From assembly GCF_003001955.1 (NCBI RefSeq), contig NZ_PVNH01000010.1:62001-126000 (forward strand): 64,000 nucleotides of DNA, given 5' to 3'. Within the stretch, counting starts at the first letter, position 1; the number at the start of each line of letters is the position of its first letter. The position numbers and the translations under genes are program-made. Shown here one piece after another: positions 1 to 64,000 of this stretch. A model generated the notes under the pieces. It did not search any database. It had not been told where the DNA came from and saw only the letters and a list, made by a program, of their open reading frames with translations. This DNA is from Prauserella shujinwangii. Its GTDB lineage: Bacteria; Actinomycetota; Actinomycetes; Mycobacteriales; Pseudonocardiaceae.

Positions 1-212
1 AAGGAGGCGAGCCACGCGGCGCCGATGTAGTCGATGGCGCCCCTGGTGTTGGTCGGGGCGATCACCGGGTATCCGAACACGCCGCGGACCACGAGTACGG
101 CGACCACCCCGACCAGGGCCGCCACCAGCGCGGTCGCCAGCCCGCCGACCCACAGGGTCTTCGCGTCGACGCGCGGCCGCTCGGACTCGTCGAACGAGGA
201 GTGACTGCTCAT
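1..212 (-). CDS. Membrane protein, DUF6069-like (N-terminal part, cut by window edge)
   Basis: The gene reads leftward from an ATG at 212 and runs off the window, so only about 70 residues are visible. After a short polar start there is a segment reading VDAKTLWVGGLATALVAALV followed by more hydrophobic residues (VVAVLVV), then a VFGYPVIAP stretch. This layout matches my memory of small four-helix actinobacterial DUF6069 membrane proteins. The function of that family is unknown. The family call comes from the N-terminal pattern only and cannot be confirmed without the rest of the gene. Confidence 0.6.
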   Translation of the reverse strand, partial: MSSHSSFDESERPRVDAKTLWVGGLATALVAALVGVVAVLVVRGVFGYPVIAPTNTRGAIDYIGAAWLAS

Positions 213-304
213 GCCGGCTCCCTGGGCTCGCCGTCCCGTGTCCGGTTCCGACTGTAAGCCCGGTACGGACGGTGCGCGACGCGAACGTAACTCGTTCGGC
301 GCCG

Positions 305-1609
305 TCAGCACGTGGCGAGGAACCGCTCCAGCACCCGGGCGCCGAAGCGGAGCCCCTCGACCGGCACCCGTTCGTCCACGCCGTGCGCCATCGACCGGTA
401 CGGGAACCCCTCGGGCAGCCACAGCGGAGCGAACCCGTAGCAGTCGATGCCCAGCGGCGCGAACGCCTTGGCGTCCGTCCCGCCGCCCATGCAGTAGGGC
501 ACCGCCACGGCCGCCGGATCCTCCGCTCGCAGCGCGTCCGCCATCGCGGCGAACCACGGCGAGTCGATCGGGGCCTGTACCGCGGGTTGCCTGGCCAGGA
601 ACTCGCGCTCGACGTCCGGTCCCAGCAGGGCGTCCACCTGGGACAGCAGGGACTCCTCCGTGCCCGGCAGCACACGGGTGTCGACGAGTGCGTGCGCCGC
701 GCTGGGGATCACGTTGACCGCGTATCCCGCCTCCAGCGCCGTCGGCGTCGTGCTGTTGCGCACCGTGGACTCGGCGAGGGAGGCGAGCGGCCCGAGCCTG
801 GCGAGCGTTCCGTCTACATCGGACAGATCCACGTCCACGCCGAGCGCGTCTCCGGTGCGTTCCAGGAACGCCCGCACGGTCGGCGTGAGCACCACCGGCC
901 ACTCGTGCGCGGCCAGCGCGTGCAGGGCGCCGACCAACCGGACGACGGCGTTCTCGGTGTTGCGGCGGGAGCCGTGGCCCGCCCGGCCGCGTGCGGTGAG
1001 CCGCAGGTGCGCGGTGCCGCGCTCGGCCGCGCCGATGGGGTAGACGCGCACGTTCCGGCCGTCGGCGGCGGTGGCGTGGTAGGTGTACCCGCCGGACTCG
1101 CCGATCGCCGCCGCGCAGTCGGCGAACAGCTCGCGGTGATCACGGACCAGCCAGTGCGCGCCGAAGTCGCCCCTGTCCTCCTCGTCCGCGACCAGCGCGA
1201 GTACCACGTCCCGGCGCGGTCGCCGCCCGGAGCGCAGCAGCGAGCGCAGCGCGGCGAGCGCCATCGCGCAGAAGTCCTTCATGTCGACCGTGCCGCGCCC
1301 CCAGACGAAGCCGTCTCGCACCTCGCCGGAGAACGGGTGCACCGTCCAGTCCGCCGCGTTCGCGGGCACCACGTCGAGGTGGCCCTGCACGAGCAGCGCG
1401 GGCAGGGCCGGGTCGGCTCCCGGGACGCGGGCCACCAGGTTGGCGCGGCGCGGCGCGGACTCGTGGACGTCGGTCTTGATCCCGGCGTCAGCGAGCAGCC
1501 CTGCCGCGTACTCGGCGGCGTCACGCTCGCCCTCCGCGTGGCCCCCTCCGTGGTTGGTCGTGTCGAAGCGCACCAGCCGCGCGCAGAGTTCCACCACCTC
1601 GTCGTCCAT
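305..1609 (-). CDS. M20 family metallopeptidase
   Basis: 434-residue zinc peptidase of the M20/M25/M40 group, which hydrolyses peptides or N-acyl amino acids in the cytoplasm. Visible landmarks are GHLDVV (H77, D79), GRGTVDMKD (metal-bridging D109), the ADEED motif (catalytic E143 and metal E144) and a late MGGGTDAK segment typical of the family. Length is normal. It starts 15 bases after the stop of the M55 peptidase gene on the same strand, so the two are probably co-transcribed. With the divergent dipeptide importer this suggests degradation of imported peptides. The exact substrate cannot be read from sequence. Confidence 0.93.
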   Translation of the reverse strand: MDDEVVELCARLVRFDTTNHGGGHAEGERDAAEYAAGLLADAGIKTDVHESAPRRANLVARVPGADPALPALLVQGHLDVVPANAADWTVHPFSGEVRDGFVWGRGTVDMKDFCAMALAALRSLLRSGRRPRRDVVLALVADEEDRGDFGAHWLVRDHRELFADCAAAIGESGGYTYHATAADGRNVRVYPIGAAERGTAHLRLTARGRAGHGSRRNTENAVVRLVGALHALAAHEWPVVLTPTVRAFLERTGDALGVDVDLSDVDGTLARLGPLASLAESTVRNSTTPTALEAGYAVNVIPSAAHALVDTRVLPGTEESLLSQVDALLGPDVEREFLARQPAVQAPIDSPWFAAMADALRAEDPAAVAVPYCMGGGTDAKAFAPLGIDCYGFAPLWLPEGFPYRSMAHGVDERVPVEGLRFGARVLERFLATC

Positions 1610-1624
1610 CGCGCTCCCCGTCGT

Positions 1625-2452
1625 TCAGCCGTACTTGCCCTGTACGGCGCCGTCGGCGATCGCCGTGACCACCTTGAACGCCTGCATGGCCCCCGTCATG
1701 TCCGGCGCGTCGAACCCGACCCGGCGCACGTCCACCTGCTCCACGGTGGGGATCACGGCGGCGGCCTGGGCCAGGTGGCTGGCGTCGAACTCCACCTCGA
1801 TGCGGTGCGAGGCCCGCGCCCCGGGTGCCCGGCCCGCGCCCCGCATACTCTTCTCCGCCGCCTCGGCGAGCCACCGGGCCGTCGCCGAGGGCGGGTCGCA
1901 GATCGCGGCGTAGCGGCTCACGGCCTCCTTCACGGCCACCGTCTCGGCGGCGGGCGCGTACTCGCGAGCGTCCTCGCAGGTGAGGTCGTCCCCGCTGACG
2001 AGGAGGACCGGCACGCCGTGCTCGGCGGCGAGGGCGGCGTTGAGCCTGCCTTCACTCGCGCGCACGCCGTCCAGCCACACGCCGGTGATCTGGTTGGGCA
2101 GGTAGGTGTGGGAGAGCACGCCGTCGCAACCCGCTCCGGCGTGGTAGCCGAGGAACACGACGCCGTCCACCCCGCTGTCGATACCCTGCATCATCGACAG
2201 CGGCTTGTGCCGCCCGGTGAGCATCCGCGCGCGCTCGTCGAGGTCCTCGAGGAGGAGGTTGCGCTGGGCGGAGTGGGCCTCGTTGACCAGCACGCCGTCG
2301 GCCCCGCCCGCGAACAGGCCGGCGACCACCGCGTTGACGTCACCGGTGAACAGCCGCCGGAACCGCTGCCACGGCTCCGTGCCCGGAACGACGTCGTCGG
2401 TCCACGTCACACCGGTGGCGCCCTCCATGTCCGCCGAGATCAGGATCCGCAT
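1625..2452 (-). CDS. M55 family metallopeptidase (DppA-like D-aminopeptidase)
   Basis: 275-residue homologue of Bacillus DppA, a zinc D-aminopeptidase that releases N-terminal D-amino acids from peptides. Starting at the ATG at 2452 gives ISADMEG with D8 and E10, then H60 (NEAH), H104 (GYHAGAG), H115 (LSHT) and E134. These fall on or next to the zinc ligands and catalytic histidine numbered 8, 10, 60, 104, 115 and 133 in DppA as I recall them. That agreement favours this ATG over an in-frame TTG nine bases upstream. It is the first gene of a leftward pair with the M20 peptidase and is divergent from the Dpp-type ABC transporter. Confidence 0.93.
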   Translation of the reverse strand: MRILISADMEGATGVTWTDDVVPGTEPWQRFRRLFTGDVNAVVAGLFAGGADGVLVNEAHSAQRNLLLEDLDERARMLTGRHKPLSMMQGIDSGVDGVVFLGYHAGAGCDGVLSHTYLPNQITGVWLDGVRASEGRLNAALAAEHGVPVLLVSGDDLTCEDAREYAPAAETVAVKEAVSRYAAICDPPSATARWLAEAAEKSMRGAGRAPGARASHRIEVEFDASHLAQAAAVIPTVEQVDVRRVGFDAPDMTGAMQAFKVVTAIADGAVQGKYG

Positions 2453-2505
2453 GCCGGCCAACCTACTGGCCCGGGCCCACGGTGAGCATCCATTTCAGGA
2501 AATCG

Positions 2506-2535
2506 TTGACATCAACTGTGCGCAAGTGGTTACTT
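2506..2535 (+). promoter_or_regulatory. Probable promoter of the peptide ABC transporter operon
   Basis: A consensus -35 hexamer TTGACA lies at 2506-2511, followed after 18 bases by TTACTT at 2530-2535. It sits in the divergent gap between the M55 gene and the binding-protein gene, about 40 bases before the GTG start at 2577. This is a pattern match only. Confidence 0.45.
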
Positions 2536-2576
2536 TTCGTCTTCCGGACATCCCAGACGGCGACGAGGTGGTCACA

Positions 2577-4388
2577 GTGCGTTTCACTCGCTTCCGGCGG
2601 CTCAGATCGGTCCTCGCCCTGGCCGCGGTTCCGTTGCTCGGCACGGGACTGTTCGTCCCCCAGGCACACGCGCAGGACGGGCCCACGGTTCTCCGGGTCG
2701 CGCTGGTGCAGGAGATCGACCACCTCAACCCGTTCACGGCCAGCTTCGCCTCCAGCACCATGGTCGGCCGGTTCGCCTGGGAGTTCCTGACCCTGCCCTC
2801 GGCGGAGGACGCCACCCCGACCGGTGGGCTCGCCGAGAGCTGGTCCGCCTCCGAGGACAAGCTGACCTGGACCTTCCGCATCCGCGACGGCGTCCGGTGG
2901 TCGGACCGTGAGCCGGTCACCGCGCACGACGCCGCCTTCACGTTCAACCGCATCATGACCGACCCCAAGGCGGCCGAGGCCAACGGCAGCTACGTCACCA
3001 ACTTCGCGCGTGTCACGGCACCCGACGACCGCACGCTCGTGATCGAGACGGAGGAGCCGCAGGCCAGCATGACCGCGCTGGACGTCCCGATCGTGCCCGA
3101 GCACGTCTGGTCCGGGATCCGCGACATGGCGGCGCCCGAGACCGACAGCATCGAGGTCGTCGGGGTCGGCAGCGGGCCGTTCCTCATCACCGAGTACCGG
3201 CGCAACGAGGTCGTCCGGATGAAGGCCAACCCCGACTACTGGCGTGGCCGGGCGGAGATCGACGAACTGCAGTTCGTGAAGTTCGAGAACGCCGACGCGG
3301 CCGTGAACGCCCTGCGCAACGGGGAGATCGACTTCGTCAACCGGCTCACCCAGGCCCAGTTCGACACGCTGCGCGGCGAGCCGAACATCGCCACCAACCA
3401 GGCCTCCGGCAGGCGCTACCGCGAGCTGCTGATGAACCCGGGCGCCCGCAACAGCGCGGGCCAGCCGATCGGCGACGGCCACCCCGCCCTCCGCGACGTG
3501 CGGGTACGCAGGGCCATCGCCAAGGCCATCGACCCGGAGACGCTCGTCGAGAAGGTGCTCGGCGGCTACGGCGAGCTCCCCGGCGGCCTCGTGCCACCGA
3601 TCTACGCCGACCACCACTACACCCCACCCGCCGACAAGAAATACACCTTCGACCTCGCGGCCGCCAACCGCGAGCTCGACGCGGCCGGATACCGCAGGGG
3701 GCCGGACGGCGTGCGGGCCGGCCCGGACGGCCGCAAGCTGAGGTTCCGCCTCACCGCCCGCGCGAGCGAGGACTACGGCCTGCGCGCCACCGACTACATC
3801 GCGGGCTGGCTCGACCGCGCCGGGATCGAGGTCGTCAAGAACCTCGTCTCCGACAACGAGGTCGACGAGACCACCTCGTCCGGGCACTACGACCTCGCCC
3901 TGTCCGGATGGGGCACCAACCCGGACCCCGACTACATCCTGGCCAAGCAGACCTGCGCCGCCCTGCCCGCCACGTCCGGCAGCAGTAGCAGCAACGCGTT
4001 CTTCTGCGACCGGACCTACGACCGGCTCTACCAGCGGCAGGCCACCGAACTCGATCCGCGGCGCAGGGCCGAACTGGTCCGGCAGGCGCAGGCCCGGTAC
4101 TACGAGCAGGTGCCGAGCCTCGTCCTCGGCTACGACAACGTGCTGGAAGCCTGGCGCTCCGACCGGTTCAGCGACTTCACCGAGCAGCCGGAAGGCCGGG
4201 GCCAGATCATGGAGCAGACCGGCTACTGGGGCTTCTACGGGGCCCGGCCCGCCGACGCGGCCACCGGCGCCGACGTCGGGCTGCCCGCGGGAGCGTGGGT
4301 GGCCATCGGCGCGGGCGCCCTCCTGCTCCTCGCCGGCGGTGGCACCGTGCTCGCCCGGCGCAGGACACCGGCCGAGGACCGCGAGTAG
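2577..4388 (+). CDS. ABC transporter substrate-binding protein, family 5 (peptide type)
   Basis: 603-residue extracellular solute receptor of the DppA/OppA fold, which captures peptides for import. The GTG at 2577 follows a GAGGTGG-like ribosome site and begins a signal peptide (RFTRFRRLR, hydrophobic core, cleavage near AHA-QD). There is no lipobox cysteine. Instead the C terminus carries one membrane helix (AGAWVAIGAGALLLLAGGG) and a positive tail ARRRTPAEDRE, so the mature protein looks anchored by its C terminus. The TWTFRIRDGVRWSD segment is typical of the family. It is the first gene of a four-gene importer operon. Confidence 0.93.
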   Translation: MRFTRFRRLRSVLALAAVPLLGTGLFVPQAHAQDGPTVLRVALVQEIDHLNPFTASFASSTMVGRFAWEFLTLPSAEDATPTGGLAESWSASEDKLTWTFRIRDGVRWSDREPVTAHDAAFTFNRIMTDPKAAEANGSYVTNFARVTAPDDRTLVIETEEPQASMTALDVPIVPEHVWSGIRDMAAPETDSIEVVGVGSGPFLITEYRRNEVVRMKANPDYWRGRAEIDELQFVKFENADAAVNALRNGEIDFVNRLTQAQFDTLRGEPNIATNQASGRRYRELLMNPGARNSAGQPIGDGHPALRDVRVRRAIAKAIDPETLVEKVLGGYGELPGGLVPPIYADHHYTPPADKKYTFDLAAANRELDAAGYRRGPDGVRAGPDGRKLRFRLTARASEDYGLRATDYIAGWLDRAGIEVVKNLVSDNEVDETTSSGHYDLALSGWGTNPDPDYILAKQTCAALPATSGSSSSNAFFCDRTYDRLYQRQATELDPRRRAELVRQAQARYYEQVPSLVLGYDNVLEAWRSDRFSDFTEQPEGRGQIMEQTGYWGFYGARPADAATGADVGLPAGAWVAIGAGALLLLAGGGTVLARRRTPAEDRE

Positions 4389-4397
4389 GCGGGTGCC

Positions 4398-5417
4398 GTG
4401 ACGACCTCGGTGGACACCGCGGGACCGGCAGGCGCGGGCACGCGGCGGGCCGGCACCTCGACGCTGCGTTTCCTCGCGGGCAAGGTGGGCGCGGCGGCGG
4501 TCAGTCTCGCGTTCGTCGTCGTGCTCGGCTTCCTGCTGTTCCGCATGATCCCGGGCGACCCGGTCGCGACCATGACCCGCGACCGGCCCACCAGCCCGGA
4601 ACAGCTGGCGCGGCTGCGGGAACGGCTGGGTGTGGACGAGCCGATGGTGCGGCAGTTCCTCGACTACGCAGGCGGGCTGCTGCGCGGCGACCTCGGCACC
4701 TCCTACATCTACAACCGCCCGGTGTCCGCGATGATCGGCGAGCGGTTGTGGCCGACCATCCTGCTGGTCGGCACCGCCACGCTGCTGGCGGCGGCGCTGG
4801 GTCTCTGGCTGGGCGTGCGGGCCGCCTGGCGGCGGGGCAGCACGTTCGACCGGGCGCAGACCGGGATCGCGCTCACCCTCTGGTCGGTGCCGCAGTTCTG
4901 GCTCGGGCTGCTGTTGCTCACCGCCACGCAGGGGCTGTTCCCGAGCCGGGGCATGCGCTCCCCGGACATCCCACCCGACCTCCTCGGCCAGGCCCTGGAC
5001 GTCGCCCATCACCTGGTGCTGCCCTGTGTCACCCTGCTCGCGGTCACCTACGCCCAGTACATGCTGGTGATGCGCTCGTCGCTGCTGGAGGAGATGGGCG
5101 CGGAATACCTGACCACGGCCAGGGCGAAGGGGCTGCGGGACGACCTCGTCCGCGCGCGGCACGCCGTGCCCAACGCGCTGCTGCCCACCGTGACCCTCGT
5201 GTTCCTCCAGTTCGGCATGGTCGTCTCCGGCACGGTGACCGTGGAGACCGTGTTCTCGTGGCCCGGTCTGGGCCTGCTCACCTACGAGGCCCTGCGGGGC
5301 CCGGACCTGCCCCTGCTGCAGGGGCTGTTCGTCGTGCTCGCGGGAGCGGTGATCCTGATGAACCTCGTCGCCGAGGTGCTCTACCGGGTGCTCGACCCCA
5401 GGGTGCGTGCGTCGTGA
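4398..5417 (+). CDS. ABC transporter permease, DppB type
   Basis: 339-residue inner-membrane permease for peptides. It has an N-terminal helix leading into RMIPGDP, then five further hydrophobic segments. The cytoplasmic EAA loop (EYLTTARAKGLRDDLVRARH) that contacts the ATPase is clear. It starts 9 bases after the binding-protein stop, and its own stop overlaps the next start (GTGA), so it is translationally coupled to the second permease. Confidence 0.95.
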   Translation: MTTSVDTAGPAGAGTRRAGTSTLRFLAGKVGAAAVSLAFVVVLGFLLFRMIPGDPVATMTRDRPTSPEQLARLRERLGVDEPMVRQFLDYAGGLLRGDLGTSYIYNRPVSAMIGERLWPTILLVGTATLLAAALGLWLGVRAAWRRGSTFDRAQTGIALTLWSVPQFWLGLLLLTATQGLFPSRGMRSPDIPPDLLGQALDVAHHLVLPCVTLLAVTYAQYMLVMRSSLLEEMGAEYLTTARAKGLRDDLVRARHAVPNALLPTVTLVFLQFGMVVSGTVTVETVFSWPGLGLLTYEALRGPDLPLLQGLFVVLAGAVILMNLVAEVLYRVLDPRVRAS

Positions 5418-6310
5418 GCGGGGGAACGTCGCCCGTGTGGCAGCGCAGGCGCTCCGCGGCCGTGCGGGTGTGGCGGGAGTTCACGCGTGACCGTGGCGGT
5501 CTGGTGAGCCTCGGTGTGCTCGGCGCCGTGGTGCTGCTCGCCGTCCTCGCGCCGGTGCTCACCGACCCGGCGGGGCTCGACGTCACCCGCGCGGACGGAC
5601 TGCCGCTGCGGCCGCCGACCTGGGAGTACCCGCTCGGCACCGACGTGGACGGCCGGTCGGTGCTGCTGCTCACGCTGTGGGGCACCCGCGTGTCGCTGCT
5701 CGTCGGGTTCGCCGCCACCGTGCTCTCCGTGCTGATCGGCACCGTGGTCGGCATCGCCGCCGCGCACCTCGGTGGCTGGGTGGCGGCCGCCCTGCTGCGG
5801 TTCACCGACTTCTTCCTGGCCCTGCCCTCGCTCGTGCTCGCCATCGCCCTGTCGTCCGTGCTGCCCCGCGGCAGCGCGACGATCGTGCTCGCCATCGCGG
5901 TCACGTCCTGGCCCGCCACCGCCCGGCTGGTGCGGGCGCAGGCGCTGACGGTCGAGGGCAGGCCGTACATCGAGCGGGCGAAGGCGCTCGGCGGCGGGCA
6001 CCTGCACCTCGTCGGCAGGCACGTGCTGCCCGCCGTGCTGCCGCTGGTGCTGGCCAACACCACGCTCGTGGTCGGCAACTCGATCATCGCGGAGTCCACG
6101 CTGGCCTTCCTCGGCCTCGGCGACCCGAACGCCGTCTCGTGGGGCTCGATGCTGCAGACGGCGCTCAGCTCCGGCGCGGTCAGCGCGGGGGCCTGGTGGT
6201 ACCTGCTGCCGCCGGGACTCGCGATCGTGGTGATCGTGCTGTCGTTCACGCTCGTCGGCAGGGCACTGGAGACCGTGCTCAACCCGAGGCTGAAGGGGGA
6301 CCGGGACTGA
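5414..6310 (+). CDS. ABC transporter permease, DppC type
   Basis: 298-residue second permease of the importer. The GTG at 5414 overlaps the upstream stop by 4 bases. The N terminus shows the REFTRDRGGLVSLGVLGAVV pattern of DppC proteins. Several membrane helices follow, along with an EAA loop (YIERAKALGGGHLHLVGRH) and a late AFLGLGDPNAVSWG segment common in DppC. It overlaps the ATPase gene by one base (TGATG). Confidence 0.95.
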   Translation: MSGGTSPVWQRRRSAAVRVWREFTRDRGGLVSLGVLGAVVLLAVLAPVLTDPAGLDVTRADGLPLRPPTWEYPLGTDVDGRSVLLLTLWGTRVSLLVGFAATVLSVLIGTVVGIAAAHLGGWVAAALLRFTDFFLALPSLVLAIALSSVLPRGSATIVLAIAVTSWPATARLVRAQALTVEGRPYIERAKALGGGHLHLVGRHVLPAVLPLVLANTTLVVGNSIIAESTLAFLGLGDPNAVSWGSMLQTALSSGAVSAGAWWYLLPPGLAIVVIVLSFTLVGRALETVLNPRLKGDRD

Positions 6311-7977
6311 TGGCCGCACTGCTGGAACTCCACGACCTCGGCGTCACCTACCGCACGGCGGCCGGACCGGTCCCCGCGGTGCGCGGCGTCGACCTCACCC
6401 TCGGCGCGGGGGACACGCTCGGCGTGGCGGGCGAGTCCGGTTCGGGCAAGTCGACGGTCGCGCTCAGCGTGCTGCGGCTGCTGCCGAGGTCGGCGACCGT
6501 CACCGGGCGCATCCTCCTGGAGGGGGAGGACGTGCGCACCATGCGCTGGGGGCGGCTGCGCGCCGTGCGCTGGTCGTCGGCCGCCGTCGTCTTCCAGGGC
6601 GCGATGCACGCGCTCAACCCGGTCCGCCGCGTCGGCGAGCAGATCGCCGAGCCGCTCCGCCTGCACGCCCCGCCCGGTACGGCGCGCGCGGCCATGCCGG
6701 ATTCCCGGCTGCGCGCGCGGGTCGCGGACCTGCTCGCCGCGGTCGGCCTGCCCGAGACGAGGGCGCGGGCCTACCCGCACGAGCTGTCCGGCGGGCAGCG
6801 GCAACGGGTGATGATCGCGATGGCGCTGGCGTGCGAGCCCAGGCTCATCCTCGCCGACGAGCCGACGACCGCGCTCGACGTGCTGGTCCAGGCCCAGGTG
6901 CTGAACCTGCTGCGCGGGCTCGTCGCCGAGCGCGGCATCGGCCTGATGCTCATCAGCCACGACCTGTCCGTGCTCGCCGCCACCTGCGCGCGCGTGGCGG
7001 TGATGTACCGCGGGGAGGTGGCCGAGCACGGCCCCGCGGCCGACGTCATGCGCAGGCCGCGGCATCCGCACACCCGCGCGCTCGCCGCCGCCTTCCCCAC
7101 GGTGGGCGACCCGGAGTCGCGGTACGCCCCGGCCACCGCGACCGCGCTGCCCCCGGAGCCGCCCGGCCGCGGCACCCGGGAGGAGCCCGCCGTGCTCGCG
7201 GCTCGCGGGCTGCGCGTGCGCTTCCGTGACCGCGCCGGGGGAGAGGTGGCCGCCGTCGACGGGGTCGATCTCGATCTCCGGCGCGACGAGATCGTCGCCC
7301 TCGTCGGGCAGTCCGGCTCGGGCAAGACCACGCTCGCCAGGACCCTGCTCGCGCTGCAGCGGCCCAGTGCGGGCTCCGTGCTGTTCCGCGGCGACCCGGT
7401 GCCGCGGTCCGGTACGGCGCTGCGGGCCTACCGGCGGCAGGTGCAGCTCGTGCTACAGGACCCGGCCGCCGCGCTGAACCCGAGACACACCGTCTACGAG
7501 GCGGTGGCCGAAGGCCCCCGGATCCACCGCCTGCCCGGCGACGAGCGTTCCCGCGTCGTCGCCGCGCTCGAGGCCGCGGAGCTGCGGCCCGCGGCGGAGT
7601 TCCTGTCCCGGCTGCCGCACGAACTGTCCGGCGGGCAGCGCCAGCGGGTGGTCATCGCCGGCGCGCTCGCCCTCGAACCGAGCGTGCTCGTGGCCGACGA
7701 GCCGGTGGCGTCGCTCGACGCGTCGGTGCGCGGTGAGATCCTGGCCCTGTTGCTGCGGCTGCGGCGGGAGATCGGACTGGCGGCCCTGGTGATCACCCAC
7801 GACCTGGGGCTCGCCTGGAACATCGCCGACCGGGTGGCCGTGATGTACCGCGGCAGGCTGGTCGAGGAGGGCGCGGTGGAGAAGGTCCTGCTCGATCCGC
7901 AGCACGAGTACACCCGCGAGCTGCTGGCCGCCGCGGCGGTGCCGGGTACGGGAGAACCGGCTGAACGCGGTGTGTAG
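6310..7977 (+). CDS. ABC transporter ATP-binding protein with two fused ATPase domains (DppD-DppF type)
   Basis: 555-residue fused ATPase powering the importer. Domain 1 (about residues 5-265) has Walker A GESGSGKST, signature LSGGQRQRV and Walker B LILADEPTT. Domain 2 (about 300-550) has GQSGSGKTT, LSGGQRQRV and VLVADEPVAS. Each domain is followed by the peptide-transporter C-terminal extension (RHPHTRAL, QHEYTRELL). The ATG at 6310 overlaps the permease stop. One fused gene replaces the usual dppD and dppF, so binding protein, two permeases and ATPase make a complete importer. Confidence 0.95.
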   Translation: MAALLELHDLGVTYRTAAGPVPAVRGVDLTLGAGDTLGVAGESGSGKSTVALSVLRLLPRSATVTGRILLEGEDVRTMRWGRLRAVRWSSAAVVFQGAMHALNPVRRVGEQIAEPLRLHAPPGTARAAMPDSRLRARVADLLAAVGLPETRARAYPHELSGGQRQRVMIAMALACEPRLILADEPTTALDVLVQAQVLNLLRGLVAERGIGLMLISHDLSVLAATCARVAVMYRGEVAEHGPAADVMRRPRHPHTRALAAAFPTVGDPESRYAPATATALPPEPPGRGTREEPAVLAARGLRVRFRDRAGGEVAAVDGVDLDLRRDEIVALVGQSGSGKTTLARTLLALQRPSAGSVLFRGDPVPRSGTALRAYRRQVQLVLQDPAAALNPRHTVYEAVAEGPRIHRLPGDERSRVVAALEAAELRPAAEFLSRLPHELSGGQRQRVVIAGALALEPSVLVADEPVASLDASVRGEILALLLRLRREIGLAALVITHDLGLAWNIADRVAVMYRGRLVEEGAVEKVLLDPQHEYTRELLAAAAVPGTGEPAERGV

Positions 7978-7991
7978 TCTCGAAAGCCAAT

Positions 7992-9545
7992 ATGGCCACC
8001 ACGACTGACCCCGTGCCGACCGCAGGATCGGACGCGGACACGCACGCCTTGGCGCAGGCGCCCGCCCGCGCCGACGAACCGGCTCGCTTCCCGTACCGCA
8101 CGATCGCGATGGGAACGGTCGGCTGCGCGCTGCTCATGCTGGCCGCGCTGGGCGCCGGGGGCATCCTCGTCCACGACCCCGTGCTCGGCGACGGCCCGCT
8201 GTCGTGGATCCGGTACGGCCACGGTCGCGCGCTGGCGACGGCGCTGCTGTACGTCGGTTTCGGTCTGGTCGTGTGGGCCTGGGTGCGGCTCGGCCGCTAC
8301 GTGCTCGCCAACCGCGTGAACAGCAAGCCGATCCTCGTCGCGGCGGGCTGCTGGATGGCGCCCCTGCTGATCTCGCCGCCCCTGTTCACCAGGGACGTGT
8401 TCTCCTATCTGGGACAGGGTGCCCAGCTGCTGCACGGCCTCGATCCGTACGACTACGGGCCGGCCGAACTGGACACGCTGAACACCGTCGTCGAGAACGT
8501 CCACCCGCTGTGGCAGACCACGCCCGCGCCGTACGGGCCGCTGTTCCTGCTCGTCGCCAAGGCGATCGTGTCGGTCACCGGCAACAACATGATCGCGGGC
8601 GTGATCGTGACCCGCGTCGTGCTGCTGGCCGGTCTCGCCGGGATGCTGTGGGCCCTGCCCCGGCTGGTGCGGCACCTCGGCGGGCGACTCCCGGTCACGC
8701 TGTGGCTCGCGGTGGCCAGCCCGATGACCGTCATCCATCTCGTCGGCGGCCCGCACAACGACCTGCTGATGCTCGGCCTGCTCACGATCGGCGTCCTCAT
8801 GGCGCTGGAACGCAGGCACGCGGTCGCCGTCGTGCTCGTCACCGTCGGGATGCTGATCAAGCCGACGGCGGCGATAGCGCTGCCGTTCCTCGTGTGGGTG
8901 TGGGCCAACCACCTCACCGAGGGCAGCCTGTTCCGCCGGTTCGTGCGCGCGGTGGTCCCGTCGCTCGGCCTGTTCGGGATCGTGTTCGTCGGCGGGACCT
9001 GGCTGTCCCTCGGCTCGGTCAACCTCGGCTGGGTGACCGGACTGCAGGCACCGCAGATCATCACGAACTGGCTGAACTTCCCGAGCGGCATCGGGGAGAT
9101 CTTCTACACGCTCGTGAACCTCATCGTGGACGTGGAGGCCTCACCGTTCGTGACCGTGGCACGGGCGCTCGCCTGGGTCGCGCTCGCCGTGATCATGGTG
9201 CGGCAGTGGTGGCTGGCGCGGCACGGCGGCAACGAGGCGATCTTCCGGATGGCGATCACGTTGCTCGCCGTGGCGATCTTCGCGCCCCCGACGCTGCCGT
9301 GGTACCTCACCTGGGGCTTCGTGATCGCCTCGGCGTTCCCGTGGCGGCGCAGCCACCTCGCGATCGTGGTGGCGGTCTCGGTGTTCCTCGTGCTCGTCTA
9401 CTACCCGACGGGTGAGCAGGGGCTCTACGACTGGTGGTTCATCGCCGCCGTCATCGCGAGCAGCCTCTACGCGGGCGCGTCGCTGCTGCGGCCCGACCCG
9501 CTCGGGCTGGTCGCCGCGTGGCGCCGCGACACCGCACGGGACTGA
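7992..9545 (+). CDS. Polyprenol-phosphomannose-dependent alpha-1,6-mannosyltransferase, MptA/MptB-like
   Basis: 517-residue multi-pass GT-C glycosyltransferase. After about 35 polar residues there are a dozen or more hydrophobic segments. Conserved points are FTRDVFSYLGQGAQLLHGLDPYDYGP (an acidic residue after the first helices, split here: FTRDVFSYLGQ, then GLDPYDYGP), PYGPLFLLV, GGPHNDLLM and MLIKPTAAIALPFL. These match mycobacterial/corynebacterial enzymes that extend the alpha-1,6-mannan core of lipomannan using C35/C50-P-mannose. It starts 14 bases after the ATPase gene and may be read through with it, although the functions look unrelated. MptA versus MptB cannot be separated by eye. 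Confidence 0.85.
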   Translation: MATTTDPVPTAGSDADTHALAQAPARADEPARFPYRTIAMGTVGCALLMLAALGAGGILVHDPVLGDGPLSWIRYGHGRALATALLYVGFGLVVWAWVRLGRYVLANRVNSKPILVAAGCWMAPLLISPPLFTRDVFSYLGQGAQLLHGLDPYDYGPAELDTLNTVVENVHPLWQTTPAPYGPLFLLVAKAIVSVTGNNMIAGVIVTRVVLLAGLAGMLWALPRLVRHLGGRLPVTLWLAVASPMTVIHLVGGPHNDLLMLGLLTIGVLMALERRHAVAVVLVTVGMLIKPTAAIALPFLVWVWANHLTEGSLFRRFVRAVVPSLGLFGIVFVGGTWLSLGSVNLGWVTGLQAPQIITNWLNFPSGIGEIFYTLVNLIVDVEASPFVTVARALAWVALAVIMVRQWWLARHGGNEAIFRMAITLLAVAIFAPPTLPWYLTWGFVIASAFPWRRSHLAIVVAVSVFLVLVYYPTGEQGLYDWWFIAAVIASSLYAGASLLRPDPLGLVAAWRRDTARD

Positions 9546-9552
9546 CCCCCCC

Positions 9553-9978
9553 TCACGCGGGTTCCGCGGCGCTCCAGCCCCGCCACGTGGTGACGTCGGT
9601 GCGCACCACCGGGCCGCCGGGCGGCTCCCGGGTGTACTGCACGTACTTCTCCCGCAGCGCGCGGATCGGCGCGTCGCGGCCCGCGGAACCGGACACGATC
9701 GTGGCCTTTCCGTCGGCGCGCACCCACCACAGCCGAGTCCAGTCCTCGTCGTAGTGGTCGACCAGGAACGACACCGCCGGGTTGGCCTCGATGTTGCGCA
9801 GCCGCCGCAGCTCGGTGGTCGACTTGGGCTTGTGGTCGACCGCGAACACGATCGCGTCGCCCTCCAGCGCGAACGTGACCGGGACCAGGTGCGGTAGCCC
9901 GTCGGCGCCCGCCGTGGCCAGGCGGGCCACCCGCGCGGAGGCGAACCGGAGCCGGGCCTGCCTCGCGTCCAACCTCAT
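9553..9978 (-). CDS. PPOX-class F420-dependent oxidoreductase, Rv0121-like
   Basis: 141-residue split-barrel flavin/deazaflavin enzyme. The N terminus RFASARVARLATAGADGLPH and the segment VFAVDHKPKSTTELRRLRNI fit the F420-binding PPOX subgroup that includes Rv0121c. The C-terminal DWTRLWWVRADGKA segment is also typical. The substrate is unknown for this subgroup. It is convergent with the mannosyltransferase gene (7-base gap). A TAGCCT hexamer lies a few bases upstream of the ATG, so the message may be leaderless. Confidence 0.88.
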   Translation of the reverse strand: MRLDARQARLRFASARVARLATAGADGLPHLVPVTFALEGDAIVFAVDHKPKSTTELRRLRNIEANPAVSFLVDHYDEDWTRLWWVRADGKATIVSGSAGRDAPIRALREKYVQYTREPPGGPVVRTDVTTWRGWSAAEPA

Positions 9979-10025
9979 CTCCCCAGGCTAGTGCCCTCCA
10001 CGAGTGGCGCAGCACAGCGCCAAAA

Positions 10026-10087
10026 CGCAACCGATGGTTGCGCCGCGGCCGCCTTTCGGCTAACGTGACTCGCAACCGGAAGTTGCG
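10026..10087 (+). promoter_or_regulatory. Promoter with two 17-bp palindromic operators (ArsR module)
   Basis: Two near-identical palindromes, CGCAACC-GAT-GGTTGCG (10026-10042) and CGCAACC-GGA-AGTTGCG (10071-10087), are centred 45 bases apart. A TTGCGC/TAACGT pair with a 17-base spacer (10038-10043 and 10061-10066) runs between them, so the first palindrome covers the -35 and the second covers the likely start of transcription. The ArsR protein encoded two genes on is the obvious candidate binder. Confidence 0.7.
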
Positions 10088-10105
10088 AATAAGGAGTTGA
10101 CGAGC

Positions 10106-10558
10106 GTGGAACACGGCAGCATCGAGCGGGAGATCCACGTCGACGCCTCACCCGAGGTGGTCTACGAGGTGGTCAGCAGCCCCGGGCACATCGCGGAATG
10201 GTGGTCCGACGACGCGGACCTCGAGGCGGCTCCCGGCGCGGTCGGCGAGCTGGTCTGGGGCGACCGGGCGGAGGTGGTCCCGATCACCGTGGTCGAGGCC
10301 GTGCCCCCTCGGTTGTTCTCGTTCCGCTGGTGCCATCCCGAGGGCGAGGCCGCCGACGCCGCGAACTCGCTGCTGGTCAGCTTCGAGCTCACCCCCTCGG
10401 GCGCGGGCACCAGGATCCGGCTCGTCGAGACCGGGTTCCGGGAGGTGGGCTGGGCGGCCGCGAAGGCGGCCGAGCGGCACCGCGAACACAGCATCGGCTG
10501 GGACACCTTCGTTCCCCGGCTCGGGGAGTACCTCGCGCGGCTGGTGTCGGCCCCGTGA
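10106..10558 (+). CDS. SRPBCC (AHSA1/START-like) domain protein
   Basis: 150-residue helix-grip protein. It begins with EREIHVDASPEVVYEVVSSP and has the AEWWSDDADLE segment typical of ArsR-linked AHSA1 proteins, which bind small hydrophobic ligands. The GTG at 10106 is chosen because AAGGAG lies 9 bases upstream; an in-frame TTG at 10097 has no such site. The stop overlaps the ArsR start (GTGA). No ligand or reaction can be inferred. Confidence 0.88.
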   Translation: MEHGSIEREIHVDASPEVVYEVVSSPGHIAEWWSDDADLEAAPGAVGELVWGDRAEVVPITVVEAVPPRLFSFRWCHPEGEAADAANSLLVSFELTPSGAGTRIRLVETGFREVGWAAAKAAERHREHSIGWDTFVPRLGEYLARLVSAP

Positions 10559-10896
10559 CCGCCGCGGTCGACGACGACCTGTGGTCCGCGGTCGGGGACC
10601 CGACCCGGCGGCGCATGCTCGACCTGCTCCTCGCGGACGGCGAGGGCACGGCCACCAGCCTCAGCGAGCGACTGCCCGTGACGCGGCAGGCCGTCGCGAA
10701 ACACCTCGGCGTGCTGGACCGCGTCGGCCTGGTGCACGGCACGCCGTCCGGCCGGGAGAGGCGGTACCGGGTGGACGAGGCACAACTCGCTCGCGCGATC
10801 GCGCAGTTGTCCGCCGTGGGGGCGGCATGGGACGGCCGGCTCCGGCGCATCAAGCGGATCGCCGAGGCCGTCCAGCGCGGGAAAGACCAGCACTGA
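10555..10896 (+). CDS. ArsR family transcriptional regulator
   Basis: 113-residue winged-helix repressor. It starts DLWSAVGDPTRRRMLDLLL, the recognition helix region is LPVTRQAVAKHLGVLDR, and the wing is RERRYRVDE. No cysteine metal site is evident, so this is probably not a metal sensor. The GTG start overlaps the SRPBCC stop, giving translational coupling. It probably represses its own operon through the two palindromes upstream of the SRPBCC gene. Confidence 0.92.
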   Translation: MTAAVDDDLWSAVGDPTRRRMLDLLLADGEGTATSLSERLPVTRQAVAKHLGVLDRVGLVHGTPSGRERRYRVDEAQLARAIAQLSAVGAAWDGRLRRIKRIAEAVQRGKDQH

Positions 10897-10944
10897 GCTC
10901 CCGAAGGTCAGCGGAGAAACCGACCCGAGAAAGAAGGTTCGACC

Positions 10945-11388
10945 ATGGTGGACATCCTGCACAGAGTCGGCATCAGATCGTCGGTGGCCGAGGTCTACGA
11001 GGCCTTGACCACCACCGACGGCCTCGCCGGCTGGTGGACGGCCGATACCCAGGGCGACGGCGGCGACCCGGGTGGCGTGCTCCGGTTCCGGTTCGGGGCC
11101 GGTGGGTTCGACATGAAGGTCCTCGAGCTCACCCCGGGACAGCGCGTGCGGTGGGAGGTGATCGAAGGGCCGGAGGAGTGGATCGGCACCCAGGTGGACT
11201 GGAAACTCGCCCAGGAAGGTGAGCACACCATCGTCCTGTTCCACCACCGGGGTTGGCGGGAGCCGGTGGAGTTCCTGCACCACTGCAGCACGAAGTGGGC
11301 GGTGTTCCTGATGAGCCTGAAGTCGATGGTCGAAACCGGGAAGGGTGCGCCCGACCCGCACGACGTCAAGATCGACAACTGGAACTGA
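10945..11388 (+). CDS. SRPBCC domain protein
   Basis: 147-residue START/AHSA1-like protein. It begins ILHRVGIRSSVAEVYEALTT with GLAGWWTADT, and has the late WAVFLMSLKSMVETGKG helix. The ATG follows a GAAAGAAGG ribosome site. It lies 48 bases after the ArsR gene on the same strand, so it is probably the third member of this regulon. Its 3' end overlaps the convergent S66 peptidase gene by 23 bases. Ligand unknown. Confidence 0.88.
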   Translation: MVDILHRVGIRSSVAEVYEALTTTDGLAGWWTADTQGDGGDPGGVLRFRFGAGGFDMKVLELTPGQRVRWEVIEGPEEWIGTQVDWKLAQEGEHTIVLFHHRGWREPVEFLHHCSTKWAVFLMSLKSMVETGKGAPDPHDVKIDNWN

Positions 11389-12295
11389 CGTCCCCGGGGC
11401 CACGCCGCTGCCGCACGACCACCCGGGCGGCAGCGGCGTCGAGCTCGGCGGGCACCCCCAGCGGCACGGTCAGCGCCGACGGGCAGTGGCCGAACCGGAG
11501 TCCGCACAGCACCGGCACCCCGAGCGGGCCCAGCCGGTCCCGCAGCACCTCCCGCACGGCACGGGGATCGCCACAGCCGGTCCACGACCCCAGCACGATC
11601 CCCCTGACCCCGGCGAACCACCCCGCGCGGAGCAGCTGGGTCAGCATCCGGTCGATCCGGTACGGCTCCTCGCCGACGTCCTCGAGCACCGCGATCCCGT
11701 CCCGCGCCGGGCGCGTCCCCGGAGTCCCGGCACCAGCCGCGAGGAGGCTCAGGTTGCCGCCCACGAGCCTGCCTTCCGCCCGGCCCGGCACCAGCGGCCC
11801 GGCCTCCGGACCGGTGAGCACCCGGACCGTACCGGGCTCGAACAGGGTCGCCCGCAGGTGCGCCGCGGCCGCCGCGTCGAAGTACGACGTGGCGGGCATG
11901 GGGCAGAACAGCGTCGGCAGGCCGAGCCGGGCGCCCACCGCGTCGTGCAGGGCGGTGGTGTCGCTGGATCCGGCGAACAGCGTCGGCGGAGCCTGCCGCA
12001 GCGCCTCCCAGTCGAGCAGGTCGAGCACGCGCGGACAGCCGTAGCCGCCACGGGCCGCGAACACCGCGGTCACCTCGGGGTCCAGCCACGCCTCCGTGAA
12101 GTCCCTCGCCCGCTCGGCGTCCGTACCCGCCAGGTAGGGCAGCTGCGGATGCCGCGCGAGCAGCCCGGTGGCCCGCCGCACCCGCAGCCCCCACGACTCC
12201 AGCACCGCCGCCCCGGCCGCGAGCTTCTCCACGGTCACCGGGCCCGCCGGTGCGACGAGGGCGACCGTGTCGCCGGGGCGCAACGGCCAGGTCAC
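11366..12295 (-). CDS. LD-carboxypeptidase, peptidase family S66
   Basis: 309-residue serine peptidase related to LdcA, which removes the terminal D-alanine from murein tetrapeptides during wall recycling. The nucleophile elbow is GSSD (S111), the VGGNLSLL segment carries the region of the catalytic glutamate, and FGHCPSALTVP carries the histidine. The GTG at 12295 overlaps the S9 peptidase stop (GTGA), so translation is coupled. Bacillus subtilis places an S66 enzyme in its dpp/ykf cluster, so the link with the nearby D-aminopeptidase and importer is suggestive. Confidence 0.92.
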   Translation of the reverse strand: MTWPLRPGDTVALVAPAGPVTVEKLAAGAAVLESWGLRVRRATGLLARHPQLPYLAGTDAERARDFTEAWLDPEVTAVFAARGGYGCPRVLDLLDWEALRQAPPTLFAGSSDTTALHDAVGARLGLPTLFCPMPATSYFDAAAAAHLRATLFEPGTVRVLTGPEAGPLVPGRAEGRLVGGNLSLLAAGAGTPGTRPARDGIAVLEDVGEEPYRIDRMLTQLLRAGWFAGVRGIVLGSWTGCGDPRAVREVLRDRLGPLGVPVLCGLRFGHCPSALTVPLGVPAELDAAAARVVVRQRRGPGDVSSSCRS

Positions 12296-14226
12296 CGCCG
12301 CAGCTCCAGCCGGGGCACACCCGGCGGTGCGAAGCCGAACACCTGACCGTAGAAGGACAGCTCGGCCTCCAGCGCCGCCTCGATCGTCTCCGCCCCGCGG
12401 AACCCGTGCTGCTCCCCGGGGAAGGTGAGGTACGCGTGCGGGACACCGGTGCCGTGCAGTGCCGCGACGAACCGGTCGGCCTGCTCGGGCGGGCAGATCT
12501 GGTCGTCCAGCCCCTGCAACAGCAGCACCGGCCCGGCCGTCGACGCGGCGCGGTGCAGCGGGGACCGTTCCCGGTAGCGCTCTGCCGTGTCCGGCAGTGG
12601 CCCGACGAGGCCCTCGACGTAGCGGGATTCGAAGTCGTGCGTCTCGCCCCCTTCGCCGGTCCACGCGGCCAGGTCCAGGATCGGGAACTTGATCGTGGCG
12701 GCGCGGAACGTGCGGACCGACGTGATCGCGGCGGCCGAGGTGAACCCGCCCGCGCTGCCGCCCCGGATCGCCAGCCGCTCCGGGTCGGCGGTGCCCTCCG
12801 CCACGAGCGCCTCGGCCACGGCGACGCAGTCGGCGACGTCCAGCACGCCCCACTGTTCCCGCAGTCGTTCCCGGTAGCGCCTGCCGTAACCGGTCGACCC
12901 CGCGTAGTCGACGGCGACCACCCCGATGCCCCGGCTGGTGAAGTAGGCGAACTCCAGGTCCAGCGTCCCCTGGTGGCGACCGGTCGGCCCGCCGTGCACG
13001 TGGACGACGTACGGCGGGAGCTCCCCGTCGGGCGCGCGATGGTCCGGGTTCGCCGGCGGGTACACGTACGCCGGGACCGGTTCGCCGTCGACGGAGCCGA
13101 ACCAGCGCCGGCGCGGAACCGGCAGGTGCTCGCGGGCGGGCGGCTCCACCGGCGCGCCCGGGCGCGTCAGCGTGCCCGAGCCGAGGTCGAGCCGCACCAC
13201 CGCGGGTTCGCTGCGCGGTCCCGCCGCGACCCCCGCCACGCCGCCTGCCACCGCGGTCAGCGTTGGGGACCACTCGGTCAGCCCGGCCGCCTCCGGCACG
13301 TCGGTGACGGTCCCGGTCGCCTCGTCGAGCACGGCGAGCCTGCCCGCCGCGACGACGGCGTGCCTGCCGCCGCCCAGCGGCGCGAACCACCGCGTCCCCG
13401 GCTTCCACAGCGCCCCGCCCAGCTCGCGTTCGACCGGCGCCAGGTTGGTCAACTCGCCGTCGAGGGTGACGCGGTGCAGGTTCCACCAGCCGCCCGGGTC
13501 GAGCAGGGCGAGCAGCGACCCGGCCGACTCCCATTCCAGCTGGCACACCGCGACATCGGGGCCGCCCGCGACGACCCGGTGCGGGCCGAACGTGCCGTCG
13601 GCGCGGATCTCGGCCACACACAGCTCGGTGCCGTCCCACGGCATCGCGGGGTGGTCCCAGCCGAGCCACGCCGCGTGCCGTCCGTCCGGCGACGGCTGCG
13701 GCGCGGTGAGGAAGTGGTGGCTGGCCGCCAGCGGCACCGGCTCGCCGCCCGCGGGGGAGACGGCGACCAGATCGCGCCGGACGTCGGTGCGGCGGGGGCC
13801 GGTGCTCGTCTCCCGCACCGCCCACACCTGCCCGTCCGGGCCACGCCGCAGGTCGCCGTACCGGACGCCGTGGGGCTCGGCGGGCTCGGGCGTGACCGGC
13901 GCCGTGTGACCCGTTCGCGGATCGCGAACATGGATCCGCTGATCCGCCCAGTGGGTGAACGCGATCAGCCCGCCGGTCTCCACCCACGGGCGGCCGCCGT
14001 ACTCGTGCAGCCGGTTGCGCGCGCTCCACGGCGCGGGCAGCAGCTCCTCCGGCCCGTCGTCCCCGGCCCGCAGCAGCGTGATCCGGCCCTGCTCGGCCGG
14101 ACGTGACTCCGCCCACCACAGCTCGCCGCCGACCGCCGCGACCCACTGCGGCAGGGCGCCCGCGGCCGCGACGTCGCTAGCCTGGAGGGGAGAGGTCCAC
14201 GTTCCGTGCGGGGCGGTCTCCGGCAT
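12292..14226 (-). CDS. S9 family peptidase (prolyl oligopeptidase type)
   Basis: 644-residue two-domain protein. The N-terminal two thirds has repeated W/D-rich beta-propeller strands. The C-terminal alpha/beta-hydrolase has GGSAGG (serine near residue 490), GLDDQICPPEQ (aspartate near 575) and EQHGF (histidine near 605), a complete triad. There is no signal peptide, so it should act on peptides in the cytoplasm. It is followed by a translationally coupled LD-carboxypeptidase gene. Length matches the dipeptidyl/acylaminoacyl peptidase group. Confidence 0.94.
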   Translation of the reverse strand: MPETAPHGTWTSPLQASDVAAAGALPQWVAAVGGELWWAESRPAEQGRITLLRAGDDGPEELLPAPWSARNRLHEYGGRPWVETGGLIAFTHWADQRIHVRDPRTGHTAPVTPEPAEPHGVRYGDLRRGPDGQVWAVRETSTGPRRTDVRRDLVAVSPAGGEPVPLAASHHFLTAPQPSPDGRHAAWLGWDHPAMPWDGTELCVAEIRADGTFGPHRVVAGGPDVAVCQLEWESAGSLLALLDPGGWWNLHRVTLDGELTNLAPVERELGGALWKPGTRWFAPLGGGRHAVVAAGRLAVLDEATGTVTDVPEAAGLTEWSPTLTAVAGGVAGVAAGPRSEPAVVRLDLGSGTLTRPGAPVEPPAREHLPVPRRRWFGSVDGEPVPAYVYPPANPDHRAPDGELPPYVVHVHGGPTGRHQGTLDLEFAYFTSRGIGVVAVDYAGSTGYGRRYRERLREQWGVLDVADCVAVAEALVAEGTADPERLAIRGGSAGGFTSAAAITSVRTFRAATIKFPILDLAAWTGEGGETHDFESRYVEGLVGPLPDTAERYRERSPLHRAASTAGPVLLLQGLDDQICPPEQADRFVAALHGTGVPHAYLTFPGEQHGFRGAETIEAALEAELSFYGQVFGFAPPGVPRLELRR

Positions 14227-14311
14227 CCCGCCACCTTAGGCGCAGCCGCCGGATGCCGGGCTCGCCCCGGACGAGCTTGATCTCGGAGGTTGGCCTAGGG
14301 TCAGGGGTGCC

Positions 14312-14896
14312 ATGGCTCGCGTCATTCATGTCTTCCGCCAACCCGACCGCTTCGTCGCCGGAACCGTCGGGGAACCCGGCGACCGCACGTTCTACCTGCA
14401 GGCTTCTGAGGACACGCGGACGATCAGCGTGACGATCGAGAAGCAGCAGGTCGCGGTGCTCGCCGAGCGGCTCACCTCGCTGCTGGAGGAGATCGCGTCG
14501 CGCTTCGGCGCCGACGTGCCCGACGAGGCTCCCGACGAGCTCGTGGACTCCGACCCCCTCGACGTCCCGGTCGAGGAGGAGTTCCGGGTCGGAACGATGG
14601 GGCTCGGCTGGGACGCCGAGAGCAGTGCCGTCGTCATAGAGCTGCTCGCCATCACCGAGGGCGAGGTGGACGAGACGGTGGTGCTCGACGACACGGAGGA
14701 GGGCCCGGACGCGGTGCGCGTCTTCCTCAGCCCGGCGTCGGCGCGCGCGTTCGCGGCCCGCGCCGACCGGGTGGTCAACGCCGGTCGCAAGCCGTGCCCG
14801 CTGTGCGGCGAGCCGCTCGACCCCGCGGGGCACATCTGTCCCCGGCAGAACGGCTACCGGCGTGGTGAGGACGTCATCGAAGGCACCGAAGGCTGA
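14312..14896 (+). CDS. DUF3090 family protein
   Basis: 194-residue protein found across actinobacteria. It starts ARVIHVFRQPDRFVAGTVGE, has an acidic middle and ends in a treble-cysteine zinc-binding segment CPLCGEPLDPAGHICPR. Its function is not established. A TAGGGT hexamer ends about 10 bases before the ATG and there is no clear ribosome site, so the transcript may be nearly leaderless. The next gene (SCO1664-like) follows after 5 bases. This pairing is common in actinobacteria, often near mycothiol genes, which are not in this window. Confidence 0.92.
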   Translation: MARVIHVFRQPDRFVAGTVGEPGDRTFYLQASEDTRTISVTIEKQQVAVLAERLTSLLEEIASRFGADVPDEAPDELVDSDPLDVPVEEEFRVGTMGLGWDAESSAVVIELLAITEGEVDETVVLDDTEEGPDAVRVFLSPASARAFAARADRVVNAGRKPCPLCGEPLDPAGHICPRQNGYRRGEDVIEGTEG

Positions 14897-14901
14897 GCCG
14901 G

Positions 14902-15705
14902 GTGGAGCGGCGGCTCGACCCGGCGGACCCGGCGGCGCGGGACCTGATCCGGCACGGCAGGCTCGACGTCGAGGGCAGGCTCGTGGACGCCTCCAACGTC
15001 ACCCTCTTCTGCGCGGTGGAGCTGGACGGTCTGAGCGCCAACGCCGTGTACAAGCCGGTGTCGGGGGAGCGGCCGCTGTGGGACTTCCCGGACGGGACCC
15101 TCGCCGACCGTGAGGTCGCGACCTACCTGATCGCCGAGGCGGCCGGGCTCGCCAACGTGCCACCGACCGCGTTGCGGGAGGGCCCGTTCGGCGCGGGCAT
15201 GGTGCAGCTGTGGGTGGAGACCGCCGAGGAGGAACTCGTCGACGTGCGCTCCCCCGACGACGTGCCGGAGGGCTGGCGGGTCGTGCTGCACGCCCACGAC
15301 CGGGTCGGCGAGCCCGCCGTCCTCGTGCACGCCGACCGGCCGGGGGTGCGGGACCTGGCCGTGCTCGACATCGTGGTGAACAACACCGACCGCAAGGGCG
15401 GGCACGTGCTCAGCGGTGCCGACGGCCGCGTGTACGGCGTCGACCACGGCATCTGCCTGCACGCGGAGCCGAAGCTGCGCACGGTGCTGTGGGGCTGGAT
15501 CGACGAGCCGCTGCCGGGCGAGACGTCCGACAGGCTGCGGAGGCTGCGCTCGGCGGTGGACCACGACCTCGGTAAGGCGCTCACGGAACACCTCACGCGG
15601 CGTGAGGTGCGTGCGCTCGCCGAGCGCATCGACCGGCTGCTCGCCGAGGGCCGGTTCCCGGCACCCGGCGACGAGTGGCGCGCGATCCCCTGGCCCCTCT
15701 TCTAA
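14902..15705 (+). CDS. SCO1664 family protein (PI3/PI4-kinase-like fold)
   Basis: 267-residue protein with kinase-like motifs: AVYKPVSGERPLWDFPDG (candidate ATP-binding lysine), DIVVNNTDRKGGHVL (catalytic-loop-like N-D-x-x-x-H) and GVDHGICLHAE (metal-binding aspartate). These are the landmarks of phosphatidylinositol-kinase-fold proteins, but actinobacterial members have no proven substrate. The GTG start is 5 bases after DUF3090, so they form one operon. The assignment as an active kinase is inference. Confidence 0.9.
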   Translation: MERRLDPADPAARDLIRHGRLDVEGRLVDASNVTLFCAVELDGLSANAVYKPVSGERPLWDFPDGTLADREVATYLIAEAAGLANVPPTALREGPFGAGMVQLWVETAEEELVDVRSPDDVPEGWRVVLHAHDRVGEPAVLVHADRPGVRDLAVLDIVVNNTDRKGGHVLSGADGRVYGVDHGICLHAEPKLRTVLWGWIDEPLPGETSDRLRRLRSAVDHDLGKALTEHLTRREVRALAERIDRLLAEGRFPAPGDEWRAIPWPLF

Positions 15706-15736
15706 CCCACGCGCTGGGTGGGCGTGCCGAGGTCGC

Positions 15737-16561
15737 TCAGCGGAAGAGGCCGGCGTGGCGGCGGGCCCACTCCGCGTAGGTGGTGCCCGGCCGACCGGTG
15801 GCCTCGGTGAAGCCCGGCTCGGGCGTCATCCGCATGTCGTCTCCCCCGGAGAGCAGCCAGTCCGCGGTCGCGGCGTCGACGCCCTGCGCCAGCCAGCGGT
15901 CGCGGGCCTCCTCCCGGGTCAGCTCCCGGTACCGCACCGCACGCCCGAGTGCGTCGGCGATCGCCCGCACCTGCTGCGGCACGGTCAGTGCCTCCGGGCC
16001 GCTGAGCCGGTAGCGGCGCCGCTCGTGGCCGTCCTCCCGGAGCGCCGTGGCCGCGACCGCGGCGATGTCGGCCATGGCGATCGGGGTGTCGGTGGCGTTC
16101 GGGAAGGGCTCCGCCACCACGCCCTCGGCGCGCACGGAGTCCGCCCAGCGCAGGGTGTTCTCCATGAACGACCCGGGGCACAGGTGGGTCCAGGCGAGCC
16201 CGGCGTCCTCGACCGCCCGCTCGATCGTCGCGAACGAACGGGCGTAGGGATCCTCCGCATGCTCGTCCGCGAGGATCGACGACAGCGCGACGACGTGCCG
16301 CACTCCGGCATCCCGGGCCAGCTCCGCGAACCGGCCCGCGGTGGCGGGCAGCGGCGCCAGGTACACCTTGTCCACCCCGGCCAGCGCCGCGGGCAGGGTC
16401 TCCGGCCTGCCCAGATAGCCCTCGTACACCTCCACGTCCGGCGGCAGTGCCGCCTTGACCGGGTCAGTCGTGAGCGCCCGCACCGGCTCGCCGCAGCCCC
16501 TCAGCTCGTCGACCACCATCCGGCCGATGTTGCCGGTCGCGCCCGTCACCAGGATCGTCAT
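15737..16561 (-). CDS. NmrA-like NAD(P)-binding protein
   Basis: 274-residue Rossmann protein of the atypical SDR/NmrA type. It begins MTILVTGATGNIGRMVVDEL (GxxGxxG dinucleotide loop) and contains HVVALSSI and WTHLCPGSFMENT, as in NAD(P)H:quinone reductases and NmrA-like sensors. The ATG at 16561 is preferred over upstream codons because GGGGG lies 7 bases before it. It is divergent from a TetR gene with a shared control region and is probably its target. Substrate unknown. Confidence 0.9.
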   Translation of the reverse strand: MTILVTGATGNIGRMVVDELRGCGEPVRALTTDPVKAALPPDVEVYEGYLGRPETLPAALAGVDKVYLAPLPATAGRFAELARDAGVRHVVALSSILADEHAEDPYARSFATIERAVEDAGLAWTHLCPGSFMENTLRWADSVRAEGVVAEPFPNATDTPIAMADIAAVAATALREDGHERRRYRLSGPEALTVPQQVRAIADALGRAVRYRELTREEARDRWLAQGVDAATADWLLSGGDDMRMTPEPGFTEATGRPGTTYAEWARRHAGLFR

Positions 16562-16578
16562 CCGCACCCCCAGAAACT

Positions 16579-16624
16579 CGGTACACCGTACGACTCTCTG
16601 GCAGCTTACCTCGTACACCGCACG
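16579..16624. promoter_or_regulatory. Two candidate TetR operators in divergent promoter region
   Basis: Two copies of a GTAC-centred dyad occur 32 bases apart: GGTAC-ACC-GTACG (from 16580) and CGTAC-ACC-GCACG (from 16612). They lie between the NmrA-like gene (leftward) and the TetR gene (rightward), as expected for a regulator controlling both. The second copy is imperfect. Assignment to the adjacent TetR protein is inference. Confidence 0.5.
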
Positions 16625-16644
16625 GAGTTCTATGCTTTCCGGTC

Positions 16645-17397
16645 ATGAGGGACGACGGTGGGCCGAAGGACCTGTCCAGGGCCATGCGCCTGCTGTGGCG
16701 GGCGGGCGGTGCCGCCCGCCGTGGGCCCAAACCGGCGCTGACGGTGGAGCAGATCGTGGCGGCGGCCATCGAGCTGGCCGACCGGGACGGGCTGGCCGCC
16801 CTGTCCATGCGGCGCGTGGCCGAACGGCTGGGGGTGGGCACGATGTCGCTCTACACCTACGTCCCCGGCAAGGCGGAGCTGGTGGCGTTGATGCTCGACG
16901 CCGTGGACGCCGAGGCGTCGCTCCCGCACACGGTCGCGGGCGGCTGGCGGGAGAAGACCGAATCGTGGGCACGCGAGGACTGGGCGCTGTACCACCGGCA
17001 CGACTGGATGCTGCACGTGTCGACGCGGTACCCGCTCGGGCCGAACACGATCCGCCGTTTCGACTCGGCGCTGCGGTCACTGGCGGGCACGGGGCTGCCG
17101 GAGAAGGAGATCCTGGCGGCGACCGACACCGTGGACAACTACATCCGCGGGATGGCGCGCCGGTCGATCGAGAGCAGGCGGCTCGAACTGCGTACCGGCA
17201 CCAGCGAGCGGGACTGGTGGGCGGAGCACGAACCGCTGCTCGACGAGCACGTCGACCCTGACGACTTCCCCGCGGTGCGGCGGGTGTGGGCGGCCGGTGG
17301 GTTCCACTCCGGCGTGGACAGCTTCGACTTCGGGCTCGGCCTGCTGCTCGACGGCATCGAGGCCCGCATCCGCGCCCACCGCGAGCGGCACCGCTGA
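16645..17397 (+). CDS. TetR family transcriptional regulator (TetR_C-type ligand domain)
   Basis: 250-residue repressor. The DNA-binding domain is at about residues 28-80, with VEQIVAAAIELADRDGLAAL and a recognition segment RRVAERLGVGTMSLYTYVPG. The long C-terminal ligand domain resembles the TetR_C_1 class. It is divergent from the NmrA-like oxidoreductase and likely controls both through the paired operators between them. Inducer unknown. Confidence 0.93.
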   Translation: MRDDGGPKDLSRAMRLLWRAGGAARRGPKPALTVEQIVAAAIELADRDGLAALSMRRVAERLGVGTMSLYTYVPGKAELVALMLDAVDAEASLPHTVAGGWREKTESWAREDWALYHRHDWMLHVSTRYPLGPNTIRRFDSALRSLAGTGLPEKEILAATDTVDNYIRGMARRSIESRRLELRTGTSERDWWAEHEPLLDEHVDPDDFPAVRRVWAAGGFHSGVDSFDFGLGLLLDGIEARIRAHRERHR

Positions 17398-17447
17398 CCG
17401 GCGTGTTGGGTGTCCGCGACGATGCGTGACCGCTACGGTCTGCTCCC

Positions 17448-18251
17448 GTGCGCTCCCATTCCTACGACGACGTGCTGGCAGGCCCGCGCCGCCGCAAGGT
17501 CCCCGAGGTGCCCGCCGAGCCGGGCCTCGTGGTGGAGGACCCGGCGAGCGGGTTCTGCGGTGCGCTGGTGCGGATCGAGCACGGCAACGCGGTCCTCGAG
17601 GACCGGCACGGCAGGCATCGCGTCTTCCCGCTGACCCCAGCCGGGTTCCTGCTCGAGGGCAAGCCGGTCACGCTCGTCCCGCCCCGGCAGGAGCCCGCCC
17701 CGGCCCGCGCGGTGTCCGCGTCCGGTTCGCTCACGGTCTCCGGGCTGCGGGCCCGGGTGGCCCGCGACTCCCGGATCTGGGTCGAGGGCAGGCACGACGC
17801 GGAGCTGGTCGAGCGGGTGTGGGGGCACGACCTGCGTGTCGAGGGCGTGGTGGTGGAACCGCTGGACGGCGTGGACGTCCTCGCCGAGCGCATCGCCGAG
17901 TTCGGCACCGGGCCCGGCAGGCGGCTCGGCGTCCTGGTGGACCACCTGGTGCCGGGCAGCAAGGAGTCGCGTCTCGTCGACGCCGTCGACGACGAGCACG
18001 TGCTGGTCACCGGCCACCCGTTCGTGGACGTGTGGCAGGCGGTCCGACCGGCGTCCGTCGGCATCCGGGAATGGCCGTCGGTGCCGAGGGGAGTGGAGTG
18101 GAAACAGGGCGTGTGCGACGCGCTGGGCTGGGGCGAGCCGTTCGAGGGCTGGCAGCGCGTGCTGGCGGGCGTCCGGAGCTTCCGTGATTTGGAGACACCG
18201 CTGATCGGCGCTGTCGAGCGGCTGATCGACTTCGTCACCGCCCCGGGGTGA
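17448..18251 (+). CDS. DUF3097 family protein
   Basis: 267-residue conserved actinobacterial protein of unknown function. After an N-terminal beta-rich part (GLVVEDPASGFCGALVRIEH), the middle reads IWVEGRHDAELVERVWG and later LGVLVDHLVPGSKESRL. The spacing of the E-G-x-x-D and D-H elements is reminiscent of a TOPRIM-like metal site, which is my inference only. The GTG at 17448 lies 8 bases after a TACGGT hexamer with no ribosome site, suggesting a leaderless message. Confidence 0.9.
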   Translation: MRSHSYDDVLAGPRRRKVPEVPAEPGLVVEDPASGFCGALVRIEHGNAVLEDRHGRHRVFPLTPAGFLLEGKPVTLVPPRQEPAPARAVSASGSLTVSGLRARVARDSRIWVEGRHDAELVERVWGHDLRVEGVVVEPLDGVDVLAERIAEFGTGPGRRLGVLVDHLVPGSKESRLVDAVDDEHVLVTGHPFVDVWQAVRPASVGIREWPSVPRGVEWKQGVCDALGWGEPFEGWQRVLAGVRSFRDLETPLIGAVERLIDFVTAPG

Positions 18252-18336
18252 GCACCGTGACCAGGGCAAGGTCACGCGTCGGTCACGTCCAGCGATCTCC
18301 TCGGTCGCCTTCGTCACTATCTGGGAGCATGTGCAC

Positions 18337-18768
18337 ATGACAGCGGCACTGATCTGGCTCGTCGTCGGTATCGGCCTGATGGTGGCGGAAGTGCTCTCGG
18401 GTGACTTCGTGCTGCTCATGCTGGGCATCGGGGCGCTGTTCGGCGCCGGTTCCGCCGCGCTGACGGGCAACCCGTTCGTCGACGTCGCCGTGTTCGCCAT
18501 CTCCTCGATCGGCCTGCTGGTGCTGGCCCGCCCCGCGCTCAAGCGGAGATTCCTCGCCGGACCAGGCGTGAAGACGAACACCGACGCGCTGGTGGGCGCC
18601 CAGGCCGTCGTCCTGTCCACAGTGGATCCGCACGGGGGTCAGGTCAAGCTGGCCGGGGACGTGTGGTCCGCACGCAGCTTCACCGAGGGCCAGGTGATCC
18701 AGCCGGGAACCACCGTGACCGTCGTGGAGATCTCCGGGGCGACCGCCGTCGTGTCGGCGGAGCCGTGA
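18337..18768 (+). CDS. NfeD family membrane protein
   Basis: 143-residue protein with two or three membrane helices (residues 1-70) and a C-terminal OB-fold soluble domain (ALVGAQAVVLSTV to TVTVVEISGATAVV). NfeD proteins associate with stomatin/SPFH proteins in membrane quality control. The next gene is such a protein. The ATG at 18337 is 9 bases after GGGAG; a GTG at 18331 is too close to that site. It is too short to carry the protease domain of long NfeD proteins. Confidence 0.93.
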   Translation: MTAALIWLVVGIGLMVAEVLSGDFVLLMLGIGALFGAGSAALTGNPFVDVAVFAISSIGLLVLARPALKRRFLAGPGVKTNTDALVGAQAVVLSTVDPHGGQVKLAGDVWSARSFTEGQVIQPGTTVTVVEISGATAVVSAEP

Positions 18769-18823
18769 CGGCCGGGGCGCACCGCCGCCGGAGCCGATCG
18801 CACACAATGAAGGGATCCCAGTC

Positions 18824-20134
18824 TTGTCGACCGCAGCGATAATCGTTGTCGCCATCATCGCGCTCTTCGTGATCGTCACGGTCGCGAAGGCGATCATGGT
18901 GGTGCCGCAGGCACAATCGGCGGTGATCGAGCGCCTTGGCCGGTTCAAGTCGGTCGCCTCGCCCGGTCTGAACTTCCTCGTGCCGTTCCTGGACAAGGTG
19001 CGCGCGAGGATCGACCTCCGCGAGCAGGTGGTCTCGTTCCCGCCGCAGCCGGTGATCACCCAGGACAACCTGACCGTCTCGATCGACACGGTCGTGTACT
19101 TCCAGGTCACCGACTCGCGCGCCGCCGTCTACGAGATCTCGAACTACATCGTGGGTGTCGAGCAGCTGACCACGACGACCCTGCGCAACCTGGTCGGCGG
19201 GATGAGCCTGGAGGACACGCTCACCTCGCGCGACCAGATCAACGGGCAGCTGCGTGGCGTGCTCGACGAGGCCACCGGCCGGTGGGGCATCCGCGTCGCG
19301 CGCGTCGAGCTGAAGGCCATCGATCCGCCTCCGTCCATTCAGGACTCGATGGAGAAGCAGATGCGCGCCGACCGCGAGAAGCGCGCGATGATCCTCACCG
19401 CGGAGGGTCAGCGGGAGTCCGCGATCAAGACTGCCGAAGGCCAGAAGCAGAGCCAGATCCTCGCGGCCGAGGGCTCCAAGCAGGCGGCGATCCTCGCCGC
19501 CGAGGCGGAGCGGCAGTCCCGCATCCTGCGGGCACAGGGTGAGCGGGCAGCGCGGTACCTGCAGGCGCAGGGCCAGGCCAAGGCGATCGAGAAGGTGTTC
19601 GCCGCCATCAAGGCCAGCAGGCCGACCCCCGAGGTGCTGGCGTACCAGTACCTGCAGACGCTGCCGCAGATGGCGCAGGGCGACGCGAACAAGGTGTGGC
19701 TGGTGCCCAGCGAGTACGGCAAGGCATTGGAGGGCTTCGCCCGCCAGCTCGGTGCGCCCGGCGAGGACGGGGTGTTCCGGTACGAGCCGCCGAAGGACGA
19801 CCACGTCGAGATGCCGCCGCTGGAGGACGAGGAGGTCGCCAGCTGGTTCGACACCTCGACCGACCCGAAGGTCGCCGAGGCCGTGCGGGAGGCCGAGAAG
19901 GTGGCGCGGCAGGAGGTGCCGGGCCCGCTGACCACGTCCGGGACCGACCGCCCCGCCCCGACGGCGCTGTCCGGGCTGGCCGGGATCGCCGGCGCGCCCG
20001 CCCCGCAGCCGGAGCAGCGGGGCGAGGAACAGCCCCCGGCGCCACCCCAGCCGCCGCAGCGGCCGCAGCAGCCGGGCGGGTTCAACCCACCACCCGGTGG
20101 GCCGCAGCCGCCGCAGGGCCCGCGCCAGGGCTGA
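18824..20134 (+). CDS. SPFH domain (stomatin/prohibitin/QmcA-like) protein
   Basis: 436-residue membrane scaffold protein. It has one N-terminal helix (IIVVAIIALFVIVTVAKAI), then an SPFH domain (about residues 26-185, with GLNFLVPFLDKVRARIDLRE). A heptad-like AEGQ/AEGS/AEAE-rich coiled coil follows at about 185-255. The tail is acidic and then proline/glutamine-rich (PPQPPQRPQQPGG). The start is TTG with AGGG 9 bases upstream. It pairs with the preceding NfeD gene, the usual partnership. A strong hairpin follows the stop. Confidence 0.95.
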   Translation: MSTAAIIVVAIIALFVIVTVAKAIMVVPQAQSAVIERLGRFKSVASPGLNFLVPFLDKVRARIDLREQVVSFPPQPVITQDNLTVSIDTVVYFQVTDSRAAVYEISNYIVGVEQLTTTTLRNLVGGMSLEDTLTSRDQINGQLRGVLDEATGRWGIRVARVELKAIDPPPSIQDSMEKQMRADREKRAMILTAEGQRESAIKTAEGQKQSQILAAEGSKQAAILAAEAERQSRILRAQGERAARYLQAQGQAKAIEKVFAAIKASRPTPEVLAYQYLQTLPQMAQGDANKVWLVPSEYGKALEGFARQLGAPGEDGVFRYEPPKDDHVEMPPLEDEEVASWFDTSTDPKVAEAVREAEKVARQEVPGPLTTSGTDRPAPTALSGLAGIAGAPAPQPEQRGEEQPPAPPQPPQRPQQPGGFNPPPGGPQPPQGPRQG

Positions 20135-20150
20135 CTGACAGCACGCCGAC

Positions 20151-20192
20151 GCGGAAGGCCGCCGTCCCCGGAGCGGGGCGGCGGCCTTCCGC
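20151..20192 (+). terminator. Hairpin terminator after the SPFH gene
   Basis: Arms GCGGAAGGCCGCCGTCCCC (20151-20169) and the matching 3' arm (20175-20192) pair over 18 bases with one bulged T and a 5-base loop. It lies 17 bases after the stop. There is no T tract, as is common in actinobacteria. Confidence 0.75.
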
Positions 20193-20205
20193 ATGGTGGC
20201 CCACC

Positions 20206-20235
20206 TTGACGGGTAGGGGATTTCCTACCTATTGT
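20206..20235 (+). promoter_or_regulatory. Promoter with ArsR-type operator in its spacer
   Basis: TTGACG (20206-20211) and TATTGT (20230-20235) are separated by 18 bases, and the spacer is exactly the dyad GGTAGG-N6-CCTACC (20212-20229). The ATG of the VOC gene is 8 bases after the -10, so the message should be leaderless. Binding by the ArsR protein of the same operon would block polymerase directly. Confidence 0.75.
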
Positions 20236-20242
20236 TTCCGGC

Positions 20243-20629
20243 ATGGACATCAAGAAGCTGCAGTTCGTCTCCGTCCCCGTGGCCGACCACGTGCGGGCGA
20301 AGGACTTCTACCTGACAACGCTCGGTTTCGAGTCGCTCCTGGACCGGGAGGGACCGCACGGCAGGTTCGTGCTGGTCGCGCCGAGGGGCGCGGAGACCGG
20401 CGTGGTGCTGGTCGACTTCACGGTCGACGGGCGCGGGTTCGGCGGTCCCGTGCACCTGCAGTTCCACACCGACGACGTGGACTCCGACCACGCCGCGCTG
20501 CGCGCCGCCGGGGTGGACGCCGAGCCACCGCAGGACATGCCGTGGGGCAGGACGACCTCGTTCACCGATCCCGACGGCAACCCGATCTCGCTGCTGCAGC
20601 CGTCCGCGCTCGGCGCCAGGCCCGCGTAG
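20243..20629 (+). CDS. VOC (glyoxalase/bleomycin resistance) family protein
   Basis: 128-residue two-module VOC protein. It starts KLQFVSVPVADHVRAKDFYLT and ends with TDPDGNPISLLQ, with the typical D-P-D-G-N turn. VOC proteins are metal-dependent lyases, dioxygenases or ligand binders; the activity here is unknown. It is first in a VOC-ArsR-SRPBCC operon with a leaderless promoter. Its stop is directly followed by the ArsR ATG. Confidence 0.92.
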   Translation: MDIKKLQFVSVPVADHVRAKDFYLTTLGFESLLDREGPHGRFVLVAPRGAETGVVLVDFTVDGRGFGGPVHLQFHTDDVDSDHAALRAAGVDAEPPQDMPWGRTTSFTDPDGNPISLLQPSALGARPA

Positions 20630-20947
20630 ATGGGCCGTACCGACGAGGTGTTCGCCGCGCTCGCGAGCCCGGTCCGGCGCGACGTCCTCCGGCTCCTGCT
20701 GGACGGCCCGCAGCCGGTCCAGCGGCTCGCGGAGCACTTCGACATGCGCAGGCCGAGCCTCTCGGAGCACCTGAAGGTACTGCGCGAGGCGGGGCTGGTC
20801 AGCGAGCGCAGGCAGGGCCGGTTCCGCTACTACTCGCTGGAGGCGGAGCCGTTGCGGGACGTCGCCGACTGGCTCACCCCGTACGAGCGGTTCTGGCGTG
20901 CGAAGCTCGCCGGGCTGCGTGACCTGCTCGACGAGGAGGAGCTGTGA
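20630..20947 (+). CDS. ArsR family transcriptional regulator
   Basis: 105-residue winged-helix repressor. It begins DEVFAALASPVRRDVLRLLL, the recognition helix is MRRPSLSEHLKVLREAGLV, and the wing is RRQGRFRYYSLE. It lacks cysteine metal motifs. It abuts the VOC stop and overlaps the SRPBCC start (GTGA). It probably binds the GGTAGG-N6-CCTACC dyad in the operon promoter. Confidence 0.94.
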   Translation: MGRTDEVFAALASPVRRDVLRLLLDGPQPVQRLAEHFDMRRPSLSEHLKVLREAGLVSERRQGRFRYYSLEAEPLRDVADWLTPYERFWRAKLAGLRDLLDEEEL

Positions 20948-21372
20948 GCGGGGAACGGACCGCGATCCACGTCGACCAGTTCCTCGCCCACCCGCCGCAC
21001 ACGGTGTGGCGCGCGCTCACCGAACCGGAACTGCTGGCGCGTTGGCTGATGCCGAACGACATCGCGCCGGTCGTGGGGCACCGGTTCCAGCTGCACTCCG
21101 AGCCGAAGCTCGCCGCGGGGTTCGAGGGCGGCCCGGTGCCGTGCGAGGTGCTGGCCGTGGAACCGGAGAAGCTGCTGTCGATCCGGTGGGGTGAGCGGTG
21201 GACCGTCACCTGGCGGCTGGAGCCGGAGGGACGGGGCACCCGCCTGTTCCTCAGCCACGAGGGCTTCGACCCCGGGGACGAGCGGGACCAGGTGGCGTGG
21301 CGGATCATGGGCGGCGGCTGGCGGACCGGCGTGCCGAGGAAGCTCGCCGCCGTGCTCGACGCCGGCCTCTGA
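20944..21372 (+). CDS. SRPBCC (AHSA1-like) domain protein
   Basis: 142-residue helix-grip protein, with IHVDQFLAHPPHTVWRALTE, LLARWLMPNDIAPVVGH and LFLSHEGFD. The GTG start overlaps the ArsR stop, making this the third coupled gene of the VOC-ArsR-SRPBCC operon. Such proteins may bind a small hydrophobic ligand; none is known here. The 48-bp palindromic repeat begins 31 bases after its stop. Confidence 0.93.
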   Translation: MSGERTAIHVDQFLAHPPHTVWRALTEPELLARWLMPNDIAPVVGHRFQLHSEPKLAAGFEGGPVPCEVLAVEPEKLLSIRWGERWTVTWRLEPEGRGTRLFLSHEGFDPGDERDQVAWRIMGGGWRTGVPRKLAAVLDAGL

Positions 21373-21402
21373 CGGGCACACGCGCCGCCGTGCCTGGTCC
21401 CG

Positions 21403-21450
21403 GCTCGTGAGTGGGAAACGTGGTTCTAACCACGCTTCTCACTCACGAGC
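21403..21450. repeat. 48-bp palindromic repeat, copy 1 (between convergent genes)
   Basis: Imperfect inverted repeat with 23-base arms (left arm starts GCTCGTGAGTGGGAAACGT) and a CT centre; 2 of 23 arm positions mismatch. It lies between convergent genes and supplies the last codons and TAG stop (21426-21428) of the SGNH hydrolase. Related copies are at 31614-31661 and 63814-63861. A bidirectional terminator role is inferred. Confidence 0.85.
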
Positions 21451-22205
21451 GTCACCGGGGCCAGGGCGGGTCGTTTCGGCGTGATCGCGTCCCCCGACGA
21501 GGTGCCGCGCAACCGGCGGCCCACCCACGGCACGGCGTGCTCGCGGGCCCACCGCCAGGTCTCGGCGCGGCGCTCCCGGCTGGTGAGCACGGCGCGCGGG
21601 CCGAGATCGGCCGGTATGACGTCGTGGTCGGCTCCCAGCGCGTCGAGGACGGCCGCCGCGATGAGCGTGTGCCCGTGCGCGTTGAGGTGGATCCGGTCGG
21701 CGGCCCACAGCCTGCGGTCCCGCAGCGAGCGCATGGCCCACATGTCCACCAGCAGCGCACCGTGCCGGGCGGCGATCAGCCGCACGTGCTCGTTGTAGAT
21801 CGCGGTGCGGCCCCGCAGTCGCCGGAAGAACGGGTCCTCCACCCCGTCGACCCCGGTGAACAACACGACGGTCGCGCCCGTGGCCGCGAGCCGGGCGACG
21901 GTGTGGTCGTAGCTCTCGGCGAGGGCATCCAGGTCGGCCTTTGGGCGCATGAGGTCGTTGCCGCCCGCGTAGAGGGTCACCAGATCCGGCCGCATGGCGA
22001 TCGCGGGCCCGGCCTGCTCGGCGATCACGTCGGCCAGCAGCCTGCCGCGGACGGCGAGGTTGGCGTACTCGAGGCCGGGGCGCTGCCGGGCGAGCTGCTC
22101 CGCCGTGCGGTCGGCCCACCCCCGCACGCCGTTGGGCGAGCCGGGGTCGTCGTCGCCGACCCCTTCGGTGAACGAGTCCCCCAGAGCCACGAAGCGATTG
22201 ACCAT
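21426..22205 (-). CDS. SGNH/GDSL-type hydrolase
   Basis: 259-residue esterase/lipase-like hydrolase. Block I is FVALGDSFTEGVGDD (nucleophile serine), block III GGNDLMRP, and block V DRIHLNAHGH with the D-x-x-H pair. No signal peptide is visible. The ATG at 22205 places the GDS block near residue 10, normal for the family. The C terminus VSEKRG and the stop codon come from the 48-bp palindromic repeat, so the element has been recruited as the gene's 3' end. Confidence 0.93.
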   Translation of the reverse strand: MVNRFVALGDSFTEGVGDDDPGSPNGVRGWADRTAEQLARQRPGLEYANLAVRGRLLADVIAEQAGPAIAMRPDLVTLYAGGNDLMRPKADLDALAESYDHTVARLAATGATVVLFTGVDGVEDPFFRRLRGRTAIYNEHVRLIAARHGALLVDMWAMRSLRDRRLWAADRIHLNAHGHTLIAAAVLDALGADHDVIPADLGPRAVLTSRERRAETWRWAREHAVPWVGRRLRGTSSGDAITPKRPALAPVTLVSEKRG

Positions 22206-22240
22206 GACCCGCACTGTAGCCACGGGTGCGCTGTGGCCTG

Positions 22241-22759
22241 TCACACGCGGTGCTGGTCGCGGTGCCGCGCCACGTGGACCCGGGTGGCGCACCGGGTGGA
22301 GCAGAAGCGGCGCCGCCCGTTGCGCGAGGTGTCGACGAAGACCACGGCGCAGCCGTCCCGGGCGCACGTCCCGCACCGGGAAGGGTCGTCGCACAGCAGG
22401 TGGGCGAGCCCGCCCGCGGTGTAGGCCTGGACGCGCCGGACGGGACCGTCGTCCTCGCCGGAGTAGTGCAGGTGCGCGGGCAGTCCGTCGTGCCGGGAGA
22501 CGAACGGGCGGCAGGCCGAGTCGGCCAGCAGGTCGTTGACCAGCGCGATGCGCGTGCCGAGCGCGGTCTCGGTGAACACCGGGCGGAGCCGCCGCGCCCA
22601 CTCCGCGATCTCCTGTGCCTGCGCCACGGACAGGCGCGGGACCGAGGCCATCCCCGCGTTCCGCATCGCCGTGACCAGGTCCTCGGGTCCGGTGCCGCCC
22701 GCGTTCACCACCGCCGCCGCGACCTGCGCCGCGAGCCCGCCGTAAGGGTTGAAGTGCAC
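22241..22759 (-). CDS. CGNR zinc-finger (ABATE domain) protein
   Basis: 172-residue putative regulator. The N-terminal ABATE-like part starts HFNPYGGLAAQVAAAVVNA. The C-terminal zinc finger reads CARDGCAVVFVDTSRNGRRR, then FCSTRCATRVHVARHR, in which the family C-G-N-R is replaced by C-A-T-R. The start is GTG at 22759, preceded at about 7 bases by a TGTAAT hexamer, so probably leaderless. It is divergent from a small zinc-ribbon ORF. Targets unknown. Confidence 0.9.
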   Translation of the reverse strand: MHFNPYGGLAAQVAAAVVNAGGTGPEDLVTAMRNAGMASVPRLSVAQAQEIAEWARRLRPVFTETALGTRIALVNDLLADSACRPFVSRHDGLPAHLHYSGEDDGPVRRVQAYTAGGLAHLLCDDPSRCGTCARDGCAVVFVDTSRNGRRRFCSTRCATRVHVARHRDQHRV

Positions 22760-22785
22760 TGACTCATTACACCACGCTGGCGGGC

Positions 22786-23016
22786 ATGACCGACGAACTC
22801 TGCCCGCACTGCGGCTGCCCGGTCCGCGAGCTCCGTGGATCGGCCGGCTCCGTCCACGCCGTCTCCGAGGGGACGCTGAGCTACCTGCGGTGCGCCTGCG
22901 GCAGCTGGCTGCTGCGGGTGAACGGGCGGGTGCGCGGCGCGACCCGGCCGCCGGGAAGCGGGCTCACAGCTCCGCCCGCCGCTCGGCCAGTGTGCGCGCG
23001 AGATCGGCGAGCCTGA
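22786..23016 (+). CDS. Small zinc-ribbon protein, unknown function
   Basis: 76-residue ORF starting MTDELCPHCGCPVRELRG, with a second pair CACGSW, giving a C-x2-C...C-x-C ribbon in the first 45 residues. The tail after residue 55 is low complexity and overlaps the antisense end of the GAF-ANTAR gene by 53 bases, so the true functional part may be only the ribbon. It starts 26 bases from the divergent CGNR gene. I do not recognise a named family. Coding status rests on the cysteine pattern. Confidence 0.55.
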   Translation: MTDELCPHCGCPVRELRGSAGSVHAVSEGTLSYLRCACGSWLLRVNGRVRGATRPPGSGLTAPPAARPVCARDRRA

Positions 23017-23743
23017 CGTTGAGCTCCTGAGACGAGCGGCGCAGGATGTCGAACGCCTCGTCGGCGCTGACGCCGCGGCGTTCCATGAGGATGCCCTTCG
23101 CCTGGCCGATCACGTCGCGGCTCTGCAGCGCCTCGCGTAACTGGGCGGACTCGAGGTCCGCCGCGGAGGCCGTCCGGACGGCGTGCAGCGCGATCGCGGC
23201 GTGGGAAGCGAGCACGAGCGCGATGTCCCGGTCCGCGGCGTCGAGACCGTGCGCGCGGTAGGAGTAGAGGTTGAGCGCGCCCGCCCTGGGCAGGTCGGAA
23301 ACGGGCAGCAACGCGGTCGACAGCACGGCGTGCACACCCAGTTCGGCCGCGGCCGGGCCCCAGCGCGGCCACCGCTCACCGCTGGCCAGCTCGTCGCTGC
23401 GAGCGGTGCCGTCGCCTGCCGGATCCGCGGCGTGGACGCATGGTCCCTCTCCGGTGCGGTACTGCAGGTGGTCGAGCTCGGCGGCGACGGGGTCGGTGCG
23501 CACCGGCGTGCTGTACTCGCCCCGGGAGTTCCGCAGCGTGATGCTGGCCAGGTCGGCGCCGGGCACGACGCGCCTGGCGGTGTCCACCACGTTGTCCAGC
23601 ACGTCCGGCACCGTGCGGGCCGCCAGCAGCCGCGCCGCGAGGTCCACGAACTCGCCGGCGAGCGGGCCGTTCAGCGGCGTGGCGTCGTCGTGGAACCGTT
23701 CGCGTTCGAGTTCCCATTCGCGTTCGGCAACGATCCGGCTCAC
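22964..23743 (-). CDS. GAF and ANTAR domain protein (RNA-binding antiterminator type)
   Basis: 259-residue regulator. A GAF sensor domain (about residues 30-175) contains EFVDLAARLLAARTVPDVLD and GEGPCVHA. A C-terminal ANTAR domain (about 190-250) contains QAKGILMERRGVSADEAFDIL. ANTAR domains bind paired hexanucleotide-loop hairpins in RNA to prevent termination. The GTG start follows GGAGAG. It lies 65 bases downstream of the recombinase gene on the same strand. Signal and RNA targets are unknown. Confidence 0.93.
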   Translation of the reverse strand: MSRIVAEREWELERERFHDDATPLNGPLAGEFVDLAARLLAARTVPDVLDNVVDTARRVVPGADLASITLRNSRGEYSTPVRTDPVAAELDHLQYRTGEGPCVHAADPAGDGTARSDELASGERWPRWGPAAAELGVHAVLSTALLPVSDLPRAGALNLYSYRAHGLDAADRDIALVLASHAAIALHAVRTASAADLESAQLREALQSRDVIGQAKGILMERRGVSADEAFDILRRSSQELNVRLADLARTLAERRAEL

Positions 23744-23808
23744 CTCGCTCTCCGGCGGCGGCTACCCGGGCCCCGATGCCGCCAAACGCGAGTCCCCCGC
23801 TCCCGCGG

Positions 23809-24903
23809 TCAGGACGTGCGGTGCTCGGCGAGGAGCTGGGCGAGCGTGTGGACCGGTGAGCTGTCCAGCTTGTGCCGGTGTGCGTCGTAGCGGTCGCGGG
23901 TGGTGCGGATGTCGGCGTGCCCGAGCAGGTCCTGCACCCGCTGCACGGGCACCCCGTGGGCGAGCAGCAGCGTGCCGGTGGTGCGGCGCGCGGTGTGCGG
24001 GGAGATGCTGTCGGCGGCGGCCAGCCCCGCCTGCGCGGCGAGCCTGCGGAGGGTCTGCCAGACGTCGCGCTGCCGCAGCGGCTTCCCGCCCGGCTTGGCG
24101 GGATCGTGCGGGTGGGGTGTGGTCGCCAGCAGCGGCCCGGACAGCCGTTCCGCCGGCACGGCCTCGCGCCGGGCGCGGACGGCGAGGTAACCGGCGAGCG
24201 GGCGCAGCGCGGGTGCGACGACCGGCACGAAGTCGCGTTGCCCGCCCTTGCCGGTGTAGCGCAGGATCGTGTGCCCGGAGTCGGTGTCCAGATCGGCTAC
24301 GGTCGCGGTCGTGATGCCGGAGACGCGCAGCCCGGTGTAGAAGAGCAGGGCGATGAGCGCGGCGTCCCGCCACGAGGCCTCCGTGTCGTTGCGCCGCGCC
24401 CGCGCCTCGGCGTGGTCGAGCAGCTTCGCGGCGGAGCGCTCGTCGAGCGCGGGCAGGGGAGAGGCCTTGGCCCGTTTCGGCCGGGCGACGGCGCCGATGG
24501 GGTTGGTGTCGGCGACGTCGTTGGACTGCAGGTAGCGGTACCAGCTGGAGACACCGGCCAGCGTGCGCGCGACCGTCGACGGTGCGGCGGGCCGGGGCAG
24601 GCCGTCGCGGCCGGTCACGGTCAGGGTGGCCTTCCAGGCGTCGACGTCGGCCCGCCGGGCCCGCAGCGGGTCGAGACCGTTGCGGGCACACCAGGTCAGC
24701 CACGCGGCGAGGTCGGCGTAGTAGGCGCGCCGCGTGTGCTCGCTCTTGTCCGCGGCGAGCCAGAGCAGGGTGACGTGCCGGACGGCGTACCGGTCGCCGG
24801 GGTCGGCGGGTGGGAGCGCGGGCAGGTGCTCCACCGCCTCGGCGAGCGCGTCCTGGTCGGCGCGGCGGGCGACGAGTTCGGTGGCGGAGGACGGGTCGGT
24901 CAT
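23809..24903 (-). CDS. Tyrosine-type site-specific recombinase/integrase
   Basis: 364-residue integrase. It has a SAM-like core-binding domain (about 50-150, with SEHTRRAYYADLAAWLTWCA) and a catalytic domain with arginine in TGLRVSGI, lysine in GKGGQ, H-x-x-R in PHTARRTTG, and the LGHADIRTTRDRYD segment with histidine and nucleophile tyrosine. All catalytic residues are present. No tRNA, att repeat, excisionase or phage gene is nearby, so it may be a chromosomal XerC-like or orphan recombinase. The start is ATG at 24903 or GTG at 24906. Confidence 0.93.
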   Translation of the reverse strand: MTDPSSATELVARRADQDALAEAVEHLPALPPADPGDRYAVRHVTLLWLAADKSEHTRRAYYADLAAWLTWCARNGLDPLRARRADVDAWKATLTVTGRDGLPRPAAPSTVARTLAGVSSWYRYLQSNDVADTNPIGAVARPKRAKASPLPALDERSAAKLLDHAEARARRNDTEASWRDAALIALLFYTGLRVSGITTATVADLDTDSGHTILRYTGKGGQRDFVPVVAPALRPLAGYLAVRARREAVPAERLSGPLLATTPHPHDPAKPGGKPLRQRDVWQTLRRLAAQAGLAAADSISPHTARRTTGTLLLAHGVPVQRVQDLLGHADIRTTRDRYDAHRHKLDSSPVHTLAQLLAEHRTS

Positions 24904-24929
24904 CACGCTGATTCTGCACCGCGAGACGG

Positions 24930-24973
24930 ACGTGACCGTGGTGCCCCGCTGGCACGGGGCACCACGGTCACGT
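24930..24973 (-). terminator. Perfect 18-bp-arm hairpin after the sugar dehydrogenase gene
   Basis: Arm ACGTGACCGTGGTGCCCC (24930-24947) pairs perfectly with 24956-24973 around an 8-base loop. It begins 13 bases after the leftward dehydrogenase stop and ends before the recombinase start, so it should insulate the two genes. Confidence 0.85.
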
Positions 24974-24986
24974 CAACCGGAGGTGA

Positions 24987-27098
24987 TCAGTGGACCGGCT
25001 GCAGCACGACCTGGTCCCTACCGGACAGCGCGGGCACGCCCTCGGCGCCCGGATCGGTGTAGGTCGCGGTGAACACGCCGCGCAGGTCGTCGTGTTCGGG
25101 GTCGTGGCCGGACGGGTCCGTGGTCTCGATGGACCCGGTGCAGCCGACTGCCGTCGTCTGCGCGTGGGCGTGGTCGTTGTGGCCGAGTGCGTAGGTCACC
25201 TCGACCCGCGAGCAGTCGACCGGCTGGTCGTCGGTCACCTCCACCTCGAACTCGACCACGTCGCCGAAGCTGAAGGTCTGCCCATCGACCGGCTTGACCA
25301 GCTCCACCACCGGGGCGGTGTTGCCGACCACGATCTCGACCTCGGCCGAGGCCGAGCGGCCGCGATGCTTGCCGCCGACGTCGGTCACCTGCAGGGTCGC
25401 GGTGTAGACACCGTTCTCCGTGTAGGTGTGCGTGGCGTTCGGCTGCCGCGAGTCCACGGTGCCGTCGGAGTCGAAGTCCCATGCGTACCGCAGACGGTCA
25501 CCGTCGGCGTCCTCCGTGCCCTCGCTCGAGAAGGCGACGGTCAGTGGCGCCTGCCCGTTCGTCACGTCGGCCGACGCCTTCGGGGTCGGCGTGTGGTTGC
25601 CACCCGGCCCGATGTAGTCGATACGGGCGACCTGCGCCTCCGGCAGCTCACGGAAGTAGCCCCTGCCGTACTCGAGGACGTAGAGCGCGCCGTCGGGACC
25701 GAACTCCATGTCGATCGCGCCGGACACCGGGATCGACGGCACGACGTCCTCGATGGACGCGAGCTGCCCGGACGCGTCGAGCCGGAAACCCTTGATGTAG
25801 TCGCGGGTCCATTCGTAGAACAGCGGCATACCGTCGTAGTACTCCGGCCACGCGACGGGGGCGCGGCCCCGGGTGTCCCGCGCGTCGTAGTCGTACGCGG
25901 GCCCGGCCATCGGCCCGATGCCGCCGGTGCCGAGCTCGGGGAACCGCTCGGACTGGCCGTAGCTGTACCATACGTCGGGCTGCTCGACCGGCGGCAGCTC
26001 GGTCAGGCCGGTGTTGTGCGGCGACTCGTTGACCGGGTTGGCGCAGTCGAACGGCGCACCGGACTGCTGGGTGGCGAAGTCGTAGTCGACGTACGGCATG
26101 TCCGGCGTGACGCAGTATGGCCAGCCGTGGTTGCCCGCTTCGGTGGCGACGAACCACTTTCCGTGCCCGGCGGGCCCGCGCTGCGGGCTCGCCGACCTGG
26201 CGTCCGGCGAGTAGTCGGCGACGTAGAGGTCACCGTTGCCGTTGACCTCGATCCGGAACGGGTTGCGCAGCCCCATCAGGTAGATCTCGGGGCGGGTTTT
26301 CGGGGTACCCGGCTCGAACAGGTTGCCCTCGGGGATCGTGTAGGAGCCGTCCTTCTCCACGTGGATGCGCAGGACCTTGCCGCGCAGGTCGTTCGTGTTC
26401 GCCGAGGTGCGCTGCGCGTCGTAGGCGGGGTTGCGGTTCTCCCGCTCGTCGATCGGGGCGTAACCGTCGGAGGAGAACGGGTTGGTGTCGTCGCCGGTGG
26501 ACAGGTACAGGTTGCCCTCGCCGTCGAAGGCGATGTCCCCACCGACGTGGCAGCAGATACCGCGGTCTTCCTTCACCTCGAGGATCTGCTGCTCGGTGGA
26601 GAGGTCGAGCTTGTTACCGACGAGCTGGAATCGGGAAAGCCGCTGCACGCCCTCGAACTTCGCGAAGTCGGCCGGGGTGCCGGTGGCCGGGGCGTCACCC
26701 TCGTTGATGTCGGGTGTGGACGGATCGTCGACCGGGGTGTCCATCGGCGGGGCGTAGTAGAGGTACACCCACCGGTTGCTCTTGCCGTTGAAGCCGGGGT
26801 CGACGGCGACGCTCTGCAGCCCTTCCTCGTCGTGGCTGTAGACGTCCAGCTCCGCAGCGAGGGTGTTGAGTCCGGTGTCGGGGTCGTGCAACCACAGCTC
26901 GCCGCCGCGCGTGGTGTGCAGGACGCGGGTATCGGGCAGGACGGCGAGGTCGATGGGCTCGCCCGGGGTGTCGTTGAGGGTCACCTTCTGGAACGCCGAG
27001 TCGGCGGGCGGCTCTGGTTCGGCCGTCGATGCCGCTGGTGCCACGGCCAGGGCCGCGCCCGCGGCGGCGACCACGGCCACCATGCGTGATGCTCGCAT
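24987..27098 (-). CDS. Secreted glucose/sorbosone dehydrogenase-like protein with PKD domain
   Basis: 703-residue exported protein. A signal peptide (MVAVVAAAGAALAVAPAAS) is followed by a six-bladed GSDH propeller (about residues 40-480, with GICCHVGGDIAFDGEGNLYL and LMGLRNPFRIEV). A PKD domain (about 505-590, YAWDFDSDGTVDS) and a C-terminal Ig/beta-sandwich come next. GSDH proteins oxidise sugars with PQQ, though many lack proven cofactors. The ATG at 27098 has AGGTAGG just upstream. It follows the Tat-exported sugar epimerase gene on the same strand, suggesting joint extracellular sugar processing. Confidence 0.92.
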   Translation of the reverse strand: MRASRMVAVVAAAGAALAVAPAASTAEPEPPADSAFQKVTLNDTPGEPIDLAVLPDTRVLHTTRGGELWLHDPDTGLNTLAAELDVYSHDEEGLQSVAVDPGFNGKSNRWVYLYYAPPMDTPVDDPSTPDINEGDAPATGTPADFAKFEGVQRLSRFQLVGNKLDLSTEQQILEVKEDRGICCHVGGDIAFDGEGNLYLSTGDDTNPFSSDGYAPIDERENRNPAYDAQRTSANTNDLRGKVLRIHVEKDGSYTIPEGNLFEPGTPKTRPEIYLMGLRNPFRIEVNGNGDLYVADYSPDARSASPQRGPAGHGKWFVATEAGNHGWPYCVTPDMPYVDYDFATQQSGAPFDCANPVNESPHNTGLTELPPVEQPDVWYSYGQSERFPELGTGGIGPMAGPAYDYDARDTRGRAPVAWPEYYDGMPLFYEWTRDYIKGFRLDASGQLASIEDVVPSIPVSGAIDMEFGPDGALYVLEYGRGYFRELPEAQVARIDYIGPGGNHTPTPKASADVTNGQAPLTVAFSSEGTEDADGDRLRYAWDFDSDGTVDSRQPNATHTYTENGVYTATLQVTDVGGKHRGRSASAEVEIVVGNTAPVVELVKPVDGQTFSFGDVVEFEVEVTDDQPVDCSRVEVTYALGHNDHAHAQTTAVGCTGSIETTDPSGHDPEHDDLRGVFTATYTDPGAEGVPALSGRDQVVLQPVH

Positions 27099-27178
27099 GG
27101 TCACCTACCTCTCTTGTCTGTATTCCGTTGGGGGAGGGGAGGGTTCGTCCGGGGTTGTGGGGCCGTTCGGCTCCGTCC

Positions 27179-28138
27179 TCAGAAGCGCAGGCCGCGGAGG
27201 TAGCGGTAGCCGACCTCGGCGGTCTGCAGCGGGGTGACGTCGGGGGTGTCGTTCTCGACGATGTACTCGAGCACCGAGTGGGCGCGGAAGATCCGGCGGA
27301 AGTCGATCATGCCGGTGCCGAGGTCGGCCATGTCGCCGGTGTCGGCGTGGCGGTCCTTGACGTGGTACTGCAGGACCCGCTGGGGCGCGCACCGGATGAC
27401 GTCGATGGTGAAGCCCTCCGGGTCCTCGGCGCCGTCACCGCTCTCGATGCCGCCCCGCACCGCCCAGTACAGGTCGATCTCGAGGTGCACCAGCCGCGGG
27501 TCCAGTTCGGACGTCAGCACGTCCCACGGCGTCTTGCCGTTGCCGAGATCGATGGTGAACTCGTGGGCGTGGTTGTGGTAGCCGTAGCGGATACCGGCCG
27601 AGCGGGCGACCTCGGCCTCCCGGTTCATCGCCTCGGCCCAGCGCTTCCAGTCGTCGCCGTTCGAGGAGTTCAGGTACGGCACGACCATGAAGGACTGGCC
27701 GAGGGTGACGGCGTTCGCCACCTTGGTCTCGAGCTGGGCCTGGCTGCCGCTGATGCCGTCGTGGCTCGACGTCGCGGAGATGCCGAGCTCGTCATAGAAG
27801 GCCCGCAGCTCACCGGCGGTGCGGCCGAAGTAGCCGAGCGCCTGCTCCACCTTGGGGTAGCCGAGCGCGGCGATACGACGCAGGGTCTCGTCGAAGCCGG
27901 GCGATCCCCGCAGCGCGTCCCGCACGGTCCACAGCTGGATGCTGATCAACCCCGGTGGAACGCGGCGCCTCCCGGTCACGCGGGTCGTGGCCTGCGCGGC
28001 CGTCCCGCCGAGGCCGGCCCCCACCAGCGCCGCACCGGCCATGCCCGCCATCGCTCCCCGGAGCATCGACCGGCGGCTGAGCCCCCGTTCCGCGAGTGAC
28101 TGGCCGAGCGCGGACTCACCGTCGAATCCGTAACACAT
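27179..28138 (-). CDS. Tat-exported sugar phosphate isomerase/epimerase-like TIM barrel
   Basis: 319-residue xylose-isomerase-like TIM-barrel protein. Residues 20-50 are a Tat signal (GLSRRSMLRGAMAGMAGAAL). The barrel contains ISIQLWTVRDAL, YGYHNHAHEF, LEIDLYWAVRGG and YHVKDRHADT, with His/Glu/Asp metal ligands. The ATG at 28138 follows AGGTAGGAG. Exported members often act on oxidised or keto-sugars rather than phosphates, so the name reflects fold only. It heads an operon with the secreted dehydrogenase. Confidence 0.92.
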   Translation of the reverse strand: MCYGFDGESALGQSLAERGLSRRSMLRGAMAGMAGAALVGAGLGGTAAQATTRVTGRRRVPPGLISIQLWTVRDALRGSPGFDETLRRIAALGYPKVEQALGYFGRTAGELRAFYDELGISATSSHDGISGSQAQLETKVANAVTLGQSFMVVPYLNSSNGDDWKRWAEAMNREAEVARSAGIRYGYHNHAHEFTIDLGNGKTPWDVLTSELDPRLVHLEIDLYWAVRGGIESGDGAEDPEGFTIDVIRCAPQRVLQYHVKDRHADTGDMADLGTGMIDFRRIFRAHSVLEYIVENDTPDVTPLQTAEVGYRYLRGLRF

Positions 28139-28212
28139 GGGACTCCTACCTCTCTCGATCGGGATCGCCTGAGCTTCGACAGCCCGGCGTGACCTCCCGG
28201 ACAGGGCCGCGA

Positions 28213-28258
28213 GTGCGCGGGCACCGGAACGCCTCCGCAGACCGGCGGGTGCCCGCAC
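28213..28258 (-). promoter_or_regulatory. Leader hairpin in the 5' UTR of the sugar operon
   Basis: In the transcript sense, arm GTGCGGGCACC pairs with GGTGCCCGCGCAC across about 22 bases with a two-base bulge. It lies in a roughly 130-base leader upstream of the epimerase gene. It does not match a riboswitch class I recognise. Confidence 0.45.
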
Positions 28259-28276
28259 CTTTTCGCATGGCACGGA

Positions 28277-28324
28277 ACAGTAAGCGCACTTTTGATTACG
28301 GTCAACATAGGTCTGTGTCCTATG
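28277..28324 (-). promoter_or_regulatory. Sugar operon promoter with upstream dyad
   Basis: On the minus strand TTGACC (28300-28305) and TACTGT (28277-28282) are 17 bases apart, a good housekeeping promoter. Immediately upstream is the perfect dyad CATAGG-N7-CCTATG (28306-28324), a likely regulator site. No regulator gene is adjacent. Confidence 0.6.
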
Positions 28325-28427
28325 AACTGAAGGATGCGCTCAGTGATCGCATTCGAGCCGACAAACGGCAGAACAGCACGGGGGCTCCGGACGACGGCGA
28401 TGAAGTCGGAAAAACCTGTCGCGGGGG

Positions 28428-28454
28428 TGTCGATCCGGGGCATGCTCGTTCGAC
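28428..28454 (+). promoter_or_regulatory. ECF42-type promoter of the DGPF gene
   Basis: TGTCGA (28428-28433), 17 bases, then CGAC (28451-28454). As I recall, ECF42 sigma factors use TGTCGA at -35 and a CG(A/T)C-like -10. It is 57 bases before the DGPF gene, which is followed by an ECF42 sigma gene. The same layout occurs at 31535-31561. Confidence 0.65.
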
Positions 28455-28510
28455 GCGTGGGCAGGACGCGGCGAGGGCCCCGTCCGCAGGGACACGGAAA
28501 GGACTCCGAC

Positions 28511-28930
28511 ATGAGGTTCATGCTGATCGTCAAGGCGAACGAGGAGACCGAGGCGGGCGTCATGCCCACCGAGCAGGAGCTGGCCGAGATGGGCAGGTTC
28601 AACGAGGAACTGGTGAACGCGGGCATCATGCTGGCCGGGGACGGCCTGCAGCCCAGCTCCGCGGGCGCGCGGGTCACCTTCTCCGGCGGGCGCCCCTCGG
28701 TGACCGACGGACCGTTCACCGAGGCCAAGGAACTCATCGCCGGGTACTGGGTCATCGATGTGAAGTCGCGCGACGAGGCGATCGAATGGGCGCGCCGGGT
28801 GCCCTTCCAGGAGGGCGAGATCGAGGTGCGCAAGGTCTTCGAGACCGAGGACTTCGGCGAGGCCGCCACGCCGGAGATCAGGGAGCACGAGCAGCGGCTC
28901 CGCGAGCGGATCGCCGAGCAGCGCGACTGA
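28511..28930 (+). CDS. YciI/DGPF domain protein (ECF42 partner)
   Basis: 139-residue ferredoxin-fold protein. It begins MRFMLIVKANEETEAGVMPT and carries the VTDGPFTEAKELIAGYWVID motif that gives DGPF proteins their name. DGPF genes are regularly linked to, and are targets of, ECF42 sigma factors; their activity is unknown. The ATG follows AAAGGA. It lies behind an ECF42-type promoter and 74 bases before the first sigma gene. It is the only DGPF gene in the window although two ECF42 genes are present. Confidence 0.93.
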   Translation: MRFMLIVKANEETEAGVMPTEQELAEMGRFNEELVNAGIMLAGDGLQPSSAGARVTFSGGRPSVTDGPFTEAKELIAGYWVIDVKSRDEAIEWARRVPFQEGEIEVRKVFETEDFGEAATPEIREHEQRLRERIAEQRD

Positions 28931-29004
28931 GGGCCGTCATGCGCGGGGTGGGATACGCGCGCGTCGCTTGCCGAGGACGGTGTCAGCTGCTCTGATGGGC
29001 GGTT

Positions 29005-30282
29005 GTGACGACCGTTGCTCCGGACATCCACCGCACGATCGACGCGGTGTGGCGCATCGAGTCCGCCCGGCTCGTCGCCGGCCTGGCCCGCATGGTGCAC
29101 GACGTGGGGCTCGCGGAGGAGCTGGCGCAGGACGCGCTCGTGTCGGCGCTGGAGCAGTGGCCGGACTCGGGTGTCCCGGACAACCCGGGCGCCTGGCTCA
29201 TGGCCGTCGGCAAGCGGCGCGCGATCGACCAGATCCGCAGGCAGGACCGGCTGGAGCGCAAGGTCGAGGAGATCGGCCGCGATTTGGAGACCCGGCAGGT
29301 CGCGGCCGGCCCCGACGACGTGGAGGAGATCCAGGACGACCTGCTGCGGCTGGTGTTCACCTCCTGCCACCCCGTGCTGTCGACGGAGGCCAGGGTCGCG
29401 CTGACACTGCGCCTGCTGGGCGGGCTGACCACCGACGAGATCGCCCGCGCGTTCCTCGTGCCGGAGGCGACGGTCGCGCAGCGCATCGTGCGGGCCAAGC
29501 GGACGCTGACGAAGAAGAAGGTGCCCTTCGAGGTGCCCGCCGGAGCGGAACTGACCGAACGCCTCTCCTCGGTCCTCGAGGTCATCTACCTGATCTTCAA
29601 CGAGGGCTACTCCGCGACCACCGGCGAGCACTGGACACGGCCCGAGCTGTGCGCCGACGCGATGCGGCTCGCCCGCATGCTCGCCCGGCTGGCACCCCAC
29701 GAGCCCGAGGTGCACGGGCTCGTCGCGCTGCTGGAGATCCAGGCCTCGCGCATCCGTGCCCGGACCGGCCCCGAGGGGGAGCCGGTCCTGCTGCTCGACC
29801 AGGACCGGGCGCGCTGGGATCAGCTGCTGATCCGCAGGGGACTCGCGGCGCTGGACCGCGCCGAGAGCCTGACCGACACCCCCGGCCCGTACACGCTGCA
29901 GGCCGCGATCGCGGCCTGCCACGCCCGCGCTCGCCGCCAGGAGGACACCGACTGGGTCCGGATCGCCGCGCTCTACACCGCCCTGGCACAGCGGATGCCG
30001 TCCCCGGTGGTCGAGCTGAACCGGGCGGTGGCGCTGTCGATGGCGTTCGGCCCCGCGGCCGGGCTGGAGCTGGTGGACGAGCTGGTCGGCGATCCCGCCC
30101 TGCGGGGTTACCACCTGCTGCCCAGCGTCCGTGGCGACCTGCTGCGGAAGCTGGGCCGGGACGCCGAGGCGCGCGCGGAGTTCGAACGCGCCGCCGAGCT
30201 CACCCGCAACGCGCGCGAGCGGAACCTGCTCCTGGAGCGGGCGCGGGCCTGTGCCGAGCGAGCCGGTCAGCCGACCGGCTGA
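29005..30282 (+). CDS. ECF42-group RNA polymerase sigma factor (copy A)
   Basis: 425-residue sigma factor. Sigma2 (about residues 10-80) has [16 protein letters not shown] and [20 protein letters not shown]. Sigma4 (about 110-170) has [21 protein letters not shown] roughly 240-residue C-terminal extension (DUF6596/TPR-like, with [20 protein letters not shown]) is required in this group. No anti-sigma gene is present. It follows the DGPF gene on the same strand and is convergent with a paralogue, overlapping it by 16 bases. Confidence 0.95.
30261..30280. terminator. Hairpin spanning both sigma-factor stop codons
   Basis: AGCCGGTC-AGCC-GACCGGCT is a perfect 8-bp stem with a 4-base loop. It contains the leftward stop (30267-30269) and touches the rightward stop (30280-30282), so it can act on both transcripts. 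Confidence 0.6.
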
Positions 30283-31493
30283 CGTTTCCGCCGCAGCAGC
30301 GCCCGCTCGGCCTCGTTGTCGGTGCGGGCGAGCGCGGCGTCGTAGGCGTCCCTGGCCTCGCGGTCCCGGCCGAGCCGGTGCAGCAGATCGGCGCGCACGG
30401 CGTGGAACAGGTGGTGCCGCTCCAGCCGCGACCCGAGTTCGTCGACGAGTCCGAGCGCGGCGGCCGGTCCCTCGACCTCGGCCACCGCCACGGCCCGGTG
30501 CAGCGACACGATGGGGCTGGGAGCCAGCACGGCGAGCTGGTCGTAGAGCCGGACGATCTGCGACCAGTCGGTGTCCTGCACGGTCGCGGCCTCGCTGTGG
30601 ACGGCGTTGATCGCGGCCTGGATCTGGTACGGCCCCGGCTGGTCGCGCCGCAGGCATTGCCGGACCAGGGCCTGGCCCTCCGCGATGAGGTCGCGGTCCC
30701 AGCGGGCGCGGTCCTGGTCGGCCAGCAGCACCGGGTCGCCCTCCGGCGTGGTGCGGGCGGACCGCCGCGCCTCGGTCAGCAGCATCAGCGCCAGCAGACC
30801 CCGCACCTCGGGCTCGTCGGGCATGAGCTCGGCCAGCAGCCTGCCGAGCCGGATCGCCTCCGCGCACAGGTCGTCGCGGACGAGCGCGTCGCCCGAGGTC
30901 GCCGTGTGCCCCTCGGTGAAGACGAGGTAGACGACGGCGAGCACGGCCCTGAGGCGGCCGGGCAGGTCGGCGTCCCTCGGCACCCGGTACGGGATGCGCG
31001 CGTCCCGGATCTTGTTCTTCGCCCGCACCAGCCGCTGCGCCATGGTCGGCTCCGGCACCAGGAACGCCCGCGCGATCTCCACCGTGGTGAGCCCGCCCAG
31101 CAGGCGCAGAGTGAGCGCCACCTGCGCGGGTGTGGCGAGCGCGGGGTGGCAGCAGGTGAAGATGAGGCGCAGTCGGTCGTCCCGCACGGGTCCCTCCTCG
31201 GCCGGTTCGGTGGGGGCGTGCAGCAGCTGAGCCTCGGCGTGCCGGTCGGCGCGGGACGCCTCGCGGCGCAGGCGGTCGATCGCGCGGTTGCGGGCCGTGG
31301 TGATGATCCATCCGGCCGGGCTCGGCGGCAGCCCCTCGGCAGGCCACCGCCGGACGGCCTCGGTGAACGCCTCCTGCACCATCTCCTCGGCGAGGTCGAT
31401 GTCACCGAACGCCCGGATCAGGGAAGCCACGGCACGGCCGTGCTCCGCCCGGAAGACCTGGCCGATCTCCGCCGGTGTGGCCGCCGGCGCCAT
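30267..31493 (-). CDS. ECF42-group RNA polymerase sigma factor (copy B)
   Basis: 408-residue paralogue of the convergent gene. Sigma2 is [20 protein letters not shown] with [18 protein letters not shown]. Sigma4 is [18 protein letters not shown]. The C-terminal extension has [20 protein letters not shown] and TPR-like helices. No DGPF gene or anti-sigma gene lies beside it. Its own upstream region has an ECF42-type promoter (31535-31561), so it may be autoregulated or driven by copy A. Confidence 0.94.
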
Positions 31494-31534
31494 TCCCGCT
31501 CCCTCCGCTCACGCTGCTGTCCGCTCACCCCTCA

Positions 31535-31561
31535 CACGAACGGCGAGCCCTCGGATCGACA
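31535..31561 (-). promoter_or_regulatory. ECF42-type promoter of sigma copy B
   Basis: On the minus strand TGTCGA (31556-31561), 17 bases, then CGTG (31535-31538), about 42 bases before the ATG at 31493. The first nine bases (TGTCGATCC) and the GTTCG end of the element match the DGPF promoter at 28428. Confidence 0.65.
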
Positions 31562-31613
31562 GCGTACGGCCGGACGGCCGGAACCGGCTGTCCCCGGCAC
31601 GGCGGCGCACCGA

Positions 31614-31661
31614 GCTGGTGAGGGGGAAACGTCGTTCTCACCACGTTTGCCGCTCCCGAGC
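31614..31661. repeat. 48-bp palindromic repeat, copy 2 (diverged)
   Basis: Same length and core (GGGAAACGT...CCACGTTT) as the copies at 21403 and 63814, but 6 of 23 arm positions mismatch. It begins 9 bases after the leftward alpha/beta-hydrolase stop (31671), again immediately 3' of a gene. Confidence 0.7.
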
Positions 31662-31670
31662 CGCCGGGCG

Positions 31671-32549
31671 TCACCGGGCCAGCAGTGCGCGCAGCGCCTT
31701 GGCGATGTCGGCGGGACCCTCCTCGGCCATGAAGTGGCCGCACGTGACGGTGTCGTGGTGCAGGTCGGGCGCCCACGCCCGCCAGCGGGCCGCGGCGTCG
31801 AAGCCGAGGGCCGCGCCCCAGTCCTGCTGGAGCACCGACACCGGCATCCGCAGCCGCTCGCCCGCGGCGCGGTCGGCGCGATCGTGCTCGACGTCGATCC
31901 CGGCGGAGGCACGGTAGTCGGCCACGATCGACGGCACGGCGGAGCGGCAGGCGTCGAGGTAGGCGGCGCGCACGTCGGCGGGGATCGCCTCCGGATCCCG
32001 CGTCCAGCTGTCGAGGAAGTAGGCGAAGAACTCGTCGGCGCTCGCCGAGATCATGCGTTCGGGCAGGCCGGGCGGCTGGGCCATCAGGTAGAGGTGGAAC
32101 CCGACGGCGGCGCCGACCCCGTGCAGGACGTCCCACATGTCCAGCGTGGGCAGCACGTCCAGGCACGCCAGGTGGGTGATCGCGTCCGGGTGGTCGAGCC
32201 CCGCGCGGAACGCGACCAGCGCGCCCCGGTCGTGGCCCGCGAGCGCGAACCGGTCATGCCCCAGCGCGCGGGCGAGCGCGACGACGTCGGCTGCCATCGT
32301 GCGCTTGGCGTAGCGGGTGCCGTCGGTCTCGGCGGGCTTGTCGCTGGCGCCGTAGCCGCGCAGGTCCGGGCAGATCACGGTGTGGTCGGCGGCGAGGTCG
32401 GCCGCGACATGCCGCCACATCAGGTGGGTCTGGGGAAAGCCGTGCAGCAGCACGATCGGCGTTCCGGTGCCGCCGACCGCGGCGTGCAGCGACACGCCGT
32501 CGGCGACGGGCACGCGCTGGTGGTCGAAGCCGGCGAGGACAGGTGTCAT
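31671..32549 (-). CDS. Alpha/beta hydrolase, haloacetate dehalogenase-like
   Basis: 292-residue hydrolase with HGFPQTHLMWRHVA (oxyanion region), DLRGYGASDKP, GHDRGA (aspartate nucleophile, as in dehalogenases and epoxide hydrolases), and CGHFMAEEGP with the catalytic histidine. The pattern is that of fluoroacetate dehalogenase relatives, but actual substrates vary widely. It is divergent from the BTAD regulator gene, which may control it. The 48-bp repeat follows its stop. Confidence 0.92.
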   Translation of the reverse strand: MTPVLAGFDHQRVPVADGVSLHAAVGGTGTPIVLLHGFPQTHLMWRHVAADLAADHTVICPDLRGYGASDKPAETDGTRYAKRTMAADVVALARALGHDRFALAGHDRGALVAFRAGLDHPDAITHLACLDVLPTLDMWDVLHGVGAAVGFHLYLMAQPPGLPERMISASADEFFAYFLDSWTRDPEAIPADVRAAYLDACRSAVPSIVADYRASAGIDVEHDRADRAAGERLRMPVSVLQQDWGAALGFDAAARWRAWAPDLHHDTVTCGHFMAEEGPADIAKALRALLAR

Positions 32550-32667
32550 GGTGGCGCCCTTTCGTGGGAGGTGAGAACCCGTATCGGCGCCGTCAGCGTG
32601 CCGGGCGTGAATGAGCAGCGGATGAGCGCGCTACCGTGACGCGGGATCTCGTCGGGAGGGCGGACGC

Positions 32668-34674
32668 GTGCGGGTCACGTTCGAGGTGCTCGGGCCCGTG
32701 GTGGCACGCGACGGCGCCGGGACGCGGCTGGACCTGCGCGGCCCCCGGCACCGGGCGGTGCTCGCCCGCCTGCTCCTCGCGCGCGGCCGGGTCGTTCCCG
32801 TCACGCGGCTGGTGGACGACCTCTGGCCGGACCCGCCGCCGGACGCGGTGGGCGCGGTCCGCACGTTCGTGGCCGCGCTGCGCCGTGCGCTGGAACCCGA
32901 CCGTCCGCGCCGCGCCCCCGCCCGGCTGCTGGTCACCGAAGGCCCCGGGTACGCGTTGCGGGCCGACCCGGACACCGTGGACGCCTGGCGCTTCGAGCGA
33001 GTCGTGACCGAGTCGTCGGCGTCGTCGGCGTCGTCGGTGTCGCCGGTGTCGTCGGCGTTGCCGCGGGCGGCGGTCGCCGCCCGGCTGGAGGAGGCACTGG
33101 GCTGGTGGCGCGGCACCGCCTACGCGGACGTCGCCGACGAACCGTGGGCCCGCGCGGACCGGGCGCGGCTCGCGGAGCTGCGCCTGCATGCGGTCGAACT
33201 GCTGGCCGAGGCCCGGCTGGCCCTCGGCCACGCCGCCGAGGTGGCGGCCGACCTGGATGCGCATGTCGCCGAACATCCCTGGCGGGAGGAGGCGTGGCGG
33301 TTGCTGGCGCTGGCGCTGTACCGCACCGGCCGCCAGGGCGACGCGCTCGCCGTGCTCCGCAGGGCCCGGAGCCTGCTGGCCGACCAGCTGGGTGTCGACC
33401 CCGGTCCCCGGCTGCGGGACCTGGAAGCGGACATCCTCGCGCACGCCGAGCACCTGGAGCGCGGGCCGGAGGACGCGGTCGGCCGGGTGTGGGCCGAGGC
33501 GGCGGCCGCCTACGACCGGACGGTGTCGTCCGGCGCGCGCGCACGGCTGGAGTCCACGATGGACCTGTTGCGCACGCTGGCGGTGACCGGCGGTGGCGGC
33601 CTGCTGACCGCCCGGCGGCACCGGGTCGCGGCCGTCGCGGCGGCCGAGGAGCTGGGAGACTCCGAGCTGACGGCACGGGTGATCGGCGCCTACGACGTCC
33701 CGGCGATCTGGATGCGGGTGGACGACCCGGGGGAGGCGGCGCGCGTGGTCGCCGCGGCCGAGCGGGTGCTGCCCGCGCTGGCGCCGGGGCGGCACGACGC
33801 CGTGCGCGCCCGGCTGCTGGCGACGATCGCGGTGGAGTCGCGCGGCACCCGCGCGCCCCGGGGTGGCGAGGCCGCCCGGCTGGCTGAGGAGATCGCCCGC
33901 AGGCTGGACGATCCGGCACTGCTGGCGTTCGCGCTCAACGGTGTCTTCATGCAGAGCTGTCACCGCGCCGGCCTGGCTGCCCGGCGGGACGGTGTCGGAG
34001 CCGAGCTGATCGCCGTGTCCACGCGGCACGGGCTCGTCACGTACGAGGTGCTCGGACATCTGGTGCGGTTGCAGGCCCGCGCCGCGCTGGCGGACTTCAC
34101 CGGCGCCGACGGCCACGCGGAGGCCGCCGACCAGCTCGCCCGAAGGCATGACCTGCCGCTGGTCGACGTGTTCACGCGGTGGTACTCCGCCCTGCGGCTC
34201 GACGCGGCCGGAACCGCGCGGGCCGCCGAGGTGGAGGCCGCGTACCGCGACGCCGCTCGCCTGCTGGACGGCGCCGGCATGCCCGGGCTCGCGGACGGCC
34301 TGCTGCCGCTGGCGTTACTGTGCGCGCGGGTGCGGCGCGGGCGGCCCGCGCCCACCGGGGACGTCGGCTGGGGACCGTACGCACCATGGGCCCGCCCGCT
34401 GGTGCTGCTGGCCCGGGACCGGCGCGCGGACGCGGCCGCCGCGCTGCGGGAGGTCCCGGATCCGCCGCCGGACCTGCTGCAGGAGGCGCTGTGGTGCCTG
34501 GCGGGGCGGGCGGCTGTCGCGCTCGGCGACCGGCGGGCCGCTGAGCGCGCCGCCGACGCGCTCCGCCCGGCGGCGGGGGAGCTGGCCGGGGCGGGCAGCG
34601 GCCTGCTCACGGTGGGCCCGGTGGCCGAGCATCTGGCACGGCTCGACGACGTGCTCGGCGGCCGCGCCCGGTAG
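32668..34674 (+). CDS. AfsR/SARP-type regulator with BTAD domain, no NB-ARC
   Basis: 668-residue regulator. It has an N-terminal OmpR-like winged helix (about 1-95, FEVLGPVVARDGAGTRLDLR), a bacterial transcriptional activation domain (about 105-260, RRARSLLADQLGVDPGPRL) and a long helical TPR-like C terminus. No P-loop is seen, unlike full AfsR. The GTG at 32668 follows GGGAGGG. A serine-rich linker (residues about 116-130) is encoded by a 9-base tandem repeat. Its target may be the divergent alpha/beta hydrolase. Confidence 0.9.
   Translation: MRVTFEVLGPVVARDGAGTRLDLRGPRHRAVLARLLLARGRVVPVTRLVDDLWPDPPPDAVGAVRTFVAALRRALEPDRPRRAPARLLVTEGPGYALRADPDTVDAWRFERVVTESSASSASSVSPVSSALPRAAVAARLEEALGWWRGTAYADVADEPWARADRARLAELRLHAVELLAEARLALGHAAEVAADLDAHVAEHPWREEAWRLLALALYRTGRQGDALAVLRRARSLLADQLGVDPGPRLRDLEADILAHAEHLERGPEDAVGRVWAEAAAAYDRTVSSGARARLESTMDLLRTLAVTGGGGLLTARRHRVAAVAAAEELGDSELTARVIGAYDVPAIWMRVDDPGEAARVVAAAERVLPALAPGRHDAVRARLLATIAVESRGTRAPRGGEAARLAEEIARRLDDPALLAFALNGVFMQSCHRAGLAARRDGVGAELIAVSTRHGLVTYEVLGHLVRLQARAALADFTGADGHAEAADQLARRHDLPLVDVFTRWYSALRLDAAGTARAAEVEAAYRDAARLLDGAGMPGLADGLLPLALLCARVRRGRPAPTGDVGWGPYAPWARPLVLLARDRRADAAAALREVPDPPPDLLQEALWCLAGRAAVALGDRRAAERAADALRPAAGELAGAGSGLLTVGPVAEHLARLDDVLGGRAR
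33013..33057 (+). repeat. 9-base tandem repeat inside the BTAD regulator gene
   Basis: Five copies of TCGTCGGCG or one/two-base variants in a row encode the Ser/Ala/Val linker between the DNA-binding and BTAD parts. Unit length is a multiple of three, so copy-number change would keep frame. Confidence 0.85.
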
Positions 34675-34678
34675 CGGT

Positions 34679-35548
34679 TCACCCGGTCGCGCAGGCGGTG
34701 ATGAGCTCCGCCGCGGCGTCCGGCTGGTCCTCGGTGACGTAGGTGTAGGAGTCCTCGATCGTGTCCAGCTTCGCGCCGAGGTCGCGGGCGTACCGTTCCG
34801 CGTGGTCGAGCGGGAAGACGCGGTCCTCCGCGGCCCAGATCATCCGGACCGGAACGGGCCGGTGCCGGGTGAGGTGCCGCGCGGCGTCCTGGACGAAGCG
34901 GGCCGACACCGCTCCGATGGCCTTGCGCCCGTCGAACCGGATGTCCCGGCGGTCCAGCACGGGCCGCACGTAGCTGTTCATCGTGGCGGCGTCGATCGGG
35001 TACTTGGCCAGCCAGCCGTAGGTGTTGTACCAGCGCCAGCTGCGCGGCCAGCGGAGCACCTGGTAGAGCGCGCGGTAGCTCAGCGGGTGCGCCGCGGTCG
35101 CCTTGAGCAGGCTGAAGCCACCCGGGGTGGGCGGCCAGGTGTCCTCGGGCGTCTCGCCGGAGGACAGGACCAGCCTGCCGATCCGCTCGGGGTGGTGCGC
35201 CGCGACGAGCTGGCTGTAGGCGCTGCCGGAGTCGTTGCCCACCAGGGTCACGTCGTGCAGGTCGAGCTCGCGCAGCAGGTCGGCGATGAGCCGCGCGATG
35301 CCGGGCGGCGACAGATCCGCGTCGCGGTGCACCGGGACGGCATGGGAGCCCAGCGGAAGGTCGGGGGTGACGCACCGGAAGCGCGCCGCCAGCCGGGGAA
35401 CGACCTTGCGCCACAGGTTGGCGTTGACCAGGTAGCCGTGTGCGAACACGAGCACCGGGCCTTCGCCACGCTCGTGGAAGCGCACGGTGCCGGACGGCAG
35501 CCGCACCGCACGCGGTTCCCCGAGCCGGGGGTCTCGCCAGTCGTTCAT
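34679..35548 (-). CDS. Alpha/beta-fold hydrolase, catalytic histidine not evident
   Basis: 289-residue protein with VLVFAHGYLVNANLWRKVVP (oxyanion region), GNDSGSAYSQ (aspartate at the nucleophile position, dehalogenase-like) and MIWAAEDRVFP (acid). Where relatives have the G-H-F-x-x-E-D-Q-P histidine, this protein has DSYTYVTEDQPDA, with threonine or tyrosine instead of histidine. It may therefore not be a standard hydrolase. GGAGGTGA precedes the ATG. It is divergent from a TetR gene across a perfect operator and convergent with the BTAD gene (4-base gap). Confidence 0.88.
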   Translation of the reverse strand: MNDWRDPRLGEPRAVRLPSGTVRFHERGEGPVLVFAHGYLVNANLWRKVVPRLAARFRCVTPDLPLGSHAVPVHRDADLSPPGIARLIADLLRELDLHDVTLVGNDSGSAYSQLVAAHHPERIGRLVLSSGETPEDTWPPTPGGFSLLKATAAHPLSYRALYQVLRWPRSWRWYNTYGWLAKYPIDAATMNSYVRPVLDRRDIRFDGRKAIGAVSARFVQDAARHLTRHRPVPVRMIWAAEDRVFPLDHAERYARDLGAKLDTIEDSYTYVTEDQPDAAAELITACATG

Positions 35549-35560
35549 GCTTCACCTCCG

Positions 35561-35587
35561 TAGTTCTTGTAACCATTGCAAGAACTA
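35561..35587. promoter_or_regulatory. Operator: 27-bp inverted repeat between hydrolase and TetR genes
   Basis: TAGTTCTTG-N9-CAAGAACTA, perfect 9-base arms, at 13 bases from the hydrolase start and 55 from the TetR start. It is AT-richer than its surroundings. The TetR protein encoded alongside is the likely ligand-responsive binder for both genes. Confidence 0.8.
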
Positions 35588-35641
35588 TCGGTACGGTAGC
35601 GGGTGCACGGCACTGTCGCAACGACGGCAAGATTGGCGGCC

Positions 35642-36250
35642 ATGGACCCCCGGAAGCAGCGCACGATCGACGCCCTGCTGCGCGCGGCCGAGGAGATCTT
35701 CGCCGTGCGCGGCGTGGACGACACCACGGTGGAGGAGATCGCGACGAAGGCGGGCGTCGCGGTCGGCTCGATCTACAACCACTTCGGTTCGAAGGCGGGA
35801 CTGCACGCCGCCGTGGTGGAGTGCGCGCTCGGGGCCGATCGCGACCACATGGACCGGGCGTACACGGCCGGCCGGTCGCCCGTCGAGCAGCTCTACGCCG
35901 CCGCGGACGAGTACCTGGAGTTCTACCTCGCCCACCCGGACTACTTCCGGATGCTGGCCTTCCCCCACGCACCGGGCCAGTACGCGGCCGGACGGGACCT
36001 CGCCGACCGACTGGCGCATTCGGTCGACCAGCAGAACCGGCGGCTGGTCGAGGCACTGCGCGCCGGGACGGCGAACGGCACGCTGCGGGCGGTCGACCCG
36101 GAACGGACGGCCACGATCCTCTGGGCCTCGTGGAACGGCGTGATCAGCCTCGGCTGGCGGCCGGACCGGCTGCGCCGCACGGAGGCCGAGCTGCGGGAGC
36201 TCCTGCACACCGCGACCGACGTGGTGGCCCACGGCCTGCTGGCCCGGTAG
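35642..36250 (+). CDS. TetR family transcriptional regulator
   Basis: 202-residue repressor. The DNA-binding domain is at about residues 5-55: RTIDALLRAAEEIFAVRGVD, recognition region KAGVAVGSIYNHFGSKAGL. The ATG at 35642 is preferred over the GTG at 35603, which lies within 16 bases of the operator. It is divergent from the alpha/beta-hydrolase gene. Ligand unknown. Confidence 0.94.
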   Translation: MDPRKQRTIDALLRAAEEIFAVRGVDDTTVEEIATKAGVAVGSIYNHFGSKAGLHAAVVECALGADRDHMDRAYTAGRSPVEQLYAAADEYLEFYLAHPDYFRMLAFPHAPGQYAAGRDLADRLAHSVDQQNRRLVEALRAGTANGTLRAVDPERTATILWASWNGVISLGWRPDRLRRTEAELRELLHTATDVVAHGLLAR

Positions 36251-36276
36251 GCCCGCCCCGCGCCGGGCGGTGGGCC
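36250..36276. terminator. Hairpin between convergent TetR and VOC genes
   Basis: GGCCCGCCC (36250-36258) pairs with GGGCGGTGGGCC (36265-36276) apart from bulged bases, loop about 6. It begins at the last base of the TetR stop and ends before the VOC stop at 36279, so it could serve both genes. Confidence 0.55.
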
Positions 36277-36278
36277 GG

Positions 36279-36656
36279 TCACGCGGCCGTCCACACGCCC
36301 AGCTCGTTGCCACTGGGGTCGCGGAAGTGAAAGCGGCGCCCACCGGGGAAGGCGAACGGTTCCTGGACCACCATGCCGCCCGCCGCGCGGACGGCACGCA
36401 CACTCGCGTCCAGGTCGGCCGAGTAGAGGAGCACGAGCGGCCCGCCGGTGGTGACGTGGTCGGTGCGGCGGAACCCGCCCGCCTCGTGGGCTGCGTCGCC
36501 CCTGCCGCGGAAGCCGACGTAGGCCAGGCCGTCGCCGTAGTCGGTGAACGTCCAGCCGAAGGCGCTGCCGTAGAACGCCTTGGCGGCGGCGAAGTCGGTG
36601 ACCGCGAGCTCGACGTAGTCGGGTGCGTGGTGGGTGTGCGTGGCGAAGTCGGTCAT
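36279..36656 (-). CDS. VOC family protein
   Basis: 125-residue glyoxalase-fold protein. It has HHAPDYVELAVTDFAAAKAF, GFRRTDHVTTGGPLVLLYSA and the late FHFRDPSGNELGVW turn. It follows the HAD gene on the same strand after 40 bases, with no clear ribosome site of its own, and is probably co-transcribed. Function unknown. Confidence 0.92.
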   Translation of the reverse strand: MTDFATHTHHAPDYVELAVTDFAAAKAFYGSAFGWTFTDYGDGLAYVGFRGRGDAAHEAGGFRRTDHVTTGGPLVLLYSADLDASVRAVRAAGGMVVQEPFAFPGGRRFHFRDPSGNELGVWTAA

Positions 36657-36696
36657 GCCCGGGACTCTGCCCGGTGCCCCCGACAGTTTCGGTCGG

Positions 36697-37389
36697 CTAC
36701 CCCGCCGACAACGCGGTGACCAGCTCGTCGAGTCCGTCGCACCGCCAGTCGAAGAGATCGGAGCCCTCCGGCGGGTCCCCGGCCGCCCGCCGGACGTAGG
36801 CGGTCCGCATGCCCGCCGCCTGGGCGGCGCGGAGGTCCCACGCGTGGGCGGCCACCATGAGCACGCGTTCCGGCGGGCACCCGGCAGTGTCGAGGGCGAG
36901 CTGGTAGACCTCCGGCGCCGGTTTGTAGGTCAGGACGGCGTCGGCGGACAGCGCCTGGTGCCAGCGGAGCCCGGCATGCGCGCCGAGCCGCAGGAGCGTG
37001 GTACGGCTCGCGTTGGACAGTCCCACCACGGGCCACCGCCGCGCGAGCAGGTCGAGGCCGACGGCCGAGTCGCGCCAGGCGGGCAGGCGCCGGCTCGCGG
37101 TGGCCAGCCGGGCTGTCGCGGCCGGATCGGTGAGTCCGGCGTGGCCGGCCACCTGCTGCGCGGCCTCGGCGTCGAGGACGTCGCTGGGCACGAACGCGCG
37201 CTGCCCCCGGCCGATGCGCCGCTGTTCGCGCGCGACGTGCTCCTGCCACACGGTCACGAGCTCGTCGACGGGCGCGGTGGCGGACGCGGGCAGCGCGTCG
37301 CGTATCGCCGCCCGGAGCCCGCCGGGCTCGTCGACCAGGGTGCCGAGGACGTCGAAGACGACGACCTCGATGTCTCGGGTTCCCGCCAT
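36697..37389 (-). CDS. HAD hydrolase, haloacid dehalogenase type II-like
   Basis: 230-residue HAD-superfamily enzyme. Motif I is VVFDVLGTLVDEP (nucleophile D13), motif II GLSNAS, motif III YKPAP, and the type II signature VAAHAWDLRAAQAAGM. Such enzymes hydrolyse L-2-haloacids, or act as general phosphatases. The ATG at 37389 has GGAGG 5 bases upstream; a GTG at 37401 does not. It is divergent from the CGNR gene across two operators. Confidence 0.92.
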   Translation of the reverse strand: MAGTRDIEVVVFDVLGTLVDEPGGLRAAIRDALPASATAPVDELVTVWQEHVAREQRRIGRGQRAFVPSDVLDAEAAQQVAGHAGLTDPAATARLATASRRLPAWRDSAVGLDLLARRWPVVGLSNASRTTLLRLGAHAGLRWHQALSADAVLTYKPAPEVYQLALDTAGCPPERVLMVAAHAWDLRAAQAAGMRTAYVRRAAGDPPEGSDLFDWRCDGLDELVTALSAG

Positions 37390-37403
37390 GCCACCCTCCA
37401 CGT

Positions 37404-37465
37404 GTCACCTGTTCAACTGGTGACGGATCTTGCCCCAGCGGCCGTCACCGGTCAAGATGGTGACG
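37404..37465. promoter_or_regulatory. Twin 21-bp operators between HAD and CGNR genes
   Basis: GTCACC-N9-GGTGAC (37404-37424) and CGTCACC-N9-GGTGACG (37443-37465) are centred 40 bases apart. The second reaches the first base of the CGNR GTG codon, so CGNR binding would block its own start. The HAD gene starts 15 bases on the other side. Confidence 0.75.
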
Positions 37466-38046
37466 TGGAGTTCGCCTTCGTGAGCGGCAACCCCGCCCTC
37501 GACCTCGCCGCCACGGTGGGGTCGCGCCGGGACGAGCCGGTCGACCTGCTGGCCACACCCGGGGACCTCGAGCGGTGGGTGGCCCGGTGCGGCGAGTTGC
37601 CCGACCGGGTCACCGCGGACCCCGCGACGTTCGAGTCCGCGCTGGCCCTGCGCGAGGCGATCTACCGGCTCGCGCTCGACCGCGTGCTCGGCCGGCGGTT
37701 CGATCCGGGCAGCCTCGCGATCGTCAACGCCGCGGCCGCCGGGCCGGTGCTCACGATCGAGCTGGGCGACGGGGGCCTGCGGATGTCGGGAGACCTCCGC
37801 GCGGTGCTCTCGCACCTCGCGCGGAGCGCGATGGCCGTGCTCGCCGACCCCCACGCCTGCCTCAAGGAATGCGGTCGCGCCGGATGCACGCGCATCTACC
37901 TCGACCGCTCCCGCGGAGCCCGGCGCACCTGGTGCGGAATGGACCAGTGCGGCAACCGGGTCAAGGCCGCGGCCTACCGGGCCCGCCGGCGGTCGGGGCG
38001 GCGGGACCGCGGCGACGGCCTCGCCCATCCCGGTGGCCCGGCATGA
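37465..38046 (+). CDS. CGNR zinc-finger (ABATE domain) protein, likely autoregulator
   Basis: 193-residue protein. It begins EFAFVSGNPALDLAATVGSR (ABATE domain) and ends with a zinc finger: CGRAGCTRIYLDRSRG, then TWCGMDQCGNRVKAAAYRAR, with an intact C-G-N-R. This family is thought to be transcriptional. The GTG at 37465 overlaps the second operator; a GTG at 37420 falls inside the first, making it less likely. It is divergent from the HAD-VOC operon and probably controls it. Confidence 0.9.
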   Translation: MEFAFVSGNPALDLAATVGSRRDEPVDLLATPGDLERWVARCGELPDRVTADPATFESALALREAIYRLALDRVLGRRFDPGSLAIVNAAAAGPVLTIELGDGGLRMSGDLRAVLSHLARSAMAVLADPHACLKECGRAGCTRIYLDRSRGARRTWCGMDQCGNRVKAAAYRARRRSGRRDRGDGLAHPGGPA

Positions 38047-38240
38047 CGGATCGGGCAGGTCGGCCGGAGCCGACTTTCACCAATCCCGCGCGGTGCAGGC
38101 CCACCCCTGAACCGCCGCCACGACCGACGGCACCTGCGGACCCATGACCAGGACTGGACACAGGTCCGCACGTCCGGTGCGGCGCCAGGTCACACCCGGC
38201 CGTTCCGCCGCGTGCACCACGGCCGCTGATTTGCGGTTTC

Positions 38241-38256
38241 GGCAACGAAGGTTGCC
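38241..38256. promoter_or_regulatory. Candidate operator upstream of methyltransferase gene
   Basis: GGCAAC-GAAG-GTTGCC is a perfect 6-base-arm dyad about 70 bases before the methyltransferase start. An overlapping longer pairing (GTTGCCAAC with GTTGGCGAC at about 38277-38285, one mismatch) is also possible. The binding protein is unknown. Confidence 0.4.
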
Positions 38257-38328
38257 AACGTGCGCGCGCTGCGGCAGGTTGGCGACCGAAGTGATCATCC
38301 GACTCGACGACTCGCGACGGTGAGGAAT

Positions 38329-38934
38329 ATGGACGCTCAGTTCTGGGACGAACGGTATCGGAGCCGCGACCGGCTGTTCAGCGGCGCACCCAACGGGGTG
38401 CTCGTCGCCGAGGTCACCGGCCTGCCGCCCGGACAGGCCCTGGACGTGGGATGCGGTGAAGGCGCCGACGCGCTGTGGCTGGCCCGGCGGGGCTGGCAGG
38501 TCACCGCCATCGACGTCTCCCGGGTCGCCCTGGAGCGCGCCGCCGCCGCGGCGGACGAGGACATCGCGGGCCGCGTGGCGTGGGTCCAGGCGGACGTGAC
38601 CACCTCCGCACCCCCGGCCGGTGCGTTCGACCTGGTGTCCGTCCAGTACTTCCCGCTCCCGCGCCGGCCGGACCACGCGGCGCTGCACGGCCTGCTGGAC
38701 GCCGTCGCACCCGGCGGCACCCTGCTCTTCGTCGGGCACGACCTCACCGACCTGCCCCCGCGCCTGGAGAACGGGGTGGCCCCTGCCGACTACTACCAGC
38801 CGGCGGACATCGCCAAGCTCCTCGCGGACGACTGGACCGTCCTGGTCGACGAGACCCGCCCGCGCACGGCCCCCGCTCCCGCGGGCACGCACCACACCCA
38901 CGACACCGTGCTGCGGGCGCGCCGCCTGCGGTGA
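38329..38934 (+). CDS. Class I SAM-dependent methyltransferase
   Basis: 201-residue methyltransferase. It starts DAQFWDERYRSRDRLFSGAP, with motif I ALDVGCGEGADALWLARRGW, an acidic end of strand 2 (TAIDVSRVALERA) and FDLVSVQYFPLP. The FWDERY start and a small length resemble thiopurine/tellurite-type methyltransferases, but the substrate is uncertain. The ATG at 38329 is close (3 bases) behind GAGG. The 282-base region before it has no gene. Confidence 0.9.
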   Translation: MDAQFWDERYRSRDRLFSGAPNGVLVAEVTGLPPGQALDVGCGEGADALWLARRGWQVTAIDVSRVALERAAAAADEDIAGRVAWVQADVTTSAPPAGAFDLVSVQYFPLPRRPDHAALHGLLDAVAPGGTLLFVGHDLTDLPPRLENGVAPADYYQPADIAKLLADDWTVLVDETRPRTAPAPAGTHHTHDTVLRARRLR

Positions 38935-39059
38935 ACCGGCGCGCCGGGCCGTGGCGGATCGTCACCGCTGCCCCGGGCGCGCCCGGCGCAGGAGGCCGGC
39001 AGCGTGCGGCACAGCACGAACACCGACCTGTTCCGCCAGACGTCCCACAGTCCCTCGTC

Positions 39060-39554
39060 TCAGCCGCCCGGCGGCTCCTCGACCGGCCGCCAACCGTCGT
39101 CCGTGCGTTCCACGAGGTAGGGGCCGCGCAGGCGGCTGCGGCTGGGCAGGGCGTCGGCGATGGCCCGCTGCACCTGGCGCACCTGGGCGGCCCCGGCGCC
39201 GAGGGTGAGGGTGAGGTGTGCAGGCGGGTTCGCGCCGAACCTCCCGTGGTAGGGCAGTTGCCGCGGATACTGGCGGCGGAGCCACGTGGCCGCGGGGTCC
39301 AGTTCGGGCACGGCGATGCCGAGGAACCCGTCGTCGCCGAGCAGCAGGTCGCGCAGCTCGACCTCGCCGGACAGGTCGTCGCCGAGGCCGCGCAGCTCGG
39401 CGAGTACGTCCGGGTCCGGGTCGGGACCGGGGTAGAGCAGGGACACGTGGGCCGGCAGTGGTCGCACCAGTTCGGGTGCGCAGCGGCGGACGTGGTCGAG
39501 CAGCGGTTCGGCGTCGGGCAGCAACGCGAGGATCGCGGTCGTACGGTCCGTGAT
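39060..39554 (-). CDS. 2'-5' RNA ligase-like (2H phosphoesterase) protein; probable ATC start
   Basis: 164-residue 2H-fold protein with the two H-x-(S/T) motifs AHVSLLYP and AHLTLTLG, which hydrolyse or ligate 2',5' or cyclic phosphodiester bonds. The first canonical in-frame start is a TTG at 39524 with no ribosome site, which would drop the first beta strand (TTAILALL). Ten codons upstream, GGGAGG is followed after 5 bases by ATC at 39554, and no ATG/GTG/TTG exists nearby upstream. I therefore mark ATC as the likely start, with sequencing error as the alternative. Confidence 0.75.
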   Translation of the reverse strand: MTDRTTAILALLPDAEPLLDHVRRCAPELVRPLPAHVSLLYPGPDPDPDVLAELRGLGDDLSGEVELRDLLLGDDGFLGIAVPELDPAATWLRRQYPRQLPYHGRFGANPPAHLTLTLGAGAAQVRQVQRAIADALPSRSRLRGPYLVERTDDGWRPVEEPPGG

Positions 39555-39707
39555 GGCGGCCTCCCTGGGATCGCTCTGGGCAGTGCCGTCTCCAGTGTTC
39601 CGCGTTCGGGTGCCGGAGCCCGCTCACGCGCGCGAAGCGGGGGAGCGGCAGTCCCCGCATCGCTCTGCCGCAGGTCCGCACCTCCACTACTCTGTGATAA
39701 CGTGTAG

Positions 39708-39732
39708 CGGTACTCGTTACTACGTAGTACCG
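39708..39732 (+). promoter_or_regulatory. Nested palindromes upstream of the PadR gene
   Basis: CGGTACT (39708-39714) pairs with AGTACCG (39726-39732), and inside lies the perfect 12-base palindrome TACTACGTAGTA (39718-39729). It ends 22 bases before the PadR ATG, consistent with PadR autoregulation. Confidence 0.6.
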
Positions 39733-39754
39733 AGTGGGCGAAGGGGACCTGTGG

Positions 39755-40081
39755 ATGGATGGCCTGAGAGAGATGTTGAAGGGCACGCTTGAGGGCTGCG
39801 TGCTGGAGATCATCGGCAGTGAGCAGACCTACGGGTATGCCATCACGCGCCGGTTGAACGAACTCGGCTTCGACGACGTCCTCGAGGGAACGGTCTACAC
39901 CATCCTGCTGCGACTGGAGAAGAACGGTCTGGTCGAGGTGACGAAACGACCGTCCGGGCAGGGTCCGCCGCGCAAGTTCTACGCGCTCAACGACGCGGGG
40001 CGCGAGGAACTCGGCAGGTTCTGGGCGAAATGGGAGTACCTCTCATCGCGAATCGACAAGCTCAAGGAGGGCGGGAGATGA
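39755..40081 (+). CDS. PadR family transcriptional regulator
   Basis: 108-residue winged-helix repressor: MLKGTLEGCVLEIIGSEQTY at the start, recognition region EGTVYTILLRLEKNGLVEV, and wing RPSGQGPPRKFYAL. The ATG at 39755 has AAGGGG 8 bases upstream. Its stop overlaps the start of the first DUF1048 gene (ATGA). PadR-DUF1048 pairs are usually linked to ABC exporters, but none is seen here. Confidence 0.94.
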   Translation: MDGLREMLKGTLEGCVLEIIGSEQTYGYAITRRLNELGFDDVLEGTVYTILLRLEKNGLVEVTKRPSGQGPPRKFYALNDAGREELGRFWAKWEYLSSRIDKLKEGGR

Positions 40082-40434
40082 ACTTCTGGGAGACCATCAC
40101 GGGTAGTGATCTCACCAGGGAATGGGAGGCGTTCGAGGCCAGGGCCGAGGCGTTGCCCGCCGACTATCGGGCGGCGTGGGGACAGGTCAAGGCGCATCTG
40201 TCGCCTTACTCGGGGTTCACGGGCCGCAACCTGATGCCGGTTCTCGACGGTGCCCTGGGACTGCTCGAGGAGACTGCGGCCGACGGGCAGAGCGTTGACG
40301 AGGTGCTGGGTGACGACATCGCGGGCTTCTGCGCGGCGCTGGCCGGCGGGGAGGGGGCTCGTAGCTATCGCGACCGGTGGCGCGCGCAGTTGAACAGGAA
40401 CGTCGCACGGAAACTGGGCCGGCTGGGAGGCTGA
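40078..40434 (+). CDS. DUF1048 family protein (copy 1)
   Basis: 118-residue helical protein, MNFWETITGSDLTREWEAFE, with PADYRAAWGQVKAHLSPYSG and a DDIAGFCAAL segment shared with the next gene. Its start overlaps the PadR stop, so it is translated with it. DUF1048 function is unknown; some relatives modulate PadR regulators. Confidence 0.9.
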   Translation: MNFWETITGSDLTREWEAFEARAEALPADYRAAWGQVKAHLSPYSGFTGRNLMPVLDGALGLLEETAADGQSVDEVLGDDIAGFCAALAGGEGARSYRDRWRAQLNRNVARKLGRLGG

Positions 40435-40435
40435 C

Positions 40436-40762
40436 GTGGGCATTCAGGACATCATCGAAGGAAAGAAGCAGTGGCGGGCACACATGGCGCGGGTCAAGGC
40501 GCTTCCACCGGACTACCAGGTCGTCTACCGGGAGATGCAGAAATACCTGTTCAAGGTCGGACCGGTCGATCTGTCTGACGGGCAGCCGCTCTCCGGAATC
40601 GTCGACTTCTTCGAGGAGGGCGCCGCGACCGGCAAGGGAGTCCTGGAACTCATCGGCAAGGACGTCGCTGCCTTCTGCGACGACCTGATCAAGGACTCGC
40701 GCACCTACGCGGACATCTATCAGGAGTCCCTCAGCCAGGAAACCGGCACGGCCGGGAATTGA
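40436..40762 (+). CDS. DUF1048 family protein (copy 2)
   Basis: 108-residue paralogue of the preceding gene, IQDIIEGKKQWRAHMARVKA, with PPDYQVVYREMQKYLFKVGP and KDVAAFCDDLIKDSRTYADI. The GTG start is one base after the upstream stop. Tandem DUF1048 genes suggest a hetero-oligomer or duplicated effector of the PadR protein, which is inference. Confidence 0.9.
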   Translation: MGIQDIIEGKKQWRAHMARVKALPPDYQVVYREMQKYLFKVGPVDLSDGQPLSGIVDFFEEGAATGKGVLELIGKDVAAFCDDLIKDSRTYADIYQESLSQETGTAGN

Positions 40763-40922
40763 CATCCGCCGAGCCGAGGTACCGGCTCCGGTGCGTCGGC
40801 ACCGCTCGCCGCCTGCAGGGCCCCGGTTTCTGCACCGGCACCGAGCACCTCACCGCGGACCTTCAGTGCCGCGACCTGGTCGTCGACGAGGACTCTGGTC
40901 ACGGCGTCCGCGTTGGCCGTGC

Positions 40923-41447
40923 TCAGCCTTGACCGGCGGGCAGGTTCTCCGCTGCCCAGCGCCGTCCCGGCTCCGGGTCGACGCCGAAGCGCTCGGCGTA
41001 GCGTTCGTGGATCTCCCTCCACGGTTTGTGCGCCTCCTCCTCGGAGAGGTGCTCACCGGCGAGATGAGGCTCGAGTCGCGAGAGGTAGATCTCCCAGCCG
41101 GTGGCGGTCTGCGCTGCCGGAAGGTCGTCGATGACGTGCGTGAAGACCAGCCGGCAGCCGCCGTCCGCGGCGAACAGCTCGAAGCTCTGCGGCTGGCCGG
41201 CAAACGTCCACGCCAGGCGATGCGGTGCCTCGACCTCGGTCACGTCGAGGGTCGCACCGCCGAGGTCGATGGTCTCGCCCTTCGCCGGGGTCCAGTCGGC
41301 CGCACCGGGAAAGAAGCGCTCCAGCTCCGCTGGCACGCTGACCGCCTGCCACACGCGTTCGATCGGGTGGGCGAGCGGGAGCTCGAAACGCAACGCGGGG
41401 CGCCCGTCGATCGTCTCCAGGGTTCCGTAAGCCGTGGTCTCGGTCAT
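40923..41447 (-). CDS. SRPBCC (AHSA1-like) domain protein
   Basis: 174-residue helix-grip protein: ALRFELPLAHPIERVWQAVS, AELERFFPGAADWTPAKGE, and a C-terminal WREIHERYAERFGVD helix. AAAGGA lies 9 bases before the ATG at 41447. Its promoter has an ArsR-type operator in the spacer, yet no ArsR gene is adjacent. The 160 bases between this gene and DUF1048 hold no clear gene. Confidence 0.9.
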   Translation of the reverse strand: MTETTAYGTLETIDGRPALRFELPLAHPIERVWQAVSVPAELERFFPGAADWTPAKGETIDLGGATLDVTEVEAPHRLAWTFAGQPQSFELFAADGGCRLVFTHVIDDLPAAQTATGWEIYLSRLEPHLAGEHLSEEEAHKPWREIHERYAERFGVDPEPGRRWAAENLPAGQG

Positions 41448-41749
41448 GTGGTGGTGTCCTTTCGCGGCCGCGCGGTCGGCGATCGCCTCGTGCACGTCGA
41501 TCACGGGGCCGACAATAGGCAAGTGCTGACTTGCATATCAACCGGCATCGCCCGTCGGGCAACGGAACACCGGGGCGAATCCCGTCGCGTAGGCCCGGCT
41601 TGGCCGGACACCTCGATGTCGCCCGCCGTCCAGTACCGGGGGCAGGCACGGTGCCCACGGCAGTCGAACGTGCCCGGAGCATGCGTTCGAGCTGACCATT
41701 GTCTGCGGATGGCCAGGTAAGCTACGCGGCCGACGCGGAGGGGGAGACT
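41448..41749. other. 302-base divergent intergenic region
   Basis: No gene is supported. The only readable element is the leftward promoter/operator at 41512-41541. The rest, up to the methyltransferase GTG at 41750, shows nothing recognisable apart from its ribosome site. Confidence 0.6.
41512..41541 (-). promoter_or_regulatory. Promoter with ArsR-type operator in its spacer (SRPBCC gene)
   Basis: On the minus strand TTGATA (41536-41541) and TATTGT (41512-41517) flank an 18-base spacer containing the perfect dyad GCAAGT-N4-ACTTGC (41519-41534 on the plus strand). The -10 hexamer and spacing are the same as in the VOC-ArsR promoter at 20206. The cognate regulator is not in the neighbourhood. 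Confidence 0.7.
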
Positions 41750-42601
41750 GTGACTCACACGCCGGCCGTCGACTCGTCCAACGCCGATCAGCTCCGCTCC
41801 TGGGACGGTGCCAGTGGAGCCTTCTGGACTGAGCGGGCCGAACGCTTCGACCAGGGCATGGCCGGCTACCACGACACGCTGTTGCGAGCGGCCGGTATTC
41901 GGCCGGACTCGGTGGTACTGGACATCGGATGCGGCAGTGGTCAGGTCACCCGCGATGCGGCGCGCATCGCCCGCGAAGGCTCGGCGCTGGGCGTCGACCT
42001 GTCGTCGACGCTGCTGGCTCTCGCGCGCACACTGGCCGCGAAGGACCAGTTGACCAACGCGATGTTCGTCCAAGCGGATGCGCAGGTCCATGACTTCGGT
42101 GCGGCGCGCTTCGACGTCGCCGTGAGTCGGCACGGCACGATGTTCTTCGGGGATCGGCAGGCGGCCTTCGCCAACATCGCGCGCGCCATCCGGCCGGGTG
42201 GCCGATTCGTGCAGCTGACCTGGCAGGCGCTCGACCGCAATGAGGGCATCAGCACGTTCCGCACCATCGCGTCCGGCGGCCGTGAACTCCCACCGCCACC
42301 ACCCGAGGCTCCGACGCCATTCTCGTTGAGCGACCCGGACCGAGTACGCCAGCTGCTGCGGGGAGCAGGCTTCGTGGACGTCGAGATGACAGGCCTCACC
42401 GCGCCCATGTACTACGGCCGGGATGTCGACGACGCGTTCCATTTCATCGCCAGCCACTTCGCCTCGGCCTTTGGCCAGCTCGACGACGAATCCCGAGTCC
42501 GCGCCCTCGACGCCCTCAAGGCCGACATCGCCGACCACCTCACCGACCGAGGCGTGCTGTACGGCGCGGCACACTGGCTTATCCACGCACGCCGAGCCTG
42601 A
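41750..42601 (+). CDS. Class I SAM-dependent methyltransferase
   Basis: 283-residue methyltransferase: LRSWDGASGAFWTERAERFD, motif I VVLDIGCGSGQVTRDAARIA, SALGVDLSSTLLALART, and FDVAVSRHGTMFFGDRQAAF. The order resembles UbiE/COQ5-type small-molecule methyltransferases. The GTG at 41750 follows GGGGGAG; a TTG at 41699 lacks a ribosome site. Substrate unknown. Followed by a palindrome-rich 600-base gap. Confidence 0.88.
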   Translation: MTHTPAVDSSNADQLRSWDGASGAFWTERAERFDQGMAGYHDTLLRAAGIRPDSVVLDIGCGSGQVTRDAARIAREGSALGVDLSSTLLALARTLAAKDQLTNAMFVQADAQVHDFGAARFDVAVSRHGTMFFGDRQAAFANIARAIRPGGRFVQLTWQALDRNEGISTFRTIASGGRELPPPPPEAPTPFSLSDPDRVRQLLRGAGFVDVEMTGLTAPMYYGRDVDDAFHFIASHFASAFGQLDDESRVRALDALKADIADHLTDRGVLYGAAHWLIHARRA

Positions 42602-42754
42602 ACAGCCCGGTGACGCCGGGTCCCGGTCGCCGTGAACGTGTGGCGAGGCGGCTGACCAGCGGTCCCGGCAGCCCACGTGCCGGTCGGGGCGGTGTGGCGG
42701 GTACGCACGGCGACCGGTCCCGCGAGGGCCGGCTCCGTCGACATCGAGAGCGAA

Positions 42755-42797
42755 CGCGCGTACCCGGCCCCACTGTCGCCGAGGCCGGGTACGCGCG
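42755..42797. terminator. Perfect 15-bp-arm hairpin
   Basis: CGCGCGTACCCGGCC (42755-42769) pairs perfectly with 42783-42797 around a 13-base loop. It lies 150 bases after the methyltransferase stop, rather far for its terminator, so another role is possible. Confidence 0.55.
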
Positions 42798-43110
42798 ACG
42801 TGCTCCATCGCCCGCGCTGGTAAGAGCCGGTCCAGCGGCTCAACTCCGGCATTCCCGGAGTCCCGCCAGACCTCGGTAGCGCGCGGCCCTCCGCCACGGA
42901 CTCCGCGTTCGGCGGGCCTTCCGGTTCCTGCTCCCGCGGACCGCGGGACGGTCGCCGCCACCACCTCGCCGGTGCCCAGAGATCCCCAGCGCAAAAAGCC
43001 CGCTCCGGCCCGTTCCGCCGGACCTGCTCCGCGGCCACGCGTCGTTATCGGCTCCCGGAGCCCTCCGGCGAGCATCCGGCCGCGGTCTCCTCGGCATCCC
43101 GATCCCGTAC

Positions 43111-43136
43111 ACCGTGATAAGGGGCATTATCACGGT
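43111..43136. promoter_or_regulatory. Perfect 26-bp dyad upstream of the coiled-coil gene
   Basis: ACCGTGATAA-GGGGCA-TTATCACGGT, with perfect 10-base arms, about 90 bases before the GTG at 43213. It looks like a strong protein-binding operator. Confidence 0.65.
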
Positions 43137-43149
43137 ATGTTTCTCTCAT

Positions 43150-43206
43150 CTGGTTTCACAGTATTGCGTGTCGCTAAACCAGTTTCACTAACGCGTGCGC
43201 GAAACT
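43150..43206 (+). promoter_or_regulatory. Overlapping inverted and direct repeats at the coiled-coil gene start
   Basis: CTGGTTT (43150-43156) pairs with AAACCAG (43176-43182), and AGTTTC (43181-43186) pairs with GAAACT (43201-43206). GTTTCAC also occurs as a direct repeat 29 bases apart (from 43153 and 43182). The array stops 6 bases before the GTG at 43213, suggesting autoregulatory, iteron-like binding. Confidence 0.6.
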
Positions 43207-43212
43207 GTAGGG

Positions 43213-44295
43213 GTGACGGAAGAGCAGGTCAGCGAGGTGGAACCGCAGGTGGACGAGCTGGGGGAGGCGCGCTGCGCCCTGGACGGATGCGACAACCCGT
43301 TGCCACCCCCCGCGGTCGACGAGCACGGACGGCGCAAGGGCGGGCGACCGTCGTCGTACTGCTGCAAGGCTCACGCGGACGCCGCCTCCCGCGCCCGGCG
43401 CGCCGCGCAGACGGCGGCGGTGGTGGATCCGCTCGTGGAACTGCGCCGGACCGTGGAGGCCTTCGCGCCCGCGGTGGAGCCACTGCGGGAGGCGCTGCGG
43501 TCGATGGACGAGCGGCTGGGCGAGGCGGAGAACGCGGCGATCGCCCACGTGCGGCAGTCCGAGCAGCAGGCGCTGTCGGCCCGGACCGAGGCCGAGGAGG
43601 CGGTCCGCAGGGCGGAGCAGGCGGAGCGGGCGCGGGACCGGGCGCTGGCCAAGGCCAGGGACGACCGGGACGCGCGGACGGAGGCGGAGAAGGCGGCGCA
43701 GCGGGCGCTGGCCGAGGCGGAGCAGATCCAGCGCGACGCGTGGGCGAAGGTCGCGCAACATGAGCGGGCCAGGGGAGCGGCGGAGTCGGCGGCCGCGACG
43801 GCGGCGCAGGCCAGGGACGAGCTCGCCCAGCAGCTCAGGGCGGCGCGGGAACAGGAGGAGCACGCCCGCGCGGCCAGGGCCGACCTGGCCGATCGCCTCC
43901 AGGCGGCCCAGGAGGAGCTGCGGGATCTGCGCGCGGCGCACACACTCGCCACGGAGCGCCTCGACGCCGCGACCGCCCGGGTGGCCGCCACCGAGACCTC
44001 GCTCGACCACGCGCGCCGCGAGACCGGGCAGGCCAGGGAGGAGACCGCCGCGCTCCGGGCCGAACTGGAACGGGTCCGCGAGGAACTGGCCACCGAGCGC
44101 GCGGCGCGGCAGGTCGCCGAGACCCGGGCGAGCAACGCCGACGCGGCGCTGGCCGAGGCCCGGACGCAGGTGAGCGCCCTGCGGGGTGAGCTCGACCAGG
44201 CACACGCGCGGGTCGACCGGCTGCTCGCCGAACGCGAAGCCCAGCAGGCCGCCGGGACGGGCGAGGGAAGCGAGGGCCACGCGTCGTCCGGCTGA
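43213..44295 (+). CDS. Zinc-finger plus long coiled-coil protein (KfrA-like architecture)
   Basis: 360-residue protein of no family I can name. Residues about 15-60 form a cysteine/histidine segment (CALDGCDN, then RPSSYCCKAHADAASRARR) resembling a DNA-binding zinc finger. Residues about 75-350 are almost wholly Ala/Glu/Arg/Gln with heptad periodicity, a single long coiled coil. This architecture recalls plasmid KfrA proteins: a DNA-binding head, a long coil and autoregulation. The GTG at 43213 is chosen because the alternative at 43195 lies inside the operator. Strand, frame and composition are clear; function is not. Confidence 0.82.
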   Translation: MTEEQVSEVEPQVDELGEARCALDGCDNPLPPPAVDEHGRRKGGRPSSYCCKAHADAASRARRAAQTAAVVDPLVELRRTVEAFAPAVEPLREALRSMDERLGEAENAAIAHVRQSEQQALSARTEAEEAVRRAEQAERARDRALAKARDDRDARTEAEKAAQRALAEAEQIQRDAWAKVAQHERARGAAESAAATAAQARDELAQQLRAAREQEEHARAARADLADRLQAAQEELRDLRAAHTLATERLDAATARVAATETSLDHARRETGQAREETAALRAELERVREELATERAARQVAETRASNADAALAEARTQVSALRGELDQAHARVDRLLAEREAQQAAGTGEGSEGHASSG

Positions 44296-44308
44296 CTCCC
44301 CGCGCCAT

Positions 44309-44340
44309 CCACCCCGCGCCGAGGCGTCGGCACGGGGTGG
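44309..44340. terminator. Bidirectional hairpin between convergent genes
   Basis: CCACCCCG (44309-44316) pairs with CGGGGTGG (44333-44340), continued inside by GCCGA/TCGGC after one mismatch, with a GGCG loop. It lies 14 bases after the coiled-coil gene stop. Confidence 0.75.
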
Positions 44341-44436
44341 CAGCCGACGGAGAGTCGGGGCGTCCCGCGGATGCGATGCGGGCGAGGTCATCCGGGCCCA
44401 GTTCCGCTGACGGCCGTCCAGGTCGCGTGCCCCGGT

Positions 44437-45450
44437 TCAGTCGCGGGATCGTCCCTCGAGCGCTCCCGCGAGGGCCGCGGCGATGAGGGCGACCGCCCGG
44501 TCGTCGTCGTGGGCCAGCTGCCGCAGGGCGTCCTGGGCCAGTGCCGTCGGCATCTCGACGAGTGCCTGGGTCAGGCGTATCCGCACCGCGGAGTCCGCGG
44601 GGTGCGCGGCGAGCTCGCCGGCGAGTGCGTTCATGATCCGTTCCGCGCGCTCGGGGTCCCGGGACAGCTCGCCCAGGACCTCGGCCGCCTCGACGTCGTT
44701 CACCCCCTCGACCACCATCTCGACGAGTGCCGGCTCGGCCGCGGTCACGCCACGCCTGCCCACTGCGAGCGCGGCATGCCTGCGGACTGTCGGGTCGGAG
44801 TCGCCGAGTGCGTCCCCGAGCACCGCGGTCGCCTCGTCACCGGGCAGCTCGGCGATCGCCAGGACCGCACGCCGCCGGATGTCGACGTCCTCCGCGTACA
44901 CCCCGGACGCCACGCTCGGCACACCGTCATCACCCGCCCGCGCGAGCGCCCACCGCAGGGCGCCCGCGACGTTCGGATCGGACTCGGCGAGGACCGCCCT
45001 GGCCAGCAGCTCGGTGGGAACCGGCACGTCCTCGGCCGGGGCCAGGAGGGCCTGCTGCCTGCGTGCGGCGCTGGGCGAGCCGAGCCCGTGCAGGAGCTCG
45101 ACGATGCGCAGCACGTCCGGCCAGCCGGAGGGCGCCGAGGCGTCGATCGTGCGGAGCCGCTCGAGCAGTTCCCGCTCCCGCTCCAGCCGGTCTTCGGTCC
45201 GCCGGATGAGGTCACCGACCAGTGTGGACGGCGCGAAGGCGGGGTCCCGCAGAGCGCGCCCGATCTGCCGCAGCGACAGTCCCAGGGACCGCAGACCTTC
45301 CACGTGGAAGATCCGCCGGACGTCCTCCGCCGAGTACTCGCGGTAGCCACCGACGGTGCGGCCCGTCGGTCGCACCAGCCCGAGGGAGTCGTAATGCCGG
45401 AGCATCCGGGCACTCACCCCGGAGCGGCGGGCCACCTCGCCGATCAGCAC
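44437..45450 (-). CDS. MerR family regulator with HEAT-repeat C terminus
   Basis: 337-residue fusion. Residues 1-70 are a MerR DNA-binding domain (MLIGEVARRSGVSARMLRHY, then GGYREYSAEDVRRI). A coiled linker follows (RRTEDRLERERELLERLRTI), and residues about 145-330 carry HEAT-like repeats (AEDVDIRRRAVLAIAEL, DPTVRRHAALAVGRRG). The GTG start overlaps the upstream HEAT-protein stop by 7 bases, so the two are translated together. The promoter has a classic MerR dyad. Ligand or partner is unknown, but interaction with the HEAT protein is plausible. Confidence 0.93.
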   Translation of the reverse strand: MLIGEVARRSGVSARMLRHYDSLGLVRPTGRTVGGYREYSAEDVRRIFHVEGLRSLGLSLRQIGRALRDPAFAPSTLVGDLIRRTEDRLERERELLERLRTIDASAPSGWPDVLRIVELLHGLGSPSAARRQQALLAPAEDVPVPTELLARAVLAESDPNVAGALRWALARAGDDGVPSVASGVYAEDVDIRRRAVLAIAELPGDEATAVLGDALGDSDPTVRRHAALAVGRRGVTAAEPALVEMVVEGVNDVEAAEVLGELSRDPERAERIMNALAGELAAHPADSAVRIRLTQALVEMPTALAQDALRQLAHDDDRAVALIAAALAGALEGRSRD

Positions 45451-46121
45451 CGTGTTCCCTTCGCGGTTTCCGGGCCGAGCGCGACGATCCGTTTCGCCTC
45501 GTCGACGGCCGCGTCGAAATCGGCGTCCGGGTCGCGGAGGAGGATCTCCGTGGCCCGGGCATGCGCACGCACCGCCGGGTCGTCACTGGCCAGTCCCGTC
45601 CGCAGAGCGGGCTCGCTCACGTCGCCGAGCGCGACCAGAGCCCGGCTGAGACTCCGTTGCAGATCCCGGTCCCCGCGACCGAGCTGCGCGGCCAGGTCCT
45701 CGGCCAGCTCCCGATTCTCGCCCTCGGGCACGAGCACGACGGCAGCCCGCCACGCGCTGCGCGCGACCTCGTCGTCGGCGTCATGCAGCAGCGACCGCGT
45801 GATCGCGGGCCACGCGCCGCGGTCTCCGATCTTGGACAGCGTGTGCAACGCCTGGCTTCGTGCCTGAGCGCGCTCGGAACGAAGCTCCTGGAGGAGTCTG
45901 GGCACCGTGGTCTCCGCCGGGAACCGGGTCAGCGCCCACGTGAGCATGTCGCGTACGAAGAAGTCCGGCTCGATCGCGCACCGCGCCACGAGTGCGTCGA
46001 CGAAGGCGGGGTCGGCTCGCGTGCCGATCGCCAGAGCCGCCTCGAGACGCGTCGACGAGCTTCCGGCGCGCAACGCGTCGCGCAGGCGGGTGTCCTGCGG
46101 GTTCTCGTGAGTCGGGTTGAT
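45444..46121 (-). CDS. HEAT-repeat protein, partner of MerR-HEAT regulator; probable ATC start
   Basis: 225-residue alpha-solenoid protein with HEAT-like units (RLEAALAIGTRADPAFVDAL, RDMLTWALTRFP, QARSQALHTLSKIGDRGAWP, DDEVARSAWRAAVVLVPEGE). AGGAGG (46129-46134) is followed after 7 bases by ATC at 46121, giving INPTHENPQD at the N terminus. The only canonical upstream start, GTG at 46157, lies inside the MerR-type promoter and upstream of the predicted transcript start. I therefore set the start at ATC, an inference. It is coupled to the MerR-HEAT gene. Confidence 0.85.
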   Translation of the reverse strand: MNPTHENPQDTRLRDALRAGSSSTRLEAALAIGTRADPAFVDALVARCAIEPDFFVRDMLTWALTRFPAETTVPRLLQELRSERAQARSQALHTLSKIGDRGAWPAITRSLLHDADDEVARSAWRAAVVLVPEGENRELAEDLAAQLGRGDRDLQRSLSRALVALGDVSEPALRTGLASDDPAVRAHARATEILLRDPDADFDAAVDEAKRIVALGPETAKGTRC

Positions 46122-46140
46122 GAGATCACCTCCTGCACGC

Positions 46141-46171
46141 AGTGAAGACCTTGGCACCGTGTCAATGTCAA
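46141..46171 (-). promoter_or_regulatory. MerR-type promoter with 23-bp dyad in a 19-base spacer
   Basis: On the minus strand TTGACA (46166-46171) and TTCACT (46141-46146) are 19 bases apart. A 23-base dyad GACATTGACAC-G-GTGCCAAGGTC (46147-46169; 2 of 11 arm mismatches) is centred between them. The long spacer with a centred dyad is diagnostic of MerR activation, here by the MerR-HEAT protein of the same operon. Confidence 0.8.
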
Positions 46172-46233
46172 GTGCGCGGCCCGGTAGACATCCTTCGCCG
46201 ATCAATCCGTGCCCGATCGGCTGATTCCGCCGG

Positions 46234-46821
46234 TCAACCGGGGTCGCGCATCCGGACGCCGGGATGGTTGGCCCGGACGTTCCGGGCCGCGAGCTCGGCC
46301 GTCCTGGCGATCCGGCGCTGGCGCGTCTCCGGCCGTTTGGCGGCGGCGATCCATTCGAGGATGAGCCGCCTCGACGACGGCGGGAAGGCGTCGAAGTGCC
46401 TGCGGGCGGCGGCATCGCGGTCGAGCAGGGCGCCGAGGTCGGCGGGAACGGCCCCGGCCTCCGCGCCGGGCACGACCTCCCAGGTCCCGTTGGCCTTGGC
46501 CAGCTCCACCACGGCCTGCCCGGCTTCGGTCATCAGGCCGAGCTCGGCCATCCTCACCGCACGCTCCCGGTTCACCCGGCTCCAGCTGCTGCGCGGGGTG
46601 CGCGGGGAGAACCGCAGCTGCGAGCTGGTCGCGTCGCGCCTGCGGTGCAGGCCGTCGATCCAGCCGAAGCAGAGCGCGTGCTCGATCGCCTCGGGGTACC
46701 GCAGGCCCGGGGTGCCGCTGTTCTGGTGCCGCAGGACCAGCCAGACCTCCCGCTCGGTTGCCGAGTGGCGGGCGAGCCAGGCCCGCCACTCGGCAACCGA
46801 GTTCGCAACCAGGACGTTCAT
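46234..46821 (-). CDS. YdeI/OmpD-associated (bacteriocin-protection-like) family protein
   Basis: 195-residue protein: AEWRAWLARHSATEREVWLV, GLRYPEAIEHALCFGWIDGL, WSRVNRERAVRMAELGLMTE, and a C-terminal Lys/Arg-rich R-x-x-R-I-A-R segment. The family is widespread with no defined biochemical role. The ATG is one base after the VOC gene stop on the same strand. Codons about 7-23 are encoded by a perfect inverted repeat with 21-base arms, which could form a hairpin in the message near the start. Confidence 0.9.
   Translation of the reverse strand: MNVLVANSVAEWRAWLARHSATEREVWLVLRHQNSGTPGLRYPEAIEHALCFGWIDGLHRRRDATSSQLRFSPRTPRSSWSRVNRERAVRMAELGLMTEAGQAVVELAKANGTWEVVPGAEAGAVPADLGALLDRDAAARRHFDAFPPSSRRLILEWIAAAKRPETRQRRIARTAELAARNVRANHPGVRMRDPG
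46753..46801. repeat. Perfect 21-bp-arm inverted repeat inside the YdeI-like gene
   Basis: Arms at 46753-46773 and 46781-46801 (beginning CTCGGTTGCCGAGTGGCGGG) match exactly around a 7-base loop GAGCCAG. It lies about 20-70 bases downstream of the start codon in the coding sense. Confidence 0.9.
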
Positions 46822-46822
46822 C

Positions 46823-47239
46823 TCAGATTCCCCGGTTCGAGGCGAGCACGTCCAGGTAGTGGGCGTTGTACATGACACCGAGGATGTTGCCGAACGGGTC
46901 GACCACCGAGGCGGTGACGAACCCCGGTCCGCGCTCGACGGGCTTCTCGTGCACGGTGGCGCCCAGGTCGAGCAACCGCCGGAAAGCGGCGTCGACGTCG
47001 TCCACGGCCCAGTAGACGATCGCGCCCGCCGCCTGCTCCGGCCGGGCGTGCGGGGCGAACCGGCTGTCGACGAGGCCGAGCTCGTGCTGGTAGTCGCCGA
47101 TCCGGAACTCGAGGTAGGCGGGCGGGCCTTCGACCGGGCGGGCGAAGTACGGCTCGGCTCCGAGCAGGTCGATGTACCAGGCGCGGGCGGCCGCGATGTC
47201 GTCGGCGACGTAGACGACGGTGGTGAGTCCTCGCAACAT
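46823..47239 (-). CDS. VOC family protein
   Basis: 138-residue glyoxalase-fold protein: TTVVYVADDIAAARAWYIDL, PAYLEFRIGDYQHELGLVDS, and VVDPFGNILGVMYN at the end. It is first in a two-gene operon with the YdeI-like gene and divergent from a WYL regulator across a perfect operator. Function unknown. Confidence 0.93.
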   Translation of the reverse strand: MLRGLTTVVYVADDIAAARAWYIDLLGAEPYFARPVEGPPAYLEFRIGDYQHELGLVDSRFAPHARPEQAAGAIVYWAVDDVDAAFRRLLDLGATVHEKPVERGPGFVTASVVDPFGNILGVMYNAHYLDVLASNRGI

Positions 47240-47285
47240 GGGCGGGGTTCCTTCCTCTGGGGTGTGTCGCCACCATGCTCGCGGG

Positions 47286-47312
47286 CAAAGTGCTCACCTC
47301 CTGAGCACTTTG
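47286..47312. promoter_or_regulatory. Operator: perfect 27-bp dyad between VOC and WYL regulator genes
   Basis: CAAAGTGCTCA-CCTCC-TGAGCACTTTG, perfect 11-base arms, lies centrally in the 89-base divergent gap (16 bases before the regulator ATG). The WYL protein probably binds it to control both directions. Confidence 0.85.
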
Positions 47313-47328
47313 TGCGGGAGACTGCGGT

Positions 47329-48294
47329 ATGCGCGCTGACCGGCTCGTGGCCGCCCTGCTGTTCCTGCAGGCACGCGGACGGGTGACCGCCGCCGAGCTG
47401 GCCACCGAACTGGAGGTGTCGGTGGCCACCGCGCGCCGCGACCTGGAGGCACTGTCCACCTCGGGCGTGCCGGTCTATCCGCAACCCGGCAGAGGGGGCG
47501 GCTGGGCGCTGCTTGGCGGCGCCCGCACCGACCTCAGCGGCCTGTCAGCCGCCGAGGCGCAGGCCCTGTTCCTGCTGGTCGGCCCGGCCGCGGCGGTCTC
47601 CGGCGAGGCCAAGGCGGCACTGCGCAAGCTGGTGCGCGCGCTGCCGCGCACCTTCCGGGCCGACGCGGAGGCCGCCGCGGGCGCCACGATGATCGACCCA
47701 GCCCGCTGGGGCGAGCCCGACCGGGACCGGCCCGAACCGCTCGACCTGCTGCAGGACGCGGTGATCCGGCGGCGCGAACTCCGCCTGACCTACGTCAGCG
47801 GAGCCAGGCAACGGTCCGAGCGGGTCGTCGCCCCCTGGGGTCTGGTGGACAAGGACGACATCTGGTACCTCATCGCCGGTACCGAGCGCGGCAGGCGCAC
47901 GTTCCGCGTCGACCGGATCGGCCATGCCGAGGCGACCGGCGGGACGTTCGAGCGGCCCGCCGACTTCACGCTGGCCGCCGCGTGGGACGAAGTGGTCGGG
48001 GAGGTGGAGCAGCGGCGCTCCCGCACCTGGGCGACGGTGCTCGTGCCGGTCCGGTTCCTCGGCGTGCTGCGTGACCAGTTCGGGCGGCACTGCCACCACG
48101 ACGGGGAGCACGACGACGGCAGGGCACGGGTGCGCCTGGGCGCGCCGACCCCGCTGGACATCGCCCGCCACCTGGCCGGGTGGGGCGCGCTGGTCGAGGT
48201 GGAGGAGCCCCGGTCGGTCCGCGCCGAGCTCGCCCGCCTCGGCGCCGAGCTGACCGGCCGCTACTCCGCCGGCGACCGCGCGGGTGAGTCCTGA
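47329..48294 (+). CDS. YafY/DeoR-type regulator with WYL domain
   Basis: 321-residue regulator. It has an N-terminal winged helix (ADRLVAALLFLQARGRVTAA, with ELEVSVATARRDLEAL), a WYL ligand domain (about 145-225, APWGLVDKDDIWYLIAGTE) and a WCX C-terminal region. WYL regulators sense small ligands or nucleic acids. It is divergent from the VOC-YdeI operon with an intervening perfect dyad. Confidence 0.94.
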   Translation: MRADRLVAALLFLQARGRVTAAELATELEVSVATARRDLEALSTSGVPVYPQPGRGGGWALLGGARTDLSGLSAAEAQALFLLVGPAAAVSGEAKAALRKLVRALPRTFRADAEAAAGATMIDPARWGEPDRDRPEPLDLLQDAVIRRRELRLTYVSGARQRSERVVAPWGLVDKDDIWYLIAGTERGRRTFRVDRIGHAEATGGTFERPADFTLAAAWDEVVGEVEQRRSRTWATVLVPVRFLGVLRDQFGRHCHHDGEHDDGRARVRLGAPTPLDIARHLAGWGALVEVEEPRSVRAELARLGAELTGRYSAGDRAGES

Positions 48295-48414
48295 CCAGCC
48301 GCTCCGCGGCCGCGGCGAGGTGGCGCGGCAGGGTCACGGTCTGGCCCCGCTTTCTCGGTCTCCGGCCGTACTTCCCGGGAGCCAGGCGGGTCATCGCCGT
48401 TCCACGGGCCGGGT

Positions 48415-48843
48415 TCACCCGCCATGAGCGTCGGCACCATTGCTGTCGTCCGCACGCTCGAAATTCTCGCGGTGGCGCAGGATGTCGCTCTGATGGTCAC
48501 GGACCCAGTGCACGAGTCCGTCCACGGCCTCGCTCAGTGAGTGGCCGAGGGGCGTCAGGGCATACTCGACCCGCGGGGGCACCTGCGGGTACGCGGTCCT
48601 GGTGACCAGTCCGTCCCGGGTGAGGGCGCGCAGCGTCTGGCTGAGCATCCGCTGGGAGATACCGGCGACCTGCTCGTGCAGCGCGGTGAAGCGCAGCGGA
48701 CCGGACGCCAGGACCGTGATGGTCAGTAGCGTCCACTTGTCACCCACCCGCGCCAGCACGTCGCGGACGAGCTCGATCGTCTGGGCGCAGTCCGGCGCGA
48801 CCCCACGCCGCGCGAGTTCATGGCCGAGATAGCTGCCTGTCAC
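48415..48843 (-). CDS. HxlR family transcriptional regulator
   Basis: 142-residue winged-helix regulator with RDVLARVGDKWTLLTITVLA, ISQRMLSQTLRALTRDGLV and PPRVEYALTPLGHSL, all typical of HxlR. The GTG at 48843 has AAGGA about 10 bases upstream; a GTG at 48867 is possible but lacks a ribosome site. HxlR proteins often respond to aldehydes or electrophiles. It is divergent from an SRPBCC gene with a dyad between them. Confidence 0.9.
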   Translation of the reverse strand: MTGSYLGHELARRGVAPDCAQTIELVRDVLARVGDKWTLLTITVLASGPLRFTALHEQVAGISQRMLSQTLRALTRDGLVTRTAYPQVPPRVEYALTPLGHSLSEAVDGLVHWVRDHQSDILRHRENFERADDSNGADAHGG

Positions 48844-48925
48844 GGATCGCGGTTCCTTCCCGGTCACCAGCTGACTTCAAAGTGCGTAGGGACGAGCCGG
48901 ACTAAATCGGCCGGACACACGATTC

Positions 48926-48938
48926 TTACTGATCGTAA
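48926..48938. promoter_or_regulatory. Candidate HxlR operator
   Basis: TTAC-TGATC-GTAA, with looser flanking symmetry, in the divergent gap between the HxlR and SRPBCC genes. GTAA/TTAC half-sites fit known HxlR-type sites in general form. Confidence 0.5.
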
Positions 48939-48984
48939 CTGACGGGCGGCCGCCCACTGGCGGTCGTGACAGCGGGAGGACGGC

Positions 48985-49473
48985 ATGGTCCGGCACGACA
49001 CGTTCACGATCGCGCGGCACTTCGAGGTGCCGCGGGAGGAGGTCCACGCGGCGTTCGCCGACACCGGGGTCAGGCGGCGATGGTTCCGGCTTCCCGGAAA
49101 CGGAACCTCGTACGAGCACGACTTCCAGGTGGGCGGTGGTGAGACGGCACGCAGCACCTTCACCGGGCTGAACACGGCGCCCGAACAGTTGGAGTACCGG
49201 TCCTGGTACATCGACATCGCCGGTGTCCACCGGATCGTCTACGGCTACGAGGCCGTCGTGGACGGCGACCTGCGATGGACCTCGCTGGTCACCGTCCGGC
49301 TCGACGCCGAGGGGGACGGAACCCGCCTCGGCTGGACCGAACAGGTGACCTTCGTCAGGTACAGCGGGGACGGCAGTACGGACCTGGCGCACCTGCGCGG
49401 CGCGAGCGTACTGCGGCTGAACGCCCTCGACGCGGCCCTGCGGCCCGGACATCGGCATCAGCGTGCGCGGTGA
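48985..49473 (+). CDS. SRPBCC (AHSA1-like) domain protein
   Basis: 162-residue helix-grip protein: DTFTIARHFEVPREEVHAAF, RRRWFRLPGNGTSYEHDFQV, and LGWTEQVTFVRYSGDGSTDL. The ATG follows GGGAGGA. It is divergent from the HxlR regulator and likely its target. Ligand unknown. Confidence 0.92.
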   Translation: MVRHDTFTIARHFEVPREEVHAAFADTGVRRRWFRLPGNGTSYEHDFQVGGGETARSTFTGLNTAPEQLEYRSWYIDIAGVHRIVYGYEAVVDGDLRWTSLVTVRLDAEGDGTRLGWTEQVTFVRYSGDGSTDLAHLRGASVLRLNALDAALRPGHRHQRAR

Positions 49474-49532
49474 AGGTGTGTTCCGGGGGCAACGCCTCCG
49501 CCACGGAGATCGCCGAATTGCCTGCCCCCCAC

Positions 49533-52500
49533 TCAGCTCGCCGGGCAGGACCCCGCGACCGGGTCCGCGTCGCGGTCGGCGTCCTCCTCCCAGTCCTCGT
49601 CCCCGCCCGTCCGGTACTCCTCGGCGAACACCCGCTCGCCCAGCGCCGCCCGCGCCGTCGCCGCGATGCGGTCCACGTCGCCGCGCTCCGCCGGGGGCAG
49701 GGGAGCGCCCACCCGCTCGCGGATCCGCCCGGCCGTACCGAGCAGCCGGGCCGCCGCACGGTGCTCGCCCGCCAGCGCCGCCACGCCCGCCATGCCCTCC
49801 AGCCCCAGCGCGACGGCACGCGGATCACCACCGGCCCGCGCCACCCGCAGCCCTTCCCGGTGCAGGCGGCAGGCCCGCTCGGGGTCGCCCCGCAGCTCCG
49901 CCACGAACCCCAGCTCGGCGAGGATCAGCGCGACCCCGGACGCTCCCTCTTGCAGCCGATGCCATTCGAGCAGCACGGTCAGCTCCCGCTCGGCCGTGTC
50001 GAGGTCGCCCGCGCGCCGCGCGCCCAGCGCGAGCCCGGTGCGCGCGTACATCTCACCCGGGGCGAACCCCTGCCCGGCGGCCAGCCGCAGCGCCCGCTCG
50101 TGCAGCTCCCGCGCGCGGTCCGCATCGCCGGTCAGCAGCGCGACCCGGCCCAGCCACGACAGCTGGTACGACACCTCCGGCCACAGGCCGAGCTCCCGCG
50201 CCAGGCGCAACCCCTCCTCGTGCTCCCGCCTGGCGGCCCGGTAGTCGCCGCCGATCTGCGCGAGCACACCCAGCGCGAACGACGCCTGCAACTGCCCCCA
50301 CCGGTCGCCGAGCTCCCGGAACCGGCGCGCGCTCTCCTCGGCGCGGTCCCGCGCACCGGCGAGATCGCCCCGCGCCATCGCCTGGCTGGCCCCGTCGGCG
50401 AGCGCCGCCGCGACACCCCACCCGTCGTCCAGCGCCCGGAACGACTCCAGGGCGAGGGCGGTCAGCTCCTCGGCTCTGGCCAGGTCGCCGACCGTGCCCA
50501 GCACGTAGCCCAGGAACCACAGCGCCCGCGCCCGAGGTCCCGCGTCGGGGATCTCCCGCGCCGTGGCCACCGCCGCCAGGTCCGCGCGCCCGCCCGCGAG
50601 CACGTCGAGCCCCGCGAGCCAGGCCAGGGCCGCACCCCGCGCCGACGTCCCTTCCGCCCCGGGGACGGCGAGCGACGCCCGCAGCGACCGCCTGGCCTCG
50701 CCCAGCCGCCCGCGCAGGAACCAGTACCACGTGAGGGCGCACGCCAGCCGCAACGCCTCCTCGGCGAGCCCCTGCCGGACGGTCGTGTCCAGCGCTGACC
50801 GCATGTTCGCGGCCTCGGCGTCCAGTCGCTCCAACCAGTCCCGCTGGGCCGGGCCGCGCAGCCGCGGCTCGAGGTCGCGGGCGAGCGCGGCGTACCAGGC
50901 GGCGTGCCGCGCCCGCACGGCACCGGCCTCACCGGCCTCGGCGAGCCGCTCCAGGCAGTAGGCGGCCACCGACTCCAGCAGGCGGTACCTCCGGCCGCCC
51001 CGGCCGTCGTCGTCGCCGACCACGAGCGACCGGTCCACCAGCCTGGCCAGCAGCTCGACGACCTCGCCGGAGCCGACCGGTCCGCCCGCGCACACCGCCT
51101 CCGCCGCATCCAGCGCGCAACTCTCGGCGTGCACGGCGAGCCGCCGCAGCACCACGCGTTCGGGCTCGTCGAGCAGCTCCCAGCTCCAGTCGATCACCGC
51201 CCGCAGCGTCCGCTGGCGGGGCGGAGCGTCCCGGTAACCCGCCGCCAGCACGGCGAACCGGTCATCGAGCCGGGCCAGCAGCTCGTGTGCGCCGAGTGCT
51301 CGCAGCCGTGTCGCGGCCAGCTCCAGGGCGAGCGGAAGGCCGTCGAGACGGCGGCAGATCGCGGCGACCGCGTGAACGTTCTCCTCGCCCAGCCGGAACC
51401 CGGGTGCGGCCGCGGCCGCTCTCGCCGCGAACAGGCGCACGGCGCTGAACTCGCGCACCGACCGCAGCACCTCCGCGGCAGGGCGGGCCGGGCCGGCGTG
51501 CCCCGCCCCGGGAATGCCCAGCGGCGGCACCGTCCACAGCACCTCGCCGGACAGCCCGAGCGGTTGCCGGCTTGTCACGAGCACCCGCAATTCCGGAGCC
51601 GCCCTCAGCAACCGGGCCACCAGTGCGGCGACCGGCTCCACCAGCTGCTCGCAGTTGTCCAGCACGAGCAGCCCGTCGCGGTCCCGCACGGCGTCGGCGA
51701 GCCGGTCGGGCAGCGGAGCCCGCGCGCCCGCCGCGGTGGAGTCCCGCACGCCGAGCACGGCGGCGACGGCCTCCGCGACGCGAGCGGCGACCTCCCGGTC
51801 CGGCGCCCGCCGGTCGAGTCCGGCCAGCTCGGCCAGCCACACGCCGTCCGGGACGTGGTCCGCAAGCCGCCTCGCCGTCTCCAGCGCCAGCCGGGTCTTG
51901 CCGACCCCGCCCGGGCCGGTGAGCGTCACCAGCCGCGTGGAGCCGAGGAGGGAACGGATCTCGCGCACCGCCTCCTCCCGGCCCACCAGCTCGGTCAGCG
52001 GAACGGGCAGGGTCGCCCGCACCCGCCGTGGCGACGGCGGCGCCAGCCCGGGCTCCTGACGCAGGATCGCCTGGTGCAGCTCGGTCACCTCGGAACCGGG
52101 TTCGAGGCCGAGCTCGTCGGCCAGCCGCTGCCGCAGCTCCCGGTACGCGGCCAGGGCCTCGGACTGCCGCCCGGCACGGTAGAGCGCCCGCATGTGCAGC
52201 GCCCGCAGCCGTTCGCGCAGCGGATACCGCGTGACGAGATCGGCCAGGTCGGCGAGCACGCGGTCGACCTCGCCGAGCGCGAGCCTGACCTCCGCCAGTT
52301 CCTCCAGCGCGGCCAGCCGTTCCTCGTCGAGCCGGTGCGCGAGCGGCGCCGCGAACGGCTCACCCGCGAAGTCGGCCAGCGCGGGACCCCGCCACAGTGC
52401 GGCGGCCTCGGCCAGCAACGCGGCTTTCGCACCGGGCTCGGCCGTTCCCGCCGCCCGGCCGGTGAGCTCGCGGAACCGCCACGCGTCCACCGCCTCGTCC

Positions 52501-52790
52501 GGCACCTCCAGCGCATACCCGGCGGAGCGGTGGACGACGAGTGCCCGCCCGCCCGGCTCGGCGCGCTCCAGCACCCGCCGCAACTGCGAGACCTTGGTCT
52601 GCAGGGTGTTGGCCGGGTTGCCGGGCAGCCGCTCGCCCCACAGATCGGCGGCCAGGCGCTCCACGGGCACCGGGCGGCCCTGGTGCAGCATCAGGTCGGC
52701 CAGCAGAGCGCGCACCTTGGCCTCCGGCACCCTGACCTCGGTGCCCTCCGCCGTCCACACCGCGAGCGGCCCCAGTACCCCGAATCGCAC
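49533..52790 (-). CDS. AfsR/SARP family regulator with BTAD, NB-ARC and TPR domains
   Basis: 1085-residue STAND-type regulator. It has a winged helix (1-95, MRFGVLGPLAVWTAEGTEVR) and BTAD (about 100-245). The NB-ARC ATPase (about 265-560) has Walker A GPGGVGKTRLALE and Walker B DGLLVLDNCEQL. A long TPR solenoid extends to the C terminus. The GTG lies 6 bases after a TAACGT hexamer with no ribosome site, so it is probably leaderless. It is divergent from two imine-reductase-like genes, its likely targets. No biosynthetic cluster is visible in the window. Confidence 0.95.
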   Translation of the reverse strand: MRFGVLGPLAVWTAEGTEVRVPEAKVRALLADLMLHQGRPVPVERLAADLWGERLPGNPANTLQTKVSQLRRVLERAEPGGRALVVHRSAGYALEVPDEAVDAWRFRELTGRAAGTAEPGAKAALLAEAAALWRGPALADFAGEPFAAPLAHRLDEERLAALEELAEVRLALGEVDRVLADLADLVTRYPLRERLRALHMRALYRAGRQSEALAAYRELRQRLADELGLEPGSEVTELHQAILRQEPGLAPPSPRRVRATLPVPLTELVGREEAVREIRSLLGSTRLVTLTGPGGVGKTRLALETARRLADHVPDGVWLAELAGLDRRAPDREVAARVAEAVAAVLGVRDSTAAGARAPLPDRLADAVRDRDGLLVLDNCEQLVEPVAALVARLLRAAPELRVLVTSRQPLGLSGEVLWTVPPLGIPGAGHAGPARPAAEVLRSVREFSAVRLFAARAAAAAPGFRLGEENVHAVAAICRRLDGLPLALELAATRLRALGAHELLARLDDRFAVLAAGYRDAPPRQRTLRAVIDWSWELLDEPERVVLRRLAVHAESCALDAAEAVCAGGPVGSGEVVELLARLVDRSLVVGDDDGRGGRRYRLLESVAAYCLERLAEAGEAGAVRARHAAWYAALARDLEPRLRGPAQRDWLERLDAEAANMRSALDTTVRQGLAEEALRLACALTWYWFLRGRLGEARRSLRASLAVPGAEGTSARGAALAWLAGLDVLAGGRADLAAVATAREIPDAGPRARALWFLGYVLGTVGDLARAEELTALALESFRALDDGWGVAAALADGASQAMARGDLAGARDRAEESARRFRELGDRWGQLQASFALGVLAQIGGDYRAARREHEEGLRLARELGLWPEVSYQLSWLGRVALLTGDADRARELHERALRLAAGQGFAPGEMYARTGLALGARRAGDLDTAERELTVLLEWHRLQEGASGVALILAELGFVAELRGDPERACRLHREGLRVARAGGDPRAVALGLEGMAGVAALAGEHRAAARLLGTAGRIRERVGAPLPPAERGDVDRIAATARAALGERVFAEEYRTGGDEDWEEDADRDADPVAGSCPAS

Positions 52791-52873
52791 GAGCCGACGT
52801 TACCGGCGGCCACCGACGAAACCGTGCGCGAACCCGCAGCGATCCGTGCGAGCGCACCGCCACGGTGAACCCC

Positions 52874-53761
52874 ATGACCGAACAGCACAAACCAGCGGTG
52901 AGCGTGCTCGGCCTCGGCGCGATGGGCACCGCCCTCGCCGAGGCCCTGCTCGCGGCGGGACATCCGACCACGGTCTGGAACCGCACCCCGGCCAGGACCG
53001 ATCCACTGGTGGCCAAGGGCGCCGCCAGGGCCGCCGACGTGGGGGAGGCGGTGTCGGCGAGCAGGCTCGTCCTCGTGTGCCTGCTCGACCACCCCTCCGT
53101 CCACAGCGCACTCGACCCCGCCGCCGACCGGCTGCGTGGCCGGGCTCTGGTGAACCTGACCAGCGGCACACCGGCGCAGGCGGAGGAGCTGGCGACGTGG
53201 GCGTCGTGCCACGGCGCCGACTTCCTCGACGGCGGGATCATGGCCGTCCCGCCGATGATCGGCAAGCCCGGCGCGTTCGTCCTCTACAGCGGTTCGCGGG
53301 ACGCGTTCGACGCCTACCGCGGCACTCTCGACGTCCTGGCGGACAGCCGTTACCTCGGCACGGAGCCCGGCCGCGCGGCGTTGTACGACACCGCGCTGCT
53401 CAGCGGCATGTACGGCATGTTCATGGGCATCCTGCACGCGCTCGCCCTCGTCACGGCGGACGGCACGGCGGCGGGGGAGTTCGCGCCGATGCTGCGGGAA
53501 TGGCTCGACGCCATGTCGGGCTTCGCCACCAGCGCCGCCGAGCAGATCGACCGCGCCGACTACGCGCTCGGCGTCGTCTCCAGCCTCGCCATGCAGGCCA
53601 CCGGCTTCGACGAGTTCCTCGACGTCGCCCGCGAGCGCGGCGTCAGCCCGGAACTGCTCGCCCCGCTCGGGCCGCTGCTGCGGCGGCGCGTCGCCGACGG
53701 GCACGGGCACGAGGACATCACCGGAGTCATCGAACTACTCAGGACAGGGAGCGCCGGATGA
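52874..53761 (+). CDS. NAD(P)-dependent oxidoreductase, imine reductase-like (copy 1)
   Basis: 295-residue beta-hydroxyacid-dehydrogenase/IRED-like protein. The N-terminal Rossmann fold has VSVLGLGAMGTALAEALLAA and TTVWNRTPAR (NADPH preference is suggested by NRT). The VNLTSGTPAQAEELATWA strand and the DGGIMAVPPMIG region precede the all-helical C-terminal dimer domain. IREDs reduce cyclic imines; related enzymes do reductive amination. The ATG at 52874 is preferred over the GTG at 52865. It overlaps copy 2 by 4 bases. Confidence 0.92.
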   Translation: MTEQHKPAVSVLGLGAMGTALAEALLAAGHPTTVWNRTPARTDPLVAKGAARAADVGEAVSASRLVLVCLLDHPSVHSALDPAADRLRGRALVNLTSGTPAQAEELATWASCHGADFLDGGIMAVPPMIGKPGAFVLYSGSRDAFDAYRGTLDVLADSRYLGTEPGRAALYDTALLSGMYGMFMGILHALALVTADGTAAGEFAPMLREWLDAMSGFATSAAEQIDRADYALGVVSSLAMQATGFDEFLDVARERGVSPELLAPLGPLLRRRVADGHGHEDITGVIELLRTGSAG

Positions 53762-54642
53762 ACGACAGCACGAGGGAGCCCGTCACCGTGATCGGCCTCG
53801 GCCCCATGGGCCAGGCGATGGTGCGCGTCCTGCTGGGCCGCGGCCACCGGGTGACCGTGTGGAACCGGACGGCGGCGCGAGCCGACGCGGTGGTGGCGGA
53901 GGGCGCCGTCCGCGCGGGCACCCCGGCCGAGGCCCTCGCCGCGAGCGAACTGGTGCTGCTCAGCCTCACCGACTACCAGGCCATGTACGACATCCTCGGC
54001 GCAGCCGAGGGCGCGCTCGGCGGCAGGGTGGTGGTGAACCTCAGCTCGGACACCCCGCAACGCACCAGGGATGCCGCGGGCTGGCTCGCCGAGCGCGGCG
54101 CACGGCTGCTGGTGGGCGGCATCATGGTGCCGGCCGAACTGGTGGGCAGCGACCAGGCGTACGTCTTCTACAGCGGGCCGAAAGCGGTGTTCGACGCGCA
54201 CGAGGAGACTTTGCGGCCGATCGGGAGGCCCGATCACCGGGGCGAGGACCCCGCACTGGCCCAGCTGTACTACCAGGCGCAGCTGGACATCTTCCTCACC
54301 TCGCTGTCGGCGTACCTGCACGCGACCGCGCTGCTGCGCGCGGCGGGCGTCGAGGCCACCACGTTCCTGCCGTACGCGACGGAGACGTTCGACACGATGT
54401 CCTACTACCTCGGCGACGCCGCGCGGGAGATCGAGGCCGGCACGTACCCCGGCGACCTGGCGTCGGTGACGATGATGGGCGCGACCGCCGACCACATCGT
54501 CGGGGCGAGCGCCGCGGCCGGGATCGACCTCGACCTGCCGAGGGCGGTGCGGAGCCACTACGCCCGCGCGATCGCCGCCGGGCACGGCAAGGACAGCTGG
54601 ACCAGCCTGTTCGAAGTGATCAGCAGGCGCGACGACGGCTGA
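53758..54642 (+). CDS. NAD(P)-dependent oxidoreductase, imine reductase-like (copy 2)
   Basis: 294-residue paralogue of the preceding gene: VTVIGLGPMGQAMVRVLLGR, VTVWNRTAAR, VNLSSDTPQRTRDAAGWLA, GGIMVPAELVG, and a helical C-terminal domain (QLYYQAQLDIFLTSLSAYLH). The start overlaps the previous stop (ATGA), so expression is coupled. The active-site region differs between the two copies (IMAVPPMIGK versus IMVPAELVGS), implying different substrates. A strong hairpin follows. Confidence 0.92.
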   Translation: MNDSTREPVTVIGLGPMGQAMVRVLLGRGHRVTVWNRTAARADAVVAEGAVRAGTPAEALAASELVLLSLTDYQAMYDILGAAEGALGGRVVVNLSSDTPQRTRDAAGWLAERGARLLVGGIMVPAELVGSDQAYVFYSGPKAVFDAHEETLRPIGRPDHRGEDPALAQLYYQAQLDIFLTSLSAYLHATALLRAAGVEATTFLPYATETFDTMSYYLGDAAREIEAGTYPGDLASVTMMGATADHIVGASAAAGIDLDLPRAVRSHYARAIAAGHGKDSWTSLFEVISRRDDG

Positions 54643-54646
54643 CCGG

Positions 54647-54682
54647 GCGGGTGGGCTGACCCCCAGTCGTCAGCCCACCCGC
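54647..54682. terminator. Bidirectional hairpin with perfect 14-bp arms
   Basis: GCGGGTGGGCTGAC (54647-54660) pairs perfectly with 54669-54682 around an 8-base loop. It starts 5 bases after the reductase stop and includes the stop codon of the convergent DUF1905 gene. Confidence 0.85.
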
Positions 54683-54960
54683 TCCTCGAGCCGGACCGTC
54701 ACGTCATCGCCGGGGCCCTTGCCGATCGCGGCACGGAGCTTGGCGGTCACCGGAAGCTTGTGGGTTCCGTCGCCCAGCGCCATGAAGGAACTGCGGAACG
54801 GGTGCCCCTCGATGGTGCCGCGCACCTTGACCAGCCCTCGCGTGCCGAAGAACTCGGCCGAGCCGGGCATGACCACGTACGTCCAGCCGCCCTTGGCGGG
54901 GCTGCGCTGCAGGGGCGCGGTGAACTCCTTGTCCAGGCGCGTGCCGTTGTCCTCGGTCAT
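54670..54960 (-). CDS. DUF1905 domain protein
   Basis: 96-residue small beta-barrel protein: [40 protein letters not shown] and [20 protein letters not shown], the family pattern. Function unknown. The ATG overlaps the stop of the upstream VOC gene (ATGA), so they are coupled. Confidence 0.93.
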
Positions 54961-55349
54961 GCCGGTGTCTCCTCGATCATCTGGAAGGTGTTTCCGTCCG
55001 GGTCCCGGAACGTGAACATCGGCGGCACGCCCTCCCAGACGAGCAGCGGGTCCACCGCGACGCCTCTCGCCGCGAGCTCAGTGTGCGCCGCGGCGGCGTC
55101 GCTCGTGGTCAACCGGATACCGGTGTCGGCGGCCGGCGTGCCCTGCTTCGCCGCGACCAGCGCGACCGACGTGACCGCCCCCGCGGGAGCGACCTCGATC
55201 CACCGGGCGCCGAGCTGGGGGAGCGGGGCGTCCAGCCGCTTCTCGAAGCCGAGGACGCCGACGAAGAACCCGATCGCGCGGTCCTGGTCGGTGACGGGAA
55301 CGCTGACGGTGCGCACGCCGAGCACCGCGGTCTCGAGGGGACCCTTCAT
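54957..55349 (-). CDS. VOC family protein
   Basis: 130-residue glyoxalase-fold protein: [39 protein letters not shown] and [14 protein letters not shown]. It is the first gene of a two-gene operon with DUF1905. Its promoter region has TAAGCAA-containing dyads. Function unknown. Confidence 0.93.
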
Positions 55350-55362
55350 CCAAACCTCCGTG

Positions 55363-55398
55363 GGTTGCTTTAAGCAAGCACAGTACTCCTAAGCAACC
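55363..55398 (-). promoter_or_regulatory. Nested dyads in the VOC-DUF1905 promoter
   Basis: TTGCTT-T-AAGCAA (55365-55377) is a perfect short dyad, and GGTTGCTT (55363-55370) also pairs perfectly with AAGCAACC (55391-55398). A weak TTGCTT/TTAAAG promoter on the minus strand overlaps them. The binding regulator is not adjacent. Confidence 0.45.
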
Positions 55399-55505
55399 AG
55401 CGTCACCAGCCTCAGTGGAGCTTTTCCCGGCAGCGCGCCATCGGCACCGGCCGGGGTTTCCGTTTTGTCCAAGCGGCCGGTGGCCGGGGCTGCCAAGGTG
55501 TGGGG

Positions 55506-55859
55506 ATGATCAGGAGAATCTTTCCCTACGCCGACGGAGGGGACCTCGCCGCTTCCCGGGCCTTCTACGTCGAGGTGTTCGGGCTCGACGTCGCGATGGA
55601 GGATCCGGTCCTGTGCGTGCAGTCTCCGGCCAACCCCGCGGCGCAGGTGATCGTCCCTCCAGCCGGGATGGACGAGACCCCGCCACGTCTCGGGATCGAC
55701 GTGGGTGAACCGGCAGCCGTCGACGCGGCGCACGCCGAGGCCGTGCGCCGTGGGCTCCGTATCGTCTACCCGCTCACCGACGAGCCGTGGGGCGTGCGCC
55801 GGTTCTTCGTGGAGGATCCGGGCGGCACGGTGGTCAACGTGCTCGCGCACCTGCCCTGA
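55506..55859 (+). CDS. VOC family protein
   Basis: 117-residue glyoxalase-fold protein: MIRRIFPYADGGDLAASRAF, YVEVFGLDVAMEDPVL and RRFFVEDPGGTVVNVLAHL. The ATG at 55506 is used; the GTG at 55500 is an alternative. It stands alone, with the HTH gene convergent 43 bases on. Function unknown. Confidence 0.9.
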   Translation: MIRRIFPYADGGDLAASRAFYVEVFGLDVAMEDPVLCVQSPANPAAQVIVPPAGMDETPPRLGIDVGEPAAVDAAHAEAVRRGLRIVYPLTDEPWGVRRFFVEDPGGTVVNVLAHLP

Positions 55860-55902
55860 TCCGGAGGCAGCGGCAGGCGACCACCTGCCCACCGCCGGAG
55901 TC

Positions 55903-56250
55903 CTACGTGCGGTCCGCGTCGGCGAGGGCGTCGATGAGCGCGCCCACCGTGTGGTCGGCCTCCAGCGGGTGCCGCAGCCTGCCCTGCGCGTTGACCGTGT
56001 AGGAGTTGCGCCTGCCGACCTTCGCGCGGGTGAGGTAGCCGCCCTCGACGAGGTCGGCGACGATGCCCTGCACGGCCCGTTCCGTGATACCGACCTTCAG
56101 GGCCAGCTCACGCATCGTCAGCCGCGAGTCCGAGGCCAGGCAGAGCAGGACGTGACCGTGGTTGGTCAGGAACGTCCAGCCGGGCGACGTGGCCCTGGCC
56201 TTCGTCCTCGTGCTGGTCTCCGTGGCTTCGGACATGGTCACGGCCGACAT
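55903..56250 (-). CDS. Winged-helix transcriptional regulator (MarR/ArsR-like fold)
   Basis: 115-residue protein: WTFLTNHGHVLLCLASDSRL, recognition region KVGITERAVQGIVADLVEGG and wing GRRNSYTVNAQGRLRHPLEA. It is the third gene of the leftward formamidase operon, 63 bases after fmdA. It may regulate amide use or be read through only. The start is ATG at 56250, with a second ATG at 56235. Confidence 0.88.
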   Translation of the reverse strand: MSAVTMSEATETSTRTKARATSPGWTFLTNHGHVLLCLASDSRLTMRELALKVGITERAVQGIVADLVEGGYLTRAKVGRRNSYTVNAQGRLRHPLEADHTVGALIDALADADRT

Positions 56251-56313
56251 GGTATCCCGCCGGGGACACTCCGATCAGCCGTTCGCCGGCGAACCGGCGC
56301 CGCGGGCGCGCGG

Positions 56314-57558
56314 TCAGCCGCTGCTCACCGCGCACTGACCACGATCGACCCGTTCGGGCGGCCCCGCGGACGGCGTCGGGTCGAAGTCGAAGATCGCCGT
56401 GGGGATGTACAGCGTCGCGCAGGCGTTCGGGATGTCCACGACGCCGGAGAACCTGCCCTCGATCGGCGCGGCGCCGAGGATCAGGTAGGCCTGTTCCGGC
56501 GTGTAACCGAACTTGGTCAGGTACTCGATCGCGTGCAGGCACGCCTGCCGGTAGGCCAGGGTGGCGTCCAGGTAGCGCTGCTCACCGGAATCGGTCACCG
56601 ACAGCCCCGCGAACGTCAGGTACTCGGAGTAGCGCGGCTCGACCCGGCCGGGGATGAACGCGGGCGACTCGAGACCGTACGTCCGCATCCCGCCCTTGAT
56701 GACGTCGACGTGCAGGTCGATGAAGCCGCCCATCTCGATGGCGCCGCAGAAGGTGATCTCGCCGTCACCCTGGCTGAAGTGCAGGTCGCCCAGCGACAGC
56801 TTCGCGCCGGGGACGAACACGGGGTAGAAGACCCGGGTGCCCCGGGACAGGTTCTTGATGTCCTGGTTGCCGCCGTTCTCGCGGGGCGGGGCAGTGCGGG
56901 CCGCCTCGCCCGCGACCCGGTCGAACTCGTCACCGGACAGCGACCCGAGCAGCGCGTTCTCCGGCAGCGGCGGCAGGGCGAGCGGCGGCACCCGGTCCGG
57001 GTCCGTCGCGATCAGGTCTCCCTCCCGCTGGTTCCAGCGCGACAGGAGTTCGGGGGAGGGCGCCGTGCCCATGAGCCCGGGATGCGCGATGCCGGTGAAG
57101 GAGACGCCCGGCAGATGCCGGGAGGTCGCGGTCTGTCCGTGGAAGTCCCACACGGCCTTGTAGGCGTTCGGGAACCTGTCGGTCAGGAAGCCACCACCGT
57201 TGTCGCGCGCGAAGACACCGGTGTAGCCCCAGCCCTGGCCCGCGACCGGACCGTGCTCCTGGGGGACCGGCCCGAGGTCGAGGATGTCGACCATCAGCAG
57301 GTCTCCCGGTTCGGCGCCCTCCACGGCGATCGGGCCGGACAGCTGGTGGACCATCGACAGGTCGGCGTCCCGGACGTCGTCGGCGGAGTCGTCATTGTGA
57401 ATGGTGCCGTCGAACCATTCCCGGCACTCGACGCGGAACTCCTCGCCGGGCCGCACCGTCACCGCCGGGGGAACGTCCGGATGCCACCGGTTGTGCCCGG
57501 GCACATCCTGGTCGGCGAACCGGCGGGCCTGATCGACCGCGAACCTGACCTGTGGCAT
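56314..57558 (-). CDS. fmdA: Formamidase/acetamidase
   Basis: 414-residue enzyme hydrolysing formamide (or short amides) to ammonia and the acid. It shows RWHPDVPPAVTVRPGEEFRV, EWFDGTIHNDDSADDV, GWGYTGVFARDNGGGF, GDGEITFCGAIEMGG and GAAPIEGRFSGVVDIPN, all strongly conserved in FmdA. Length matches characterised formamidases. The ATG at 57558 follows AAGGGAG. It lies 22 bases after fmdB, as in methylotroph and mycobacterial amide operons. Confidence 0.96.
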   Translation of the reverse strand: MPQVRFAVDQARRFADQDVPGHNRWHPDVPPAVTVRPGEEFRVECREWFDGTIHNDDSADDVRDADLSMVHQLSGPIAVEGAEPGDLLMVDILDLGPVPQEHGPVAGQGWGYTGVFARDNGGGFLTDRFPNAYKAVWDFHGQTATSRHLPGVSFTGIAHPGLMGTAPSPELLSRWNQREGDLIATDPDRVPPLALPPLPENALLGSLSGDEFDRVAGEAARTAPPRENGGNQDIKNLSRGTRVFYPVFVPGAKLSLGDLHFSQGDGEITFCGAIEMGGFIDLHVDVIKGGMRTYGLESPAFIPGRVEPRYSEYLTFAGLSVTDSGEQRYLDATLAYRQACLHAIEYLTKFGYTPEQAYLILGAAPIEGRFSGVVDIPNACATLYIPTAIFDFDPTPSAGPPERVDRGQCAVSSG

Positions 57559-57580
57559 GTGCTGCTCCCTTCTCGATGCG

Positions 57581-57871
57581 TCAGGGGCGGGGGAGACGGG
57601 CGTGCCGGGGATCGCGGCTGACCCGCACCCCGCCGCTCGCCCCACGTGGTGGAGGCGCCGACACCACCTCCGGGCTCTCCGCGCTACGCTGGGCGTACTC
57701 GCGTGCGCGCGACCACGACGACGGCGTGGTGTGCCGTACCGCGGGGGCCGTGTACCGGCGCGCGGCGGGCTCGCCGCAGTCCGGGCACGGCCGCGTCGCC
57801 GCCGCCTCGCCCATGGGGTGTTGCCGCTCGAAGTCGCCGCACCGCGCGCAGCGGTACACATACGTCGCCAT
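57581..57871 (-). CDS. fmdB: FmdB family zinc-ribbon protein
   Basis: 96-residue small protein: MATYVYRCARCGDFERQHPM with the second pair CPDCGEPAARRYT, a C-x2-C...C-x2-C ribbon. The tail (HARLPRP) is disordered. FmdB is regarded as a regulator or accessory of amidase expression. It is the first gene of the fmdB-fmdA-HTH operon. Confidence 0.94.
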   Translation of the reverse strand: MATYVYRCARCGDFERQHPMGEAAATRPCPDCGEPAARRYTAPAVRHTTPSSWSRAREYAQRSAESPEVVSAPPPRGASGGVRVSRDPRHARLPRP

Positions 57872-58019
57872 CGCCCGCCGTCCCTCGGGGTCGGAAACCG
57901 GTTCTGGGGGGCCTTCCCGGCGGATCCGGCGGGCAAACCGCGTCGTCGCGACGAAACGGGGCGCTCGCGGGAGGCTGGCCGCCGGCGTGGGACGTCGAAA
58001 ACCGGGTGGGGAGCGGACG

Positions 58020-58835
58020 GTGGCGCGCGTAGTGTCGGCGACCGTGATCGGCGAGGTGAACAGGGGAGACGACCCGGCGGACGGCTGGTTCCCCGAGAGC
58101 GTGGCGGCGGACTACGACACCCCGGGCGGCGCGAACGCGCCCGAGGTGGTGACGCCCGCGGTGGACGTCCTCGAGGACCTGGCCGCAGGCCCGGTGCTGG
58201 AGTTCGCGGTCGGTACCGGGCGGATCGCCGCGCCGCTGGCCGCCCGCGGCGTGCCGGTCAGCGGGATCGAGCTCAGCCGGGCGATGGCGGCGCGTGTCGC
58301 GACCAAGCCGGGCGGTGACGCGGTGGGGGTGACGATCGGCGACATGACGACGACACGCGTCGCCGGCCGGTTCTCGCTGGTCTACCTGGTGTTCAACACG
58401 ATCAGCAACGTGACCACTCAGGACGGGCAGGTCGACGTCTTCCGCAACGCGGCCGCACACCTAAGCCAGGGTGGGTTGTTCCTCGTCGAGGTGGGCCTGC
58501 CGGACCTGCGTCGCCTGCCACCCGGGCAGGACGCCGTCCCGTTCGCGGTGGCGCCCGGCGCCGACGGCGGCGGCTATGTCGGGTTCGACCAGTACGACGT
58601 CGTCACGCAGGAGTTCACGTCGAACCACGTCACCGTCACTCCGGGCGGCGCGGGGCGGTTCCGCCGCATTCCGTTCCGGTTCGCCTGGCCTGCCGAGCTG
58701 GACCTCATGGCGCGCATCGCCGGGATGCGCCTGAAGCACCGGTGGGCGGATTGGGACCGTTCGGAGCTCACGGCGGAGAGCACCAAGCACGTGTCGGTCT
58801 GGGAGGCGGGCCCGCAACACCAGGAGTTCGGCTGA
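58020..58835 (+). CDS. Class I SAM-dependent methyltransferase
   Basis: 271-residue methyltransferase. It shows ESVAADYDTPGGANAPEVVT, a degenerate motif I VLEFAVGTGRIAAPLAARGV, SGIELSRAMAARVATKPG and FSLVYLVFNTISNVTTQDGQ. The Y-D...E-F-A-x-G-T-G-R-x-A pattern is frequent in actinobacterial small-molecule methyltransferases. The GTG at 58020 has GGGGAG 7 bases upstream; the GTG at 58044 is an alternative. Substrate unknown. Confidence 0.9.
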   Translation: MARVVSATVIGEVNRGDDPADGWFPESVAADYDTPGGANAPEVVTPAVDVLEDLAAGPVLEFAVGTGRIAAPLAARGVPVSGIELSRAMAARVATKPGGDAVGVTIGDMTTTRVAGRFSLVYLVFNTISNVTTQDGQVDVFRNAAAHLSQGGLFLVEVGLPDLRRLPPGQDAVPFAVAPGADGGGYVGFDQYDVVTQEFTSNHVTVTPGGAGRFRRIPFRFAWPAELDLMARIAGMRLKHRWADWDRSELTAESTKHVSVWEAGPQHQEFG

Positions 58836-59000
58836 GCCTCCGGATGTGCGCCCGGTATCGGAGGCGCGGGGAGGACGCACTGGGGAGCGCTTCCCCGCTA
58901 CTTAACATAATGTAGCTTATCGGCACTCTGGAAGGCTCCGGAGAGGTGCTGGTCGCACCGGTTCGGATGCGGCCGGCACCTCCCACGCGAGTACTCCCGC

Positions 59001-61391
<2,391 letters not shown>

Positions 61392-61460
61392 CGTGTCTCC
61401 CTCTGTTGGGTGGGTCGCCCGGCTCCCGTGGCAGGGGCACGGGAGCCGGAGTGCCTGCAC

Positions 61461-61868
61461 TCAGTTCAGCTGGTTGATCCGGATCAGGTTGCCCGACGGA
61501 TCGCGGAAGGCGCAGTCGCGTACCCCGTACGGCTGGTCGGTCGGTTCCTGCACGACCTCGGCGCCGCTGGCCTGGAGCCGGTCGAAGACGCCGTCGAGGT
61601 CCTTGGTCGCGAGGGTGAGGGCGCCGAAGGTGCCCTTGGCCATCATCTCGGCGATGACCTTGCGTTCGTCGTCGGTGATCCCGGGATCGGCGGCGGGCGG
61701 GTGCAGGACGACGGACGTGGGCTGCCCGGGCGGGCCGACCGTGATCCAGCGCATCCCGTTGTACCCGACGTCGTTGCGGACCTCGAAGCCGAGCGTGTCG
61801 CGGTAGAAGGCCAGTGCCGCGTCCGGGTCGGTGTGCGGCAGGAACGCGTAGTGAATGTTGATGTCCAT
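61461..61868 (-). CDS. VOC family protein
   Basis: 135-residue glyoxalase-fold protein: INIHYAFLPHTDPDAALAFY, TVGPPGQPTSVVLHPP and AFRDPSGNLIRINQL. It lies between the AraC and UvrA-like genes on the same strand. A GTG at 61877 is one base after the AraC stop and would give coupled translation; the ATG at 61868 is the alternative used here. It may bind a drug or act on it. Confidence 0.92.
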   Translation of the reverse strand: MDINIHYAFLPHTDPDAALAFYRDTLGFEVRNDVGYNGMRWITVGPPGQPTSVVLHPPAADPGITDDERKVIAEMMAKGTFGALTLATKDLDGVFDRLQASGAEVVQEPTDQPYGVRDCAFRDPSGNLIRINQLN

Positions 61869-61878
61869 GCCGGTCACA

Positions 61879-62328
61879 CTATGTGCGCGCCGATGACCGC
61901 GCTTCTCGATTCCTGATCGGTCGGGTCACCTGTTTCGTCACGCACGGCGGCACGCCCGCCATCTGCGTCGCGCCCTCGCGCCGGTAGGTGCTGGGCGGCA
62001 CCCCGACCAGCTCGGTGAAGCGGGTGCTGAAGGTGCCCAGCGACGAACAGCCGACCGCGAAGCACACCTCGGTCACGCTGAGGTCGCCACGGCGCAGCAG
62101 CGCCATCGCGCGTTCCACGCGGCGCGTCATCAGGTAGCTGTACGGCGACTCGCCGTAGGCACGCCGGAACTCGCGGCTGAGGTGGCCCGCCGACATGTGC
62201 ACGCTGCGAGCGAGCGCCTCGACGTCCAGCGGCTGCGCGTACTCCCGGTCGATCCGGTCGCGGACGCGACGGAGCCGCGCGAGGTCGTGCAGACGCTGTT
62301 CGTGCGCGCCGGCGGATTTGCTGGTCAC
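61879..62328 (-). CDS. AraC family regulator (short, DNA-binding domain only)
   Basis: 149-residue protein that is almost only the double helix-turn-helix domain: VRDRIDREYAQPLDVEALAR, SVHMSAGHLSREFRRAYGES, VTEVCFAVGCSSLGTFSTRF and ELVGVPPSTYRR. There is no N-terminal ligand domain, as in SoxS/MarA-type or RamA regulators. It is first in an AraC-VOC-UvrA operon. The GTG at 62328 is the chosen start; upstream codons extend it without family support. Confidence 0.9.
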   Translation of the reverse strand: MTSKSAGAHEQRLHDLARLRRVRDRIDREYAQPLDVEALARSVHMSAGHLSREFRRAYGESPYSYLMTRRVERAMALLRRGDLSVTEVCFAVGCSSLGTFSTRFTELVGVPPSTYRREGATQMAGVPPCVTKQVTRPIRNREARSSART

Positions 62329-62487
62329 GTGCCCGAAGCTACCCCACTCCCCTCGCCCGGTGCGCGACAACTGGCTCATTCGGCGCGGTGAACACGGGTG
62401 CTGTGCCAGCCACCGCTCCACGGAACGCCCGGCGACCTCCGAATTCGTCACCGTGACGTTTCGGGTGGGGGTGGGTTGGATTGCCGG

Positions 62488-62874
62488 TCAGCGGAGTTGT
62501 TCGAGGTCCTGGGCGGTACGCGCGAGCTCGCGCGCCAGGCGGCGCAGCTCCTCGGCGTCGGCGCCGTCCTCCGCCGCCGTCCCCACGTCCTCCGCGGCGC
62601 ACCGGAGCTGGAACAGCCGGTCCTGCAGCGTGGCCAGCTCCGCCCCGGAGAGCACGACGGCGTCCTCGGGCAGACCGCCGCGCTGCACGGCGATCCGCCG
62701 CTCGTAGGCCCGCTGCCGGCACGACTGCCCGCAGTAGCGGCGTCGGCGCCCGACGGTCCCGTTCTGCTCGACCCGCTTGCCGCACCAGCCGCAGTAGTGG
62801 ACCACACGCCTGCGGAGCGCGACCCCGTGTCCCGCCGGGTCGCCTGCCCCGCGCTCCTCCCCTGCGTCGTTCAC
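62488..62874 (-). CDS. Small zinc-finger protein with helical tail
   Basis: 128-residue protein. Residues about 30-62 read VVHYCGWCGKRVEQNG and RRRRYCGQSCRQRAYERR, a C-x2-C...C-x3-C finger. The rest is a helical Glu/Arg/Leu-rich tail (EELRRLARELARTAQDLEQL). I do not recognise a named family. The Y-C-x-x-x-C/H arrangement resembles the head of the larger coiled-coil protein at 43213. The GTG at 62874 lies about 9 bases after TTAGGGT and may be leaderless. Confidence 0.78.
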   Translation of the reverse strand: MNDAGEERGAGDPAGHGVALRRRVVHYCGWCGKRVEQNGTVGRRRRYCGQSCRQRAYERRIAVQRGGLPEDAVVLSGAELATLQDRLFQLRCAAEDVGTAAEDGADAEELRRLARELARTAQDLEQLR

Positions 62875-63006
62875 GATCGAGACCCTAACCGGTCGCCCCG
62901 GGCCGCCCCGCGCGCCGCGCCGACCCGGCCCCCGGCCCGGCGAACGGTCACCCGGCGGCAACCGCCAGCACATGCCGCGGCCACGCCGGGCAGGCAGACT
63001 GGACAC

Positions 63007-63792
63007 GTGCCGACCTCACACCCCTATCTCGCCACCCCGCTCCCCAGGGCCTTCGCCCACCGGGGCTGGCACCTGGGCGACCTCGACGGCATGGAGAACT
63101 CCCTGCCCGCGTTCCAGCGCGCCGTGGCCGAGGGGTTCGACTACGTCGAGACGGACGTGCACGCCACATCGGACGGCGTGGTCGTCGTGCACCACGACGC
63201 GCTGCTGGACCGCACGACCGACGGCACCGGTCCCATCGCGCGGCAGCGGTGGGAGACCGTGCGCAGGGCCAAGGTCGGCGGCAGGGCCGGGATCTCCCGG
63301 CTCGAGGATGTCCTGGAGGAGCTGCCCGGAGCCCGGTTCAACGTGGACGTCAAGGCGGACTCCGCCGTGGAGCCCTTCGTCCGCGTCGTCGAGCGCCTCG
63401 GCGCGTTCGACCGGGTGGCGGCCGCGGCGTTCTCCGACGCGCGGCTCGCGCGGCTGCGGAAGCTGGCCGGACCCAAGCTGATGACCTCGCTCGGGCCGCG
63501 TTCGGCGGCCGTGCTGTGGGCCAACGGCTGGCTGCCGTTCCTGCGGCTCGGGTTCCTCAGCCGGGGCGCCATGGCACAGGTCCCGGTCCGGCAGGGGCCG
63601 ATGACCGTGGTCGACCGGGCGTTCCTCCGCTCTGCCCGCCGCGCGGGCGTCGAGGTGCACACGTGGACGATCGACGACAAGGCCCAGATGTGCGCACTGC
63701 TCGACCTCGGGGTCGACGGCATCGTCACCGACCGCCCCGACCTGCTCCGCGAGGTGCTCACCGAACGCGGCTGCTGGCCGACGGCGCGGTGA
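63007..63792 (+). CDS. Glycerophosphodiester phosphodiesterase
   Basis: 261-residue TIM-barrel enzyme releasing glycerol-3-phosphate from glycerophosphodiesters. Visible motifs are FAHRGWHLGDLDGMENSLPA (H-R-G and E-N), YVETDVHATSDGVVVVHHDA (E-x-D metal site and H-D), FNVDVKAD and VHTWTIDDKAQM. No signal peptide is seen, so it is probably cytoplasmic. The GTG at 63007 is used. The 48-bp repeat follows the stop by 21 bases. Confidence 0.94.
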   Translation: MPTSHPYLATPLPRAFAHRGWHLGDLDGMENSLPAFQRAVAEGFDYVETDVHATSDGVVVVHHDALLDRTTDGTGPIARQRWETVRRAKVGGRAGISRLEDVLEELPGARFNVDVKADSAVEPFVRVVERLGAFDRVAAAAFSDARLARLRKLAGPKLMTSLGPRSAAVLWANGWLPFLRLGFLSRGAMAQVPVRQGPMTVVDRAFLRSARRAGVEVHTWTIDDKAQMCALLDLGVDGIVTDRPDLLREVLTERGCWPTAR

Positions 63793-63813
63793 GTGCCGAC
63801 CGAGCCGGTCACC

Positions 63814-63861
63814 GCTCGTGAGTGGGAAACGTCGTTAGAACCACGTTTCCCGCTCACGAGC
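63814..63861. repeat. 48-bp palindromic repeat, copy 3
   Basis: Inverted repeat with 23-base arms and AG centre, 2 of 23 mismatches, nearly identical to copy 1 at 21403. It starts 21 bases after the glycerophosphodiesterase stop and likely acts as its terminator or RNA-stabilising end. Confidence 0.88.
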
Positions 63862-63974
63862 GGGGCGGCCGGGTGGGCACGGTTCGGCCACGATCGCCCT
63901 GCCCGCCCACGCCGCGCGCGCACGCGAGCAGTAGTCTCCGCTCAGCTCGACGATCTTCTGGCAGGGAGCCCGGC

Positions 63975-64000
63975 ATGACCACTGTTCCCGAAGGCCCGGC
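63975..64000 (+). CDS. Start of an unidentified gene (cut by window edge)
   Basis: ATG at 63975 with AGGGAG 7 bases upstream, encoding MTTVPEGPA before the window ends. Too short to identify. The ribosome site and position after the preceding gene's terminator support a real start. Confidence 0.55.

Follow-up and report, generated by a model that had tools for sequence, protein, structure and literature searches.

The question raised by this locus is what a run of palindromic DNA does directly in front of a gene for a long coiled-coil protein. It lies in a 64,000-nucleotide stretch of the Prauserella shujinwangii genome, referred to here as the window, and a preliminary description had pictured it as a cluster of six dyads forming iteron-like sites for a KfrA-like protein. 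The features concerned are the following.

42755..42797, no strand: upstream hairpin with 15-bp arms
43111..43136, no strand: core palindrome ACCGTGATAA-GGGGCA-TTATCACGGT, a perfect dyad of 26 bp, proposed as the recombination core of the recombinase TR1
43153..43206, plus strand: 54-bp accessory block with half-sites GTTTCRC, GCGTGTCGYGAAAC and GCGTGCGCGAAAC, which aligns nearly without gaps across genera
43213..44295, plus strand: gene for a 360-aa coiled-coil protein with a Cys/His head (Zn-CC); the longest open reading frame starts at 43195
43273..43374, plus strand: the Cys/His head, C-x4-C-x23-C-x3-H (CALDGCDNPLPPP...GRPSSYCCKAHAD), from the orthologue alignment

That palindromes stand in front of the gene was borne out by comparison with dinucleotide shuffles: between 42602 and the gene start there are 15 dyads with arms of at least 6 bp (mean in shuffles 8.5, P=0.02), 3 with arms of at least 8 bp (mean 0.7, P=0.03) and 2 with arms of at least 10 bp (mean 0.065, 0/200 shuffles). 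Only two are outstanding, namely the 42755-42797 hairpin and the 43111-43136 palindrome, in which perfect 10-bp arms flank a six-base spacer. Upstream of orthologous genes we saw the palindrome and the 54-bp block but none of the other dyads, so that to count all six as one functional cluster was too generous; the hairpin, which has no counterpart in this upstream DNA, is probably unrelated to the module described here. The GTTTCAC inverted and direct repeats reported at the gene start are real and form part of the 54-bp block. Palindrome and repeats proved to be conserved with the gene when orthologues were compared, the result on which the preliminary description had made its case depend.

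The Zn-CC protein likely begins at the GTG codon at 43213 and not at 43195, as judged by comparing orthologues. Its head pattern (C-x4-C ... YC-x3-H) shows little or no variation among 12 orthologues and is a putative zinc-binding DNA-contact domain, where zinc binding is suggested by the residues themselves. Structure prediction gave a single helix over residues 33-322 of a 341-residue model (∼290 residues), in agreement with the head and long coiled coil originally described. The likeness to plasmid KfrA holds for the architecture, a head (DNA-binding in KfrA) followed by a long coiled coil, but not for the KfrA_N domain, which is missing from Zn-CC: the protein has no Pfam family match and none to KfrA_N (PF11740), and NCBIfam returned just a weak coiled-coil match to SMC. 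Foldseek returned no matches with the Zn-CC model, as expected because the model is one long helix. Of 120 Pseudonocardiaceae genomes, 27 carry an orthologue, in each case as a single copy, and orthologues are rare elsewhere in the class; since most Pseudonocardiaceae are without it, the module is not essential.

The palindrome itself is built like a dif site, with the pattern ATAA-N6-TTAT, arms of ∼11 bp and a 6-bp spacer. This pattern occurs exactly twice in the 308-kb contig, in the palindrome, which is single-copy in contig and genome, and in dif:

58900..58922, minus strand: canonical dif (CGATAAGCTACATTATGTTAAGT), present as a single copy, with 0 expected by shuffles; it marks the replication terminus and is context, not part of the module

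We rejected the possibility that the palindrome is dif, since the canonical site was found 15.7 kb away and the palindrome differs from the actinobacterial dif consensus that we used (PMC3025954). The palindrome arms covary (CCG/CGG to CGG/CCG, and outer A-T to T-A) above shuffled and slid controls.

The second gene of the module was first met in genome G128, where it diverges from the palindrome. In the genome of the window itself it lies 18 kb from the palindrome:

23809..24906, minus strand: TR1, an Xer-like tyrosine recombinase of 364-365 aa (Pfam Phage_integrase 4e-27)

Its catalytic residues R177, K203, H287-x-x-R290, H313 and Y323 (numbered on the aligned fragment) are invariant in 22 orthologues, and its best solved relative is XerD. 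TR1 scores 141.7 and 142.7 bits against the XerC and XerD equivalog models TIGR02224 and TIGR02225, below their cut-offs of 335 and 330 bits, and 64.7 bits against the XerS model NF003462, below its cut-off of 267 bits. Orthologues are present in 26 of the 120 Pseudonocardiaceae genomes. We also noted perfect hairpins with 20- and 21-bp arms in the window at 24929-24974, just upstream of TR1, and at 46753-46801.

An arrangement in which TR1 and Zn-CC diverge from the palindrome between them was observed in three Pseudonocardiaceae genera, in Actinopolymorpha (TR1 70% identical) and in family f31 (TR1 39-53% identical). In this arrangement the TR1 start codon often lies inside the left arm, the overlap being found in several genera, and this accounts for the CATAA variant of that arm. 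Several genera have TR1 displaced from the site by 3-75 kb; the left arm is then GATAA, TATAA or still CATAA, and in several genomes the palindrome is still perfect after TR1 has left. In g16 the core and traces of the 54-bp block stand in intergenic DNA beside neither gene, 15-18 kb from Zn-CC and 11-122 kb from TR1, and the promoters of both genes are without the core. A conserved stretch (...GGCAAAACGCTCTCAGATCGCCGCTGAGCGCC...) was seen ∼130-190 bp before the stand-alone core at loci L182, L186 and L178 (genomes G016, G070 and G100).

Before most orthologues, repeats of the form GTTTCRC / GCGTG..CGCGAAAC lie 22 bp past the palindrome, as they do in the window, where the block ends at the gene start and overlaps the putative Zn-CC promoter. 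We found no second good match to the block in the 308-kb contig (score 83.7 versus −5.2 for the next), the motif model having been built without the G043 row. The test of the block across genomes is weaker than that of the core, because a small number of true sites were included in its null and g16 gave incomplete matches. We propose that the block is the binding site of the coiled-coil protein.

The distribution of the three parts is correlated. TR1 is present in 20 of 22 genomes with the exact palindrome pattern (Fisher 1.6e-15) and shares 22 genomes with Zn-CC (of 26 and 27, respectively; P=1.6e-15, by genus 7e-7), while among the Zn-CC genomes the site was found in 20/22 with TR1 and 0/5 without it (P=2.6e-4); these P-values overstate independence because the genomes are related. 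The module is single-copy, and in several genera no sampled member is without it. Since the core follows TR1 and not Zn-CC, and stands alone in g16, a recombination site that has accessory repeats describes it better than an iteron or operator cluster does; of the proposed tie between palindrome and coiled-coil gene, conservation with the gene remains and the iteron-like reading is the less likely one.

Exceptions to this pattern were of several kinds. Three TR1 genomes without Zn-CC have a variant site, GGGGTGATAA-N6-TTCTCACCCC, 0.1-2.7 kb from TR1, at which the 54-bp block is missing. Conversely, Zn-CC is kept without TR1 and without a recognisable core in g24 and in G122; the block is retained in G024, and the other g24 genomes have neither core nor block at Zn-CC. 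This implies that in g24, and likewise in G122, Zn-CC either does something else or is decaying. Two g42 genomes with neither orthologue carry a diverged module 28-34 kb from dif, consisting of a TR1-like recombinase (38%), a different Cys-head coiled coil and the palindrome CGCGATAA-N6-TTAT. Palindrome matches without the module in G083, G086, G090 and G091 were taken as chance or other elements; none of them is near dif where this was testable, and the dif of G086 was not located. One f31 genome (G349, loci L120 and L126) has two Zn-CC paralogues with different palindromes, GGCTGGTGATAACCTTCCTTATCGCCAGCC and CGCTGCCGATAAGGCAGGTTATCGGAAGCG, which suggests several modules with separate specificities.

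The module is linked to the replication terminus. In complete genomes dif lies opposite dnaA, as seen in G015, G043 and G091 (G015, dnaA at 0 and dif at 3.37 of 6.85 Mb; G043, dif at 6.10 of 11.76 Mb and dnaA at its end). Considering genomes with the gene and dif on one contig, which leaves out g52, where they are on different contigs, we report a distance between Zn-CC and dif of 7.6-119 kb (median 21.5 kb) in 24 of 24 Pseudonocardiaceae genomes, and the linkage is kept in 10 genera. Taking the worst genome of each genus, the combined P is ∼4e-12, a value that ignores shared ancestry. Zn-CC and dif are ∼70 kb apart in Actinomadura and 280 kb apart in Actinopolymorpha; in another Amycolatopsis the distance is 20 kb. 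Bystander synteny was rejected as the cause of the linkage, since the genes in between are mostly not conserved and the side and orientation of Zn-CC relative to dif vary between clades. No unambiguous dif was found in family f31. Six f31 genomes without a recognisable dif (G392, G440, G501, G349, G284 and G189) each contain once a nearly identical GAGATTTAGATTTATGTCAA, which is possibly a dif that has diverged, or else coding sequence.

Further recombinases and palindromes were seen near dif. TR2, a tyrosine recombinase 27% identical to TR1, lies within ∼1-1.5 kb of dif (loci L140, L145, L053, L081, L083, L050 and L215 of genomes G100, G043, G016, G080, G108, G021 and G122), and a second palindrome of the same type was present near dif in the inspected genomes G100 (CCGTTTCATGCATAA-N6-TTATGCATGAAACGG), G016, G070, G122 and G043. 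G013 has a palindrome of like type 592 bp from dif, where TR2 was not noted. In g24, which is without TR1, a third tyrosine recombinase, with weak similarity to TR1 (27-28%), lies 2-3 kb from dif (genomes G126 and G105; L207 3215-4030 and L208 10064-10879).

Relatives of the module occur on actinobacterial plasmids. Pseudonocardia autotrophica pPA12743CP and Prauserella marina pPmarDSM45268 both carry a TR1 relative (37-38%) and a divergent Cys-head coiled-coil gene, with an ATAA-N6-TTAT palindrome between them. The spacer of the pPA12743CP palindrome, TGCCCC, is the complement of the window's GGGGCA, and the pPmarDSM45268 module lies beside repA and parA. Among eight inspected plasmid TR1-like recombinases, six have ATAA-N6-TTAT 24-1361 bp upstream, compared to ∼0.003 expected for each by composition. 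Beside the core palindrome of the Prauserella marina plasmid (L222 3249-3462) we observed a 13-bp inverted repeat, TGTTTCGTAAACA / TGTTTACGAAACA, which is likely an accessory site resembling the window's GTTTCRC half-sites. A viral origin was rejected, as no relatives were found in viral contigs or phages, nor any of the Zn-CC head on plasmids.

We found no description of this module in the open-access literature, and compared it with several known systems. The closest is TnpS/TnpT/rst, which resolves cointegrates of Tn4651-type transposons of the Tn3 family, and where TnpS recognises a core and its helper TnpT, encoded divergently with the palindromic site in between, binds an accessory palindrome (PMC7157771, PMC4619425). 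Both systems combine a tyrosine recombinase with intact catalytic residues, a divergent coiled-coil helper of ∼330-360 aa, and a palindromic core with accessory repeats between the genes. However, TR1 is just 24% identical to TnpS, and Zn-CC has a Cys/His head where TnpT of Tn4651 combines KfrA_N (Pfam 2.6e-26) with its coiled coil. This make-up of TnpT bears out, for the architecture, the KfrA comparison of the preliminary description. The module described here is also chromosomal and terminus-linked, with a recombinase that is non-adjacent in many genomes, including the window's own. Because the helper head is different and no Tn3 transposase was found among the five largest plausible open reading frames of the window, we regard the module as a new variant that by analogy would work like TnpS/TnpT/rst, and not as a member of that group.

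With XerCD/dif the module shares an Xer-like recombinase, the ATAA-N6-TTAT core and a single site near the terminus; it differs in that the genome has a separate canonical dif, TR1 scores ∼142 bits against cut-offs of 330-335, the core arms are symmetric and an accessory block is present. Like the module, XerS/difSL and XerH/difH have one recombinase and a terminus location, and the XerS site adjoins its own gene (PMC5357621), but these systems replace XerCD and no coiled-coil partner is reported for them; difSL has an 11-bp central region instead of the 6-bp spacer found here. The cer and psi plasmid resolution sites also join a core to accessory sequence bound by helpers that impose directionality (PMC5357621), helper binding being proposed in our case, whereas their helpers are PepA with ArgR or ArcA and their recombinase is the host XerCD.

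We consider it likely, with a probability of about 0.68, that the locus is part of a chromosomal three-part site-specific recombination module near the replication terminus, an accessory multimer-resolution system beside XerCD/dif. TR1, acting as a solitary recombinase, would bind the two palindrome half-sites and exchange strands across the 6-bp spacer. Zn-CC would bind the adjacent 54-bp block and bridge two copies of the site, and such bridging may give the reaction its direction, so that directly repeated copies within one molecule are resolved. As the site is single-copy, the natural substrates would be chromosome dimers or pairs of sister chromosomes, each of which carries the site twice. 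Multimer resolution near the terminus is what we infer as most economical from the single-copy site, the terminus linkage and the plasmid relatives. Against it counts the movement of TR1 by 3-75 kb in several genera, which is unusual for a tight module, as do the retention of Zn-CC without TR1 or core in g24 and G122, the absence of the module from most Pseudonocardiaceae genomes, the separate contigs in g52 and the 280 kb between gene and dif in Actinopolymorpha. XerCD/dif also appears intact in module genomes, judging from the conserved dif, so dimer resolution would be redundant, and neither rearrangements nor products of recombination were observed at the site.

Since the start codon of TR1 overlaps with the palindrome in several genera, and the block covers the putative Zn-CC promoter, palindrome and repeats might instead be transcription-factor sites for the divergent promoters, serving for example in autoregulation and not in recombination; promoters are also found within the rst sites of Tn3 transposons (PMC7157771). 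We think this rather unlikely. In g16 the core persists between genes with neither TR1 nor Zn-CC as its neighbour, and the Zn-CC promoters of that genus are without it, so the palindrome is not merely an operator; it is perfect in several genomes after the departure of TR1, has dif-like spacing and recurs as the same type upstream of plasmid recombinases. Operator and recombination core can, however, be one and the same site. The existence of plasmid versions, the patchy distribution and the variable DNA between gene and dif would also fit a resolution module of plasmid or transposon origin that was captured by the terminus, a place where foreign DNA collects, and is now domesticated or decaying and has no function. 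This is unlikely for a single-copy module that several genera have in all their sampled members, with invariant catalytic residues, a core maintained through compensatory changes, dif linkage kept in 10 genera and no Tn3 transposase among the large open reading frames of the window.

Two further explanations were weighed. Zn-CC might be a KfrA/MatP-like terminus-organising or partition protein on a centromere-like repeat block, the recombinase being incidental, as its long conserved coiled coil, its location and its retention without TR1 in g24 could suggest. A single good block per 308-kb contig, with no spread array as for matS, makes this quite improbable, and so does the fact that in three families Zn-CC occurs together with TR1 and diverges from it. 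In the rtp-Ter and tus-TerB systems a gene lies next to a terminator site at the terminus, and here too a gene at the terminus adjoins a palindrome; a fork trap of the Tus-Ter or RTP-Ter type is nevertheless barely credible, since it needs several oppositely oriented sites and ours is single-copy in contig and genome. We rejected both a fork trap and a matS-like array on the single copy of core and block.

The usual view is that each chromosome has one system for resolving its dimers. More tentatively, and at a little short of even odds, several actinobacterial lineages may keep a second terminus-specific system, in which a solitary Xer-like recombinase acts on a core that resembles dif and comes with accessory repeats, and in which a zinc-head coiled coil controls directionality independently of FtsK, with related modules serving actinobacterial plasmids. 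The plasmid relatives suggest that this type of module moves between plasmids and chromosomes. If the recombination module is what we take it to be, some actinobacteria would run two systems at the terminus, or would use recombination there for something else.

Follow-up and report, generated by a model that had tools for sequence, protein, structure and literature searches.

The HEAT-repeat protein gene at this locus raises the question of where its translation begins. The gene lies on the minus strand of the window, the 64,000-nucleotide stretch of a Prauserella shujinwangii contig (NZ_PVNH01000010.1) that was analysed, and the codon at the proper distance from its strong Shine-Dalgarno (SD) sequence is ATC. 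The original prediction took this ATC for the start codon. Comparison with orthologous loci makes it highly probable that translation of the HEAT gene begins at AUC 46121, a reading that the comparison supports and does not prove.

The HEAT-MerR operon and its orthologues

Counted from the ATC, the HEAT gene (45444–46121, minus strand; stop codon TGA 45446–45444) encodes 225 amino acids and matches PF13646 with an E value of 5.4e-14 and 52.7 bits, well above the curated cut-off of 27.7. The next gene (44437–45450, minus strand) encodes a MerR regulator with C-terminal HEAT repeats (PF13411 E 2.9e-15; PF13646 E 5.4e-13), the N-terminal HTH of which scores 56.6 bits against a cut-off of 21.6 and 54 bits against 28.2 (PF13411/PF00376). 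Its GTG start overlaps the HEAT stop codon by 7 bases. A match between the HEAT protein and the HEAT part of the MerR protein reached an E value of only 0.005, too weak to call the two paralogous, and a PDB search, in which the HEAT part resembled alphaRep designs, provided no functional clue. Upstream on the same strand lie genes for a YdeI/OmpD-associated protein (46234–46821; PF13376) and a glyoxalase-like protein (46823–47239; PF00903).

Within the same family, 127 of 390 genomes contain the HEAT protein at an E value of 0.001, a few of these being only distant HEAT matches. At 1e-40 the count is 97 of 397 genomes for the order, 77 of 394 for the class and 14 of 396 for the phylum. Genus g65 of the same order has it in 81 of 128 genomes, and the sole other genome of the window's own genus is without the gene. 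From named genomes (Amycolatopsis, Kutzneria, Nocardia, Micromonospora, Streptomyces, Frankia and others) 80 loci were retained. Removal of duplicates gave 357 distinct loci, a sample that leaves out about 30 weaker or contig-cut matches from the family, order, class and g65 searches. Scoring required a recognisable promoter and SD, namely a GGAGG-like SD with TTGAC upstream; 338 loci were scored on these terms and 19 were not. A canonical codon was favoured if present at 5–11 bases, a bias that runs against ATC, although one locus (L082) was scored as ATC despite an ATG two codons further on. Three loci have no usable codon (L139, in which the frame is shifted, L224 and L372), and these are contained in the canonical class of the taxon tallies. 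The tree, with 328 tips, was calculated with FastTree from the HEAT protein minus its start region. In 335 of the 338 scored loci the merR-HEAT gene comes next, with the 7-base overlap in 169; overlap of any length occurs in 108 of 122 non-canonical loci versus 98 of 213 others, kinship being ignored. Genes of the HEAT-MerR type also occur on large replicons of Streptomyces, Embleya and Nocardia, with 22 matching records in the plasmid collection.

Promoter, leader and transcription start

The minus strand reads TTGACA, 19 bases, TTCACT, GCGTGC, AGGAGGTGATC, TC and ATC, and every position given in the original prediction proved correct. The −35 element TTGACA (46166–46171) and the −10 element TTCACT (46141–46146) flank a spacer within the 19–20 bases of a MerR-type promoter, and a predicted operator of this type, a dyad of 23 bases (GACATTGACACGGTGCCAAGGTC, 46147–46169), is centred between them. 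The dyad, already named in the original prediction, is real but imperfect: 9 of 11 positions pair, a score equalled in 10 of 5000 shuffled versions of the 31 bases, and the family consensus GACCTTGACACTGTGACAAGGTC pairs 10 of 11. A sigma-70 scan with spacers of 16–18 bases gave no match at the promoter, and an exact-seed repeat finder returned no arm pair there, as expected because the spacer is 19 bases long and the dyad is imperfect. The window contains a single copy of the 31-base promoter, against 0 expected. Across the 6.1 Mb genome GGAGGTGRTYNNATC likewise has one match, at the HEAT locus, and its reversed pattern has 0. Among the 338 scored orthologues, TTGAC is present in all (partly a condition of scoring), TTCACT in 206, and the spacer to the best −10 element is 19 bases in 328. 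The arrangement TTGACN-N19-TTCACT, the centred dyad and the adjoining merR gene are shared with known MerR-type promoters, from which the HEAT operon differs in that its regulator bears a C-terminal HEAT solenoid.

The extended SD AGGAGGTGATC (46124–46134, with AGGAGG at 46134–46129) lies downstream of the MerR-type promoter and stops 2 bases short of the ATC (46121–46119), leaving 7 bases between AGGAGG and ATC. An extended SD at proper spacing is a trait of genes of the infC/sigR kind. The calculated duplex energy with an assumed 16S tail sequence is −20.6 kcal/mol for the window; the medians are −19.6 kcal/mol for the ATC set and −20.35 for the ATG set.

The transcript would begin at about 46134, the A of AGGAGG and the seventh base past the −10 element. 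The evidence comes by analogy from ten of the 19 unscored loci, in which the promoter is retained, the SD is gone and an ATG lies 6 bases (L073, L160, L193, L215, L218, L222, L226 and L344) or 7 bases (L230 and L253) past the −10 element. These ten orthologues appear to be leaderless, the first eight with their ATG beginning at the base that corresponds to 46134, and therefore mark the position of +1, in agreement with the proposal that the message opens at AGGAGG. Every scored ATC locus has GGAGG, as the scoring itself demanded, and an ATC start lacking an SD was seen in none of the 19 unscored loci.

The aligned start codon and its alternatives

At the aligned start position the 338 scored loci have ATG in 174, ATC in 118, GTG in 34, ATT in 4, GTC in 3 and TTG in 2, with the remaining 3 unusable. 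The position is conserved and carries codons other than ATG, GTG and TTG (118 ATC, 4 ATT and 3 GTC), as in infC and sigR; 25 of 45 coded genera have such codons. On the 328 tips of the tree, which is a rough one, ATC and canonical codons are separated by at least 36 parsimony changes, whereas 200 shuffles gave a mean of 96 and a minimum of 83; 12 independent ATC/canonical pairs fall on supported branches. Because of these changes and pairs, the position behaves as a start codon would, exchanging ATC with ATG, GTG or TTG many times and non-randomly. The alignment of orthologue starts, which had been suggested as a check, supports ATC at 46121–46119. The original prediction regarded ATC starts as very rare; in this family the ATC is no isolated case but widespread. 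The GTC loci (L030, L084 and L135, plus the unscored L261) resemble sigR, and the ATT loci (L196, L301, L304 and L309) resemble infC. L139 (G343:C1:2996000-2998100) has ATC at spacing 8 and a HEAT frame that is off by one base downstream, due to a frameshift or a sequence error.

The alternative that survives best, and which we nonetheless consider unlikely, is that in most ATC orthologues translation starts at an in-frame GTG inside AGGAGGTG, at about +6 of the message, so that ATC is a plain isoleucine codon and the window carries either an exceptional or a damaged copy. The SD-internal triplet is indeed in frame in 114 of the 118 ATC loci (GTG in 113 and GGG in L082), because the usual spacing is 8, and for the same reason it is in frame in most ATG loci too. 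It is out of frame in 4 of 118 ATC loci versus 27 of 210 canonical loci (p 0.005, kinship ignored) and, within the window's own family, in 1 of 49 versus 10 of 60; a sign test across the 12 pairs on supported branches had too little power to relate codon type to spacing. The synonymous share among differences in the three upstream triplets is 0.51 in the ATC set versus 0.29 in the canonical set, and 0.33 versus 0.21 in the own family, but the order is reversed in genus g11 (0.15 versus 0.21). These more codon-like triplets either speak against initiation at AUC or reflect pairing of the SD (R-T-Y). ATA and CTG are absent from the aligned position, and the codon set therefore resembles isoleucine codon usage; the exchanges there are of the I/M/V/L type. 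Moreover, the base lost in L315 sits within a C run, and a plasmid record of Streptomyces sp. NBC_01187 annotates the SD-internal GTG as the HEAT start.

Against this stands first the reading frame. In four ATC loci the SD-internal GTG lies outside the HEAT frame: the window (46127–46129; spacing 7), L120 (spacing 9), L315 (7) and L059 (7). As the start of the window gene it is excluded. The predicted leader from +1 to the ATC has no in-frame canonical codon in the window, L120 and L315, and hence no canonical alternative near the SD, in contrast to the 113 loci with an in-frame GTG; L059 has another in-frame GTG at about predicted −2 to +1. The triplet that follows the SD-internal GTG is GTC in 66 loci, GTT in 24, ATC in 15, GTA in 6, ATT in 2 and AGC in 1. 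GTG is thus used in 0 of 96 GTN triplets, although it accounts for 777 of 1977 valine codons in the same ORFs (Fisher 1e-20, kinship ignored), an avoidance that fits pairing with the 16S tail and not translation. The stretch from GTG to ATC has no codon-length indel in the 114 spacing-8 loci, whereas the length from ATC to the first conserved helix varies in 31 of 118. A GTG that overlaps the SD is, furthermore, unable to use that SD, and a like arrangement in Streptomyces sigR was refuted by experiment, as described in PMC5472188. The frame bias and the synonymous excess would both follow if leader and spacing were tuned more tightly to serve a weak codon; they would also follow if some relatives used the GTG part of the time.

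A start further upstream on a longer transcript is very improbable. The window frame is open up to 46529 and includes GTG 46157, TTG 46205 and ATG 46415. The GTG (46157–46155) lies in the promoter spacer between the −35 and −10 elements, as the original prediction had it, though it is not the only canonical in-frame upstream codon as claimed there: TTG 46205–46203 and ATG 46415 precede the promoter. The conserved promoter sits between these candidates and the ATC, L120 has an in-frame TGA within the promoter region, and search matches of other relatives contain stops upstream. The 18 residues preceding the ATC are unconserved, and most matches start at residue 17–20.

An equally slight chance attaches to a start at TTG 46073–46071 (codon 17), the first in-frame canonical codon downstream, with the ATC region untranslated. 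This codon is canonical, but no SD is visible before the TTG, residues from the ATC onward match those of relatives, many alignments starting at residue 18, and the strong SD would lack a purpose. Finally, a sequencing error or a decayed gene has next to no probability, for although the window is represented by a single genome and its congener is without the gene, ATC recurs in 118 of 338 scored orthologues and the ORF and operon are intact. A miscall of base 46119, for which resequencing had been proposed, is ruled out in practice by the same recurrence. An AUC start at 46121 accordingly has the look of a control feature that has been retained, and not of an error in sequencing.

Relation to known non-canonical starts and proposed control

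In Streptomyces, the annotated sigR start was an in-frame GTG in AGGAGGTG, and stop-codon insertions together with Edman data placed the start at GTC, according to PMC5472188. The same paper reports that IF3 represses sigR, that Streptomyces infC starts at ATC, that sigR and infC were both misannotated, and that the sigR GTC (GTT in 2 of 34) is confined to Streptomyces. The HEAT genes as a group share with sigR the AGGAGGTG sequence with its in-frame internal GTG, a non-canonical start at the usual spacing of 8, the place as first gene of a regulatory operon overlapping the second gene, and misannotation to the SD-internal GTG. They differ in that sigR belongs to a sigma factor/anti-sigma pair and its GTC start was shown by experiment, while the HEAT start is proposed from sequence. 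They also have mostly ATC, which spans several families and alternates with ATG.

The infC gene starts with ATT in E. coli. In the genome studied here it has an AUC start downstream of GGAGG, as the HEAT gene does (AAGGAGGCCCC-ATC; L435, G000:C7, near 375.3 kb), and a motif search placed 19 of 26 infC loci of relatives, with ATC in 17, ATT in 1 and GTG in 1 (L423, with a weaker SD). Unlike the HEAT gene, infC encodes IF3 itself, and its GGAGG-ATC spacing is 4, compared with 7. Conserved AUA or AUU starts with extended SDs are described for Staphylococcus aureus ccpN (AUA), cvfC1 (AUU) and infC in PMC13009471, which reports that in poor medium reporter output falls roughly tenfold, to about 10% of the AUG level. 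The likeness to ccpN and cvfC1 lies in a conserved non-canonical start with an extended SD in a regulator gene; the genes, codons and phylum are different. The open-licence literature yielded no description of the start of a HEAT-MerR operon, although one may exist elsewhere. The HEAT gene is very likely a further member of the small infC/sigR/ccpN kind, in which it is unusual in its breadth and in its repeated codon switching.

The sequences show the anatomy, its conservation, the exchange of start codons and the reading frame; the favoured course of events beyond that is an inference. Transcription from the MerR-type promoter would start at about 46134, probably under the control of the operon's own MerR-HEAT protein, which would amount to autoregulation. 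The message would open with the SD, and an SD-antiSD duplex of up to 11 bases would hold the 30S subunit, allowing the initiator tRNA to accept AUC and initiate with fMet despite the third-base mismatch. By analogy to infC and sigR, initiation would be weak and open to rejection by IF3. There would then presumably be little HEAT protein compared with the co-transcribed MerR-HEAT protein, itself probably translated from the overlapping start with its own weak RBS. Because the two proteins are co-transcribed and share repeats, one may guess that the HEAT protein serves the MerR-HEAT protein as a solenoid partner or acts as its antagonist.

Documented bacterial genes that start with a codon other than ATG, GTG or TTG are few, and such starts are overlooked by annotation pipelines; at least one public record places the HEAT start inside the SD. 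In that record (NZ_CP108583.1, Streptomyces sp. NBC_01187; L410) the annotated start is GTG 1492–1494 within AGGAGGTG, 9 bases before the ATC. The AUC-bearing relatives, about a third of the orthologues, are spread across soil actinobacteria. Tentatively, and at less than even odds, the AUC could be a conserved element of translational control through which the MerR-HEAT circuit is coupled to the fidelity of initiation. The HEAT partner would be scarce and would rise as IF3 activity falls, infC and the operon would respond together, and lineages would toggle the control by a single-base change between ATC and ATG. The family, in which AUC occurs 118 times and has switched with AUG on at least a dozen supported occasions, offers a natural series for asking why AUC is kept, whether IF3 governs it and how SD length compensates for a weak codon.
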